From: Nymphaea colorata
Lineage: Eukaryota; Streptophyta; Magnoliopsida; Nymphaeales; Nymphaeaceae
Direction: 5' to 3'
Assembly (NCBI RefSeq): GCF_008831285.2
Contig: NC_045149.1
Location: 22,636,535-22,700,534, forward strand
DNA: 64,000 nucleotides
In this document: piece by piece, positions 1-64,000 of the stretch
Layout of the letters: each line of letters starts with the position of its first letter
How positions within the stretch are numbered: position 1 is the first letter of the stretch
Notes under the pieces: model-generated
Told to the model about the DNA's origin: nothing
The model's input: the letters and a program-made list of their open reading frames with translations, nothing else
The model's database searches: none
Position numbers and translations under genes: made by a program

Positions 1-1860
1 GTTGTTATTCCCAGGTCGGTGGATGATGCTAAGGATGATCCCAAGTGGTTACATGCTATGACGGAGGAGATGGGTGCGTTAGCTAAGAACAAAACATGGG
101 AAGTTGTTGATATCCCTAAAGGGACACACTTAGTTGGCTCTAAGTGGGTTTACAACGTGAAGTACAAACCTGATGGCACTGTAGATCGATATAAAGCTCG
201 TCTGGTTGCAAAGGGGTTCAGCCAGAAGTATGGGATCGACTATCTTGAGACCTTTGCCTCTGTTGCAAAGTTGAAGATCGTGAGGGTTATTCTTGCTCTT
301 GTTGTGCACAGGAAGTGGCGCATGGACCAGCTTGATGTTAAAAATGCGTTCTTGAACGGCCATCTGGAGGAAGAAGTCTATATGAGCATGCCTCCCGGGT
401 ATGTTCAAGAGGGAAAATGTTGTCACCTCAAGAAAGCTTTGTATGGCCTGAAGCAATCGCCTAGAGCTTGGTTTGAGAGACTAAGGATCGTTATGAAGTC
501 TACTAGGTACAAGCAAGGAAATGGAGATCATACCCTATTCATAAAGCAGAGAGATGGTCTGGTGAGTCTTCTCCTTGTCTACGTTGATGATATGATTGTC
601 ACTGGCAGTGATGAAGAAGAAAACAGAAAGATGAAGGAGAGATTAGCTAAAGAATTCGACCTCAAGGATCTGGGTAAGCTGAGATACTTTCTGGGGATAG
701 AGATTGCTCGATCAGAGACAGGGCTGGTTATGAATCAAAGGAAGTACACTCTTGACTTACTAAAGGAGACAGGTAAACTTGGTTGTAGGCCCTATCTTAC
801 TCCTATGGAGTCGGGGACTAAGATAAGTATCAAGACGGGCACTATTCTGGATGAGGAAGGAAAAGGGCGATATCAGAGGCTAGTCGGTAAGCTTATCTAT
901 CTTACTCTAACTCGCCCTGATATCACGTATGCGGTAAATGTGCTAAGTCAATTTATGCATGCTCCCACGGATTGTCACTGGAAGAGTGCAGAAAGAGTGT
1001 TGGGATATCTAAAGAATGACCCAGGAAAAGGACTGCTGTATACTCGACAAGACAAACTTACTATTGAGGGCTACTCAGATGCAGATTGGGCAGGTTGCAC
1101 TAACACAAGGAGGTCCACTACAGGGTATTGTATCTTTCTTGGAGGTAACCTAGTTGTTTGGAGAAGTAAGAGGCAAGAAGTATGTTCGAGGTCTAGTGCT
1201 GAGGCTGAGTACAGGGCTGTTGCAATGGGGGTTACAGAGATGCTGTGGCTGAAGATTCTTTTGACTGATATTGGTGTGGAACTAGGAGATAAAATGAAGA
1301 TGTACTGTGACAACAAGTCTGCGATTAATCTTGCCAATAATCCAGTTCTACACGACAGGACCAAACATGTGGAGATTGACCGTCATTTTATCCGGGAACG
1401 CATTGACTCAAAGGAGCTGATTCTGCCATATATGAAGTCTGAAGATCAAGTTGCAGACGTCCTAACTAAAGGGCTTTGTACTTCTTCATTCGAAAAGAAT
1501 GTTAGCAAGCTTGGCATGTTTGACATGTATGCCAAGCTTGAGGGGGAGTGTTAGAATATGTTGTTGTGGGAACCGGGTCCATATCTGGACCCGGTTCTAT
1601 GGGGCGCGGGTACCGAGGTGGGCTCGGTACCCTAGGCAGCTTCTCCTCTCTCCCTCTTTATATTGTCACTTATGTATAAGTGTTGAATTAAGTGAAATAG
1701 TATTTTTTCTCTCTCCTAGGGTTGCGGGTGTGCACCTAGGTAGAGCTTCCCGTGGTTTTTTTCCTCGTCCGAGGTTTTTCCACGTACATCGTGTGTTCTT
1801 CCTCTACGTGGTTTGTGTTTCTACACTATGTAATGAAGAGATTAGGGCCAACCTACCACA
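1..1860 (+). mobile_element. Ty1/copia retrotransposon, 3' part (RT-RNase H plus 3' LTR)
   Basis: An open frame from 19 to 1554 encodes the end of a copia pol polyprotein. In order it shows the RT start (WVYNVKYKPDGTVDRYKARL), the [10 protein letters not shown] block, the catalytic YVDDM box near residue 192, and the RNase H part with [25 protein letters not shown] and HIDRHFI-like [13 protein letters not shown]. It ends in LEGEC. There is no stop or frameshift, so the copy is recent or conserved. A purine tract at 1538-1548 lies directly before the LTR. The TAG stop falls inside the LTR, as in the second copia copy at 17232-30106, whose RT is closely similar. The gag, protease, integrase and 5' LTR must lie left of the window edge. 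The element may sit in a further intron of the helicase gene, because that gene is still incomplete at 2399. Confidence 0.95.
1549..1860 (+). repeat. 3' LTR of the left copia element
   Basis: It starts with TGTTAGAATATG directly after the polypurine tract CTTGAGGGGGAG. The right end is placed at a CA (CTACCACA) at 1860. It contains a pyrimidine-rich middle and a TATATT motif near 1659. The end is approximate because the 5' LTR is outside the window and the target-site duplication cannot be checked. Confidence 0.65.
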
Positions 1861-2398
1861 TTGAAAGAATGTGACTGTTTCCAGTCCACTAAAATTCCCA
1901 AGGGTTTACTAGATTTTCCTCACAACAGCAAACCTTCTGACTAATAACCGAAAAAAACCTTACCAGCAAGAACCTAATATGATATTTGTGACAATGTACA
2001 AGACATCAGAAAGTAATTAGGCTCCAGTATATGGAGGCACATATTTTCTCTCTTTGTTTAGTTTAAACCTCAGATAAACATGTCAAATGCATTTAATACA
2101 GTCACAAAGAAGGGAACAAGAGTCTCAATCACCTAAATGTGCAACATCAACACTTTACATACAGAAGTGGAAATCCAACACTGATCAATACTCAATCAGC
2201 AAACAATAACAAGCAAGGTTATTGACCCACTGAAAATTGGTTAATAGAGACAAAATTTGTGAAGGCTGAAAATTTGGAAACACTTTAAAGCCGCCTGTGT
2301 CATTAGAACCAAATGTCTGCAAAGGAATTTTTCTAAGAACCGGAACATTAGCCCAGCCAAAAGAAAGGTCAGTTGCTTCTACCAAAAAATTAGCTTAC

Positions 2399-5300
2399 AT
2401 TCCTCAGGTCACTGTCTTCATTCAACAACTTCCCACCATCAGCATCAATGACAGCTCGTTGATCAAGAAGATATTTCTGCCAAAGAAAAAAGGTCCTATA
2501 TTTTGGTGAAAGTAGTAATATTGAAAGAAAGAATAAGGCCAACATGGTAGTAAAGACATGACAAAGAAAGCATGAGAGTATAAAGCAAACTCTGACAATC
2601 AACATATACTCTAGGTCACATGGGTATGGGTGGAGGTTCGGGTACAGGTGCAGACCAAGTTCAAAAACTACGGGTACAGGGGTACAGCTGTACATATATA
2701 TTTATATGTTTATATGTGTGGTAATAAGATCTTAGCTAAATAAACATATAAATAAATTCATTTCTTTTATTACTGAACAGAAAACACTAAAGTATACACA
2801 AAAGGTAAAAAAATACTAAAGTATACCCAAAAAGTAAAAAAATAATAATAATAATAATAATAAGGCTGTTGCGTCCAGGCAAGCACCCGTGCCGGCACGG
2901 GTACTTGGCCTTTTTAGTTGTACCCGTGTTTCATAGCATATACTCAAATAACACATCAAAAATGTGAATAAATATTTGTCCCAATAATGCAAGTTGCTAC
3001 AAGATAGAATATTAATTTTAAAATGAGGAAGAAAAAATGAAATACAATATCCCACTCAAAGTCAGATCTTGAAGAGTATCCACTTCAACATGACTATCCA
3101 GCTAAGTTGTTCCTTGTGCTTTTCATGATAAAATGGAAGCAAAAACATCAAGGATATGCATGTCTGTGCATATATATGTCTATGTGCATACATATATTGT
3201 TAAAATAGCAGTTGTATTCTACACGCTAAGGGTATTTTTTTTAGACAACCAGAGAAAGAAGAATAATACTGACAGAAAAACGATGGCAGATTAGATAACC
3301 TAGGAGAATAAACCAAAAATCATAACTTGCGTGAGTGAAAGATCTCCAAGGTCACACCTTGGGAAGTAAATATTTCTGATCTATTGCACTGTACCACTTT
3401 AGATCTGAATGTCCAAAGTTGTTGAACATGAAGAAGAAGAAAGACAAGCGAGAGGGGATTCCTTGAACAGCAAGACAGCAGCCTCCTCAAATCTAGGTGT
3501 GCTCTAGGTATTCTTATCATTAAATATATTTTAAGACTTAAGAATATATAATAAAATAAAATAACTGGACTGCCACTCCATGCCCAGGCAAGGTTATAGA
3601 AACAATACCTGGATCTGATCCAGATCCAAAATGAATACCAAAACAATATGAAAAGCACATCTTTTCAAAAAGAACAAGCAACAAAGGATTTATTAAACAA
3701 AAAACCAGCAATATTTTATGAAGTCATACCAAGACCAGTAGAGTAATATTTAAATGACAAAAGTTCCTCATTCTAGAGAATATGCCTGATAGAGAAACAA
3801 CTCAAGCAAATGCATGAAACATCACTATGATCAGAAAAGTAGTAATCAATGGAGAACAGGCAGAGATTGTTCAGATCCGCAACAAGCAAAGAAATTGAAC
3901 CTGAGGTATTAAGTTTGCAATAGAACTAATAACCATTGAAAGTGATTGTTCCTGTGCCAAAACAAAAGCCAATTTAAATGTTACAATCGATTGCATTTGA
4001 AATTTCATGCAAATTAGCTTCGAAATTGCAGAACATGTAATAATGAGAAACTTTGGTTTACATCAGAAAATATCACACTAGCCAAAAAGAATGTTTCAAT
4101 TTCATAAGCAACTACAATTCCCAGCATACAAACCAATATCATAGATCAATAAAAATTAACATTGTATAAACAGCAAACTATATTTTATATCGCTGAAAGT
4201 TTCATCTGAGACAATCAGACTAGTGGACTGATCACGCACAATCTCATCTAGATATACGAAGAAAACCCCAAGGGAACTTTTGTTATAAAGAAAGCAAAGC
4301 ATCAGATCAATAGTTCATTTAGTTGCAATTATCATGGCAAGAAGCTGAGTTTAAGTAGTCTGAGCCATAGTCACAAATATAGCTCAGTCCCAACTTTCTA
4401 TAAGTGAGGTTTTTCTTAGGTATTTTTACCCAAATTATTTTTCTCCATAAAACACCAGAAAAATCTTGAGAAATCAAAAACAAAAATGAAAAGTATATTT
4501 AAAAAGTAATGGAAAAAAATATGAAATTCAGAGTTTATACTTTATACTACTTTGCCTTACAAGTACAATGATGAAGGTTCAAAATAATTTTAAAAATTTT
4601 TAAATAAAAAAGGGAAACATAGACTAAAAATTATATAAAAATAAGAAAATATCATGATATAGTCGTAAGAAATATTTTTTGGTGACATTGCAAACTATTG
4701 AGAGATTTTCCCTTCAAAAATGGCACTGCTGTTTTGTTGATAGAAACAGTATGTGGTCTGCACCACAGACATTTCAAATCATCATTAACTAATTCTTTGT
4801 GTGAACTCTTGATGTTTCTTCAGTTAATTTATTGTGTGAAACCAAAAGTAGACAATCCTCTTTCTGTCCAGAACAAAAAATGTATTCTTGGCTCAGCAGA
4901 CAGAACACACAAGATGCCTGCCTCCTTTCACTGTTGTTTTGGCTGGATCTGCTCTGGGGCCATCATTAGATCAAGGTAACATTTCAAGAGAAGCGTGGAA
5001 GATGTTATACCCTTTGAACAAGTTTGGATATCATATCCAGGGTAAGTAATACTTTACGCCCATGACTAAGTTGAATCCTGCAGGCATAAGATATTTGAAT
5101 AAGCAAATATAAAACCATCAGCAAGCCATTCAAGTACCAATAGTGATGAAACTACAAAGCAACAACAAGGTCATACAGCAAAGCCCTTGCAATACCATAA
5201 GAGCATGCTAGAGGCCCAAAGCATGGCTATTCATGACTTGAACACAGAAAACAACATATTTACAAAAAGAAAGTTCATGAGCCAAAAGAAATTAAGCAAA

Positions 5301-7267
5301 TAACAAGTAGAAACTTCATCCTGTTTGTCAGTATCGAGGATAATAAGTTTCACCCAACTCAAATGCAAACACCAGAATTTTGCTCTTAAGGAGAAGAAGA
5401 ACATCAGCATCACTAAGATAAGATCATGAAAAATAGAAAGACTACTTGATCAAAATCATACAGAGTTACTAAAATTTGGCCTGAGTTTTTGCAAAGAGCA
5501 ACTACTAAACATTGATAGTTTGCTTTTTCTTGTAAAAGCTAAGTCTGCGTAGCATATAATTTTACCTATTAAGCATTGAAAATTCATCACAATGCTTCAT
5601 GGTTGAGCATAAAAATACTAATTTGAGGCTTTCACTTGGGCTCTTAGGTGTTAGAACGTAGAAACACAAATTTAAGATTTAACAGCTGGTTTTTATGAGA
5701 TTATTGTCTATCTCTGTGCCCTATGAACAATGATGGCAGTCATGTTAAATTGTAAACTTGCTCTTTGTAATGAACATTGAAACCTTTAGGTAAAGAAACT
5801 TACCAATAAGCATGATGATTTGTGCATACCTTTTAATTATGTTTCATGGAATGTTTAATGTTATTGTGCATTTTAATTGTTTAATAGTACTAACTTAATA
5901 CATTGTGGAGAAAAGGCTTTTTTGTAGACTTTTTGACATTTCATATTGCACTTTATCCACCCCCTCCCCCCAACCCACTTCCCTTTCCTTCCTCTCTTCC
6001 ACATGTTAATTGCATCATCACACCAACCAGAGAACCAAATACAACAGACATATAAGTTATGAAAAAAGAAAGGAGTGGTAATCAAAACTTGCATTCTCAG
6101 AAAACAGACGCAATGTGACAAACATTTAGAATAGTCTAAAATGGTGTTAGCTATTCAATAAACAAAAAACAGCTTCCTTGTATTAGAGCGATATTTTCAA
6201 TCATGACAAGACCTTGTGAAAGTGCCAGAAACTTTTGCTGTAAAGACATCACAGGCAGTTGAGAAGAAACTACATTTTCTTGTGGCAGACACCTTGTCAA
6301 TATAGTCAACAACCTGCAGGGCTTCAAGAGCACCAGAACATTGCAGAACAATCTCACAAGAACATCTGGTATAAAGTATGAAATTAAAATATAAAGGCAT
6401 ATGCACCAGAATGAATGGCACACCTTTTTCTTTTCCGCCTTCTCCCCAGGAAATAAGGACTTAAAAACCTGACGATAAGGGCCATCTTCACAACCAGGCA
6501 AGGCTGTTTTAAGCATGGCCATGATAATTTTAACAACCTATCCAAAGAACATAAGGAAAGAAATGACATAGAAAAATTATAGTACCAGACATTATTTCCG
6601 CTAAAGCAAAAGATTAAGAAAGCAAATAAGAACTGGAAACAAGAAAATTCACCATAACATAAACAATCTAAACATATAAAACAATGTTTCTCTCTGACAG
6701 ATAAAACTCACAGGATTCAACATAAATATAGAACATGCTATTAGTTTACGGACTGCATTACCACTTTGCATGAAATTATATCAGATTATTGGTTGCAAAA
6801 GTCAAACTTGATCAACTTCTTTCTCTCTTTAGGACACACACAAACACCAAAACAGAAAACTATTATTAAGCTATTATTTAACCAAGTTAGAGTGACTGTT
6901 CAATTAAATCTAACAAAGCTGGCCTACCTCCTGTTCTGTGTTGGCAATGTATCAGCCATTGCCAAGAGCATCCATGGATTCAAATATCAAAAAACTTTTA
7001 TATGAATTTCTTTCCACTAGAATCTTCTTGCACAATAACATATGCTTTATATAAAGAAAGGTGTTTTATACTTGATGTAACTGTGTATAAATAAGTGGAA
7101 CCAAACAATGGATTAATCCTGGAACCATGAGCTAAAAGTTACTACATAAAAATTAGGAAGACGACTACATGTACAAATAATCCACAAGCATTTTGCAAAA
7201 ACAATGAATTGGCTTTCATCCCATTATGAAACAAATGGAATTATTGTATGTGGTCTGTATCTATCTC

Positions 7268-7314
<47 letters not shown>

Positions 7315-8842
7315 AAAATAATCCTCATTGCTGCCAACTAAAATACCATGCTAAGAGAAGCTTAAGCGCCAATTCTTATTAAGACCATTTTCATGCGACA
7401 TCCAGTCCACAAAAGCTCAGCTTGTCACTTGTGTCAATTATCTGAGCTTGTTTAGTCTCCTACATTAAAAAAAATCATTCTTAACGGACCCAACTGCCTT
7501 TTCAATCCATTTTTCAACAGAAGAAAGCCCCTTGATTGACCAAGTTTCTTTTATCTTCATATGTCTCCACTTATTAGGAGGTATTATTGATGATTCCTAG
7601 GGTCAATATCAATCCTAAGGCTCACAAATGATGTCTTATGGATATTCTAGTACTACCTTCAGCCAGAGACCCTTACTCACTAGCTCACTTTTAAGTCTCT
7701 GTCAATGAATGGCGATTGAGACATGTTATTTAGTGGGAAAAGGATAGCCATGATTTTCTGCTCAAAAATTTATTTTGGAAAAGCATGACCAAACTCACTA
7801 AAGGACTTCTTTGGTCCTTAAAAAATCACAGAGAAATTGCCTGAGAAAATCACAACATCCACAGTAATGGTTGATTCACTGCTACACCAGGTTCAGTGAG
7901 AGATATCAGTGGCAGTCTGGCAGAGTTTTGCAAATTTCTCCAAAATGACTGGTTTACTCCTACATAGTACATACTACATACAAATATTAATCAAGTCGAC
8001 TATCCACTTCCATACCATCTTTAACAAAGTCAAACATGAATACAAGTTGCTGAAAACCTGTCCAGCAAAGATACTCATTGACTGCACTAATTACTCCAAG
8101 TACCAACATCCACGAGTTTGAAGACAGCACAGACATATTGTCAATATGCCTACCGGACCCAATTTTGCTCAAATCTAAAAGTTAGCAACATTTGGCACTG
8201 TCGCCATGTTCATTTTCCAGGAACGAGAACCTCACTTCTAGTTCATTTACATACGACCACCATATACTAATCCAAGCTTTTGCAAGAAAAGGTAATACCT
8301 CTTTCAGGCATCTCAGACAAGAAATACACATATGTGACTTATTTAGGCACTTCTTTATTAATCTTCACTTAATCAAAATTCCTCTGGCCAGCAACCAGTT
8401 AAAAAGATCCATTTGTTTGATGTTATACAGTTCAAGCACTTATAAACTCAACGCAAATAAAAGTATCTACTGGTAAATCCCCAAACCCCTTGATTCAAGA
8501 AGTACAAATTTTAATAAAGGCATAAATTAGCACAGGCCCAGTCCAACAAGTTTACACCTTTTTTCTGTAGAAGGCCACACCATGGACATTGAAAGGAATT
8601 TTCCTTGTCCGGAAGGATGATTGAAACATTCTTCCAGAGACCTTCACCAAAAAACAGACCATTAGGCACAAATCTGTATTGATTACATAGAGCAGAACCA
8701 CGGAAAATACAAATATCTTATACCTGGCGCCGATAGAGCACAGCAATACTCCCAAAAGAGCATTTACCAACAGATTGATCTGGTGTCATTTCCATGATCT
8801 TATCAATAACAAATGAGCACTGAGCATCCTCACTGTGGCACT
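2399..8842 (-). CDS. SRS2-like helicase, seven exons after motif IV
   Basis: Exons: 8724-8842 ([24 protein letters not shown]), 8558-8641 ([19 protein letters not shown]), 6424-6537 ([19 protein letters not shown]), 6213-6313 ([19 protein letters not shown]), 5011-5077 ([19 protein letters not shown]), 3901-3951 ([17 protein letters not shown]) and 2399-2476 ([18 protein letters not shown]). All have GT donors and AG acceptors, and all join in frame. The acceptor of the first is uncertain (8842 or 8850). The protein continues past 2399 with GTAAGC as donor; no following exon was found in 1861-2398. The introns are A/T-rich and otherwise without recognised genes. Confidence 0.85.
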
Positions 8843-11800
8843 CTATGATGCTAATTTAAGAATTTGTAAAGGAATAAAAACAATAAAACTTTAGGTCAAC
8901 AAATGCATGATGAGAAAAGAAAATATGTGCACATCTACACAATCAGCAACAACAAAGACACATATGCACATGCCTGTCCCACCATAGAAACCATGCAAAC
9001 AATAGTTCTTTTCAAACTCATTCCTGCTTCATAAGCAATTAACACGTCCATTTCCATCCTTGTCTTATAGTAACTGACAAATTCACCCTCAACATTTGTG
9101 TTTTAAGTTTTAAGAAATCACCAGCCTACTACAGTTATTTACTCAGCAGAAAGGATTACAACTTACAACATAGTTGCAAGAAACATCCACAAGCTTTATC
9201 GACGAGGTCGTTTCTTTCACATTTTTTTCTAAAAATCATTTTTCTCAGGAAAATCTCAACAAAATTTTGGAGATTGAAAAATATTAATATATGTATGGTA
9301 ACAGAAAAACTATGAAACAGTGAGCTTCTTAGCAATTTTCTAAAAAAATGTTTTAGAATTTAAGGGAGATGATCTCATCATACCCATCCATGCATATTCA
9401 TTTCTCTCTCTCCTAATAAAGGATATCCATTTAACTTTTTCATATGTATTGGGAGAAACAGAGCAATATACTTGGATGGGCCAATTCATCCAAGCATATT
9501 TGATCCCTCTCGCTCAAATTTCAACAAATAAAGATGGATAGATAGGAAGATGGATGGGGGAAAAGAGAGAGAGAGAGATTCAGAAAATGGCCAAAGAAAA
9601 GCAAATATCACGACATTGTTGCAGTAAGATTGCATGATTTCCCCTTCTCTTTTTCCTCTTTCGTTTTCTTCAATTTCCCCAATATTATCATGATAGTTTA
9701 AAATTTTAAATATTCTGGCAGGGCAATGGTTTACATGAACACAAAGGATCATGTGCATGCCAGTTACTAATCACTCTTTTTTTCATCTTTAAGAACTTAA
9801 TTGACAAATTTAAACTCAAAGACAAATGTGAAAAGATAAGTAAAAGGATGTAGTCAATGGAACATGGTACGACTGAATAGGCCAAGCCCCCGTCTCGACA
9901 CGGGTGTGGGTGCGAGTGTGGGCCTGGACATGGCACTTTAATTTTTGTATTTTTTGGGTATATTACGGTTTTTTTTTGTAGGTTTTGGGTACATTTTAGT
10001 TTTTTGTTCTGAATAATATATTTTTTTGTGAATGATTTTATGTGTTGATTTAATTAAAATCTTATGATTATATATGTATCTATATATACACATATACAGC
10101 CATGTCCCCATACCCAACTTTTTGAAAATTGCTCTACACATGTACCCGTGCCAACACCCGCACTGCACCCCTACCCGTATCCATGTGTCATAGGAAGTAG
10201 TTGACTTGTTAGTTTCCAGCAGACATGAAAAATCTGGATAAATCTGCAAGAAAAAGATTAAGGAGATTCTAGTTCAACTGCTGAAAAAAGGAGGTTATAG
10301 TGCACTGTTCTCACAAAACAATTTTTTATATTGAAGAGCTAAAAAATAAACTCCAGGTGTTCTGAATGAGATCATCTCAATGAAAGCATCTCTAGTATTA
10401 AAGTAACAAGGAAAAACAGTATCCAAATTCAGAATGAGTCAAAAAAAAAAGTAGAGAAATATAAAAATCAAAAAACACATATAGAATTAAAATTAACACT
10501 ATTCCCCAGTACCGACATTGTAAGAGTGTGAGGTTTTATACACATATACATGCACATGCACAAGCACATATACATGTAGGTAAAATCTCACAATCCAAAT
10601 TTTGTTACATGTTCCAATGGCATAGATGTCTTCAACATGGTCAAAAAACTAAATTGTCTTTATCTTTGTGGTTTTGGACCAAAATCACATTTGAACCTAA
10701 AAAATTTGATGTATTTTCAGCTATGTCACATGGGTCCAGGTGCTGGTGCCGGTGTGAGATGCGGCAAGTTCCAAAAAAAAAAATTGGGTGTGGTTGCGGC
10801 AAGAGAAAACAAATATATATATACATACATGTGATATGTTATATAAGTAATTTTATTTGTCTATATTTTTTAACTTTTTTTTATCAAGGTCAACCTTAAT
10901 CTCATACAAAATTCAAAGTTTTATTAAATAAAATAGGGGAGGAGAGAGAGAAGAAGGGAAAAAGAAGAGGAAAAGATAGAAGAAGGGAAAAAATGAAAAA
11001 AAAAACAAGAGAAAAGAAGAACAGGTGCGGTCAGCAGCACCCGATTCAGTTTGACCAAGTTGGGTGCCGTATCGGGCCACACCCGAGTCGATGCGAGTGC
11101 GCCACCATATTTGGCGCACCATCAACAAAACAAAATAATCTTGATACATGTCTGACTCAAGAAATTTGAAAACAAGTGTCCACTGACCTGATCATATAGA
11201 CCACGAATGTATGGTTGGGTTCATGAGAAAATGAAAAAAGACAATGTGACGTACATGCAATCAACTAAAAAATATTTCAGTCACTTGCACACAATCTCTC
11301 TGCACATTGATTATTACTGTAGAGTTTTTTGCAAGAAAAAAGGCATTGCTTCATTATTTAACTTTAGCTCTGCTTATCTTGCAAAGTTTGGGAATCCAAA
11401 TTTTGATGTAAAATTTGCCATTTATGTCTTGAATGATCATCACATGCAGGTTGAGGATTAGTATGTAGTATTTGCAATGCACAAACACATGCTCTTAGCA
11501 TCGATGTCTAGAAGTGTGGAACATTGACACTTCATGCTTATTGAAGCACCCAGCAACATAAGCTATAACGTGGGCAAAATCATGCAAACTAACAATTTTA
11601 TATCTATATATATGGAAGCTGACTTTTTCTACCTTATGGAACATTTATAATCATCACCCGACTCACCCTACTTTCCTTGCATAAAAGAGTAGATAACCTG
11701 ACTCGTAACTGCTACTCTATCAGTAGACACTTCCTTCTCTTGGGCTGGATTTTCTTGAAGAAGACATTTTCTAACGAAAACCTCAGAAAATTTCAAAACA

Positions 11801-14800
11801 ATTGAAAATAAAATTTAATAGAAATCTTAAAAGAAAAAAAAGTTCTTTTTTGCTCTTCTTTCTTCCTTTCTACCCTCTATCTTTTCTCCTTTCTATCTTC
11901 CTCTCTTCTTGCTGCAGTTTCCTTCTTCCTTTCTTTCTTTCCTTTTGCCTTTGTTCTTTTGTTTCTTTGTTTCCTTCCTTTCTTACTTTTATTCCTTGCT
12001 CTCTCTTCTTTCCTTCCTTCATTGCTTCTGTTTCTTTATTCTATATCACCTATAAAAGAGTTTCTTTAAAAAGAAAAATGTTGAGATATTTTCTTCCTAT
12101 ATTAATGATTAAAGAATTTTTTTTAGGAGAAGAAAAATATCATGATGTTGTCCCTTCTTTTTTGGTGATAAAATTACATTTTTTTCAAAATAACCCTCAT
12201 ATTTGTGACTGTAATATTCATTATGTCCATAATTTAGCTAATATAAATATGCCAAACATCACACTTTCATATTCATTCCTATGCCAGCTTGTATTGTACT
12301 CAAAGTATCATCAAAAAGTCATTATGGATGCCTAAAACCACTTAGCATGTTAAAGGTTTATTTATATTATTTATTATATTACTTGAATGACTACTTTTCT
12401 TCCTTTTATTCTGCAATAACTTTCCCAATTGTTAATTGGATATTTCTGACAAAAGTTACAAGTTCTTTGCACTGGTATACTTCTTCTATAAAACTTACTC
12501 AAAAAATATCTTCAGGAAAAACACTTCCCAGAATGAGTTCCCACAAAAACCACATTGAGAAAAATTTGGCCACACACACACACACAAAAAGGCTGCTGCT
12601 CAGGATATTTTAGATCCAGGATCATTATCAGTCAACACTTGCTTCAGATGGCACCTTCCTTTGTTATTCTGAATCAGGGACAATGATGCCTGAACAATAC
12701 ATCGTGTAGAGCGATAGTTTTTTTGTAACCTAACCTGAAAGCAACAAGGTAGAAAGCCATAAAAGAAAAGGTTCATTCAGGTGCCTGAAAAAAGTTTTGC
12801 CAAAACCACAAAAATCTGATTCCTAGATAAGCACATAAGCTGAAGCAAATGTTAAAGGAGAAATAACCTTTTACCTCTTTATGACAAGGGAAATCTTTGC
12901 GAAATGAATCAAATCCAGAAGCATCTGCCCCATTGAAGCTGAAAATAGACTGTGAATGCAACATAAACCAGTTTCAAAATTCTTAAAATGAAAACAGATA
13001 CATACAGCACAAAATATTCTTGAAGCCTTATCAATTAAATATTTCAAATTTTGTATTGGAGAAAACAACCAACATATTCAGAGACCTGGTCTTCATCTCC
13101 AACAACAGTGATACGATTATGGGAACCAAGAACTCGCAGAAGGTGGTACTGCAGAGCACTTGTATCTTGGAACTCATCAACCACTATTGCCTTCCATAGA
13201 TCTTGACATTGCTTGTGCACTGCAAACCAAAATGTTGACAAAAGTCATAGTTGACCCCAATATTTGCCACATGCAATGTCCAGGACAGTTAAAAATTGAG
13301 TACCTTCAGGAAAGTCGGTCAGTAACTTCAAAGATAAGCTGATGAAGTCATAGTAATCCAGAGCATTACAAGATTTTAAAATGTCATCGTAATGCCCAAG
13401 AATCTCAGCCTGGTAATGAAATAAAAGTCAAGCCCAACATACTAACAGATGCATTATTGTCAAGAACACAACTATGACATCTTCAATGCACCAGAATCAA
13501 ACTCACCCCTTGCTCATAGCCCATATTGTGGTAGTCTTCAACAGTTTTCCCAGAAGCCTTGGCCTAGAGAATGATAAGTTCAGGCATGCAAAGAATCAGG
13601 CATATCAAAAGAACTAAACATTGCAAATTTTCTGCATTAAAGTAAAGGACATCATTATGAATGTCAACAAATAAATTATAAATATATAGTTATTAATATA
13701 GGCCATACACAGAGAGGAAAAGCAACAGATTGGACTCGAATCAAGTATACTCTGTAGTCCCATATCCGCTTTTTGGATGTTCATAAATTCAGTTTCAAAT
13801 TTGGATTTAAAGGTGAATGAACAAAAATCTATAGTTATCTGAATCTGAACTTAAGATTAACATCTAAATCCAAGTCTGATTTTTAAACCAAATCCAAACT
13901 GCAGTCGACATGTTGAGATACAACTTTCAAAATATATGGACATTGGATATAGGATATTTATTTAAAGTTATATCCAATGTGTTTGGAATCTAAATCCGAG
14001 GGTTATTTACTTAAATTCGAACCCGATTGGATTCATTTCATAAACATGAATCCAATCTGATTTGTAAATCGAATATTAAATTTTGTTCCATATCCGATTT
14101 TTTTAAAGTGGTTCGGTCTGATATCAGAGCTAACTTGGATTTATTGACATCCCTATGTACTATTTACACATGCATGTATGTATATATACAAGTATACATG
14201 TACAAAAACAAAGAGACAAAGAGAGAGAAGGAAGGAAGGTATTAAAAAAGTAAAGGTGACAAGTTCTCAGCAAACCACTGATCCCTTAATACAGACCAGG
14301 AGACAAATCAAAAATGACCTCGGAAAACATTAGCAGTAGAATACACAAAAGCAGATTTTTCACAAGAAAGAATGCATGGGAACTAATTGATCAAAGTTTA
14401 AACTTTTCCATACAGATTAACTGGACAATGATTAATGTGCAATAGTGTGTTAAAAAGGCCTTTTATTGCAGTTTCTGAACAAGAAAGAAGTTTCAAATTT
14501 TCAATCAATGTTGTAAAAAGCGTACCATAAGTCATATCGGTCAAGCCAATAGATACACCGTATCGTAAAGTATCGTAATGTATCATGTGTATCGTAAATT
14601 TATTTTTTTAATTCAAAAATAGAAAAAATAGAGATAAATCAAGAGAAATAAAAAATATGTTTTCTTAATGACAAAGCATGTTATACATAATGGCAGGCTC
14701 ATTATAGGTATGAAGTTACTTCACAAACATTAATAAGTGGTTATAAATCATATAGCAACACAACATGAACTAAGACATCAAGAAACACAATTTATAAGAT

Positions 14801-17800
14801 GATCTACATAATAACTCATAAGTAAGTCATAAGATCCATAACACATCAAAAACCAAGTTTTACGTACAGTATACATCACATCACAAGACAAAATTGTTCA
14901 ATGTTAATGCAAATAACAAATGAAAATAGCTTTGTTCATAATCTTTATCATCTCATTCTCATTTTCATCTTTCGTAGAAGATATAAGCCCTCTTTATCCA
15001 AGAATCAATCATCCATGCATAAATCTACCCTCAAATTGACGATTTCATGGTGAAACAGATTATTCCTTTTGAAAATTGCCACAATCTCCTCCTTCTTCAA
15101 GTATTAGATATGTTCAGAAATGAAGAGGGAGGGAAGTTTTAAAAATTAGTTTGAAAAAGGGTGGTTTTAACCACATATTTTTCAAAATAGACATGTATCG
15201 TGCAATACGGAGTGTATCGCCCTGTATCGTACGACAGGCTGTGTATTGCATGATACATGCGATACACATACAATACACCACCTGTTTGCGATACAGGTGG
15301 TGTATTGTATCGTAAATTTAAAATGAGACGGTACGTATCATATGATACATACAATACTAGTTTCAATGTGAAATAACTTCTTTAAGAAACTAACTTAAAA
15401 TAGTTCTATGTGAATACCTTGTTCAAGAAATTGATTCTGAGGACAACGATGGCTTTTATTAGAACACATAGGCACAAAACAATTCATTTTCCACCATAAG
15501 GGAAAAAATCAGCATATCACCATGTCTCGCGTTCCCACATACCGTATGCTGATTCACAGTTGCCACTTATAAAATTTATTCATCATACTATACTACATAA
15601 ATATCAAACAAAGGCACTTTCCTTAACCATCAGCTTTCATGAACTCAAACGCACGCCATCTATAATTTGATCTTCCTAAGAATCAAGATTAAAACAAATA
15701 GACAATCATCAAATCCCTCCATCCTAGTTACTAAAGAAAAAGACCTGATTAAAGTTTTAAATTGTACACTTGCATCATCATGATACTACTGTTGTTTACT
15801 CTGCTCACAGCATTTAAGCACAAGAAAGCTAGATTAAAACTCCAAGTCTAAGCAAATGCACGGTACAGTTTGTGTGCCTTATTTACATTTTTTGATACAG
15901 AGAGTTAACATTTTTACTGTTAATTGGTGAATGCTAAAAACAAACCTGCATGAAAAGAAGAGGGAAATGCCTATACTAAGCAATTGCCCAAGTGGGCGGC
16001 AACCTAAGCACCTAAGCTTAGAGGCACCTAGGTGGCCCCAAAAGGTGCAATTTTTTCCAATTTTAACTATAAAAATTTTCATGTTTGCCTTGTTCTGTCG
16101 TCTAATCACCAATGCATTAATTGAAATGAAGTTTCAAAAACCCCATTTTGCCCTTTCTTCCTCTTTTTTCTTCTTCTTCCACTCACTCTTTTATTCCTCT
16201 ACCTCTTGTCAAATAGGAATGCCTAAGGCCCAATGAAGCCGTTTTTTTTAGGGGTCTACAAACTAGGTCTGCCTAGTGCTTTTAACCATATATACGATTA
16301 GAAAGAATCATGAGCTTTGACAAAATAGATGTGTGATAAGATGCTCATTAAACATTCACATGTCGAAAATTGATAAATCCATTCCTTTATGCCTTACACA
16401 GTCATGGCATGTACTTTCATAGAAACATCGGATGTACTCACCATTGCTACAAATTTCTGCCACTTCTTGGAATTGTCCTTAAAGGAGACCACAGAAAAAT
16501 CCTTTTCAGTAGAATTCTCCTGAACATTTTGATCCATATTTTTCTTTTTAATCTTTTTACCCATCTCCATCAAGCGCACAGCCTCGATTACGGCTCGCCT
16601 TTGCTGCCCAGTTCCATAAATTGAGAAATCAGGTGTACGTTGAAACCTAATAGTACCAAGAATGTTAGATGGAACATGTGACCACAAGCCGAAAGTAGAA
16701 AACCAACAACCATTTTAGAAAACAGGTATATGTTTGAGACATCCAAATACATCCATACAAAACAAAAAGAAGCCCCTGGGCAGAACTGATGGCATGACCT
16801 TATTACATGACGAAGTAAATATGCAAATTCTAGGGAAAACATCCGACTATGAAGTTAAAGCTTTACTAGATAATGCAAGCTCTAAAAATTAACAATTAGA
16901 CATCCACAACAATGTAGGCTTGATGACAAATAGGGCCAGATTCACCAGGACTGGAAAATGGACTGGTCTAGCCTGACTTTGGATTAGGGTAAGCCCAGCT
17001 TGTCAAATGGCGAGGCCTGACCTGCTGTTATGCAAAACCAGTCCATACACATTCAACTGAAATTTGGACGATGAGCACCCACGTCATGTTGCATTATGTA
17101 GGTGTACAGGACGTTCCTGCAGGGATCATACAACAGATTCTGACATATATGTGCTTGCAGTTATGCACATGGCATGTGTAAATCAATAAGCAATAATTTG
17201 CAATATTATGTTAAATATGTTGTGTGCATACTGTAGAAACAGTAAAAGTGAGAGAACGAGAAACGAACACAGATGTAACGTGGAAAACCCCTCAACTAGA
17301 GGGAAAAAACCACGGGTGAGAAGGACTGGTGCCCACTAGCAACCAGACACTCTCTCTCATAAACTTTCATTCATACCCAAAAATTAGGGTTACAAAGATA
17401 CAAGTAGAGCCTCAACTGGCCTAAACAGAAGCACACACTGGATTGGGTCCCGGCCCAGACCCGTACATTAAAACATGTCAACAATCCCCCTCAAGTTGAG
17501 CATACAGATCAAACATGCCCAACTTGGATACATTTCTCTCAAATGAAGTTGAAGACAAGGCTTTGGTCAGGACATCAGCAGTTTGGTCTTTAGATCTCAT
17601 ATAAGGAAGTACAAGTTCTTTAGCATCAATTCTCTCTCGAATGAAATGCCGGTCAATCTCAACATGCTTTGTTCTGTCTTGAAGCACAGGGTTGTTGGCC
17701 AAGTTGATTGTTGACTTGTTATCACAATACATCTTCATTGGTTCTTCAACTTTTATACCAATATCAGTCAACAATACTTTCAGCCACAAAAGCTCAGAAA

Positions 17801-20800
17801 CTCCCATAGCAACAGCTCTGTATTCTGCTTCAGCACTGGAACGAGAACAAACGTCTTGCCTCTTACTCCTCCACACTATGAGATTCCCTCCTAAATAAAT
17901 ACAATAGCCAGAGGTGGACCTCCTAGTGTCAATACAGCTTGCCCAGTCTGCATCTGAATAACCTTCAATCCCAAGAGTGTCTTGCTTAACATACAGGAGA
18001 CCTTTGCCAAGATTCCACTTCAAGTAGCATAAGATCCTATCGACAGCCTTCAAGTGAGCATCCGTGCGAGCATGCATGAACTGACTCATCACATTCACAG
18101 CGAAGGTAATATCAGGTCTAGTGAGAGTAAGATAAATCAATTTCCCCACAAGACGTTGATATCTTCTCTTGGCCTCTTCATAGAGAGGCTCCCCATCTCT
18201 AAGACTCAGCTTATGGCCAGCATCTAGAGGACTAGAAGCCGGTCTACACCCAAATTTTCCGGTCTCCTTTAACAAATCTAGAGTGTACTTCCGTTGATTT
18301 AGCACAAGGCTAGTACCAGACCTAGCAATTTCAATCCCAAGGAAATATTTCAACTTACCAAGGTCCTTGAGATCAAACTCGATCGCCAATAGTTTCTTTA
18401 ACTTACTTATTTCATCTTCATCATCACATGTGACAATCATATCATCAACATATACCAACAGAATAGTAACTTTTTGCTCATTCCTCTTCACAAAGAGTGT
18501 ATGATCTTCATTCCCTTGATGATATCCATATTGTCTCATTACAAGTCTAAGTCGTTCAAACCATGCTCGAGGAGTTTGTTTGAGCCCATATAGAGCTTTC
18601 CTTAGCTTGCAACATTTTTTAGGTTCCTCATATCCTGGAGGCATACACATATATATTTCCTCTTCAAGGTCTCCATTGAGAAATGCGTTCTTGACATCAA
18701 ATTGGTACATCTTCCACTCCTTTATCACAGCTAAGGATATAATGACTCTGACAGTCTTCATCTTTGCAACGGGAGGAAAGGTCTCCAAGTAGTCGATTCC
18801 ATATTTCTGATTGAACCCCTTGGCAACAAGTCGAGCTTTATATCTATCTATATTCCCATCTAGCTTATACTTAACGGCATAAACCCACTTAGATCCTACC
18901 ATATGAGCGGCTTCAGGAAACTTTACCACATCCCATGTCTTGTTTCTGTTCAAGTCTTCCATCTCTTCCTGCATTGCATAAGTCCACTTGGGATCCCTCT
19001 GAGCCTCAACAACATTCCTAGGAATCACAGCCAAAGAAAGAGAAGATACAAAACATTTGTAGTCATTGCTCAGTCTAGAATGAAACAAAGTTACCAATAG
19101 GATGTTGAGTACATGACCTAACACCCTTTCGCAGGGCGATGGGAAGCTCTTCACTTGCAGCAACAGTCTGAATGTCTTCTTCAACTTGTTTTTCCCAAGC
19201 ATGACTTGGATCATCCAGGGAATGACTAACTCGATTGGAAGTAGAATTCTCACCACCTGTCACCTCATCTGTACAGACTCTTCGCCCAGAGTAAACTTGC
19301 CCAAAACTGTGACAATGTTCCTCCTCAGTCCCAGTAGAACCCCTTTCATCACTACGTTCCTCCTCAGTCCCAGCAGAACCCCTTTCATCACTACGTTCCT
19401 CCTCAGTCCCAGTAGAACCCCTTTCATCAACTGCTTGACTCTCCTCCCGCCTATAGTCCAAGAAATCTGTGAACTGAATATCTTAACTCAGAGAATACTC
19501 TTCCCTTGACATAGACTTCTCTCCTTGAAGAGAATTCTCACCAAATAGGAAGCATGTTCAAGGAAAGTGACATCTTTCGTAACATAGGCACGACCAGTGG
19601 AAGGGTCTCGACACTTGTACCCTTTTTGAGTGGGAGAATAACCTAGAAATATGCCCTTAATAGACCTGGGATCAAGCTTTTTAATATGAGGACTATGATT
19701 GTGAATAAAGCAGACACAACCAAAAACTCTAGGTGGAAGAGAGAAAGGTTCATGACTCCCCAGTAACATAGAATGAGGTGTCTGCCCATTCAAAACCCGA
19801 CTAAGCAGACGGTTGATAAGATACGCACTGGTCAACACAACATCCCCCTAATACTTTTTTGGAACATGACGTTGAAAAAGAAGAGCCCGAGTCATATTCA
19901 ATAACTGGCGATTCTTTCCCCGAGTCATATTCAATAACTGGCGATTCTTTCTTTCAGCAACTCCATTTTGAGGAGGAGTATAACTACATGAAGTCTCATG
20001 AACAATTCCCTTTTTTCGATAGAAATTATCAACAGACTAACACGTATTGAGTTTCCACATAAGTAATCAAAGTTTATATGACAGTAGGAACTTCACTACG
20101 GTCTTTTAGCAAGTAAACAATGGTGTTCCGAGAACAATCATCTATAAAGGTGATAAAATACCGAAAACCATGACAAGAAGGAATTTCCGAAGGCCCCCAC
20201 ACATCAGAATGAATCATAGCAAACACCTCATTAGAACGATGGGTAGACACAGGGTATGAAGCCCTAACATCTAAGTCACAAGGAAACGCCTATTTGGCCC
20301 ACGTATCTATGTCAATACGGGGATATGGGGATACGGGTGCGGATACGGCATGGATACGTTTTGGATCGGGTCTGGATTAGTGTAACGCTCGGCATTTGTA
20401 GGACGGGTCGGGTCAGGGTCCAGACCCAAACTCCACATGCGACAGGAGCCCGACACCGCCCTCTCCTCCCTCGTTTTTCCTTCTCCCTCGTTTCCCCTCT
20501 TCGTCTCTCCCTTAGCCACGACCGCAACTCAGAGAAGAAGAAGAAGGCAACGGCGACGACGACGCTTGGGGTGAGCCCTGTCGTCCCCTTGCCTCTTTGT
20601 CTCTTCTCTCCTCTTCTTCCTTCCTCTCCTCCTCCCTCTTGCGCAGCCCTTCCCCCCCCCCCCCCCCCTTCCGTTTTTTTTTTTGTTGTTGTCGTTTCTC
20701 TCCCCTCTCACTCGCGCCTCTCTCTGTCAGCACCCTCACTCTCCCACCTGCTCTCTCTCTCTCTTCTCTCATGCACTCTCACCCTCACTGGCCTTCTTCC

Positions 20801-23800
20801 CCATTTCTGTCTGAACACCCTCTCTCTGTCTCCCCTTTCTGTCAGCGCCCCTTTCTCTCATTCTTTTCAGCTGCCCACACCACTACCGTGGGCCTCTCCT
20901 AATGACAGATTCCTTTTTGGAACTCCCTTTGGTCGATTTTTGACTCTTTTATGGCCTTTTAAGTCGACTTGCAGCTTGGAGGCGCATATTTCCCCTCATA
21001 CCAGTGGCTGGGATGCATTGGTGGAGGCGGCAATGAGAGGTTTTGGCTGTTTGAAGATCACTTGAACTCGTGAGGTGGCTGCCGGAAGGATTGCAGCAGT
21101 CTAGACTCTTGATTTGGTGTGAGCAAGGCGTAATTGAGCCTATTTTATTGTATATTTTCATTTGGAACACGTATAATTATTGTTTGAGCATGCTAGAAGG
21201 TAGAATTGATGATTTGGGATGCATGTTAGCGACTTTGCTTTTTGGGGAGAGTGTAGGATTATGTTGGAGAAGCGTTGATTCATGTCTATAATGATCATTT
21301 AAGTATGATGGGTTAATTTTCGAAGCAATAGGGAAGCATGGTAGAGATTTGATGTGGGTCAGAAGATTTAGAATCGTTTTGATGAGCATGTGGCACAAGC
21401 TTTTGTCAACGGGCGTATTGCGGTGTTAGTTGGAGAAGAACATGTAAATTGGGTGTATTTGTGGGGAAGACGCTTTAACTATAGAAAGCATTTAAGAATG
21501 TGTTAAGGATGGATTGATCGAAGTATTGGATTTTGATGTTTGGTGGCAACGGCAGGAAGTTGGGAAGTGGCCCATTAGAGGGCTTGTAGGTCGACACTAC
21601 CCGTCGACACCTTCTTGAGGCGATGACATGTGCCTCAATAATTTTGTTTTATATTTGTTTGGATCGATAAACTAATTAGTAGAAATCTTATCTTTTGTTT
21701 TTGTCTGCAGGTACACCGGGCACGTCCCGTCGACCTTGAGCTACCAGATTCGAAGCTCGAGGCATTTTGAAGAGTTTTGTGAGCGCGCCATAGGTATGGC
21801 GGCATTCCAGGCAAATCCTTGCCTGGGCAATTGTGTGAATGTGTGTTCCTAAAATCGTGGGATCCTAGGATTGTGATGTGATTGATGGATTGTTTTGTGG
21901 ATGAATGTGTGTATGCATGCAAATTGTTTGATATATGATATGATTTGTTTTGAAAGGCTATGAGAAGCATGTTTTGAAAATGTTACGCATTTGCATGTGC
22001 ATGCTAGAATTGATAACTGTTTAGGACAGATGAGGTGGGGTATCGAGTCGAGTACCTCCTCGACCCCAATTATGCATTAGAAAGCATCCTAGAATGATAA
22101 TTGTCTAGGACAGATACGAGCCAATCACGGATCGAGACTACTCTTTGTGGTTTGGCTAAGTTTTGAAAGGTGTGACTGATGTGTCTGATTGTGAATGATT
22201 TGTCATGTGACAAGTTCTGTTTTGGAAAGCTATTAGAATCTTGTTTTGAAAACTGTTACGCATTTGCATGTGCATGCTAGGCCTGGGCATCGGGTACCGG
22301 GCCTGTCCACCCAAAATCAGGGCCGGGCCGGGCCGGGTACCGGGCCTGTCCACCCAAAATCAGGCCCGGCCCGCTTCCCCTCCCGTCTCCTGACTCCCTC
22401 CCGGGTAACGTGAGGGGAAGTGTTTCCGGCGAGCCCCCTTCTTCGAGTGCTACGCCGATTAAAGATCAAAAGCAGCAGAAGAGGAAGGATCGACCATGCT
22501 AATCGCGACGGTGTTTAGCATTTTGCATTTGAGGTTGGATTGTAGATCGTGTTTCTATCGTCTCATCAAAATCTTTGGGTTGGAGAACGGAGAAGGTACT
22601 CCGTCTGATCGATTCTAGGGTTTTTCTGCAATTAGATTGAAAGAATCGTGATTTTGGGATTCTTTGGGTGTAAAGATAAAAGGTATTTGTGTTCTTGTTC
22701 GGAATCGTTCCGAAGGTATCATCAAGAAGATGGCCGGCCAGGGTCAGAGGCTCAACATCGTTCCGACGGTGACGATGCTCGAGGTCATGAAGGCCCGCCT
22801 AATCGGTGCCATAGGCCCACGAGGGGCCACGCCATACTCAAAAAGAGGAGCGACACGCCGACGCCCTGACCGTTCAGTTCCGACAGATCCTGAAGAAGAT
22901 GGGCGACATCATGAAGACATCCGCTTTCGCCCTCACAGAGGCCAAGTATGTCGCTGGTAATAATATCAAGCACGTCGTCCTCGAGAACGTTCGATCCGCG
23001 ACGTTGAAGGTAGGGAAAGGGGGAGCGGAGAGGAGAAAGAGGGAGAGGGGGAGCGGAGAGGAGGAGGAAGACTGGAAGAGGGAGTGGCCGAGAGGGGGAA
23101 AGGAAGGAGGGGGAGAGGAGGAGGGAGACAGGAGACGGGAAGGGAGAGAGGGAGAGGAGGAGGGAGAGGGAGACGAGGACAAGAGGAGGGGCCGAGGGGG
23201 AGCGCCGAGCGAGAGGGCGAGGCGGAGCCCGAAGTCGGGCCGGGCCGGGCCGCCACTGGGCCCGCCTATCCGGCCAGGGCCCGGGCCAGCCCGGCGGCGG
23301 CCCGACCCGACGCCCAGCCCTAGTGCATGCTAGAATTGATAACTGCTTAGGACAGATGAGGTGGGGTATCGAGTCGAGTGTCTCCTCGACCCCGATTGTG
23401 CACTAGAGGTGTAACGCTCTTTATTTTTTTTTGGGCAGGTCGGGTCAGGACCCAGATCCGGACCCGCAGCTTACCCGCGGGAGAGCCCGACGAGGACTGT
23501 TCTCCCTCGTCCTCATCTCGCTCTCCCCCTTTTCGTTGTCGTTCTTGCCGCTAGGGAGATCCACGCAGAGAAGAAGAAGACGAAGACGGGGGAGGTGCCG
23601 GCGACGACGGGGGAGGTGCCGGCGACAACGGCAGCTGAGGCGGTGGCGCTTGGGTAAAACTCTCTCCCTCTCTCGTTCTTTGTTTCCCTTCTCCGCCACT
23701 CTCATGTTCCTTTGCCCTCCCTACCGAATGCTTTCTCTCTCTTCCTCTCCCTTGCCCCTCTCTTTCCCCCTTTCCGATAGCCCTCTCCTGCACGGTCCCT

Positions 23801-26800
23801 CTCCTTACTCTCCCACCGACTCTCTCTTCTCTCTCGTCCTCTCCCCTCACTGCCCTTCTTCCCTTTTTCTGTCTGAACCTCTCTCTCTTTGTCTTCCCTT
23901 GCCTCACGTACCCTAAGTGAGCTCGTTCTCCCCTTTTTTTTTTCTAATTGTTTTTCCCCTTATCCCAATCGAGCACTCCCTCACGGTTTTCAGCTTTGTT
24001 TGTTAGGATTCTAGCTTGGGAAACGTGTTTTTCCCCTCCTAGCAGCGAGTAGGCAGTGTTGGTGGTGGAGGTTTAGCACGATTTTTGTCGTTCGGGGACC
24101 GATTGATCGCTTGAGGTGACTGTTGGAGGCGTTGCAGCAGTTCAGATTCTTGATTTAGGGTGAGCGAGACCTAATCAAGCCCAAATTATTGAATATTATC
24201 TTTTAGAGCATGTATAATTATTGTTTGTGCATGCTAGGGCTTAGAATTGATGTTTTGGGATGCATGTTAGCGATTTTGCTTTTGGGGAGAATGTGGGGTT
24301 ATGATGGAGACGCGATGATTCATGTGTTTGTTGATCTTTTAAGCATGATGAGTTGATTTTCGAAGTAATAGGGAAGCATGGTAGCGTTTGTATGGCTGTG
24401 GGGAAGATTTAGGACGGTTTTGGTGAGCGTGTAGCACACGTTCTGGTGAACGAGTGCGTCTTGGAGTTAAACAGGGAAAGCGTACGTAAGTTGGATGTGC
24501 CTTTGGGGTTGAATCCTTGATTAAGAAAAAGAAAGTTTGGAGAAAGGCGTTTGTGATAGATGGATTGATGGCTTTGAGTTTTGACTTTTGTTGGCACGGC
24601 TAGAAGTTGGGAAGTGGCCTAGTAGAGGGCTTGAAGGTCGACACTACCCGTCGACACCCTCTTGAGGCGACGACACGTGCCTCAAGGATTTTATTTTGTA
24701 TTTGTTCATTTTTGTTTGAATTGTGTAGGTATTTAGTAGAAACCTTATTCTTGTTTATGTTTGCAGGTACGCCGGGCACATCCCGTCGACCTTGAGTTCG
24801 AAGCTTGCGGCATTTTGAAGAATTTGGTGAGCGCGCCACAGGTATGGCGACATTCCAGGCAAATCCCTGCCTGGGGCAAATGTGTGATTGTGTGCTCATA
24901 GGATCAAGGGATCCTAGGATTGTGATGTTAATTGATTGACTGCTTTCTGAATGAGTATATGTATGTTGCTTATATGATTGAATGGGTTAGAAAGATTATT
25001 AGTCTTTTGTTTTGAAAATGTTACGCATTGGCATGTGCATGCTAGAATTGATATCTGTTTAGGACAGATGAGGCGGGGTATCGAGTCGAGTGTCTCCTCG
25101 ACCCCAATTGTGCATTAGAAAGCATCATAGAATGATAACTGCATAGGACAGCTACGAGCCAACCGCAGATCGAGACTACTCTCTGTAGATTGGCTAAGTT
25201 TTTCAAAGAGGTGATTGACGTGATTGATGTGATGATTGATGTGATTATTGATATGAATGTGTATGTTGTTGCAGATGCATTGCCATGGGCAACGATGCAA
25301 ATTGATGAATTAGAGGGTAGTTGTACCCGTACTGTATGACGGCCAGCAATGACTGTTACTATATGTATAGACCTCGTGTGGAGGCATTGAGAGGTGTAAG
25401 TGCACTCGTAGGGTGTATTAACCTCATGTGCTAGCCAGTCATCTTGTGAATGAGTAATGATAATGATAAAAAAAAAACGAAAGGATAAGAGATGAGAGGC
25501 CAGTGGGATGTGGCTGTGTGTTTGGGAGACGTCTCGTTCTCGCCACTGGTCTCACCTATCAGAGCGCAGGCGGTGCAAGGCCCCAGGGTTCTGTTGTGTG
25601 TTGTGCTTGGAGCGTTGGGCTCCCGCCTTCCCAACCTGGGTGTCCTAGGAAAGGCTGAGTATCTCACTTTGGACTTCACACATCCAGGGATGAGTGCTCT
25701 ACCGCTGCAGCGGGTGAAATGGATCCATACTGTTATGGGCCACCACGGGGGTTGTCTCTCGGCTGTAGGCCACCCGCGGTGTGCACGTGCCTGTGTTGCA
25801 CCCACAGGAACTGTTAATGCACTAAAGTTAATGAAAATGTAATGTGTTTGATAGAATGCATGTGACTGACGTATATGTGATTGATATGAATGCAAGTGTT
25901 ATGTTTAAGCATGCTTCGCATGTGACTGATGTTGTGTTAGTGTGGCCATCAAGTGGCTTTTACATGTCGTACTCTGACACGACATGACGATAGATGGGTT
26001 GATATTTGTTCTTTTATTTGAGCCTTACTTGAGAGGGTTTGGCATTTTCCTGGCTTGTTGCCAAACTGCGAAGGCTGAGCCTTCAGTTGTTTTCTTTTTC
26101 AGGTTTTGGCGGACCCGGGGCAACAGGTTGAGCAGATGGCTTCACTCACGTCCTACTGGGGAGATTTTGGGATTGTCGTTTGTAGTGCCGGCGCGTCATG
26201 TTTTGGTTTTATTGATGTCTTCTTTTTGTTAGGCATCAATGTTATGATTTTGGGGCATTTTGGTCATGCACATAGATGTGAATTTGTATGAAACAAAATG
26301 GTTATATAAATGAAAGTTCGCCCCATTCTTTTGAATTGTTTGGCTCATCGTCTTTTTGAATTGTTGGGTAGTCACACCTCGATGCTTTATGTTTAGAAAA
26401 AAAAAAAAGTTTGTGGGTTAAAAGGTCGTGGTGTTACAAGAGGGCATCATAGAATGATAATTGCATAGGACAGCTACGAGCCATCACGGATCGAGACTAC
26501 TCTCCGGGATTTGGCCAAGTTTTGAAAGATCTGATTGATGTGTTTGATAAGATGTGAATGTTGTGATTTGTTGCATATGTATTGCGGTGGACAATAATGC
26601 AATTGATTGAAATTGGAGGGTAGTTGTACCCGTATTGTATGACGGCTAGCTATGACTGTTAACGTTATGTGTAGACCTCGTGTGGAGGCAATTGGAGGTG
26701 TGGGTGCACTCGTGAAGTATGTACCAATCTCATGAGCTAGCCAGTCATTTTGTGAATGTGCAATTATAATGATAATAATGAAAGAATAAGAGATGAGAGG

Positions 26801-29800
26801 CCAGTGAGATGTGGCTATGTGTTAGGGAGACGTCCCGCTTTCGCCACTGGTCTTGCCTGTTCGGAGCGCAGGCGGTGCAAGGCCCCAGAGTACTGCTGTG
26901 TGTTGTGCTTGGAGCGTTGGGCTCCCGCCTTCCCAACCTGGGTGTCCTAGGGAAGGCTGAGTACCTCTCTATGGAATTCACACACCCATAGATGAGTGCT
27001 CTACCGCTGCAGCGGATGAATGGATCCATACCGTTATGGGCCACCACGGGGGTTGTCTCTCGGCTATGAGCCGCCCATGGTGTGCACGTGTCTGTGTTTG
27101 CACCCACAGGAACTATCAATTTACTAAAGCTAATGAAAATGAATGTATGTGAATGAAATGTGTGTGGACAAATGTATGTGATTGATGGGCATGTAAATGC
27201 TATGACTGAAATAAAATGTTTAATCATGTCTTGCATGTGATTGAGATTGTGTAAATGTGGCCCTTGAGTGGCCTTTTCATGTCGTGGTCTATGATAGGGG
27301 TTTTCTTGGCAAATGATGTGCCTATGCCCTGACACGACATGACGATAGATTGTTTTTATGATTGTTCTCAGATTTGAGCCCTACCTAAGAGGGTTTGGGA
27401 TTTTCCTGGCTTGTTGTCATACTGCGAAGGCTAAGCCTTCAGTTGTTTCTTTTTCAGGTTTTGGCGGACCGGAGCAGCAGGTTGATCAGATGGCTTCACT
27501 CACATCCCACTGGGGAGGTTTTGGGTCTTTGGTAGTGCCAGCGCGTCATGGTTTGGTCTTTTTTATCTTATTTTTGTCAGGCATCAAAGTTGTGGTTTGG
27601 GACATTTTTGTCATACACATAGATGTGATTTTGTATAAATTGAAATTGTTATATAAATAAAAGTTTGCCCCATGGTTTCAAATGACATAGCTCCCTTTTT
27701 TTTTGAATTGTTGTGTAGTCGCACCTCAATGCTTTATGTTTAGAAAAAAAAAATTGTTTGAGGGTCAAAGGTTGAGGTGTGACAATTAGACCCGATCTGA
27801 ACAAAAAAAAAACAGATTTTAAGTTAAGTTGAGCTCTTCTCCCTTTCTCTTTGGGGTTTTTTTTTTCTGTTTTTCTGATAAATGACTAGAATGATGATAT
27901 TGATAGACAATGTTTTGTGATAAACAATGTTTTGTTTGTGACTTTAATAGTGAACTATTAATTTAATGTTTTTTTTATTTATAGTTTTTTATAATATTAT
28001 ATTTGCCGTATCCGCGTATCCGAGAATTGTGAAAATTGCCGTGTCTGTACCCGTATCATCGTATCAGCACCCGTGTGACTTAGCCTAACATGTTTGGCCA
28101 GGTGACGGACATCACAAGACACCATAGTCATATCTAACCTGGAACACAGATCAGGAAATAACTGTCTCAGAATTCCAAAGGGAAGGTGTCCAAGGCGCTC
28201 ATGCCGACACAGAATCGATTGAAGGGAGTCCTCTCTACTCTTCGATGTTTTGCTGGCAGGTGTCATGAGGGCAGTAGCGGCACGCATAGGTAAACGATAT
28301 AGCCCTTCAGAAAACATACCAATCTCAATCCTCTTCCATGTCACCAAGTCCTGCAGAACACAGCGATCAGCAGAAAAAATAAGTTCACAATTCAACTCTT
28401 TTGTAATCTTGCTAACCGACAAGAGGTTCAAGGGAAGATGAGGAACATGTAGAGCATTGTAGACTAAGAACTTGTTCAAAAGTGAGAGACTCTCTTTTCG
28501 AGCCACAGAGATAGAGGAACCATCGGCAAGAGACACACGTTCCTTTCCTGACAAAAGCTTATACCCATGAAAGACCTTAGGATCGCCAGTCATGTGGTGA
28601 GTAGCACCACTATCAATAATCCACTCGCCCATACGAGAATCTACCATCACGAAATATCACTAAAATAGCAATAAAGGCTGGAAGCGTGAAACAAATGGTG
28701 GCCAACTGCTAGAAGGAAGAAGACAGCTCCACACACAACAAAAAACGACCAACACGAGCGACGGCAGCAGCGGCAATCGCAGCACGGAGGCGATGAAGGC
28801 AACACTAGACCACCATCGAAACTTCACGGTGGCAGCGAACAGTCCTAGACTACCAACGGTAATAGGGAACAGCAGAAACACCACCAAAACTCACGGCAGT
28901 AGAGGATGAGCAGCAACCGATGTGCAAAAATGCAGAAACACGGGAGGGAGACCCGTCAGACGCAGAGCGGACGACAAAGGGCGAAGCAGACAGTATCACC
29001 GGCGGCGCTGCACAGATAGAACAAGCAGCTCTGGAGGAAACCGGCGACGCTGGTGGCGTAGAATGAAAGAGGCTGCAGACGCTGGGGACAACAGCCAGAC
29101 GACGCAGCTGAAGATCCAAGGCGTGAGAGCACTGGGACCGTCGGGAGAAGTCCTCAGGCGCAACTCAGCTTCAGGCTTGTCGGAGAGGGCTTCACTTGAA
29201 AATTCGTATAAAATCGTAGACACCTCCAAAAATTCTGAAATTTGGACCACAGCAACAGCACGAGCCAAGGAGTGGACGCTCCAAATTTGGGCTGAATCCG
29301 AGCAGTCTACGCTCAGGTCGTTGAGCCTTGAAGTCGCAGGTTGTCTGTCGCCTGCTTCAAGAAGACGCCACCGATTTCCGCCAGATTCCGTCCGTCGCCT
29401 CCAGAAACGCCATCTGTGGTCCAATCGACGTCAAACTTGGTGGAGAGGATCACCTGGATGTTAGGAATCGAATGGCACCGGAATCATCAAAATCCAACGG
29501 TCCAATCGCAGGAAAAGTCACCGAAAACAGGGTTGGGAAGCGATCAAAATCAAAACCCCCAAAAGTTACAGCCGATTGAGCCCTCGATTGAAGCTCAGAC
29601 AGAAACAAGCTTAGTGTTAAAACTGGGTATACAGAATATGGCACGATCGTCTCAAACGGCCCTCAAATCGGTTCTCCTTCGATCAAATCCGCTGGTAGGT
29701 CATCCACAAGCCGATGGTGAAGGAGCTCGCACAGCAAACCGGCAAGAGTCGACGGTGTCCACCGGAACTTCACGGCGGCAGACGATCACCACTCAAACGG

Positions 29801-32568
29801 TGATCCAATACGAGCACAAACAAGAAACTCAGAACCAACCTGGCTCTGATACCATGTAGAAACAGTAAAAGCGAGAGAACGAGAAACGGACACAGATGTA
29901 ACGTGGAAAACCCCTCAACTAGAGGGAAAAAACCACGGGTGAGGAGGACCGGTGCCCACTAGCAACCAGACACTCTCTCTCATAAACTTTCATTCATACC
30001 CAAAAATTAGGGTTACAAAGATACAAGTAGAGCCTCAATAGGCCTAAACAGGAGCACACACTGGACCGGGTCCAGACCCAGACCCGTACATTAAAACACG
30101 TCAACACATACAATAGGAATAATACACATAAGTTTCAGCAAAATACAATTAGAGCCACTATATTTGGAAAATGTAGCAACAGGAACATATTTACATAAAC
30201 TAATATGACTCAAATAAGGGAATATCATCATAGTTATATTTAAAAATCAAATGTGGAACTATCAGGCCATTTATCAACATGCATAGGTTCATGTAGTGTG
30301 GTCAAAGATGAGATTTACAGTTAGAAAATTTTTTAAAATAAAAAAAGGAAAATAAGAGGAACGTACTTCTCAGCATGTGCACGGCAAAGCTGCAAACAAA
30401 GTGAATGGAATGTGCAGATTGTGAGTTCTTTAGCAATAGACTTTCCTGCAAAGGTTCCTATTCTCTCCCTCATTTCTGACGCAGCAGCTGTTGTAAAAGT
30501 CATTGCCAGTATGTTGGATGGAGCAATTCCCTGTAAACGAAGATACCAAGAAAAAGGAAAAATAGAAAAATAGACAAGAATTGTGAAAATCTCAGCGATT
30601 TGTCAAACATAAGGATGAACTGTTACTTGCCTCCTTCAAGAGCATCAATACACGGCCAACAATTGTTGATGTCTGAAATGCCAAACAAAGAGATCTAAGA
30701 ACTACAGAAACATAAGACAACAGATAATTACAAGTAACAAGTGAAGTCTGAGGCAACAATCTAGGTGTTCAGAGATTCACTTATACAAGGGAAGCTTAAT
30801 GACAAAGTCAAACCTTTCCACTCCCTGGCCCTGCAACAATCATCAAAGGGACTGTAATATTACTAGTGGCAGCCTCCCTTTGCATGTCATTTAGCGTTTG
30901 AAAATATCTAGAAAACGAGTCATCTGTGGATTGATTTTGATTAGCCATGAAACATGGCTCTTCCAAAGAGCTATCAGAAGAAACACATTTGGAGGACACA
31001 GTCCATTCGCAGGCAGAGGCCACAATCTGTGCACCAGTAGTTTGTCTAACATCATCTGCAGTAAGCTCGTGTGCCAAAATCTCAGGCTCCTCTTTTACCA
31101 AGTCAGGTAGAGTCTCGATACCTTTTTCAGGTACATCCTGAGCAGAGGCACGTACATGGGTATCTTGAAGAAGCAACCAAGTTTTGGTACTCATATCACT
31201 CGTATCAGTGGAACCATGATTAATAACACTTTGTGGCCTAAAGGGGCTAGCATAAGGATCCATGGATTGCTCAACGCAACCATTTTGTATGGCTGCTCTG
31301 AATTCAGGTCCTTCCAAATATTTCTGTCCAAGAATTGTATCAATTTCTTGCAAAAATAAATCATCAAAATCTTCCATTGGTGAATTCAAAGGAGTCAAAT
31401 TATTTCCAGAATCTTGTGAAGAGTCTTTTGAAGAAACACATGAATATGGAGAATCAATAGTTGGAACTGTCCTTGGAACTTCCTCAGATTTTTTTGTTTC
31501 CTTGAGGTTATCATGAATTGAGGATTTATTGCAGGGGATTAACCATGTTCCAGGCTGGGACACTCCAAAGTTGGTATGTGATGACAATCTTGGATTTCCT
31601 AATTTTGGCTTGCATGTATTTGCCTCCATTTCTTGGAAAGGAACTCTATTGACTTCAAATAGCTTGTGTGGCACACTGCTCTTGCATCTTCTACAAAAAG
31701 AAACTTGCTTCAGCTGTGAAAAGCAACTAAAAATTGCAAATCAAACAGAAAATATGCATAATTTCAGCACATCAATGGAGTGGATTGGAATTTGGAAACA
31801 TAACATATCCAAACACATTCAGAACTGGCTATATATGGAGCAAAGAGGCACACAATTTTCAAAGAACATTCAATTCCAACATCTGAAATGATTTGTGTGG
31901 CACTGCATTTCATAAGATATGGCTAAATGTAGGTAAGACCATGGCCTAATTCAATGAGTTTAATAAATAATTTTGTTGAAGTCAAAATTTGGATTAGTTA
32001 ATGAATTTTTAATGTGCAGTTAATGTCAAAACATGTGATCCTTATTTCCCCTCTTCCTTCTTCTAGTCATTACCTTAGAATCATATTGAGAAATTATGGT
32101 TTGTTTGGCCACGACCTATCAGTCTTCGCTTGTGATAGCCTCCAAGGCTATCGACCAACTGGTGCATGAATGAAGATGAAGGGAACGAGAGGGAGAGAAA
32201 TCAAGAGAGAGAACAAAACATCATAATAATTTCCATTAGGGCTAATCATACCTAAAAAGGATTACAGCATAAAGCAAAGTGGGTCCTTACTAAGGTCCCG
32301 ATCCAAACTGACTGAACATAACTGGTTCCTAATAAACCCAAACATAACGTAAAACAAACATAACATAAAACAATGATAACAAAACCTAAACTAAAACAGA
32401 ACCTAACAGCTTAGCACCTCAGATCAAAGTCACTGAAGCTATCATGTGTAGAAAGAGCTCACAAGCTCCTTCACTCAAATTGGCTTGTGCCGAGCTCTCC
32501 TCCATGGTGATGGATTGACACAGTGAGTTTTAAAACACTGCATCCCGCAAATGGCAACATTGAATTGT

Positions 32569-32628
<60 letters not shown>

Positions 32629-35600
32629 GTTATATGTTTATATATTTTGTTGCTGAAAATCTAATTTTATTTGAAGGTTATTTTAGTTCATTTTTTAAAT
32701 GTTATGCCAAATAAAATAAAGTTTTTTCAAAAGCATTGGCAGGCCATATCGTCCTTAAAATGGATGCTGGCTAGTCATCCTTTTAAAGGACCACAAAATG
32801 GGTGTGTCCTTTAAAATGATGACCAGATGTAGTCCTTTTTAAAGAACGAGATAGGAAGAGAGTGAGAGAGATAGAGAGCATGAGTTAAAAGTTTAAAACA
32901 TCTAAAAAAGAGAGAGGGAGGAGAGCAAAATGGGAGGAAAAGAGAAAAAGAGGGAAAAGGAGAAAGAGGGAGGTAGAGACTAAAAAAAATTGAAAGAGAC
33001 TGGAGAGTGGGTGTAGTCAGCAGCACCTGACATGTGTTGATTGTACTCGAGTGTATGTCGGAGCCACAACTGTATTTGCACATGCACTCGCATCGCATAG
33101 ACATGGGGGTGGCTACTTTTTTAAAGAATTCATGTGACATGAGGTTTCATGTCTCAACGGTTAGAAATCTTATGTATGCTATGGTATGCAATGCTCATAT
33201 TTCGCTTATTTAATAGCAATAGTCAGCAAATATTTGTCAAGATTTAGGCATAAGTAATAGGTAATAGTGAAGTGGATCCTCAAGCATCTAAGGAGTACTT
33301 CTAATTATTGTTTGTGCTTTGGCACATTCAACCCAAAGATATAACGTCTTTTTGATGCAAATATTTACATGAAACTTTGATGCCAGAGAAAGTCTTATTA
33401 GGTTGTGTAATTGTTTGTGCAAAGAGAGTTATATCATGACAATCAAGGTTGCAGAAATATGTAGCTCTACCTACCGCAGAGGGAGAGTAAATTGTTGCAA
33501 CAGAGCATGCATGGAGAGGTTGTCAATGAAGAGTTTCCACTGTGATATTAGTCTTCATCAATGTTTAAAAACTCGCTCGGTTGACTCGGTTTGACTCGGC
33601 CCACTAACGAGTCGACCCAATAAGGGAACCTAGTTTTTATTGAAACTCGAGATGACTCAGCCTGACTTGGCCATGACACGGCCATGAGTAGGCCGAAACT
33701 CAGTTTGACTCGGCCAAAACTCTTTTAACTCGGTGTAATCCAATAATAAATTTTGTATTTTGTAATTCACAAGGTCATTTGTTTGTTAATTACTTGATTG
33801 TTGACATGAATCTTCTAACTTATTGAAATATAAAAATTCAGAATTATTGTTCATTTATTAAATTTACATATTACAAATGAAAAGGTAAAACTAAGTAGGT
33901 TTAACTTTTTTATACGGTGTATTTATTAAGTTTTAGGACATCGGACTCTTTACTTTTGGATGTTAAGTTTTATATAATATTAACATACATGTCGAATTTG
34001 TTAACCATTAGATAGTTGTAAATGTTGAATACATTAATCTTAGTGTTTGATTTTTATTGAGTGTTTTTCATTGATATATTGATTTTCCACACAATCTTTT
34101 TTGAAATATGCAATTATAGATCTTGTTATCAATTTCTTGTTATCAAAAGAGATAATATAACTTAGTCATTACTTGATGGTATGAATTATACATGTACTCA
34201 AGTTATTTTACAATTTTTTTATATTTAAATGACAAGTTATATATTGTTTTTCTTTTAACAACAATGGTTAACAAAACCCCGCCCAAGTCACCAAGTTAGC
34301 CCACCGAGACACGAGTCAAGAATGAACTAGTCGAGTACCAAGTCATTGGGTTTTAAAACATTGGCCGTAGTTAGGAAGCCTTTATATTGCATTGCAATTG
34401 TTAGAGAGTTACACACCCGACGAAAAATTGAGTCTATGACTCCATGTTGATATTAGATATCATTAAATATGAAATATCCTTGATTGAAAGTTAACACGAC
34501 AGGAGAAGACCCAGAGAGACAATACTTTTGTTAACATGCTGACAAAGTTTTTGTCAGAAGAGAAGCACAACAATTGCAGCAACTTGGTAGTCGTGAAAGC
34601 CTTCCACATAGGGCTATAGTTAGGTCCTCTGTTGCAGCTATGATCCCTTGAGTCTAGAAGGGAGATTATCGGGTTCGCGTTCAACGCCAAGAGGGCTCAA
34701 TTTAACAGCAGGACCCACTTGCTTTATGTGATACCCTTTCTAGCAAAAGGAAAACCCAGTCACTGGATTGTATGTGTGTGCTTTTTTTTCCTTAAAGGGA
34801 AAGAAGGCTACGCATAATGCAATAAGGAGAAGAACGCACCAGGAAGAAGGGAACAGGAGGAGAATGGCAACGGCAGTACTGCAGTGCTCACAAAGTCCAT
34901 AAACAAAAAATAACAGAGGAAAAAGGAAAGGCAAGGAAGAAAGAGGACGAGAATGCAGCAGCAATCATCGTGTGAGCCTTTTTTGTTTCTTCTTAGGGTT
35001 TATTCTCTTGAACGATTAGAGATTGAACTCTTTCTGCTGAAAAACGGCAGAGATTTCATTGCTGGTGTATAGTTCTTGTTTTGAAAGCTTAGCGACTTTT
35101 GCCCCGTGGCTTTACCCCCGTATTTGGGGGCTGTCCAACTTTCCATGTAAAAAAATGTCTCTCTATTTTCTGCCATATTTCTACATTGTCTGTTCGATCT
35201 TGCAAAATAGATATATCAATTCCTAGCAGTTTGCGCACATTTGATTTCAGCAGTGTGATGGAGTTTTCTCACTAGAACCTTGTGATCAAGCTGTTTCATT
35301 GAAGTTTTGAGTTCCAGTGTATATTCTTTGGCACGAGTTTTGATAAAACTGCCTTATTGAGTATAGACAGTGTTGAAACAGACACAATTCAAGGTTCAAG
35401 AAAAGCACGCCCCCAAGAGGCATCAAGGACTCAATGAAAAACATAGGCAAGAGTGTCCAAGACTGTCCACAGGCATTTGGATTGAAGAAAACACTCACGA
35501 TAATTCAAGAGAGAAAGTTGGGAATATAAGGTTCAAGCAAAGAACGTCGCTGTGAGTATTCAAGACAATCACCTGGATTCAAGAGGCCCACGCTCAAATC

Positions 35601-35811
35601 CAGCGCCATGATCGGCAACCAGCTTTTTGGACTGAGGCAGAGCCTGATGAATGGTGGGACTCGTCGGAGAATAAGGCGGCGCCCCACACCTCTTGCGATC
35701 AAGAAGAGCCTTGGCGGCCCTGTAGTTTTGGCTGATCCGGGCTCGTTGTTCTGAGCTTATACCCCCACCCCCAGACCGCCCTGCCGCTGCCCGGTGTTCC
35801 ACTTCCCCCAT
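2399..35811 (-). CDS. SRS2-like ATP-dependent DNA helicase (UvrD/Rep family), incomplete at 3' end
   Basis: This is a superfamily 1A 3'-5' DNA helicase, expected to act in the nucleus in recombination and repair. Coding exons on the - strand, in transcript order: 35573-35811, at least one unresolved exon, 30814-31713, 30631-30672, 30367-30530, 16442-16646, 13507-13563, 13304-13409, 13086-13219, 12875-12949, 12609-12734, 8724-8842, 8558-8641, 6424-6537, 6213-6313, 5011-5077, 3901-3951, 2399-2476. Motifs seen: Walker A GPGSGK (motif I), [18 protein letters not shown] (Ia), [10 protein letters not shown] (II), VVGDEDQ with SIFSFNGAD (III), and QKNYRSTR (IV). Residue order matches the plant SRS2-like family (Arabidopsis At4g25120 from memory). 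Motifs V and VI should lie left of position 1. Reading phase is consistent across all placed junctions except 12609 to 8842. Introns are swollen by transposons. Confidence 0.9.
2611..2936. mobile_element. hAT-type MITE, 326 bp, in a helicase intron
   Basis: The left end is CTAGGTCACATGGGTAT and the right end, inverted, is CTATGAAACACGGGTAC. Both are flanked by the perfect 8-bp duplication CATATACT (2603-2610 and 2937-2944), the size made by hAT transposases. There is no coding capacity. The ends match the MITEs at 9855-10193 and 20271-28083. The interior includes a (TAA)n run and GGGTAC-type repeats near both ends. Confidence 0.85.
7271..7312. repeat. (GT)n microsatellite
   Basis: About 20 uninterrupted TG/GT units lie in the helicase intron between exons 8558-8641 and 6424-6537. 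The repeat is likely polymorphic. Confidence 0.95.
9855..10193. mobile_element. hAT-type MITE, 339 bp, in a helicase intron
   Basis: The right end, inverted, reads CTATGACACATGGATACGGG and the left end reads CAATGGAACATGG. Flanks are GATGTAGT (9847-9854) and GAAGTAGT (10194-10201), an 8-bp duplication with one mismatch. Both subterminal regions carry GGGTGTGGGTGCG-type repeats. It belongs to the same family as 2611-2936 but is more diverged, so it is probably an older insertion. Confidence 0.72.
10721..11110. repeat. Probable truncated member of the CTATGTCACA MITE family plus purine-rich repeat
   Basis: CTATGTCACATGGGTCC at 10721 matches the left terminus of the MITEs at 2611 and 9855. No matching right end or 8-bp duplication (expected ATTTTCAG) was found. 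A purine-rich run (about 10935-11020) follows, then a CAGCAGCACCCGA segment that recurs near 33020. The region looks like two overlapping or broken repeats, with no gene. Confidence 0.45.
12609..13563 (-). CDS. SRS2-like helicase, five exons carrying motifs II, III and IV
   Basis: Exons are 13507-13563 ([19 protein letters not shown]), 13304-13409 ([20 protein letters not shown]), 13086-13219 ([19 protein letters not shown] and ITVVGDEDQ), 12875-12949 ([20 protein letters not shown]) and 12609-12734 ([11 protein letters not shown] onward). The Mg-binding DE of motif II is present. Motif III reads GDED rather than the usual GDDD, a conservative change. The last exon ends near GGATCTAAA at 12609, where no GT donor follows and the frame meets TGA. 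A possible minor-spliceosome donor, ATATCCTG, starts there. Confidence 0.85.
14505..15368. repeat. TATCGTA-rich repeat, possible non-autonomous DNA transposon
   Basis: Clusters of GTATCGTA / GATACA words occur at both ends (14520-14600 and 15185-15360) in inverted orientation around an A/T-rich middle. A 15-base arm around ACCACCTGTTTGCGATACAG can fold back locally. Outer ends and a target duplication were not resolved. The region lies in the helicase intron between exons 16442-16646 and 13507-13563. Confidence 0.4.
15965..16290. repeat. CCTAGG/CCTAAG-rich repeat in a helicase intron
   Basis: The left part has GGCGGCAACCTAAGCACC and GGCACCTAGGTGG. The right part has AGGTCTGCCTAGTGC in inverted sense. 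The arrangement resembles subterminal repeats of a small DNA transposon. No clear duplication was seen. Nothing coding was recognised. Confidence 0.3.
16442..16646 (-). CDS. SRS2-like helicase, exon downstream of the giant intron
   Basis: The acceptor is CTATTAG|GTTTCA and the donor is GCAATG|GTGAGT. The phase completes the split Lys codon of exon 30367-30530. It encodes [19 protein letters not shown], a Lys-rich insert, and [13 protein letters not shown], all matching the family order between motifs Ia and II. The exon is intact, so the nested transposons have not destroyed the coding sequence. Confidence 0.88.
17232..17483 (-). repeat. 3' LTR of the copia element
   Basis: TGTAGAAACAG to GTCAACA on the + strand, 252 bp. 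On the element strand it begins TGTTGACATG and ends TTTCTACA. The pol stop codon TGA lies within its first bases. Confidence 0.95.
17478..19461 (-). pseudogene. Copia reverse transcriptase / RNase H
   Basis: An open stretch from 19256 to 17478 shows [44 protein letters not shown] and YCDNKST blocks, ending LEGDC. The upstream linker (19461-19075) is in another frame, so a frameshift lies near 19080-19260. The linker carries three tandem 13-residue [13 protein letters not shown]-type units (39-bp repeats at 19318-19430). It is closely similar to the copy at 19-1554 and is not expected to be functional as a polyprotein. Confidence 0.88.
17484..17495 (-). other. Copia polypurine tract
   Basis: On the - strand it reads CTTGAGGGGGAT, directly before the 3' LTR. 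It primes plus-strand DNA synthesis. The left copia copy has the same tract with GAG in place of GAT. Confidence 0.85.
19488..20262 (-). pseudogene. Copia integrase, core and C-terminal part, broken
   Basis: On the - strand the integrase core is recognisable as HSDVWGP (first catalytic Asp) and [10 protein letters not shown] (second Asp). It is followed by in-frame stops and shifts before the conserved ...[20 protein letters not shown] stretch that contains the catalytic Glu. A 33-bp tandem duplication (19888-19920 and 19921-19953) lies inside the region. An open piece (19838-19488) continues with [19 protein letters not shown]. The 20271-28083 insertion separates it from the zinc-binding N-terminal part. 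Confidence 0.85.
22278..23322 (+). mobile_element. hAT-type element carrying a captured V-ATPase gene fragment
   Basis: The ends are TAGGCCTGGGCATCGGGT and, inverted, TAGGGCTGGGCGTCGGGT. They are flanked by the perfect 8-bp duplication GTGCATGC (22270-22277 and 23323-23330). The target block GCATGTGCATGCTAGAATTG is seen uninterrupted at about 21990 and 25030. Inside are a duplicated subterminal unit (GGTACCGGGCCTGTCC at about 22292 and 22336), a 5'-UTR-like stretch, the V-ATPase subunit D fragment, and a purine-rich run (about 23020-23240). No transposase is present, so it is a non-autonomous, gene-capturing (Pack-type) element. Confidence 0.85.
22730..23009 (+). pseudogene. VHA-D: Captured fragment of V-type ATPase subunit D
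   Basis: Starting from ATG at 22730, the three + frames together show the conserved N-terminal half of vacuolar ATPase central-stalk subunit D. First comes [20 protein letters not shown], then (after a shift near 22810-22830) [11 protein letters not shown], then (after another shift near 22870) [20 protein letters not shown] with [13 protein letters not shown]. The normal subunit is about 260 residues; only about the first 100 are represented and a segment before MKTS is missing. Sequence upstream from about 22435 resembles a captured 5' UTR. The region is not translatable as one protein. Confidence 0.85.
23410..26438 (+). mobile_element. Long solo LTR B (3029 bp), inserted in solo LTR A
   Basis: It begins TGTAACGCTC, ends GGTGTTACA, and is flanked by AGAGG (23405-23409 and 26439-26443). 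Its start (GGTCGGGTCAGGACCC), middle and end (GCTTTATGTTTAGAAAA) match LTR A in the same order and orientation. The duplicated target lies in the LTR A sequence GTGCACTAGAGGGCATCAT, equivalent to a segment of LTR B near 25107. It contains only short frames, none resembling a known protein. Confidence 0.8.
28092..28650 (-). pseudogene. Copia protease and GAG-pre-integrase / integrase zinc region
   Basis: The frame shows [13 protein letters not shown], the aspartic protease active site, then [14 protein letters not shown], then the HERLGHLPF part of the HHCC zinc domain and SCDVRHLAK. The last motif is normally C-x-x-C; here the second Cys is Arg, so zinc binding is probably lost. The frame is cut at the transposon junction and the copy is not functional. 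Confidence 0.85.
28651..29840 (-). other. Copia 5' region without recognisable gag
   Basis: The region lies between the primer-binding site and the protease motif. A gag frame with a CCHC knuckle would be expected here, but neither strand shows one. Only short, low-complexity frames rich in Ser, Arg and Pro occur. The sequence just before the protease frame (CTATTTTAGTGATATTTCGTG) looks more like a splice or deletion junction than coding sequence. Gag was probably replaced or has decayed. Confidence 0.5.
29841..29854 (-). other. Copia primer-binding site
   Basis: On the - strand it reads TGGTATCAGAGCCA, directly abutting the 5' LTR. This is the usual complement to the 3' end of plant initiator methionine tRNA in copia elements. 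Confidence 0.92.
29855..30106 (-). repeat. 5' LTR of the copia element
   Basis: It has the same length and order as the 17232-17483 copy, with roughly 95% identity by hand count. It is directly followed on the element strand by the primer-binding site. Confidence 0.95.
30367..30672 (-). CDS. SRS2-like helicase, exons 30631-30672 and 30367-30530 (motif Ia)
   Basis: The 42-nt exon encodes [14 protein letters not shown] and has a GC donor (GGAG|GCAAGT), a non-canonical but known donor type. The 164-nt exon encodes [20 protein letters not shown] onward and the segment [18 protein letters not shown]. It ends at GAGAA|GTACGT. The next exon is 13.7 kb away because the copia cluster 17232-30106 lies in this intron. 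Without the insertion the intron would be about 0.84 kb. Confidence 0.88.
30814..31713 (-). CDS. SRS2-like helicase, long exon ending in Walker A
   Basis: The acceptor is TTTTCACAG|CTGAAG at 31713 and the donor is GGAAAG|GTTTGA at 30814, giving 300 codons. The exon opens with a Cys pair (FCRRCKSS) that could bind metal. A long, low-conservation acidic/Ser-rich linker follows. The exon ends with the conserved helicase start: LNDMQREA, then [12 protein letters not shown]. The break directly after the Walker A lysine is followed by the 42-nt exon that begins TSTIVGRVL. Confidence 0.88.
32571..32626. repeat. (TA)n microsatellite
   Basis: About 28 uninterrupted TA units, in the unresolved 5' intron region of the helicase gene. 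Confidence 0.95.
32860..33140. repeat. Purine-rich repeat related to 10935-11110
   Basis: A long AG-rich run (GAGAGAGGGAGGAGAG...) is followed by GTAGTCAGCAGCACCTGA and CACTCGCATCGCATAG. The same order, purine run then GGTCAGCAGCACCCGA and CGATGCGAGTGC, occurs at 10935-11100. This suggests a dispersed element family. Ends were not resolved. Confidence 0.4.
33560..34362. repeat. GACTCGG-rich inverted repeat element, probably a MITE
   Basis: The left end is CAATGTTTAAAAACTCGCTCGG. The right end, inverted, is CAATGTTTTAAAACCCAATGACTTGG. ACTCGG/CGAGTC words cluster inside both ends around an A/T-rich core. No matching 8-bp flank was found, so the copy is old. It lies in the helicase 5' intron. 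Confidence 0.45.
35573..35811 (-). CDS. SRS2-like helicase, first coding exon
   Basis: The ATG is at 35811 and the donor is CCAG|GTGATT at 35573. The 79 codons plus two bases encode a Gly-rich start followed by [17 protein letters not shown]. This matches the N-terminal block of plant SRS2-like helicases from memory. The exon ends in phase 2. The next placed exon (30814-31713) begins in phase 0, so at least one exon of length 1 modulo 3 is missing between them. The start is the first Met in an otherwise stop-bounded frame; transcript data are needed to exclude an upstream start. Confidence 0.7.
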
Positions 35812-36663
35812 TTTATCGGTCTCATCACACGCCTCCGTTCCCTATCGAGTAGCAGGATTTAACAACAATGGGCAGGAAGATGAAAAGAGCAGGAAACTCA
35901 TTATTCCCTTTTCCACTGCCCTTTCTTCCAACTTCGCGAATAAATGACACTGGTTTTTGGCTGCCGTGCCTTCTGTCGCCGTCATGAAACCGTAAACCTC
36001 CGCCGTCTAGTCTAACCTTCGACTCCGGGAACCTCCTTCGCTAGCGAAGCTCCGCCATGAAAATGGCGGAAGAGACAGGTCGATGAAAAGGAGGGAAACG
36101 GGAAACGTTCGAAACGGGGCTAATGCCGCCAAGAGTGCGTCACGCGCATAAAATAACGTCCCTTTTGGCAAGCTTCGTGCCCAAGCCACAACGTAGGCGT
36201 GCAAATGGATCGGGTCTAGGGTTTCTTGTTATTGGTCACAAATCGGATCCGGATCCATTAGTGCTTAACTGTTTGTGTTTTGGTCAGATCTGGATCGGAT
36301 CCGTTCGCAGCTCTACTGGTCATGGTTGCCTCGTGACCAAAATGGATAGGATCTTGAATGTTGAACTGATTTAGACCCGATTCCTTCGCACCCTTGCCTT
36401 TTGGTAAGGACAAAGTTAAGTGGTGAGGATGTGGTTTAAATATTTAGTCGAATTTTAATATTTAAGAGAGAGTATATTTGATAAGCATGTTGGACTTGAT
36501 AAATTCTTAGTATTAGCAATGTAAAAAATATCCACAATTACAAAATATTGTGTTCACTATAATACTAGTTGATATATATTGTGTATCGATATAGTTTTAA
36601 ATGATAAACTTGCATATCCCAAAGTTTTTTCCGGCAATACTAAAACATGAAAGGCTCTCTCTG

Positions 36664-36702
36664 TCTCTCTCTCTATATATATATATAGAGAGAGAGAGAG
36701 AG
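36664..36702. repeat. Palindromic (CT)n(TA)n(GA)n microsatellite
   Basis: CTCTCTCTCTATATATAT runs directly into its own reverse complement TATAGAGAGAGAG, making a near-perfect palindrome that can form a hairpin or cruciform. Confidence 0.9.
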
Positions 36703-39092
36703 CGCCAGAGCACAGGATTTGATATAAAGAAACAAACATGTATATATACTCGTATAGATATATGTGTGTATTGTATATATGCATCTGCATTTGCGTGAAA
36801 CGGGACCTAAACAAAAGGAGTAAGGTGACAATTTGTGGAGTTTAATATTTGTGAAAACAAAAGGCAAAAAGCACACTGGAAAGCCGTGGGATGTGGGGTT
36901 TTGGTCTTGTCTTTTGCTTATTATTAAAAAACGCGCGTGTTTTTTTGTATTTTCTCAACAAAGCGACGTTTTGACTTGAAAATTGTAAAATATGAGTTTT
37001 AAATAAAGTTATGTTAGAGAGAGCAAAAAGAAACTAGATGCAACTAGATTTTTTAATGCTAATGTATCACTATGTTACTACCACTTTAGTTATAATTTTG
37101 GTTCTTCAGGTTTATTTTTAGCTATTTATTGAAAATTTTAGCATTTATTGGGAAAACTTTCACTTGTTTGAAACAAAGTCAAAGCTTGTTGAAACAAAGT
37201 CAAAGCTTGGTGCAAAAAGCAAAAATAAGTGATTCGTTTTTAGCCATTATAAAACCGATTTTTGAACCATTTTCACGCTCATGTCACGTCGAGGTATTGC
37301 AAAAGAAAAAAATGCAAAATCTGATCCAATTTATCTTGATAACGCATCGTTTGATAAACCCTAGATGCTGTCGAAGTAAAAGATCGTCAACAATGGCGTT
37401 CTAGTGTGTTGTAGATTATTATCTAAGACTTGTATCAGGAGTGGAGCCAGCAGTTTTTTTTAGAGGGCCTGAATAGTATACTCAAATTTTGCATGGGAGC
37501 CAACCCAACCTTGGAGAGGAACATGCTATTCAGCCTTGAATAGTATATTTTTCGGATATGTACATCGACGCAGTCTTGGACTCTGGAGGCAATGACAAAT
37601 AGAGAGTTTCGGCTTCGAGTGTCACAATCGTATTCTTCTCCTTTTGCCTGAATATAAAATCCTATTCGCTTAAAGTTGCCTTTTGTAATTAAAACAATTC
37701 ATACAAAAATTATTCACATATCATGTATGTAACGTGTAACAAACATTAGGTATCATGGTTCAGCCATGACGACTAAGTTCTGTTTCGGGGCTTGTCATGC
37801 ACCTTTAAAAATGTCGATCATTCAGTTCAGTTTTGTAGGAATATCAATAAATTCAATTTAGATCCGATATCTAACCAAATTACAAGAAAAAAAATTGGAT
37901 ATGGGATAAATTTTGATGGTCGATTAAGAATTTAGAAAAAATGTGTGATAATATATATATATACATACATACATATATGTATATATATACATATGATAAA
38001 ATATGTGTCTATACGAATCCAATCCGTTCATATCTTTACCTGTCCCACTATAATATCAAGTGTGAACAAAACAAATAATTGATCATAAGAATACTATGAC
38101 TATTCACATGTGATGTTTTGTTAGTTGTGAAAGTTATTCACAAGAACCAGCACAGGAGCAATACCGACATTTACGGTGCGGCACAGGGACATGCCAATAT
38201 TGGTGACTGCCCCCACAAGGCCACATAATTTGTCCTTTTTATATATAGATACTCACTAACTTTTACTTATTTATACATAGGTGGACCCTAAAGTTTAAAA
38301 TTTAAACTACCCCTCAACCAAAAAATTTTGTTCCGCCATTGATGCAGAAAATGGATTATGGTGTATTAAAGGAGATTCATAAAAAAAAAAGTGGATGTAA
38401 AGCAAATAAAACGGGAAATTGCTGCATAATGTCCAAATAATACGAGGCTTCCAAAACGCCTTTATAATAGTCATAATGTCCACCTCAAGATTGTGAAATA
38501 AGACTAAAAAAACCAAACGCCTGGCCTCCAAAGAAGCAAATTATTTATCTGATCTTGATATTCCACCAAAAAATGAACAGCCATATAGCAAAAAAAGAAA
38601 ACAAAAGAAAAAAAAAACGTCGTCTTTTCAACCTTTGTATAGAGAGAGAGTATAAGTGTTAATATATTATTTTACGAATGGTGAGAATGTAATTGGAGTA
38701 GATACATATGGAATAAGTGAACCCAAATATCACGTGGTTTGTCTCGTCCCATTTTAGAGTCCAGCTAGTTTTTTTTTGTATTAAATTGCATAGGTACCGT
38801 CTAGAGCGAAGGTTGAGCGAAAGCTAGTAAAGTGAAGTACTATTTATACTTAATAGAAAAAACAATAATTATAATAGATGTTAATGAAAAAGTTAAAAAC
38901 AACAACACTACTTGTTTGTTAATGGGCCGACAAGGGGTTGGCAATCAGCCAAACGGGCTCATGATGATCTTTAGCTAAGGTCAATGACATAGTCAGAAAA
39001 ATTTTCCGAATTCATAAGTTTTTATATTTGTGCACTTATTATTACATTTACATGTATAACAAAGTAAATATTAAAAGAAAATTAAGAAGTAC

Positions 39093-39330
39093 CATAGTTG
39101 GCACTTACTTAGTTGGTTCGGGATCGATCGAGTCAGTTTGAATTGTTAGAAAATCTAGACACGAGTCAAGATTGGTTCGGTTTCCTTAACTCACCCCGAC
39201 TCGTCTTAACTCACCTAATTCAGGTTATTTTAAAACTCAATTGAATTAATGAATGAATTGATTCGTTCATATTTGTTGCTAATCAAAATTTAAGTTATTT
39301 TAAAACTCGACTTGAAAACCGACGAGTGAA
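39093..39330. repeat. Truncated CATAGTTGGC / ACTCG-rich repeat
   Basis: It starts CATAGTTGGCACTTACTTAG and is followed by repeated GAGTCAG, ACTCACC and GACTCGTC words. It has the same terminus as the MITE at 49432-49700. The right end is missing. It lies just upstream of the TMEM135-like gene and could overlap its promoter. Confidence 0.45.
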
Positions 39331-39544
39331 CGGATTCGATCATATCATATCTGCGAACCGAAGTTCGAAACACGGGTTTGCCAATTCTGCCCGATGTAGC
39401 ACTGCTGCCGCGAGCTTCAGTTTCTTGTAAAGTCCGTCCGGGTAACCACCAGCAGCTAGGAACGGGGGAAGGAGGAACGGGAGCCCTCTCGTCCCCGTCG
39501 ATTTCAAATGCGGCGGCGTCAGCAGGCATCCATCTTCTCCCGCG

Positions 39545-42500
39545 ATGCCCTCCCCGCGCGCCTCCCGCTCGCTGTCTACGCCGGCGGCGCTGGGCGGCGC
39601 CGACGGGGCGGGGGAAGGTGATTCGGCCCAGCGCAGGGCGCGAGAGGCGGAGGAGCTACTTCGCGAAGCGCTCCGTCGGCAGTCGGAGCGTCCCCAGCCG
39701 CCCGATCGCGGCCTCCCGGCGTCGTCGACCCATCGGTGCGATCGCCACCCGGATGAGTCGTGCGTCGCCCACGCCGTCGGCAACCTCTGCCAGAGCTTCC
39801 TCCTCTCCTATGGCGTTAGGGTCGGAGTGGGGATCCTGCTCCGCGCCTTCAAGCTTGCGCGGCGTCATTCCTACTCCTCCCTACTCGATTTGAAGGTCCG
39901 TAATCGGAAAAGTTGCCTTGTTCCTTTTGATTTTGTTCCCGTTACTGGGAATTCCTTCATCTTAGGATTTCGTCGTGCTTGGGGATAACGCAGAAGTAGC
40001 TTGCACGATTATTATGCTTGATGAATATGTGGATTCTGAATTCGGATTTCAGGATAACAGAAATCGAATATTGGGAAAATTTCAGAGAAATTGGAACATT
40101 TGAATTGGTTGTTTGATCGTTAGGTATTCACGTATACAATTCATGCGACGGGTTAATCTGGGCTTTAAACGGAAATTAAGCAGATCAGTTAATTCCAATA
40201 AGTTAGGGATTGTCGCCTTGTTTAGGATTATCTGCTTCTGACCACATGGGATGAGTTAGTAGTGAGATAAAAATCTTCTATCGAATTTATGACACCTAAA
40301 GGGCAAAGGCATGTGAACATATCTATGATGTCAGCAGACCATTTTTTTCTTAGTGTCATAAAGATCAATTGGCTACTAAGTAGTACGGAACCGTAGATTT
40401 TGAAGCTAAAACCGTGCTTCGTAGGTACATAAATGTGAAATGGCTACATTTCTTTTGAGTATATACATGAATGCTTCAACGCGCATTACATGTTTGAGTG
40501 AATGTATAATATAAAATTCTTGATAACCTGAAGAGTGAAGGATTGTTTAACTAGAATACATAGTTGTGAGTTGGTTGATCGTTTGTTCTATAAAACTTTA
40601 TTTTTGCTCTGGTACTTATGTTTCTTTTGTTTTTGGTTTTTGCAGCAACTCGTGTCTGAGAAAGACTTGATAGTAAGAGAGGAAGCATGCCGCATTGGGT
40701 TGCTTTTTGGTGGATTCACGGGCTCCTACCATGCTCTTAGATGTTTGCTTAGGAGAATGAGGAAAAAAGAGCGACCTTCTAATGCGTAAGTATTTACTTT
40801 CATGGGACACCTGTTCTTTTCCTTTTCTTCATTTTCTTATTTATCGGCTTCACACTTTGGGAGGACATGGGAGTATAAGAAGGTCATGGGTCCTTTCCAA
40901 CTTTTAAGCAATTATACTTTTTTACATGCTTAACAAGTTCTACTCACTAGTGAGTTCGAGCTTGTTTGATTGTTGGGCTCAAAGTCGGTCATAGTTCCCT
41001 AGACTTTAGGCTATTCAAGATATTCCAATGGATGTGCTTCCTCCCTTGGTTAAAGTGTGCAATTTCTTATTTCTGGTGTTGTGTTATGGCATTATGCTTG
41101 TTGTAAACTCATTTTTTTTTCTTTAGTGGTATTTGCTTGTTTTGAGATATTACTTTGGCACCATGCTTCTTTATTAACATGAAAAGACATTAATGAAGGA
41201 TGAAACAGGGTTTTAGCAGGAATGGTTGCTGGTTTATCAGTTCTAGCATTAGATGACTCTAGTCGAAGGCGCACTCTTGCACTTTATCTTCTAGCTAGGC
41301 TTTCACAGGTGGAGCTCTGGATTTCTACCTCATTTCCTATTGACTTGTTGTTTGTTAGCTAGCTTGTTCCAGTTTGGTTGTTGTGCTGAATTTCTGATTT
41401 TTCTTTTATTACTTGTTTTTGTAGTGTGCATATAATTCAGCTAAATCAAATAATAAATTTCACTTTTGGGGAAGTCAATGGGGGCACGGTGATTCTTTGC
41501 TATTTGCTTTAGCTTGCAGCCAGGTGAGATGAAATTGAACAGTCATAAAGGTACTTAGTTCATTTAATTGAGCCTATGGTTGACTTGATTAATGTAATGC
41601 TATCACTTTGTGGGAAAGTGTTGCTTTAATAAAGTCTGGATGTTTCAATTTTTGTACGTCAGACTTTCTATTAGACTCAGGATTGTTATCAAAGTAATGA
41701 TGTCCATTTCATTGTCATATTACGTATTATAAAATAGTAGAGGATGCACTGTGGTAATTGGTACTGACTACTGATGGATGGCTCCCAGATTCTGGCATGC
41801 TAGGGCATCTGTGTGTGGGCATTTGTCTGGTTTATGAGCAGCAAAATTTATTAGTTTGTAACTGTTGCCTAAACTTGTGTACTTATTGGTTTTTATTTGG
41901 TTTAAAGTTATTAAAGAAAGTGGCCTTCGTATAATGCAACACCAACCAATGGCATATTTTAGATTTTTTTCTCCTTGACAAAAAAGGAGAACAAAAAGAG
42001 GAGGAAACAAATCATTCCTGGATCAAAATCCAGGTTGACATCCTTCACTTCTTTCGCCAATAAGTGGATAAAATTGCCCAAAACTTCGATGTTAGGTTCA
42101 AGCAAAGGTTCCTTAGGGTGGACATAAATTGGCCCTCAAATGCAGAAGCAGAAGGGAGCTTGAGAGAAGTCGATGTCTTTCAACTGGTAGTCCACTTGTT
42201 TCACTTTTCCTTTTGTCATGTTTACTTGTTCATTTGAATTGAAGATTCTATTTCAAACAATGGCTCAAATTAACTCTGGTTCAAAGTAGAACTGCTACAC
42301 AAAATCTGCTGTATTTTCTACCCCTACGAGATCATCAAAGACATGAGTTTGAGCTTCTCTTGTTCACATAAGTAGGTGAGGAGGGTCAAGCTGCATAATC
42401 ATAGCTTCATTCCAGAATTTGTAGATTTTATGCTTCACTTGTTTTTTAGATGGGAGGACATGTGCACTTCCTTAACAACACAAAGATGGCTAACCATGTG

Positions 42501-42657
42501 AATGTGTTAAGTGGAGCACCACCTATATGTTTGTATGTTGTACCTTTTGGTCCTTAAGTAGTTATTTATTTTCTCCTATAGTTGTAAAAATATCATGTCA
42601 GAACTTTCCTTTTCTGGAGATAATCTGGTATGTGTTGGGAAAACTGATCCCCTTTTC

Positions 42658-42698
<41 letters not shown>

Positions 42699-45600
42699 GT
42701 GCTCACACAGGCACACTCGTGCATGTATATTTACACCAGGCCTTACTTGTCATTTGTAAAATTTTCAAGTGGTATATCAGCATTCTCAATATTTTCAGAT
42801 GTTCTATGGGTGTTGGTGTTTATATTAGCCTCTGCATATGTGTGTGTCTGTAATTGAACTGGGTTTGATTTGTAAGTGATTTCTGTTTCATGGAAAGCCT
42901 CCACCAATTAGATAAACCATGGTTGAAGTGTTTACATAGATTTTGCATTTCTGCAGGTGATGTATGCCTTTGTGATGCGGCCAGAGAGCCTACCTAAGGC
43001 TTATCAAGATTTTATTCAGAAAACAGGTCCAGTTGCAGAGCCTGTGTACAAGGCTGTCCGTGAATGTTGTCGCGGAGGTCCTGTTGACGTTGTATCTCTC
43101 TCAGCTTTCTTGTCTAGGAGGAAGGAATTTGGCTCCATAAAATTAGAACAATATCCTTCTATAATTCCATGTTCAATCATTCATCCAGGCACAAATTCAT
43201 GCCTTGTTCAAAACGTGAATGCAGTGTCGGCAACTTTTAGAAAAACATTTCCACTATACTTCTCATTGACATTTGTACCATTTGTCGTCCTTCATCTACA
43301 GAGAGTAAGTATTTATTTTTCCTGCGTATTTATTTTTCCTGCTGTGATTTGTTGGTTTTAGAATCCATTTTATTGAATAGCATTAGTTTCACTATCAAGT
43401 TGTTTATGCCTTTATGGATTTGTATGGTTTGTAATCCCATCCTTGGTTCACATGAACTTTCATTTCCTGTTGTGCAGTCATGCTCACTTGCTAGATTTGG
43501 ACCATGATATGAATACGGAAGTTTGCAGAAGTTCTAAGGCCATTATACATATATGGGGCCCTTCTTGGGTTGTTTTTGCGTTTTCCTGTTTGTGATATTC
43601 TATTCAGTTATTCTTCTTGGTTCCTTTTGTGTTCGGTTGGCAACTAGATCTAAGTTGTTTTGTCCACCATAATAGGAAATGTTAGCACTTTGATTAAAAA
43701 GGACTGAGTTGGCTCAATGTCTTGATGGTGCATATCTCAAATAGGTGGATGATTAGGGTAGACTTTTATTACCCTTCCCTCCTTTCCACCAGCCCAAATG
43801 GTTTGCTGAGTTGAGATGGGATGTTTCTTCACAAAGTCGGACTGCACCTCTTGAAGTTTTGATTTGCTTGGAGGAAAAGTATATGCTGGGATGTATCTTC
43901 TGCTTAAGAATCTTTTTGTTCTTATGTCAACAATTAATGATCATACCACATTCACTTTGGAAATGTGAAGCTTCTCAAGTTTCATCTATCCAGAACGGAC
44001 TTAAAATGTAGATATTACTTGTATTCTTGAGTAATTGCAAACTGAAGTATATGATTTTTGAACTAATTGAAATATATTGATTGCATTCACCGATCGCCAG
44101 GTTCTTTCCTTTTCAGAATGTTACTAGGAAATTAACAATGTTATCTGGGGACCAGAAGACTATTTTACTTTCGGTTAGAGGAAGATGATACAGGAAAAGA
44201 TTTAATCATTCTGATGCCCATCATTTTTGTATAATAAAAATGTCAAAGACAAATGAATGACATGCTTGAAATTTTGATGGATCTTCTAAGCTGTCCTCAT
44301 CATTTTGATTTGGGCATAATATTATCACTGGTCTCTCTGTCTCTCCCCTTCTCTCTCTCTTGCTTGCTCGCTCTCTCTCTTCCTGTATGTGTTGCAGAAG
44401 CATTTCAGCATGCTGTTATTTGAGAACTTCTTTCTTGCTTGCAGTGGACTTCTTTAAGTCATTTGTGCAGCTTTTTTTCCAAAATTTTCACCTTATCTAC
44501 ATATGTATTTTGTGCATTTTGCCTGGTTGATGTGGTGAATGCTAATAGAAATTACACAGCTAATCGTGTAAGTCAGTTAAGTTTTATGTGTGACAACTTG
44601 GAAGGAACTGCTTTTTTTTTTTCTGTCATTTATAATTTGTTCTTAAATTTATCTAGTTCATGCAATCACCTGCTCTTACCTGCTGGAATGCTGTCAAAGC
44701 TGCCATCCGCTCCACCACATTTATATCAGCATTTGTGGGAATTTTTCAGGTAAAGAAGCATTTCTGCATATGATTCCAGACATATGGTGCATCTCTAATG
44801 TATCGTTTGCTTGGTTGAAGGCCGCTATATGCTTCCACAGGAATGTATCATCAAAAGATCACAAACTTGTGTATTGGCTTGCTGGAGGGATGGCTGGAGC
44901 ATCTGTACTTTTTGAGAAGAAAAATAGGCGAGCTGAACTGGCATTATATGTTCTTCCACGAGCTGGAGATTCATTATGGAATATCTTAGTAAATCGTCGT
45001 CTGCTGCCAAACGTAAAAAATGCTGAGGTATGCTCCTTTTTCGTAAGTCATACCTCTCATAATGAATAGATTTGTTTATTGAGAAATTTGCTTTTCTTAT
45101 AGAAAAGCAAGCACTCTGCTTCTAAAAACTAAGTTGAAAGTAAAAGTTGATATACGAACACATCATGGACTGAAGAAACTTAGAAATGATGGGTTATAAG
45201 CACGAAGAAGCTTAATTTTGATTGAAACCTTCATTTTTCTTATCATCTGTAATCATCCACCCTTAACCCCACTTTGTTGAAAAATAAAAATAAAAAAAAA
45301 GCTTAATCTCATGAATGGTGCTGAACAATTTCTATACATAGGAATCCAGTTTGAAATGTGTTCTTGCCAGAGTTTTTGACTGGCACTTCTTTGCCTTGTG
45401 CTGGATTTTATGTGCTGTTGTCACATGAGAACGTTTTGGATTTGGCTCAGGTGGCTTTGTTCTGCCTGTGCATGGGAGGCATCATGTACTACCTAGAGTA
45501 TGAGCCAGACACCATGGCACCGTTTCTCAGGGGCCTCATTCGCCGGTTTCTGGCCAGCAGAATAAGCAACCCGGATCCTCCTTCCAGCCAGGAGACAATG

Positions 45601-45720
45601 TACCCTTACATACAGCCTGATGGCTCCCTTGGAAATGAGTCGGAATCAAAGGAAAAACTTGACAAAGGAACAGCGGCTACGGGAGAGAAGTACAATCTGG
45701 AAGCAATCCCTGGCCTCTAG
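39545..45720 (+). CDS. TMEM135-like / Tim17-Tim22-Tim23 family membrane protein
   Basis: Eight exons join in frame to a 535-residue protein: 39545-39895, 40646-40785, 41209-41308, 41425-41523, 42957-43304, 44657-44749, 44821-45027, 45451-45720 (TAG). All have GT donors and AG acceptors. The N-terminus is Ser/Ala/Arg-rich. The membrane part includes GLLFGGFTGSYHALRCLLR, VLAGMVAGLSVLALDDSSRR and LAGGMAGASVLFEKKNRRAE, with the conserved ELALYVLPRAGDSLW block. This order matches the plant TMEM135 homologue (At5g51150 from memory), annotated as Tim17/22/23-like. Animal TMEM135 acts in peroxisome and mitochondrial lipid homeostasis; the plant role is inferred. The largest intron (41524-42956) holds a CT/CA microsatellite. 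The ATG chosen is the first in the frame. Confidence 0.9.
42657..42698. repeat. (CT)n(CA)n microsatellite
   Basis: About 12 CT units are followed directly by about 9 CA units, in an intron of the TMEM135-like gene. Confidence 0.95.
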
Positions 45721-48365
45721 GTCAAATCCTTCCTGGTCTACATTCCATGAAATTTTTCTTACATATAATCTGCCTGGGTTGTAGCTTGCAGACCAAAGGC
45801 TGGATGCTATTTCCCAAAGTTTTATGCTTGTAACTAGGGATACTTGTGGCTGCAATAATTTGAATGAAAGAAAGGGGAATCAAGGGCAGAGCCCCATATG
45901 TGGGTAGTTGCCTACTCAGTCTCACAAGTTTTATTTTATTTTCACATTAGTGGTTTCCAACAATTTGCTTTTTCATGTACCATGTACCCGTTTATCATTT
46001 TATTAGGTATAAGATTTTTTAAAACGGGTGTCATCATTATAAGCAAATGTTTGAGCGACACCTTATATATAACTATGCAAATGCTTGGGGTCAACTATTA
46101 GAAATGTTGTATGACTGTGTAGGCAGATGCCATCACAAGCCCACTGTGGGTGTGGCTTGGCCCTGCTTCAGTGCTGGAGGTGCTGCTTTAGTTACGCAAA
46201 GGGGCCTTACTGGCCCTCAATCCCTAGACCACTTTGCTGGCGCTAAGCAAAGCATTGACAGAGTTATCTTTCAAAATAAACCTTTCCTCTATTATTCTAT
46301 TCTTTTTCCAGCTTTCCTTCTTTCCATCTCTCTTTTATCTCTTGTTCTTTCCAACTCTCCATCTTCCTCCTGTTGGTGTTTTCTGCTCCTTACCCCAAGC
46401 ACGTTCGGCTTCCTGCTTCTTTACCAACAATCGCACTCCACATATACACCGAGCAGTTAATGAATTTTTCTCTCCATTTTCCATTTTTAGATTGATTGTT
46501 GAATTGTCCCGTGAAATGCACTATATTTACCTTTTAAATTGCGAGATTCTACGGAAGCCTAGGTCCCCAATTGGATTCTGCGTTTTATCTTGCTTTTCTA
46601 TTTCAAAATGACGAGTTTAGAATTGATTAAAAAAATTATAAGATTCGAGAAAAAATGATTGAAATCTAATGTGTAGATCACGTTATATTAGATAACAAAT
46701 ATGAGCTTGTTAATAAATTCATCATCACAAAGTCTAATCTACACATCAATACAAGTTTCTTTCTATCGTTTTTTAGTATCTTATAAATTTTAATATTCCG
46801 AAGTCCACAAATGGTAGGAACCACAAATGACACCTTAGACTTCATATTCTGAAATTGTTATAATAATAAACACTTTTTTAACATTGTCTTCTGCTTGTGT
46901 CGGTCGTAGTTGAAGAAAAATAATATACGGAAAATATAAAACTGAAAATTTCTGACTGAAGAAAAAGGTTCAACGAGTCCCACACTTGGAGCCTTTTGTC
47001 CCACTCGGTTGCCAGGGACCGCGAAGTTTTCTTCCATGTGACGAAGTGGTCCTGATTGCCACGCGGGGCTTGTGAAAGTACCTTGCGTGTTTGCTTCTAA
47101 CGGCCAAGCAGATTTGGACTTGTTAATTGCTAATTCAAAGGAAAAGACATGATAACTGCGTGTTTCTGTAACAGAGTTGTTGGTTTATCGTTAATTTATT
47201 AGAGACATTTGCCATTAAGTGTGCCGGTTTATGACCCCTACTCACAGGTCCAAGATTTTGATGGTCTTACTGTGCATTCTCGAGCCTAGGGTGTCGCACA
47301 TGTTATCATTTGCATTCAGAATAGTAGCATCAAAATAATCTAATTGAGCATGTTGACCATCTCGCTAAAATAAAAAAAATTATTCTAAAGCCACTACAAA
47401 ACATCCCCACACCACAAACTGTCACTAATGCAAATGTAGTAACACTTTTTTTAAGCATGATTCAATTGTCTTAGATAGATAAACAAATAACCAAATGCAT
47501 GAATTGGTTCGCAGATGAGAGTAGAATCATTTGAAATGTCAAATCGACTTTAATGATTACTTTTAGTGACAAACTTTTAATTTTTCGCCATTCGACCGAA
47601 CGTGACAAAAGAAAAATAAAGAGAAAAAGGTGATAGACATTTGCATCATCCCGTATTAATTCATACATTTTTATTTTTGTTTTTCTCTCAATCATCCCCA
47701 TACTTCGACCTTGGCTAAATGGTTGTGTGACTTTAAAAGGCTGAGTCATCATTCAATCTTCCCCTATATATATGGTAAAACTAAAACCAGACCTATTATT
47801 TGGGTGAAACATCGTGCAAATATGATTTAAGGAGTTTTCCTTATAAGTTTGTATATATAAAGCTTATGAGAGACCCCAACTCCCTTCTAAGGCTCATGCA
47901 TCATCCTTTCATTTTACAGGCTTGAGAGCGACCTACCTAACTTGTGAGCCATTTATTGAAGCCCTCTACTCTTTTGACGTGGCAATTCGCAAGAGGCGAA
48001 GCCGCAAAAGCCACCCTCCTTTCCCCGGCCATAAGGTCGAGGGTTGTTTTGGGACTTCGGCGAAGAATCTTCAGAACACCGTGTTCCTTTGATGTGATGG
48101 TTAAACACTTTGCGTGGCTTTTCAAAAAATGGATCGGTTGAGTTTAAAAAAAGAGTATTAAACCGCTTTAATTGTTGATTTATTAAGAAATGGAAAGAAT
48201 AAAAACAAGTTTTTAATAAAAAAAAAATCTAAGACTTACCACAATTAAAAAGGGTCTAGCGACGACTACGGATGGATTAAGACCATATTGTAGACACTTT
48301 GCTGTATGGCAAAGTACCCTTTAAAGGGTTTATCAAATATAGTGTGACAAAAATAGACACACACT

Positions 48366-48590
48366 TGGGGTGTTTGGATGATATAATTAAATGGCGTTTT
48401 GGACGCAAAACACTGTTTAAGGCATGTTTGAGTGACAGTCGAGTTCATTTTTTTATTTTTATAAAAAAAGCCGCTTTGGATGTGTAATCCGAACATACAA
48501 ATTAAGTGCCATAAAATGATTGAAAAACTAGGTTTTAACAAAAACCTGGATTTTACAAAACAAAGTTTTTTTTTGGGTGTCCTCCAAACG
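48366..48590. repeat. GGGGTGTTTGGA inverted repeat, possible MITE
   Basis: ACTTGGGGTGTTTGGATGA at the left faces GGTGTCCTCCAAACGC at the right in inverted sense. A similar unit (TTGGGGTGTTTGGGTG) occurs at about 51138-51153, followed by AACCAGG/AAACCTAG words. Ends and duplications were not resolved. Confidence 0.35.
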
Positions 48591-49431
48591 CTACCGGACT
48601 TTATGTTATCATATTCCATTTTTTCTCATATCACCTTTAGGGGTGCTTAAAGTGTTCAAATGTATTATTGAGACGCTTTGTCATTATGGTGTAATTGTAT
48701 AAATAAACACCAAATTAAGTGTCAATAACATTAAGTTCATAGTACTTTATTTTTTAAACTCATGTCTCACTTTTTCTATCTTATCCGTAGAGGTGAGGAA
48801 AAAAGTATAATATAAGGTAGCACCTTGTCACAAACATAATGTTTTAAATAGAGTATTACTTATATGGTGGTTGTTTGTTCCTTTGGTCTATAGAATTTAA
48901 ACTTAAACAGACAACCTCTAAAAAAAAACAATGTTTTCACCTCCTCACATATGTCACCACAAAGCACATAATCTAATGACATGATATTAGTCATTTCTTC
49001 TTGCTATCCTGCTGGTCATTTCTCAGAAAAATATTGTTCATGAAAGGTTGGTCCGCAACTGAAGGGGTTGTTTGGCAGCAGTGACTATAAATGTGCTCCA
49101 GAGGATGTAGTAAGTTCATGGAATTGTTCCATAAAACTTACCCTGATATTTGGGGTCAATTCATGAGACACTCACAAAGTGTTCATATTGTCATATGTCT
49201 TTAAAACCGCCCACCTTCTTCTCCAAGCTTGAAGGATTTGACATCAACCCAACAGAGGTTGGGATCCCTTTCTGAAATGTGGGAGGATTGTAGCTTAGAG
49301 TTAGCTCAGGGCTCCTATATCTTAATGTACATATAGCACCAATTTTGTTTTAATAAAAGTTGGGGCGGCTAATCCCTCGAGCAGCTATTTTCTAGATAGC
49401 TTTGCATCAGATAGCTGATTTCTCCTGAATC

Positions 49432-49700
49432 CATAGTTGGCAAACCTGTGATTGTGATTCGGGCTCGGAAGATGATCAGGTCATCCACGAGTTGACTCGT
49501 TAACTCGGTAGAGTTTTAAAATAACCTAAATCGGGTGAGTAAGGACAAGTAAGGTTGAGTTAGGGGCGAGTCAAGCCGAGTCAGGTGAGTCAGCCAAGTC
49601 AGGGATGAGCTAAACCAACCTTGACTCATGGTTAGGTTTTCTAGTGATCCGAGCTGACTTAGGTGATTCCTGAGCCAACTCAGTGAGCCAGCCAACTATG
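49432..49700. mobile_element. hAT-type MITE, 269 bp, ACTCG-rich
   Basis: The left end is CATAGTTGGCAAACC and the right end, inverted, is CATAGTTGGCTGGCTC. Flanks are CCTGAATC (49424-49431) and CTTGAATC (49701-49708), an 8-bp duplication with one mismatch. The inside is rich in GACTCG, GAGTCA and GTCAGG words. Related termini occur at 39093 and 63938. Confidence 0.7.
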
Positions 49701-52259
49701 CTTGAATCACATTTCAGCAGTAGTGATGCTAAATATTTTCTGGTGGGGCATTTGATATTCTTTTTCCGTTTCTACATGTCGGCAGCCAGCCATTTATGTG
49801 CTTGGGGGTTTGAGATGGCTTCGACGCCCCCGCAATGTAACACTGGTTTCATCATAAAGGCTCTATGTAACAACCTGACCCACTCCCAGCCAACTCGGCT
49901 GGGGCGTATGAGAGTTGTGGGCGTAGACGGTCCAATCTTCTTTCACTTTATATTAGTGTTGGTTTTCACTTTTCATTTCAACAAATTAATAGAAGATGGG
50001 TTTTGTGTGTTCCGCATCATGCATCCTTGCAGGCAGTTGATCTAAATCATGATCCAGAGCTCCAAGTAATTGCCCATCACCTAGTCCATCCACTAGGAGT
50101 ATATAAACTTATTCGGTTCACATACATTTGATTATTTTTTTATAATATTTTACTAAACTTACATTTTAATAAATTTGGCAATTATAATTTTTCAATTTTA
50201 TGTAAAATAAAAGTATCGCCTGTTAGCTTACTTTTTGTTTTATTGAAACTAAAATTAAATAAAACAAAAAATCATGTGGTCGTTGCAAAAACAAATTAAA
50301 AATATAAGCTTTATTATTTACAATTATTTTTCTGCTCTTTTTTCACTTAGACGTCAAACTTTTTCGACTTCATCAAATCAACTTCATTTTAAGGAGATGT
50401 AAAATTTTTCTTCTTCCACCTTTTCGAAAACATCGGATAAAATTAGAACGATACACAAGAAACTTTCTACGAGTGAAATTTCTTATCAAAATAAAGGTGT
50501 GCAATGAAACATGCTACCTCAGTGTTGTCAAGGGATCTGACTTTTTATCCTTTCCTAATTTTACCGGCGTGGTGAATCCATCCGGGGAAAAAGAATCTGA
50601 AACGGCCAAAATTTATGAAAGTCTGTCCCATCAAACGCCCAGTTTGACGAAATAGTGGCCCCAGCAGCACGCTCTGAATGAAAAGTTAGCTGCATATTTT
50701 TTTTTTGGTGAAGAGGGTATGCAGTTGTTTTCATTAAATTTTCTTCTGTCCTTTTGGTGTTTCATCCGTCCAAGTTTCTTCCTGTGTATAATTAATACAC
50801 GCATGTACAAAGACAGGAGATAATTAATATGCATGTACAAGGACAGATCCAGAGTTTTTTGGTGAAGAAGGATGGATTAAAGTTTTTAAATTTTAACATG
50901 AGTTGAAATATCAATTTTCAAAATTTTTATGTAAAACAAGTAAAATTTTATAAAATTTACATGTAATTTTTTTTTTTAAATTAACGTGGAGCCAAGGCCC
51001 ATGTGGCCTCCCTTGGCTCCGCCCTTGGGCATATATCAAATGACATTTTTGCTTCTTTTCAGTTATACATTCCAATATTTGTGTCATCGGAGTGGTTTAC
51101 GTGACAATTCAAAACCAAGGTTTTGCTTCGAAAACCAGGTTTTTGGGGTGTTTGGGTGTTTTCCAAAACACAATTTGGTCTCGTTTAAGTTATTGAAACC
51201 AGATTGTAGATGTGCCACTAAAAAAAAATAAAAAAATTTCTAAAACTCATTAAAAATCTTAGTTTTCGTAAAACCTAGTTTTTACAAAACTGGAATAAAG
51301 TGTGTTAATTAAAATACTTGTTCTTTTTTTCTTCTTCTTGGTAGTCATTCCTTCGCCGGACTTGAACAATAGAGCACCGGCCTCGCTCGCCGGCAAAGTA
51401 TCTTCGACGTGGATCTTGAACAACTGATCCGAAACTTCATGGAACGACCCAAAATTCATTGGTCTGAATGATTTAGACCACTTGATACACCTTTTCTATT
51501 TTTTGCACTACAAAGTTGCTTTGGAGCTCTCCGCAGCATTGAAGGATTCCGTTTAGCGCTCAAGTTTCTACCGTATTAGGATGGGAGAATTCAGCCATCT
51601 TTTTGGAACTCCGTTTCTTTCCCTGCTCTCTAATGTCTGCATCCGGATTTTGATTTGATTTATAAGATATCGAGTTTTTTTTTTTCATTGCATCAAATTT
51701 GTTTGCCTGAAAGATATTTTTCATTAAACAAATAACACGGAACGGAATTAATTTGTATGTTTTCTAGTCATGTCAGATAGCTAAAATTGTGAAACTCAAG
51801 CTAAATTACAATTATAACTTAATGCTATTAAAATCAAACGATTCAAATCACATCAGTGGTAGACCCATTCATTTGGCATAGTATTTAATCATCATTTAAA
51901 TTATTTTAACTATATATGTAAATTTTAAAAAATATTTTTTTTTAGCTTGAATAGTTGATGGGCAGCTTGTCCCATCTTCCAAGACCAGTTTTGATGACAC
52001 CTGTAAGCTACTAGATAAAAGGGTAGGACCTTTGATAGACTCGGTTCCTAGTGTCTCGGATCGGGTAAGTGGATGCATTAAATAAAGCGCAGAAAGGCCA
52101 AGAAGCCAAGCCTGTTCCTCTCCCTATTCTGAGGTGAGGATTGAAGCTCTGTGTCACTTGGCAGCAGCATGGCCGTGGCGTTCTAGTGTGCTGAAACATC
52201 AGTTCCATTCCTCATCCTCACCAGGAAGGAAGCGCAGAAGGGAATCCATCGCTCGAGCC

Positions 52260-54710
52260 ATGGCTGCCATGCTAAGTCTACCTTCCCTCCCTTCCGTTTC
52301 TTCAGCTTCTAGGAGGCCCTCCCTGCTCAGTACCCACCTGAAATTCCCCCATCTTTCCTCTAGAGTGGCCTTCCTGCCGCCTGCAAAGGCCACGGATAAT
52401 GGGTCTGGAATAGCGGGTGCCTCTACTTTGGAGGCGAAGGTGGTAGAGAAGGAGTCTCCTCCTTCGTCTCCCCCTCCTCCGAAATTGGAGTCTTCTGGCT
52501 CCGTGAATGGTGCACCGGCATTTGAGGATTCCAGGTGGGTGAATGGGACATGGGATCTGCAGCAGTTCCGGAAGAATGGGGAGACTGATTGGGATGAAGT
52601 GATTGTTTCTGGTGAGAAGCATTTTTTTTTCCGGCTTCCTTTTCTTCCTCTTTCTATAAATAACTTTTTTGTATGTTTTCTTGATGTTTGCCACGATTAT
52701 TTTTGTGGTTTATCATGGATGAGATGAAACCTGGGTCTTTCGAATATGGATTATATTATTCGGGCAAAGGCCTCCTGGATTCTTTTTTAAGTTTTTCTTT
52801 TTAATATTTAAAATGAGGATTCTTTTGGCTTTGTGGGGGATTCTGTTCACCGCGATTTCTTTGCTCAATTCCAGATGTGTTCTGTTAACTGGTCTTCTAT
52901 TTTGGTAGTATGCTCTTAAGGTGATTGTACAGTGGTGTTGAGAAGTGAGGATTTAGTGTTGTTGGGAAGGTATTGCTGAGTGGACTGGGGAAAATATGTT
53001 TACTGCATGGATGTGGCTATTAGTGTTGGAGATAATGGGCGAAATTTTGAGGAGTCTGGGCAAAGAGTCTTGTATGTGTGGATCTTCTTGTTAACGGAAG
53101 TGTAATTTAGGGGTCTACGGGGATATGGTGTATTTATATCCGGATTCTCAATGCTGTTTCTTACACCTCCAATTGTAGGACACTAATTCTCAACTGATAT
53201 AGATGCTTCACCAGCAAGTGCAAGTGCGAGAATTTCTTACCTGCTTGTCATCTGTAAGAGTGCAGCCACTGAGATAGCCTTTTCCTCTGTTGATGGCTTG
53301 CTGTCCGACTGGATTTCGTAGGAATTATAAACCTTTTGGTGGGATTTGTTCTTTTCTATCTCGATAAGCTGTCGCCTTTTATATTTGTCAATTGTCCGTC
53401 GTCGTTGGATTTAAACTAGCACAAAAAGCAAATTATTTCTATCAATGAGGAATATTTTCATTGTCGATGTAATTTCAGGTATTTTACATGTTTCTTTCAC
53501 AACAGGATATCTGTTATAGCTGGATAAATAAGTACCATACTTATGATTTCAAGCCACTTAAAACCAACCAGTTTTTTTATTAGTCAAAATTTCTATAATT
53601 CAGACGAATTTACTTGATGTTTCATATGCATGTTGTAGAGTTTGCCGTGGAATTGGTTTCATGTTATTTTTAACCTGATTTCGTAGTAACTATGTTCTTT
53701 ATCTCTTGAGATTTATCCTTGTATCATTAAAGGAAATTCTTAGAACCGTCTTGAATTTGCATCTTATGGTGCTAAAGTGTGGGTATCAAGCTTGTTTTCT
53801 AGGGAAAGAAGGATATGAAAGCACACATTTGGTAGACCAAGTATTCCACTCCATATTAGTTCCATCCGTTTCTTCTTTATGCTGTCTAGGTGTCTTCTTT
53901 TGATAAATACCAGATTATGAATTTCTTGGACGAAATGTCCTTACCATCCAAAAATCAAGGTGGGTTACTGGATCTGTTCCAACTTGGTGCTCTTTTGAAG
54001 TGCAATTCAATGGCTGTAGGTATTAGTTTATTGCTTTTTTACTTACTAGTTATTGTAATCTTCAGTAAATAGTACTTGTTCACGAGTTCTCTGTGTTGCT
54101 CGGAAGAAAGAGCATCTTAAAACTCCAGTTGCTATCGGCTTCAATATAAGCAGCTAATATATGAGTTTGATTGTTTCGTGGAAATTATCAATATTTTTAT
54201 GACTTTTCTTCTGCCCATGCTTCTTGTAGAGGCTAAAAGGAGGAAATGGCTTGAAGAGAATCCTGAATCATCTAGCAATGACAGGCTTGTAGTGTTTGAT
54301 ACCTCAATTGTACCTTGGTGGGCGTGGATCAAAAGATATCACCTTCAAGAGGCAGAGAAGTTGAATGGTGGTTATTTTCCAAAGTTTTGCTTCTTTGTTA
54401 TCTTTCTAACACCAGGCTAGTTAACCATATGTTTGATTTTACAGGTCGCGCTGCTATGGTAGGGTTCTTCATGGCTTATCTGGTTGATAGCTTGACAGGG
54501 GTGGGCCTGGTAGATCAGATGGGAAATTTCTTCTGCAAGCTTCTTTTGTTTGTTGCTGTAGCTGGAGTGCTTTTGATCAGGAAAAATGAAGACCTAGAGA
54601 CACTAAAGAATCTTGTGAGTGAAATAACTCTTTATGACAAGCAATGGCAAGCTGCTTGGCAGGATGATGACTCCAGTAATAGCACTACCACTGATACCAA
54701 GAAAGAGTAG
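52260..54710 (+). CDS. LIL3: Light-harvesting-like protein 3, chloroplast
   Basis: Three exons (52260-52611, 54230-54367, 54445-54710) give 251 residues, close to the family length. The N-terminus ([20 protein letters not shown]) is a Ser-rich chloroplast transit peptide. A conserved soluble block follows ([51 protein letters not shown]). The LHC-type motif E[11 protein letters not shown] spans the exon 2/3 junction and begins the first membrane helix ([15 protein letters not shown]). A second hydrophobic helix ([13 protein letters not shown]) and an acidic/Thr tail follow. LIL3 is a thylakoid protein that anchors geranylgeranyl reductase and protochlorophyllide reductase, so it serves chlorophyll and tocopherol synthesis. 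The frame is open upstream to 52134; Met 52260 was chosen for its transit-peptide start. Confidence 0.95.
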
Positions 54711-56808
54711 CCAGCTGATAATATCGTTCAAGCCATCTTTTCCCAATTTTCGTGGCCATGAAAGAGACATTTTGCTTTCTGTTTATCTAGTTGTTCCTTG
54801 TAAAGTTTTGTGTGGAACAATGGATTTAGATGGGCTATTCCTTTTGTTTCCGGTTCAGCCTTCTGTTGGTGATTGCTAGTAGCAAAGTTCTTCAAACGTC
54901 TATTGTGAATTTCTTTTCTCAGACATTTTCAGGAATTCTTTTACATCATCGTCTAATTTTCTTGCCAGGGACCTTGTCAGGTGCCACATGAAATGATTTT
55001 TTTTTTCTCCCCTATCCATGAAATTGTGTAGCTACCCTGCGTTTAAGCATGTGGGCACTGGGCATGCATGTGCTGCTGTTCTATTCCTACATAACCATTG
55101 TTGGTTCAAAGCTACCAGGTTCTGCTGGCATCGTTGTGGTCGTCTCCGATGTTCAGAATGTGATGATTGAAACTTATTCTCTTTATCTGTTCAATCTTTA
55201 AAATGACTGGATCTTGCAGAATGAGGTTTGCCATTCTTACTAGCATGTTGCGGGCCTTTAGGATTTTTCCTTATTTAAAAATAGAGTATGTTTCCTCTGT
55301 ATACCTCATGTTTCCTCTGTATACCTCACTCTTGTTGGTTATACTTGTTAGAGTCCTTGTCATTTGTTCATGGTGGTTGAAATCCCGATGCTTGTTGAAA
55401 AAGGACAATAATCAACAAGCAGGCACTTGTATCATGTTTAACGTACCACTTGGAACCTTTCATTGCACAACTGCCTGTACTTTTCACCATCTTAGCTCTC
55501 TATTACGAATTGTTTCATCTGTATTCTCAATCTATTGAAAGGTTTGCTTGACATAGGACAACCTTTATCTCGTTGAATGTAGTTTCGGACGTTTGATTAC
55601 CTCTTTTTTTGTTCCCTTGTTTTTCTAATACTTAGCACTAATCCTTACTATATTTGTTAAAAGTTCTGCCTACCCTGATTTTATCAAAAAGTAAAGAGGG
55701 TTAATCCTTGGTTGAACAATTTGGCTGCAAACACAAGCAGGTAAGGAACCCACGAAAGTGAGAGTACAACTGGCCTTCTAAATGTTTTCTTCAAAGTATC
55801 CTTCTTCTTCTCCGTAAACATTTTCCAATGCACAGAGAGAACCTTCCACAACGTACACAGTGAAACCTCAAAAGCACCTCACCGATGCATATCTACAGAC
55901 AGAACGAACAGCAGAGGTGGTAAATCTCCTTAGAACATATACTGCACGTCCTCGAATTAAGATGTTTCTACGAAGCAGCAGATCTCTGCTTCAATGGTCT
56001 GCATGTGTAAATAGCTTGGTTTCTCTGTGATGCAAAGCGTAATAACGGGGATCCTGCTCTTTCTGTTGTGCCTTTTCACCAAAAGCTATAACAATAAAGC
56101 TGTGGCCAACTTTCTGTGCAACTATCTCACCGCCCAATTTAGAGTCCAAATGAACCAACGTCCTTATTGAGCTGATCAACTTAAACACCATAATATTTAT
56201 ACCAAGTTCAGTTGGTTTCTTTTAAATGAGATGGGCTTTCTTTTTTTTAGATTAACAGGGAAAATACCAAACAATCTCGTATGTTTGGTGTTTACTGTAA
56301 ATTAATGTGAATTAAGTTCTATTTAGTTTCAATTATTAAGAAAAAAAAGCTCAATCACCCGATTCGATACTGCCAATACAGCTCGATTCCTTGCATGGTA
56401 TTATTCCAAGCGGCTCGGCTTCAAAAATGGACAAATTTGGTCGGAACCACCTTATCGGATACTGACAACAACACCACAAACTGCATCACACCAACCAATC
56501 ACATGACTGAATTCGCTTTGGCCTTAACACTCATCCGCTCGGTAGTACGACATGGTATTGATCAATAGGAACTCGCTTTTTGGATCTTTGCTCATCCATT
56601 GGGTTCCACCTCCAATCATCAAAATCTAAGCACACGAGGAAGAGATTCGTTTTTGAAACCGCATTCAAGTGTAAGGAGTAAATACATGTACTGGACAAGA
56701 AGTCCCAGGGACAAACACGTTGATGACATTCACAAAAAACGGAGGAACGAGACGGAGCAAAAAGATCTTTCCTCATGAGTCCCCGAGGCGCGCTATCTCA
56801 ACAGGCCG
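54711..56808. other. Region between convergent LIL3 and WRC-domain genes
   Basis: It contains the LIL3 3' UTR and downstream sequence, generally T-rich. A 30-base local duplication (ATGTTTCCTCTGTATACCTC repeated at about 55289-55330) is the only repeat noticed. One short - strand frame (55991-56191) is listed separately as uncertain. Confidence 0.5.
55991..56191 (-). CDS. Unidentified short open frame (66 aa)
   Basis: The frame encodes a protein-like sequence with VHLDSKLGGEIVAQKVGHSF and EQDPRYYALHHRETKL and ends in TGA. A TATAAATATT run lies directly before the ATG, too close for a promoter. The composition is more protein-like than neighbouring frames, so it may be a last exon or a remnant of a larger gene. 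No family was recognised and no upstream exon was found. Confidence 0.3.
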   Translation of the reverse strand: MVFKLISSIRTLVHLDSKLGGEIVAQKVGHSFIVIAFGEKAQQKEQDPRYYALHHRETKLFTHADH

Positions 56809-57129
56809 TTACTCTGAAGAAGAGGCTTCATCCTGCAGCCGGCTGGATATCCTCCGCTCAACAGCGACAGCCACCTTCTTCCTCTTCTTCTTCGTCTTCC
56901 CCGCAGGTTTGTTCTCTCCCTTCTCCGGGCTTCCGTAGTTGGGAGCGGCAATGGCATTCGAAGGCAGGGATTTTCCCTGATTGAGAAGGGCCTGGTGCTG
57001 GAAGTAGTGGACCTGGCAGAGGGGTTTGTCATGGAGGCGCCAGTTTTTGCACCTCCAGTGCTTGCCATTCTGCCTGGCGCAACGCAGTGACCGTGGAGGA
57101 GTGATCTTCCTCCGCCTGTCCATCATCAT
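56809..57129 (-). CDS. Small WRC-domain protein
   Basis: A single-exon frame starts at the first of three tandem ATGs (57129; the frame is open up to 57171). It encodes about 106 residues: basic MMMDRRRKITPPRSLR, then CARQNGKHWRCKNWRLHDKP and LCQVHYFQHQALL. The spacing is Cys-x9-Cys-x10-Cys-x2-His, the WRC zinc-binding motif. A lysine-rich stretch (KTKKKRKKV), likely a nuclear localisation signal, and an SSS-rich end follow. WRC domains occur in plant growth-regulating factors and in JmjC histone demethylases of the JMJ25 group. Here no QLQ or JmjC domain is attached. The protein may be a stand-alone DNA- or chromatin-binding factor; the function is inferred only from the motif. A (GA)n tract lies about 190 bp upstream. 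Confidence 0.75.
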   Translation of the reverse strand: MMMDRRRKITPPRSLRCARQNGKHWRCKNWRLHDKPLCQVHYFQHQALLNQGKSLPSNAIAAPNYGSPEKGENKPAGKTKKKRKKVAVAVERRISSRLQDEASSSE

Positions 57130-57316
57130 GGGGAGCCTTACTAGGACGGAGAGAGAGATGGAATGGATCAACCGGGAAGGGACCCCTACTAATATACTGC
57201 ACAGGGAAACAGCGTGTAGAGAGGATGGCAGCGCGTTTGAATATTTAAAATTTCACCGCTGGCGCCATTTCTGTTCTGAGTTTTCCTGCTGATAGGCGAG
57301 ACTTCCGAGAATGGCG

Positions 57317-57321
<5 letters not shown>

Positions 57322-57350
<29 letters not shown>
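57322..57350. repeat. (CT)n microsatellite upstream of the WRC gene
   Basis: About 14 CT units, or (GA)n on the coding strand of the WRC-domain gene. GA-rich tracts in plant 5' leaders and promoters can bind BPC/GAGA factors; that role here is inference. Confidence 0.9.
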
Positions 57351-57783
57351 AGCTGTGGATCCGAGAAAGCCATGACAAGACGGCGGCAGCGTGCCACAGT
57401 TGGAAAATGAAACCTTTTTGAAAGACCGGCTTAATGCAGACCAGAAATTACACGAAGAATTGGAGAAAAATACACCCAGAGCTCGTACACGCGCGGGTAT
57501 CAAGCTGCTTTCAAGTTTCAATGTCTCCCCGACATCAAATGCGACGGCTAACTAAAACTGCATGGCATGAAATTTTGTTTTTTTCATATTTTTCATCTTG
57601 ACATCATTAAGCTTCCAAAGGTACAAACGTTAAGTACAATTGAAACTCCATCAAAGAACTAACTGATCTCTCAGTTGAAAAATTACTGGTAAGAGGCAGA
57701 AAAAAGAAACTCCCAATAAGATGACTGCTTTTCCTAGTGTAATGGTTACTTATTCTTCAAACTGTTGCAGATAATCCTATTAC

Positions 57784-61952
<4,169 letters not shown>

Positions 61953-63014
61953 TTAAATGCAGTACCTCAGCTACCCTCATCCTTTCCATATAATACCTAT
62001 GATATCCTACGAAAACGCTATTTTACTAAATCACGAGGTTTCGTACAAGAATCGGGAAACTTTATTATGTAAAAAAAAGTATTGCACTTTTTAGTATAAC
62101 ATTTTTTATCCACAAGTTCTATCGTTTTAAAGGAATTTTACATAGCCCCTAAAACTCTAATATTAATACTTTTTTTTTTGTATAAATCCTCTTCTGAGCT
62201 AAATTCTGATCAATTTGAGATTTAGTTTTCTAATTTCTTCTAATAGTTGTGATTAGATATTCTTAGACAAAGTATTTTCAATTTTGCCCTCAACAAATGT
62301 TTGTTTGACACCTTGATCTGTAAAAAAAAATAAAAAAAAATAAACTTTGAAAGGGCAAATGAGGTCAATTTTCAATCAAATTTTGCATACACCACAAATT
62401 ACTATTCAATTAATTACTGATTTTCCAAACTCCACACAGATGCTTTGTCTACATTAACAAGAACCCTACCACTTAAAAAGGGCACGTCTTTCATAACTCA
62501 TGTCAATAAAATATAGAAAATCTCTTATTTAAAAAAAAAATATGACTAACGTTTAATATAAAAAGAAAATGGTACAAGGTCAAATTGACCACGTTGAAAA
62601 CATTGATAAGGTTTGAACCAAGAAAAGTCTAAAAGCAAATTTAAAAAAAAAAAAAAAATCAATGAGTATTTGCCTCTTATCAACCCACGTCAGCTCGTGA
62701 ACAAATCAAGAAACTTTTTATTGGACTTGGTTTTGGAATAAGCCTCTTTCTGTTTTCTTTCTCTTGCTTTTGGGGTTCGGAACTCGACTTAGCTTTATCA
62801 ATTAATAAAGCCTAAATTTAACTTTTTGTGAGTCAGTGTGGACAATTGCCAACACAAACACTTATATGGGTTTCCACACAGAATAAGCTCAGTTTGTTCA
62901 GTTAAGAGCCGCCTGAGCTCAAACTAAGTCTTGAGTCGAGTCGAGCTTAGCCGAGTCGAGACCCAACATCAGTTTTTGGTTTAAACGTCGCATTTTTCAT
63001 ATGAAAATGAAATT

Positions 63015-63305
63015 TTAACTAAATATAAACATAAATAAAAATAAAAATAAAATGTCGTTAAGAAAAAAAAAAAAGTATTTGACTGGTTCAACATAGAGGA
63101 GAATGAGTGACTGACACAATGGAAAGCATTTGATTACATATAAAAAAGATAAAAGAAGCTCCAAAGCCTCCTTTTTCTCAGGAAAGGGTGGTGGGGGCAT
63201 TTCGGTCAAAGTCTCTTCCTTCACAGTTAGCCGGGTCGCAGCGTCACAGCTGACGTATGGATAAGCCCTTGCACTATCAATTTCTTCTTCCTCCTCTATT
63301 CCCAT
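63015..63305 (-). CDS. Unidentified short open frame (96 aa)
   Basis: The frame begins MGIEEEEEIDSARAYPYVSC, continues with a Lys/Glu/Pro-rich part (EMPPPPFPEKKEAL), and ends in a hydrophobic, A/T-driven tail (YFFFFLNDILFLFLF). The first 55 residues lie in G/C-richer DNA than the rest, so only that part could be an exon. No family was recognised. Confidence 0.2.
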   Translation of the reverse strand: MGIEEEEEIDSARAYPYVSCDAATRLTVKEETLTEMPPPPFPEKKEALELLLSFLYVIKCFPLCQSLILLYVEPVKYFFFFLNDILFLFLFMFIFS

Positions 63306-63799
63306 TCTCCCGCACTAATTGCTCTTATTTGCCCTTATAATTACAGAGACGCCACTGGATAAACTCCTACGTCATTAAAAATTTAAAATGCTATAGATAT
63401 ATTGCTTAATTTTTATTATTATTCATGGTAAATTTTGTGCACCTTGCATTTTTATTTTAAATTCTGTGTATCACTATTTTCACCTATATTTAGTTTCATT
63501 TATATAATTATTACGCAAACTTATAGGCTTCCACTTCCTAGCAACCTAGTTATTCTTCCTATGAAATTTGCGTTAAACAGAGGGGTAATCTAATCTTGAT
63601 TATGATGAAAATGAGCATCGTTTTTGTGTAGTCCAAATGATAGTTGGTAAGCTTGTGTTCACGGACAACTAAGTCATTGGTAAGGATGAAACCAGACATT
63701 TTTTATTTATAGCTTCATAATTTTAACAAAGGTTAAAATATAAATTTTTAAATTTTTTATATAAGATAAATTAGTTTTTTAAAAATTTATATGTTATAT

Positions 63800-63940
63800 A
63801 CCCCTTTGACTTTGCTTCTTGACTCATCGACTCGATCGAGTATTCAAATAAACATAATGTAAATTACTGCAGGTGAATCGAGCCAAACCTTGATTTCGTG
63901 GTGATTTTAGAGTCAGCCCAGCCCACGAGTTTGCAAACTA
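63800..63940. repeat. ACTCG-rich repeat, right end of CATAGTTTGC-type element
   Basis: Words GACTCATCGACTCGATCGAG and GAATCGAGCC are followed by the end GTTTGCAAACTATG, the inverse of the CATAGTTGGCAAAC terminus at 49432. The left end is not clear, so the copy is probably truncated. Confidence 0.4.
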
Positions 63941-64000
63941 TGATCCAAATGTAATTGAGCCACGTATTTATATTCTCACAAGTAAAATGATTGATTAATG

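Follow-up and report, generated by a model that had tools for sequence, protein, structure and literature searches.

An intron of a predicted UvrD/Rep-type DNA helicase gene of Nymphaea colorata has very probably grown stepwise, by nested transposition, from 840 bp to 13,720 bp. The growth is spread over five insertions: a Copia retrotransposon, a MITE within it, a putative solo LTR (A) within the MITE, and two insertions side by side within A, namely a second putative solo LTR (B) and a hAT-like element that carries a gene fragment. All five insertions are flanked by exact target duplications. The intron lies in a window of 64,000 bp (the whole stretch of DNA that was analysed), to which all plain coordinates below refer. 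A first-pass annotation of this window had described growth by nested insertion, five levels deep and in an order fixed by the nesting. Four of the five insertions are now supported by relatives in the same genome that show the empty site. The five insertions stand, but they make four levels, as the earlier count had included the intron itself. Each outer sequence does precede what it contains, but nesting does not decide whether B or the hAT-like element came first, and alone it does not fix that each event occurred in the intron.

The helicase gene and its intron

The intron and the two exons that it separates are placed as follows.

30367..30530, minus strand: upstream helicase exon (...CRAHAEK), in frame with the next exon; PF00580
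16647..30366, minus strand: enlarged intron, 13,720 bp, donor GTACGT, acceptor TATTAG/G
16442..16646, minus strand: downstream helicase exon, in which the split codon completes the frame; Pfam and PDB matches

The joined exon pair matches the UvrD-helicase family (PF00580; E-value 1e-20, with a Pfam E-value of 4e-15 also obtained), and the exons flanking the intron match Rep, PcrA, and UvrD in the PDB. By itself, the N-terminal helicase fragment had no informative hit in the PDB, and its Pfam UvrD match fell below the cut-off. On these matches the host gene is predicted to be a UvrD/Rep-type DNA helicase, which we take to be the one called SRS2-like in plants, with a UvrD N-terminal domain that spans the exons around the intron. 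The earlier claims about the locus hold at this level: the exons stay in frame and join into the helicase domain, and the growth from about 0.84 to 13.7 kb corresponds to 840 versus 13,720 bp, the smaller figure being computed from the sequence once the Copia element and one CATAC are removed. Judging from the intact host splice sites and the frame, the whole stack would be removed by splicing. The 164-bp upstream exon has a single place in its own genome (408 Mb, 783 contigs) at E <= 0.001.

Layers of the stack

The insertions, their target duplications, and their parts are listed from the outermost inward.

17227-17231 / 30107-30111: CATAC, Copia target duplication, exact
17232..30106, minus strand: Copia element (level 1), 5,054 bp without inserts; its coding strand is the helicase gene's strand
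17232..17483, minus strand: Copia 3' LTR (element sense), 252 bp, adjoined by a purine tract
29855..30106, minus strand: Copia 5' LTR (element sense), adjoined by the primer-binding-like site TGGTATCAGAGCC
20263-20270 / 28084-28091: CCTAACAT, MITE target duplication, 8 bp, exact
20271..28083, unstranded: MITE (level 2), 404 bp without inserts, ends CTAAGTCACA
20376-20380 / 27785-27789: ATTAG, LTR A target duplication, exact; empty site in MITE copies
20381..27784, plus strand: putative solo LTR A (level 3), 3,317 bp without inserts, homologous to B
~21908..22209, plus strand: copy 1 of a tandem duplication in A, uninterrupted; K2P 0.157 between copies
22180-22277 + 23331-23409 + 26444-26570, plus strand: copy 2, interrupted by the hAT-like element and by B
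22270-22277 / 23323-23330: GTGCATGC, hAT-like element target duplication, exact
22278..23322, plus strand: hAT-like element (level 4a), 1,045 bp, ends TAGGCCTGGGC/TAGGGCTGGGC, two other full copies
22407..23011, plus strand: captured segment of a V-ATPase subunit D gene (its 5' part with codons ~1-96), frameshifted and without 7 codons
23405-23409 / 26439-26443: AGAGG, LTR B target duplication, exact; empty AGAGG site in L059
23410..26438, plus strand: putative solo LTR B (level 4b), 3,029 bp, Ty3/gypsy family

The five target duplications reported earlier are all exact and sit at element ends, and all ten boundaries agree. In a blind scan of the window (which contains no N) for 8-bp duplications flanking inverted ends, with 40 Markov-1 resamplings as the null, four places were found versus 2.85 expected when at least 9 of 12 end bases had to match, and two versus 0.325 expected at a threshold of at least 10 of 12; these two are exactly the MITE and the hAT-like element. 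Such a scan alone is a modest, weak argument, and we therefore used uninterrupted relatives in the same genome to decide.

The LTRs of the Copia element share 95.2 per cent identity (K2P 0.0497, SE ~0.014), have TG..CA ends, and are bounded by the 5-bp duplication of their class. When its pieces were scanned apart, without the integrase core, the minus strand gave, in order, Pol_BBD, gag_pre-integrs (a weak match of 19.4 bits, below the cut-off of 28.4), SH3_retrovirus, and RVT_2. The placement of the integrase part before RVT_2 is that of Copia-type pol, and RVT_2 argues for the Copia class. Among the ten leader frames on the minus strand with 40 or more amino acids, no gag family was found, and their three weak matches are all to unrelated families; a gag hidden in the leader was rejected on this ground. 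Between the leader and protease pieces, the gap is 0, 1, or 30 bp in 7 of 39 other Copia copies (best 40 of 1221). We file the element as a non-autonomous, gag-less Copia of the kind represented by Tos17.

The MITE is short and multi-copy (493 candidate places in the genome, 40 scored), with inverted ends and an 8-bp target duplication, and the three fetched copies having both ends all carry 8-bp duplications of their own. Its ends and duplication length suggest a hAT-like element; other superfamilies with 8-bp duplications may fit as well.

A and B each consist of one LTR with a 5-bp duplication immediately on either side. Their relatives were sought among 1364 candidate places for A and 1518 for B, with 40 scored in each case. 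Among those scored for A, eight other genomic matches start at its first base and run for at least 948 bp, and two of the eight form an A-type same-strand pair on contig C6 (25678148 and 25686075, 7.9 kb apart). The places scored for B include six same-strand pairs 7.8-8.0 kb apart. Paired B-type LTRs on contig C15 (1514771 and 1522658) have the duplication AACGG outside, and a B-type gypsy body (L048) holds gag, RVP_2, RVT_1, RT_RNaseH_2, integrase H2C2, rve (below cut-off), and SH3_Tf2-1. Solo B-type copies with exact duplications also occur (L020, L023, and L024). Together, these observations support A and B as solo LTRs of a Ty3/gypsy family, with the body read for the B type only.

A further feature of A, missed in the first-pass annotation, is its tandem duplication, the ends of which are approximate, as the copy alignments overlap by 30 bp. 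Because two other genomic LTRs carry it, the duplication is older than the locus and was imported. Its formation in the intron was rejected, since its units differ by K 0.157 versus 0.050 for the Copia LTRs.

In the genome, the hAT-like element is present in at least three complete copies, which have inverted ends and the 8-bp duplications GTGCATGC, CGATACAA, and CCAGCGAG. Its captured segment matches the V-type proton ATPase subunit D in the PDB (E-value 4.3e-30); a Pfam search of seven reading frames from A, B, and this element gave a single weak match, ATP-synt_D, below the cut-off. The likely donor gene is L006 on another contig, C10, which has an intact 266-aa V-ATPase D frame (86.7 per cent over element positions 130-734). 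Repeated copies with inverted ends and 8-bp duplications, together with a captured segment whose parent gene is present, are the features of a Pack-hAT. The description of this layer as a gene-capturing element is correct as to the V-ATPase D fragment; the capture, in contrast, is older than the locus and was imported, because two sister elements (L004 and L005) share the same frameshifted fragment between other duplications. Capture within the intron was accordingly rejected. The element classes (Copia, gypsy LTRs, and V-ATPase D capture) are supported by RVT_2, paired LTRs, internal domains, and the PDB.

Empty sites, relative ages, and competing explanations

Four of the five insertion sites are empty in relatives. 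The MITE site is empty in 4/4 fetched Copia relatives, the sequence being uninterrupted across the insertion point, and the LTR A site is empty in 6/6 fetched MITE copies. The hAT-like and B insertion points are uninterrupted in 29/29 fetched LTR relatives and empty in both fetched A sisters that share A's tandem duplication. These comparisons cover the window's own genome, and the entry of the Copia element into the intron falls outside them because the exon has one genomic place.

Divergence values give a further view of the order. The Copia LTR pair has K 0.050 (~0.025 per lineage), A versus its two sisters has K 0.036-0.038 (~0.018-0.019 per lineage; duplication region only), and B versus the nearest of six measured relatives has K 0.040 (~0.020); the values of A and B versus their relatives give maximum ages for the inner insertions. 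These relative ages appear to agree with the nesting order; they overlap within error and would not alone establish it.

We propose the following history. A gag-less Copia retrotransposon would have entered the 840-bp helicase intron at CATAC, in the gene's own orientation, and a short hAT-like DNA transposon would then have entered its integrase region, between the gag_pre-integrase and SH3 domains. Next, the MITE would have received a gypsy element with ~3 kb LTRs, the body of which was probably lost later by LTR-LTR recombination to leave solo LTR A. A second gypsy element, presumably reduced to solo LTR B in the same manner, and the gene-carrying hAT-like element would both have entered the second unit of A's existing tandem duplication.

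Since nesting fixes the order of events and not their place, some inner layers could already have been within an outer element on arrival, which would mean fewer growth steps. Two features of the stack, A's tandem duplication and the V-ATPase D piece, were indeed imported, and a rare composite could be missed when 40 places each were scored of 1518, 1364, and 1221 candidates. Against this, the sites are empty in 29/29 LTR relatives, 2/2 A sisters, and 4/4 Copia relatives, and no examined relative holds the composite, which points to transposition in place for each layer and makes import of a composite highly improbable. We give even less credence, and practically none, to a mis-join of repeats during assembly: the inserted elements do belong to repeat families, but all five insertions have exact duplications, the window is free of N, and the junctions restore uninterrupted relatives, which mis-joining does not easily produce.

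A different concern is that the intron harms its gene, through early transcript ends or mis-splicing, and that the gene is a failing copy. Premature polyadenylation is possible because the gene strand of the intron has six AATAAA hexamers, each of them in the MITE, A, or B layer. The Copia element is also in gene sense. Yet the flanking exons have kept their frame and conserved helicase sequence although the Copia LTRs diverged by 5 per cent, and the genome search with the 164-bp exon revealed no second place for it; we consider a failing gene unlikely. The preferred reading remains that a spliceosomal intron has grown in steps as transposons nested within it.

It is very doubtful that members of this gypsy LTR family insert preferentially into one another. 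A second B-type LTR candidate does lie inside another A/B-family LTR (C12:12549694, L026), and B is ~80 bp from the hAT insertion in A, inserts not counted. If such self-insertion held across the genome, the family's own LTRs would act as safe sites for it, and host introns would be where such stacks accumulate.

Comparison with known systems

In maize, the fourth intron of the active gene ZmAcc7g20001011 exceeds 12 kb after a Copia and then a gypsy (jaws) insertion, compared to orthologous introns of 647 bp in sorghum and 264 bp in rice (PMC2773423). The helicase intron is likewise enlarged by nested LTR elements, Copia first. The maize case involves two nested elements and is proven by cDNA and orthologous introns, whereas the helicase intron, with five insertions at four levels that include a MITE and a hAT-like element with a captured gene fragment, is known from genome sequence alone (PMC2773423). 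It is also long and TE-filled like the heterochromatic, TE-bearing introns of transcribed rice genes that are controlled by OsIBM2; the helicase locus is known at the sequence level (PMC7145194). The gene-carrying layer resembles the Pack-hATs of the Pack-TYPE group in having inverted ends, an 8-bp target duplication, a captured piece of a host gene, and more than one copy, and differs from them in its host and in its captured gene, V-ATPase subunit D (PMC8903248). Tos17 of rice is a gag-less Copia with pol domains and two genomic copies, thought to move with another element's Gag since its own is absent (PMC3977881). The helicase-intron Copia similarly appears to have pol domains without gag but, unlike Tos17, belongs to another family, with 1221 candidate pol places (40 scored) and a leader of ~1.2 kb (PMC3977881).

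The process is well known, and the stack opens no new question; the helicase intron is a very clean example. It marks a limit to the reading of such stacks, in that layers give the order, but parts of layers (here, the captured gene and the tandem duplication) can predate the locus. As a base-exact record of intron growth through stacked insertions, four of the five backed by empty sites elsewhere in the genome, the stack could be used to test the annotation of nested elements.

Layers of the helicase intron

The minus-strand gene product is a UvrD/Rep-type helicase by Pfam and PDB matches (Rep, PcrA, and UvrD in PDB; Pfam UvrD-helicase, E = 1e-20 for the exon pair 30367-30530/16442-16646 and 4e-15 for another two exon pieces taken as a pair). 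The two exons are joined in frame, as the first-pass annotation had proposed, via a split codon and enclose an intron of 13,720 bp with a GTACGT donor and a TATTAG|G acceptor. Removal of copia and one CATAC leaves 840 bp, in agreement with the growth from about 0.84 to 13.7 kb claimed there. Copia lies in gene sense, and the long terminal repeats (LTRs) A and B are antisense to the helicase gene.

Insertions in the helicase intron, with target duplications and net lengths
17232-30106, copia, gene sense; CATAC; 5,054 bp
20271-28083, MITE; CCTAACAT; 404 bp
20381-27784, LTR A, antisense; ATTAG; 3,317 bp
22278-23322, hAT-like element; GTGCATGC; 1,045 bp
23410-26438, LTR B, antisense; AGAGG; 3,029 bp

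With coordinates recomputed, the five reported target duplications are exact in all ten copies, and the net lengths plus 31 duplicated bases equal the 12,880 bp gained by the intron. The nesting comprises five insertions in four levels; the "five levels" described previously included the intron itself.

Empty sites, order, and age

Relatives were sought in the window's own genome (408 Mb, 783 contigs; the window is C12:22636535-22700534). The ATTAG region is unbroken in all six fetched MITE copies (40 of 493 candidate places scored), one of which (L052) has ATCAG there, and the three copies fetched with both ends have their own 8-bp duplications. All four fetched relatives of the copia piece adjoining the MITE (40 of 1221 candidates scored) lack the MITE and cross its site uninterrupted, with CCTAACAT exact in two and one or two changes in the others; in one (L056), 8 bp are missing a few bases left of the site. 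The insertion points of the hAT-like element and B are both uninterrupted in 29/29 fetched LTR relatives (gaps in 4-17 columns of 173). Their pre-insertion sequence is present in two fetched A sisters that share A's tandem duplication: L059 has AGAGG exactly and the hAT site with one change, and L060 has GTGCATGC exactly and the B site with two. The comparison covers the four insertions inside copia.

The tandem duplication, omitted from the earlier description, consists of ~21908-22209 present twice in A, the second unit being split by the hAT-like element and B. Its units differ by a K2P divergence (K) of 0.157 (SE 0.023) versus 0.050 (SE 0.014) for the copia LTR pair, and two other LTRs (on contigs C14 and C7) carry it. 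The duplication is thus older than the arrival of copia in the intron, and A brought it along.

Nesting fixes outer layers before inner ones, as originally stated, but not the order of B and the hAT-like element. The LTR pair dates copia to ~0.025 substitutions per site in each lineage. Upper limits are ~0.022 for the MITE, from the closest of four valid comparisons; 0.018-0.019 for A, from 516-518 bp in two sisters; and ~0.020 for B, from the closest of six relatives measured. These ages agree with the nesting order with overlapping errors, which is consistency, not proof. Under a substitution rate of 1.3e-8 per site and year, a value for grasses that is uncalibrated here, copia would be ~1.9 million years old.

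Families of the inserted elements

The B search (40 of 1518 candidates scored) gave 64 matches, including six same-strand pairs 7.8-8.0 kb apart. One pair on C15 (L022/L021) has AACGG on both outer sides and K of 0.047 between its LTRs. Within its body (L048), a primer-binding-like site and a purine tract adjoin the LTRs, and separate frames match the domains gag, RVP_2, RVT_1, RT_RNaseH_2, integrase zinc-binding, and SH3_Tf2-1, which is the Ty3/gypsy order. Among the scored candidates, six other B copies span 1-3028 or 1-3029: three (L020, L023, and L024) are solo LTRs whose flanking duplications match exactly, one (L019) has a duplication with 4/5 bases matching, and two are the C15 pair. 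An A-type pair lies at C6:25678148 and 25686075. On this evidence, A and B resemble typical solo LTRs of the family. At L026 (C12:12549694-12552483), a B-type LTR lies within another A/B-family LTR at a different position.

The copia family seems to be gag-less, the leader here being 28651-29854. In 7 of 39 other scored copies (C7:10926559, C8:14211217, C14:11326042, C9:5216742, C9:4721399, C3:26445115, and C8:24137328), the leader adjoins the protease piece, separated from it by 0, 1, or 30 bp; the other 32 have no adjacent match among the 40 of 158 leader candidates scored. It lies directly upstream of the protease in three of four fetched copies, the fourth (L064) having a different sequence there. 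At leader position 882, several relatives have an extra 109 bp compared with the intron copy. A gag-less Copia is already known in Tos17 (PMC3977881), and, similarly, this copia would need the Gag of another element. Short tandem duplications in the pol region of copia look as if recent (19312-19429, 39 bp x 2.9, 97%; 19886-19951, 33 bp x 2, 100%). A second Copia pol occupies 1-1552 on the plus strand, with an RVT_2 match of E = 1.3e-70 in a frame of 517 aa that stays open up to the edge of the window; its DNA is 71% identical to 17480-19029.

Positions 130-734 of the 1,045-bp hAT-like element come from a gene for V-ATPase subunit D (PDB match, E = 4.3e-30), in keeping with the gene capture first proposed. 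An intact 266-aa frame at C10:19625307 (L006, 86.7%) is the likely donor by sequence match; L007-L009 match more weakly (~81%), with frameshifts in L008 and L009. L007 (C3:16543454) and L008 (C3:15881983) have identical match statistics in opposite orientation ~0.66 Mb apart on one contig; L009, a further copy, lies at C37:5180. Full elements L004 and L005 contain the same fragment and frameshifted stretch within different 8-bp duplications, so capture came before insertion into A and did not occur at this locus. The element search (40 of 357 candidates scored) gave 84 matches, mostly to the GA-rich tail, and at least three full copies exist. Pack-hAT elements were previously known (PMC8903248).

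Mechanism and precedents

Stepwise transposition into the helicase intron is the best supported mechanism. The gypsy bodies of A and B would have been lost through LTR recombination, and the whole stack would be spliced out from the host splice sites, both splicing and expression being predicted. Rice genes with long, transposon-bearing introns are described as requiring OsIBM2 (PMC7145194), and intron growth in grape has been linked to LTR elements (PMC3058033). The maize ZmAcc7g20001011 intron exceeds 12 kb and contains a Copia element along with a nested gypsy one, versus 647 bp in sorghum and 264 bp in rice (PMC2773423); the helicase intron has more layers than that source describes. Growth of plant introns through nested elements is already published, and the helicase intron is a clean further case.

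Follow-up and report, generated by a model that had tools for sequence, protein, structure and literature searches.

A 13,720-bp intron of an SRS2-like/UvrD helicase gene in Nymphaea colorata holds five transposable element (TE) insertions, nested up to four deep. The intron has likely grown by successive insertions, and two of the five elements have likely been trimmed to solo LTRs; we assign this reading a probability of about 0.9. The locus lies in a 64,000-nucleotide stretch of DNA (the window), of which an earlier model-made account from the letters alone (the sequence-only reading) had described the cluster. Its observation was confirmed to the base, whereas its interpretation was only partly supported, with depth, order, and meaning corrected. 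The five levels it reported are reached only if the host intron is counted as a level; the elements themselves are four deep.

Boundaries and architecture of the nest

The element ends were defined independently of the target-site duplications: by the copia LTR pair, by the bases with which LTRs A and B both begin and end, and by terminal inverted repeats in the two DNA elements. A perfect duplication was present at all five boundary pairs tested, each at the place originally described (Table 1). Two random 5-mers in the window agree with a probability of 0.00144 and two random 8-mers with a probability of 3.5e-5, so five matching duplications by chance are not credible and this explanation was rejected. 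The net lengths of the elements and their duplications together amount to 12,880 bp, which leaves a remainder of 840 bp in the intron, and the lengths close exactly. Growth of the intron from 0.84 to 13.7 kb by insertions is therefore likely as far as the nesting and the arithmetic go, but the 840 bp is the present-day remainder and not a measured ancestral length.

Table 1. Coordinates of the helicase exons, the intron, the nested elements, and their target-site duplications in the window
Feature	Position	Strand	Details
Helicase exon before intron	30367..30530	-	ends HAEK, phase 2, donor GTACGT
Helicase exon after intron	16442..16646	-	acceptor ...TTAG; starts by completing K, then FQRTPDF
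Intron	16647..30366	-	13,720 bp, GT...AG; begins GTACGT, ends TTAG
Copia element	17232..30106	-	same strand as gene; 5,054 bp net of inserts
Copia 5' LTR	29855..30106	-	252 bp
Copia 3' LTR	17232..17483	-	252 bp; 95.2% identical to 5' LTR
Likely primer-binding site TGGTATCAGAGCCAGGTT	29837..29854	-	adjoins 5' LTR
Copia pol piece, Pol_BBD	27997..28656	-	E 2e-15, plus weak pre-integrase match; stops at MITE insertion point
Copia integrase-core piece	20077..20268	-	weak rve match; other side of MITE
Copia pol piece with SH3_retrovirus domain	19491..19847	-	
Copia reverse transcriptase piece, RVT_2	17478..19259	-	E 9e-69
MITE	20271..28083	.	404 bp net; pieces 20271-20380 and 27790-28083, plus ATTAG duplication
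LTR A	20381..27784	+	3,317 bp net; pieces 20381-22277, 23331-23409, and 26444-27784 (duplications apart)
LTR B	23410..26438	+	3,029 bp; same family as A
Gene-carrying hAT (Pack-hAT-like)	22278..23322	+	1,045 bp; ends TAGGCCTGGGC / TAGGGCTGGGC
Captured 5' coding part of V-ATPase subunit D	22730..23011	+	frameshifted, 7 codons short
CATAC duplication (copia)	17227-17231 / 30107-30111		
CCTAACAT duplication (MITE)	20263-20270 / 28084-28091		
ATTAG duplication (LTR A)	20376-20380 / 27785-27789		
GTGCATGC duplication (gene-carrying hAT)	22270-22277 / 23323-23330		
AGAGG duplication (LTR B)	23405-23409 / 26439-26443		

The host helicase gene

When joined, the two exons that flank the intron form a single open frame, and the exon limits, the GT...AG ends, and the frame were all correct as first described. 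The 123-residue protein encoded by the joined exons was identified as a UvrD-type helicase by matches to nine distinct PDB sequences at an E-value of 0.01 or better, and the PcrA and UvrD structures match residues 2–71 or more, across the exon junction at residue 55. When the exon translations were concatenated into a 694-residue query, the top hit among 120 listed proteins was an SRS2-like helicase from Nymphaea thermarum (85% over the whole query), followed by a protein matching at 66% over 57%. Placed on the window, the N. thermarum protein matches the two exons flanking the intron at 94.7% and 91.8%. Its residues 849–1013 had no match in the 64-kb window, so the gene extends beyond the left end of the window. 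The other gaps between neighbouring matches of this protein to helicase exons reach only about 3.9 kb, making the nested intron much the longest seen in this gene. The limits set for the other exons are approximate, several of them being off by one to three bases. The standard splice sites and the open, conserved flanking exons suggest that splicing still removes the whole intron, cluster included. Lying on the gene's own strand, the copia element could terminate helicase transcripts early.

Two further observations concern the gene outside the nest. A 14-residue exon at 30631–30672, with a likely GC donor (GAG/GCAAGT), completes the Walker A motif; it is present in the Tasmannia protein and missing from the N. 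thermarum protein, suggesting that the N. thermarum gene model skipped it. At 3–1798, a second copia-like sequence lies on the opposite strand, with 70.6% identity over 1.5 kb to the reverse transcriptase side of the nested copia and a 53-bp LTR-like match at 1749–1798. It probably lies within, or past, a further intron of the helicase gene.

The copia element and the MITE

The outermost element has the two LTRs, TG...CA ends, and 5-bp duplication of a Ty1/copia element, and its pol domains follow the Ty1/copia order on the minus strand, from integrase (weak rve match) through SH3_retrovirus to RVT_2. The motif next to its 5' LTR is likely a primer-binding site of the initiator tRNA-Met type. 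The MITE cuts the integrase in two. On one side, the pre-integrase match runs to the last of the 67 positions of its profile, at about 28090; on the far side, in the piece that begins at 20268, the integrase-core match sets in at residue 15. Both matches are under the Pfam curated cut-offs. A 51-residue read across the joined flanks of the MITE site is open in one of three frames and matched no Pfam family. A gag gene was looked for in the copia leader, in 8 of the 18 minus-strand frames of at least 25 amino acids listed between 28600 and 29854 (those scanned being 54–144 amino acids long), and no gag family was found, the only matches being two weak ones (E 0.06 and 0.027) that look like chance. 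By its missing gag in the scanned frames, this copia is a defective or non-autonomous copy and not an autonomous one, and it may belong to a non-autonomous line. The pol region also contains a 39-bp unit in three tandem copies (19312–19429), and the stretch between the primer-binding site and the protease (28640–29854), without gag in the scanned frames, spans about 1.2 kb.

The element inserted in the copia pol region was identified as a MITE by its 8-bp duplication, its terminal inverted repeats (CTAAGTCACA at both ends), and its short length. Past the first bases its arms pair only out of register, with a local score of 43 compared to a maximum of 32 in 200 shuffles. It had been called hAT-type, which agrees with the hAT length of the duplication but not with the ends, as these read CTAAG...CTTAG and the usual hAT terminal motif is C/TAGNG. 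The label draws on the 8-bp duplication only, and the superfamily of the MITE is left unassigned here.

LTRs A and B

Each of the three pieces of A matches B, with the order kept. Identity at ungapped sites is 70%, 92%, and 85% in pieces of 1,773, 87, and 1,279 sites, corresponding to K2P divergences of 0.39, 0.09, and 0.17. Judging by these matches, A and B are copies of one LTR family, which may resemble the LTRs of Ty3/gypsy elements. A contains an internal tandem repeat with a spacing of 272–273 bp (21908–22280) and B is without it; the other tandem copy in A and the sequence of B both show the sites hit by the hAT and by B in uninterrupted form.

Both sequences have the TG...CA ends and 5-bp duplications of an LTR and no coding body, as a solo LTR does. 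A Pfam search with two antisense frames, taken one each from A and B, yielded nothing beyond a chance-like match (E 0.47). Read against the three frames of B, the longest antisense frame in A (26745–27380) runs into 2, 9, and 7 stops, and the substitutions between the two are spread evenly over its codon positions (27, 32, and 27). With the long antisense frames not conserved between A and B and no family matched, a hidden protein in either was rejected. A and B are thus likely solo LTRs on the strength of their ends, their duplications, and the lack of coding domains in the scanned frames, as had been proposed, although the window contains no full-length relative of either in a self-search. 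If they are solo LTRs, two longer elements once stood here and lost their bodies, and the intron has probably shrunk as well as grown. The insertions are as legible as the sequence-only reading held, but its clean record of intron growth would then be a record of growth together with two deletions.

The gene-carrying hAT

The second element inside A had been described as a gene-capturing hAT, and this was borne out by hAT-type ends, an 8-bp duplication, and the start of V-ATPase subunit D inside it. The ends are alike at 10 of 11 positions and, together with the duplication, are those of a Pack-TYPE element, as is the combination of a captured coding sequence with no transposase in the two frames scanned against Pfam. 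One of these two frames gave ATP-synt_D at an E-value of 0.07, under the cut-off, and the other gave nothing. The captured fragment was identified as V-ATPase subunit D by phmmer (E 9e-31) and by a protein search in which the best 3 of 120 proteins came from Nymphaea colorata, N. thermarum, and Victoria cruziana. Leaving aside the frameshifted part and a gap of 7 residues, it departs from the N. colorata protein at 4 of 78 positions. As the fragment lies in two frames, it is unable to encode an intact V-ATPase subunit D. The pattern of the hAT ends had no second occurrence in the 64-kb window.

Order and age of the insertions

The nesting fixes the order of insertion as copia first, the MITE second, and A third, with B and the hAT arriving after A. 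These last two occupy separate, non-overlapping places within A, so their order relative to each other is not fixed; the claim that nesting determines the order therefore holds from copia to the inner pair but not between these two siblings. As the nesting shows, the helicase intron received the copia element, the copia pol region received the MITE, and the MITE received LTR element A, into which LTR element B and the gene-carrying hAT were inserted. Recombination between their own LTRs likely reduced A and B to solo LTRs.

Comparison of the two copia LTRs shows 12 differences in 252 sites (K2P 0.050 ± 0.015). At substitution rates of 1.3e-8, 7e-9, and 5e-9, this divergence gives ages of 1.9, 3.6, and 5.0 million years (0.8 to 7.9 million years when two errors are allowed on either side), suggesting that the outer copia layer is 2–5 million years old with a wide error. 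These figures are no hard ceiling because gene conversion may make the copia LTR age too young, as the accessible text of one article describes for many plants, where about a quarter of nested elements also appear older than their host elements (PMC7251063). A and B exceed the copia LTR divergence in two of their three pieces and so did not diverge in place, their split predating their arrival. Dating A and B against each other was accordingly abandoned, as the comparison of pieces dates the split of the family and not the insertions. We regard it as a tentative proposal, somewhat short of even odds, that within roughly the last 2–5 million years the intron gained five insertions of four families, and two element bodies were removed through LTR recombination, while the helicase frame was kept.

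Alternative explanations

The cluster might be, wholly or partly, an assembly artefact in which repeats were misjoined inside the intron, as it is known from one assembly only and as A, B, and the copia LTRs are repeats prone to misjoining. We consider this very improbable: misjoins would not yield five perfect duplications exactly at the element ends, the window contains no N, and the repeats are distinguishable, as the copia LTRs show 12 differences in 252 sites and far more separate A from B. A different possibility accepts the nest but has A and B as complete non-coding elements of another kind that share TG...CA ends, consistent with their length, since 3 kb is long for an LTR, and with the fact that no full-length element with such LTRs was seen. 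The ends combined with 5-bp duplications, and the lack of a conserved reading frame, argue instead for solo LTRs, and we consider the non-coding elements rather unlikely.

The nesting itself could also reflect targeting and not chance, with the TE DNA of the intron acting as a favoured landing site. All four later insertions lie in TE DNA, and B entered a relative of its own family, a kind of nesting reported for Ty3/gypsy elements in the accessible text of a survey (PMC6911290). If, however, each insertion chose its place uniformly over the intron as it stood at that step, four of four would fall in TE DNA with a probability of 0.62–0.63. A landing preference is therefore not required, and we consider targeting improbable. 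Successive insertion, with likely loss of the A and B bodies, is the preferred reading.

Significance and comparison with known systems

Without recourse to a clock, the locus fixes the relative order of four growth steps of one intron, and it does so in the water lilies, close to the base of the flowering plants. Every layer predicts an empty site in related accessions, which would make rates of intron gain and LTR loss measurable at one gene; if the reading of recent growth and shrinkage is true, living relatives could be checked for the empty site that belongs to each step. The locus would also make it possible to ask how well a gene copes with a 13-kb copia that sits in an intron and runs in the gene's own direction. 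A literature search, with most subscription papers outside its scope, found no paper on this locus, which is weak evidence.

Nested LTR retrotransposons are known from maize. They are common in plants according to the accessible text of a survey of 12 genomes that found 1491 nested pairs, in which LTRs are not commonly targeted by nested elements (PMC6911290). The present nest resembles those in its insertions into older elements and in an insertion within the same family (B in A), but differs in that a single intron brings together copia, a MITE, two LTRs, and a hAT and, counter to the survey trend, in that B sits in an LTR, perhaps one that was solo by then (PMC6911290). The single LTR with a duplication and no body is as described for solo LTRs arising from LTR-LTR recombination, whereas here two of one family occur with one inside the other (PMC7251063).

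TE-expanded introns are described, in the accessible text, for grapevine (PMC3058033) and for heterochromatic introns of rice (PMC7145194). Like those, the helicase intron was lengthened mainly by LTR elements and the gene looks intact; unlike those, it is a single locus known from sequence alone in which each layer can be read (PMC3058033, PMC7145194). Pack-hATs have been described in maize in an article whose accessible text does not mention Nymphaea, and the element found here shares with them hAT-type ends, an 8-bp duplication, a captured coding fragment, and a length of about 1 kb, but is seen here in one copy and carries a frameshifted fragment of V-ATPase subunit D (PMC8903248). Nested elements, TE-grown introns, and Pack-hATs are thus already known in plants; the process is ordinary, and the record of it at this locus is unusually clean.
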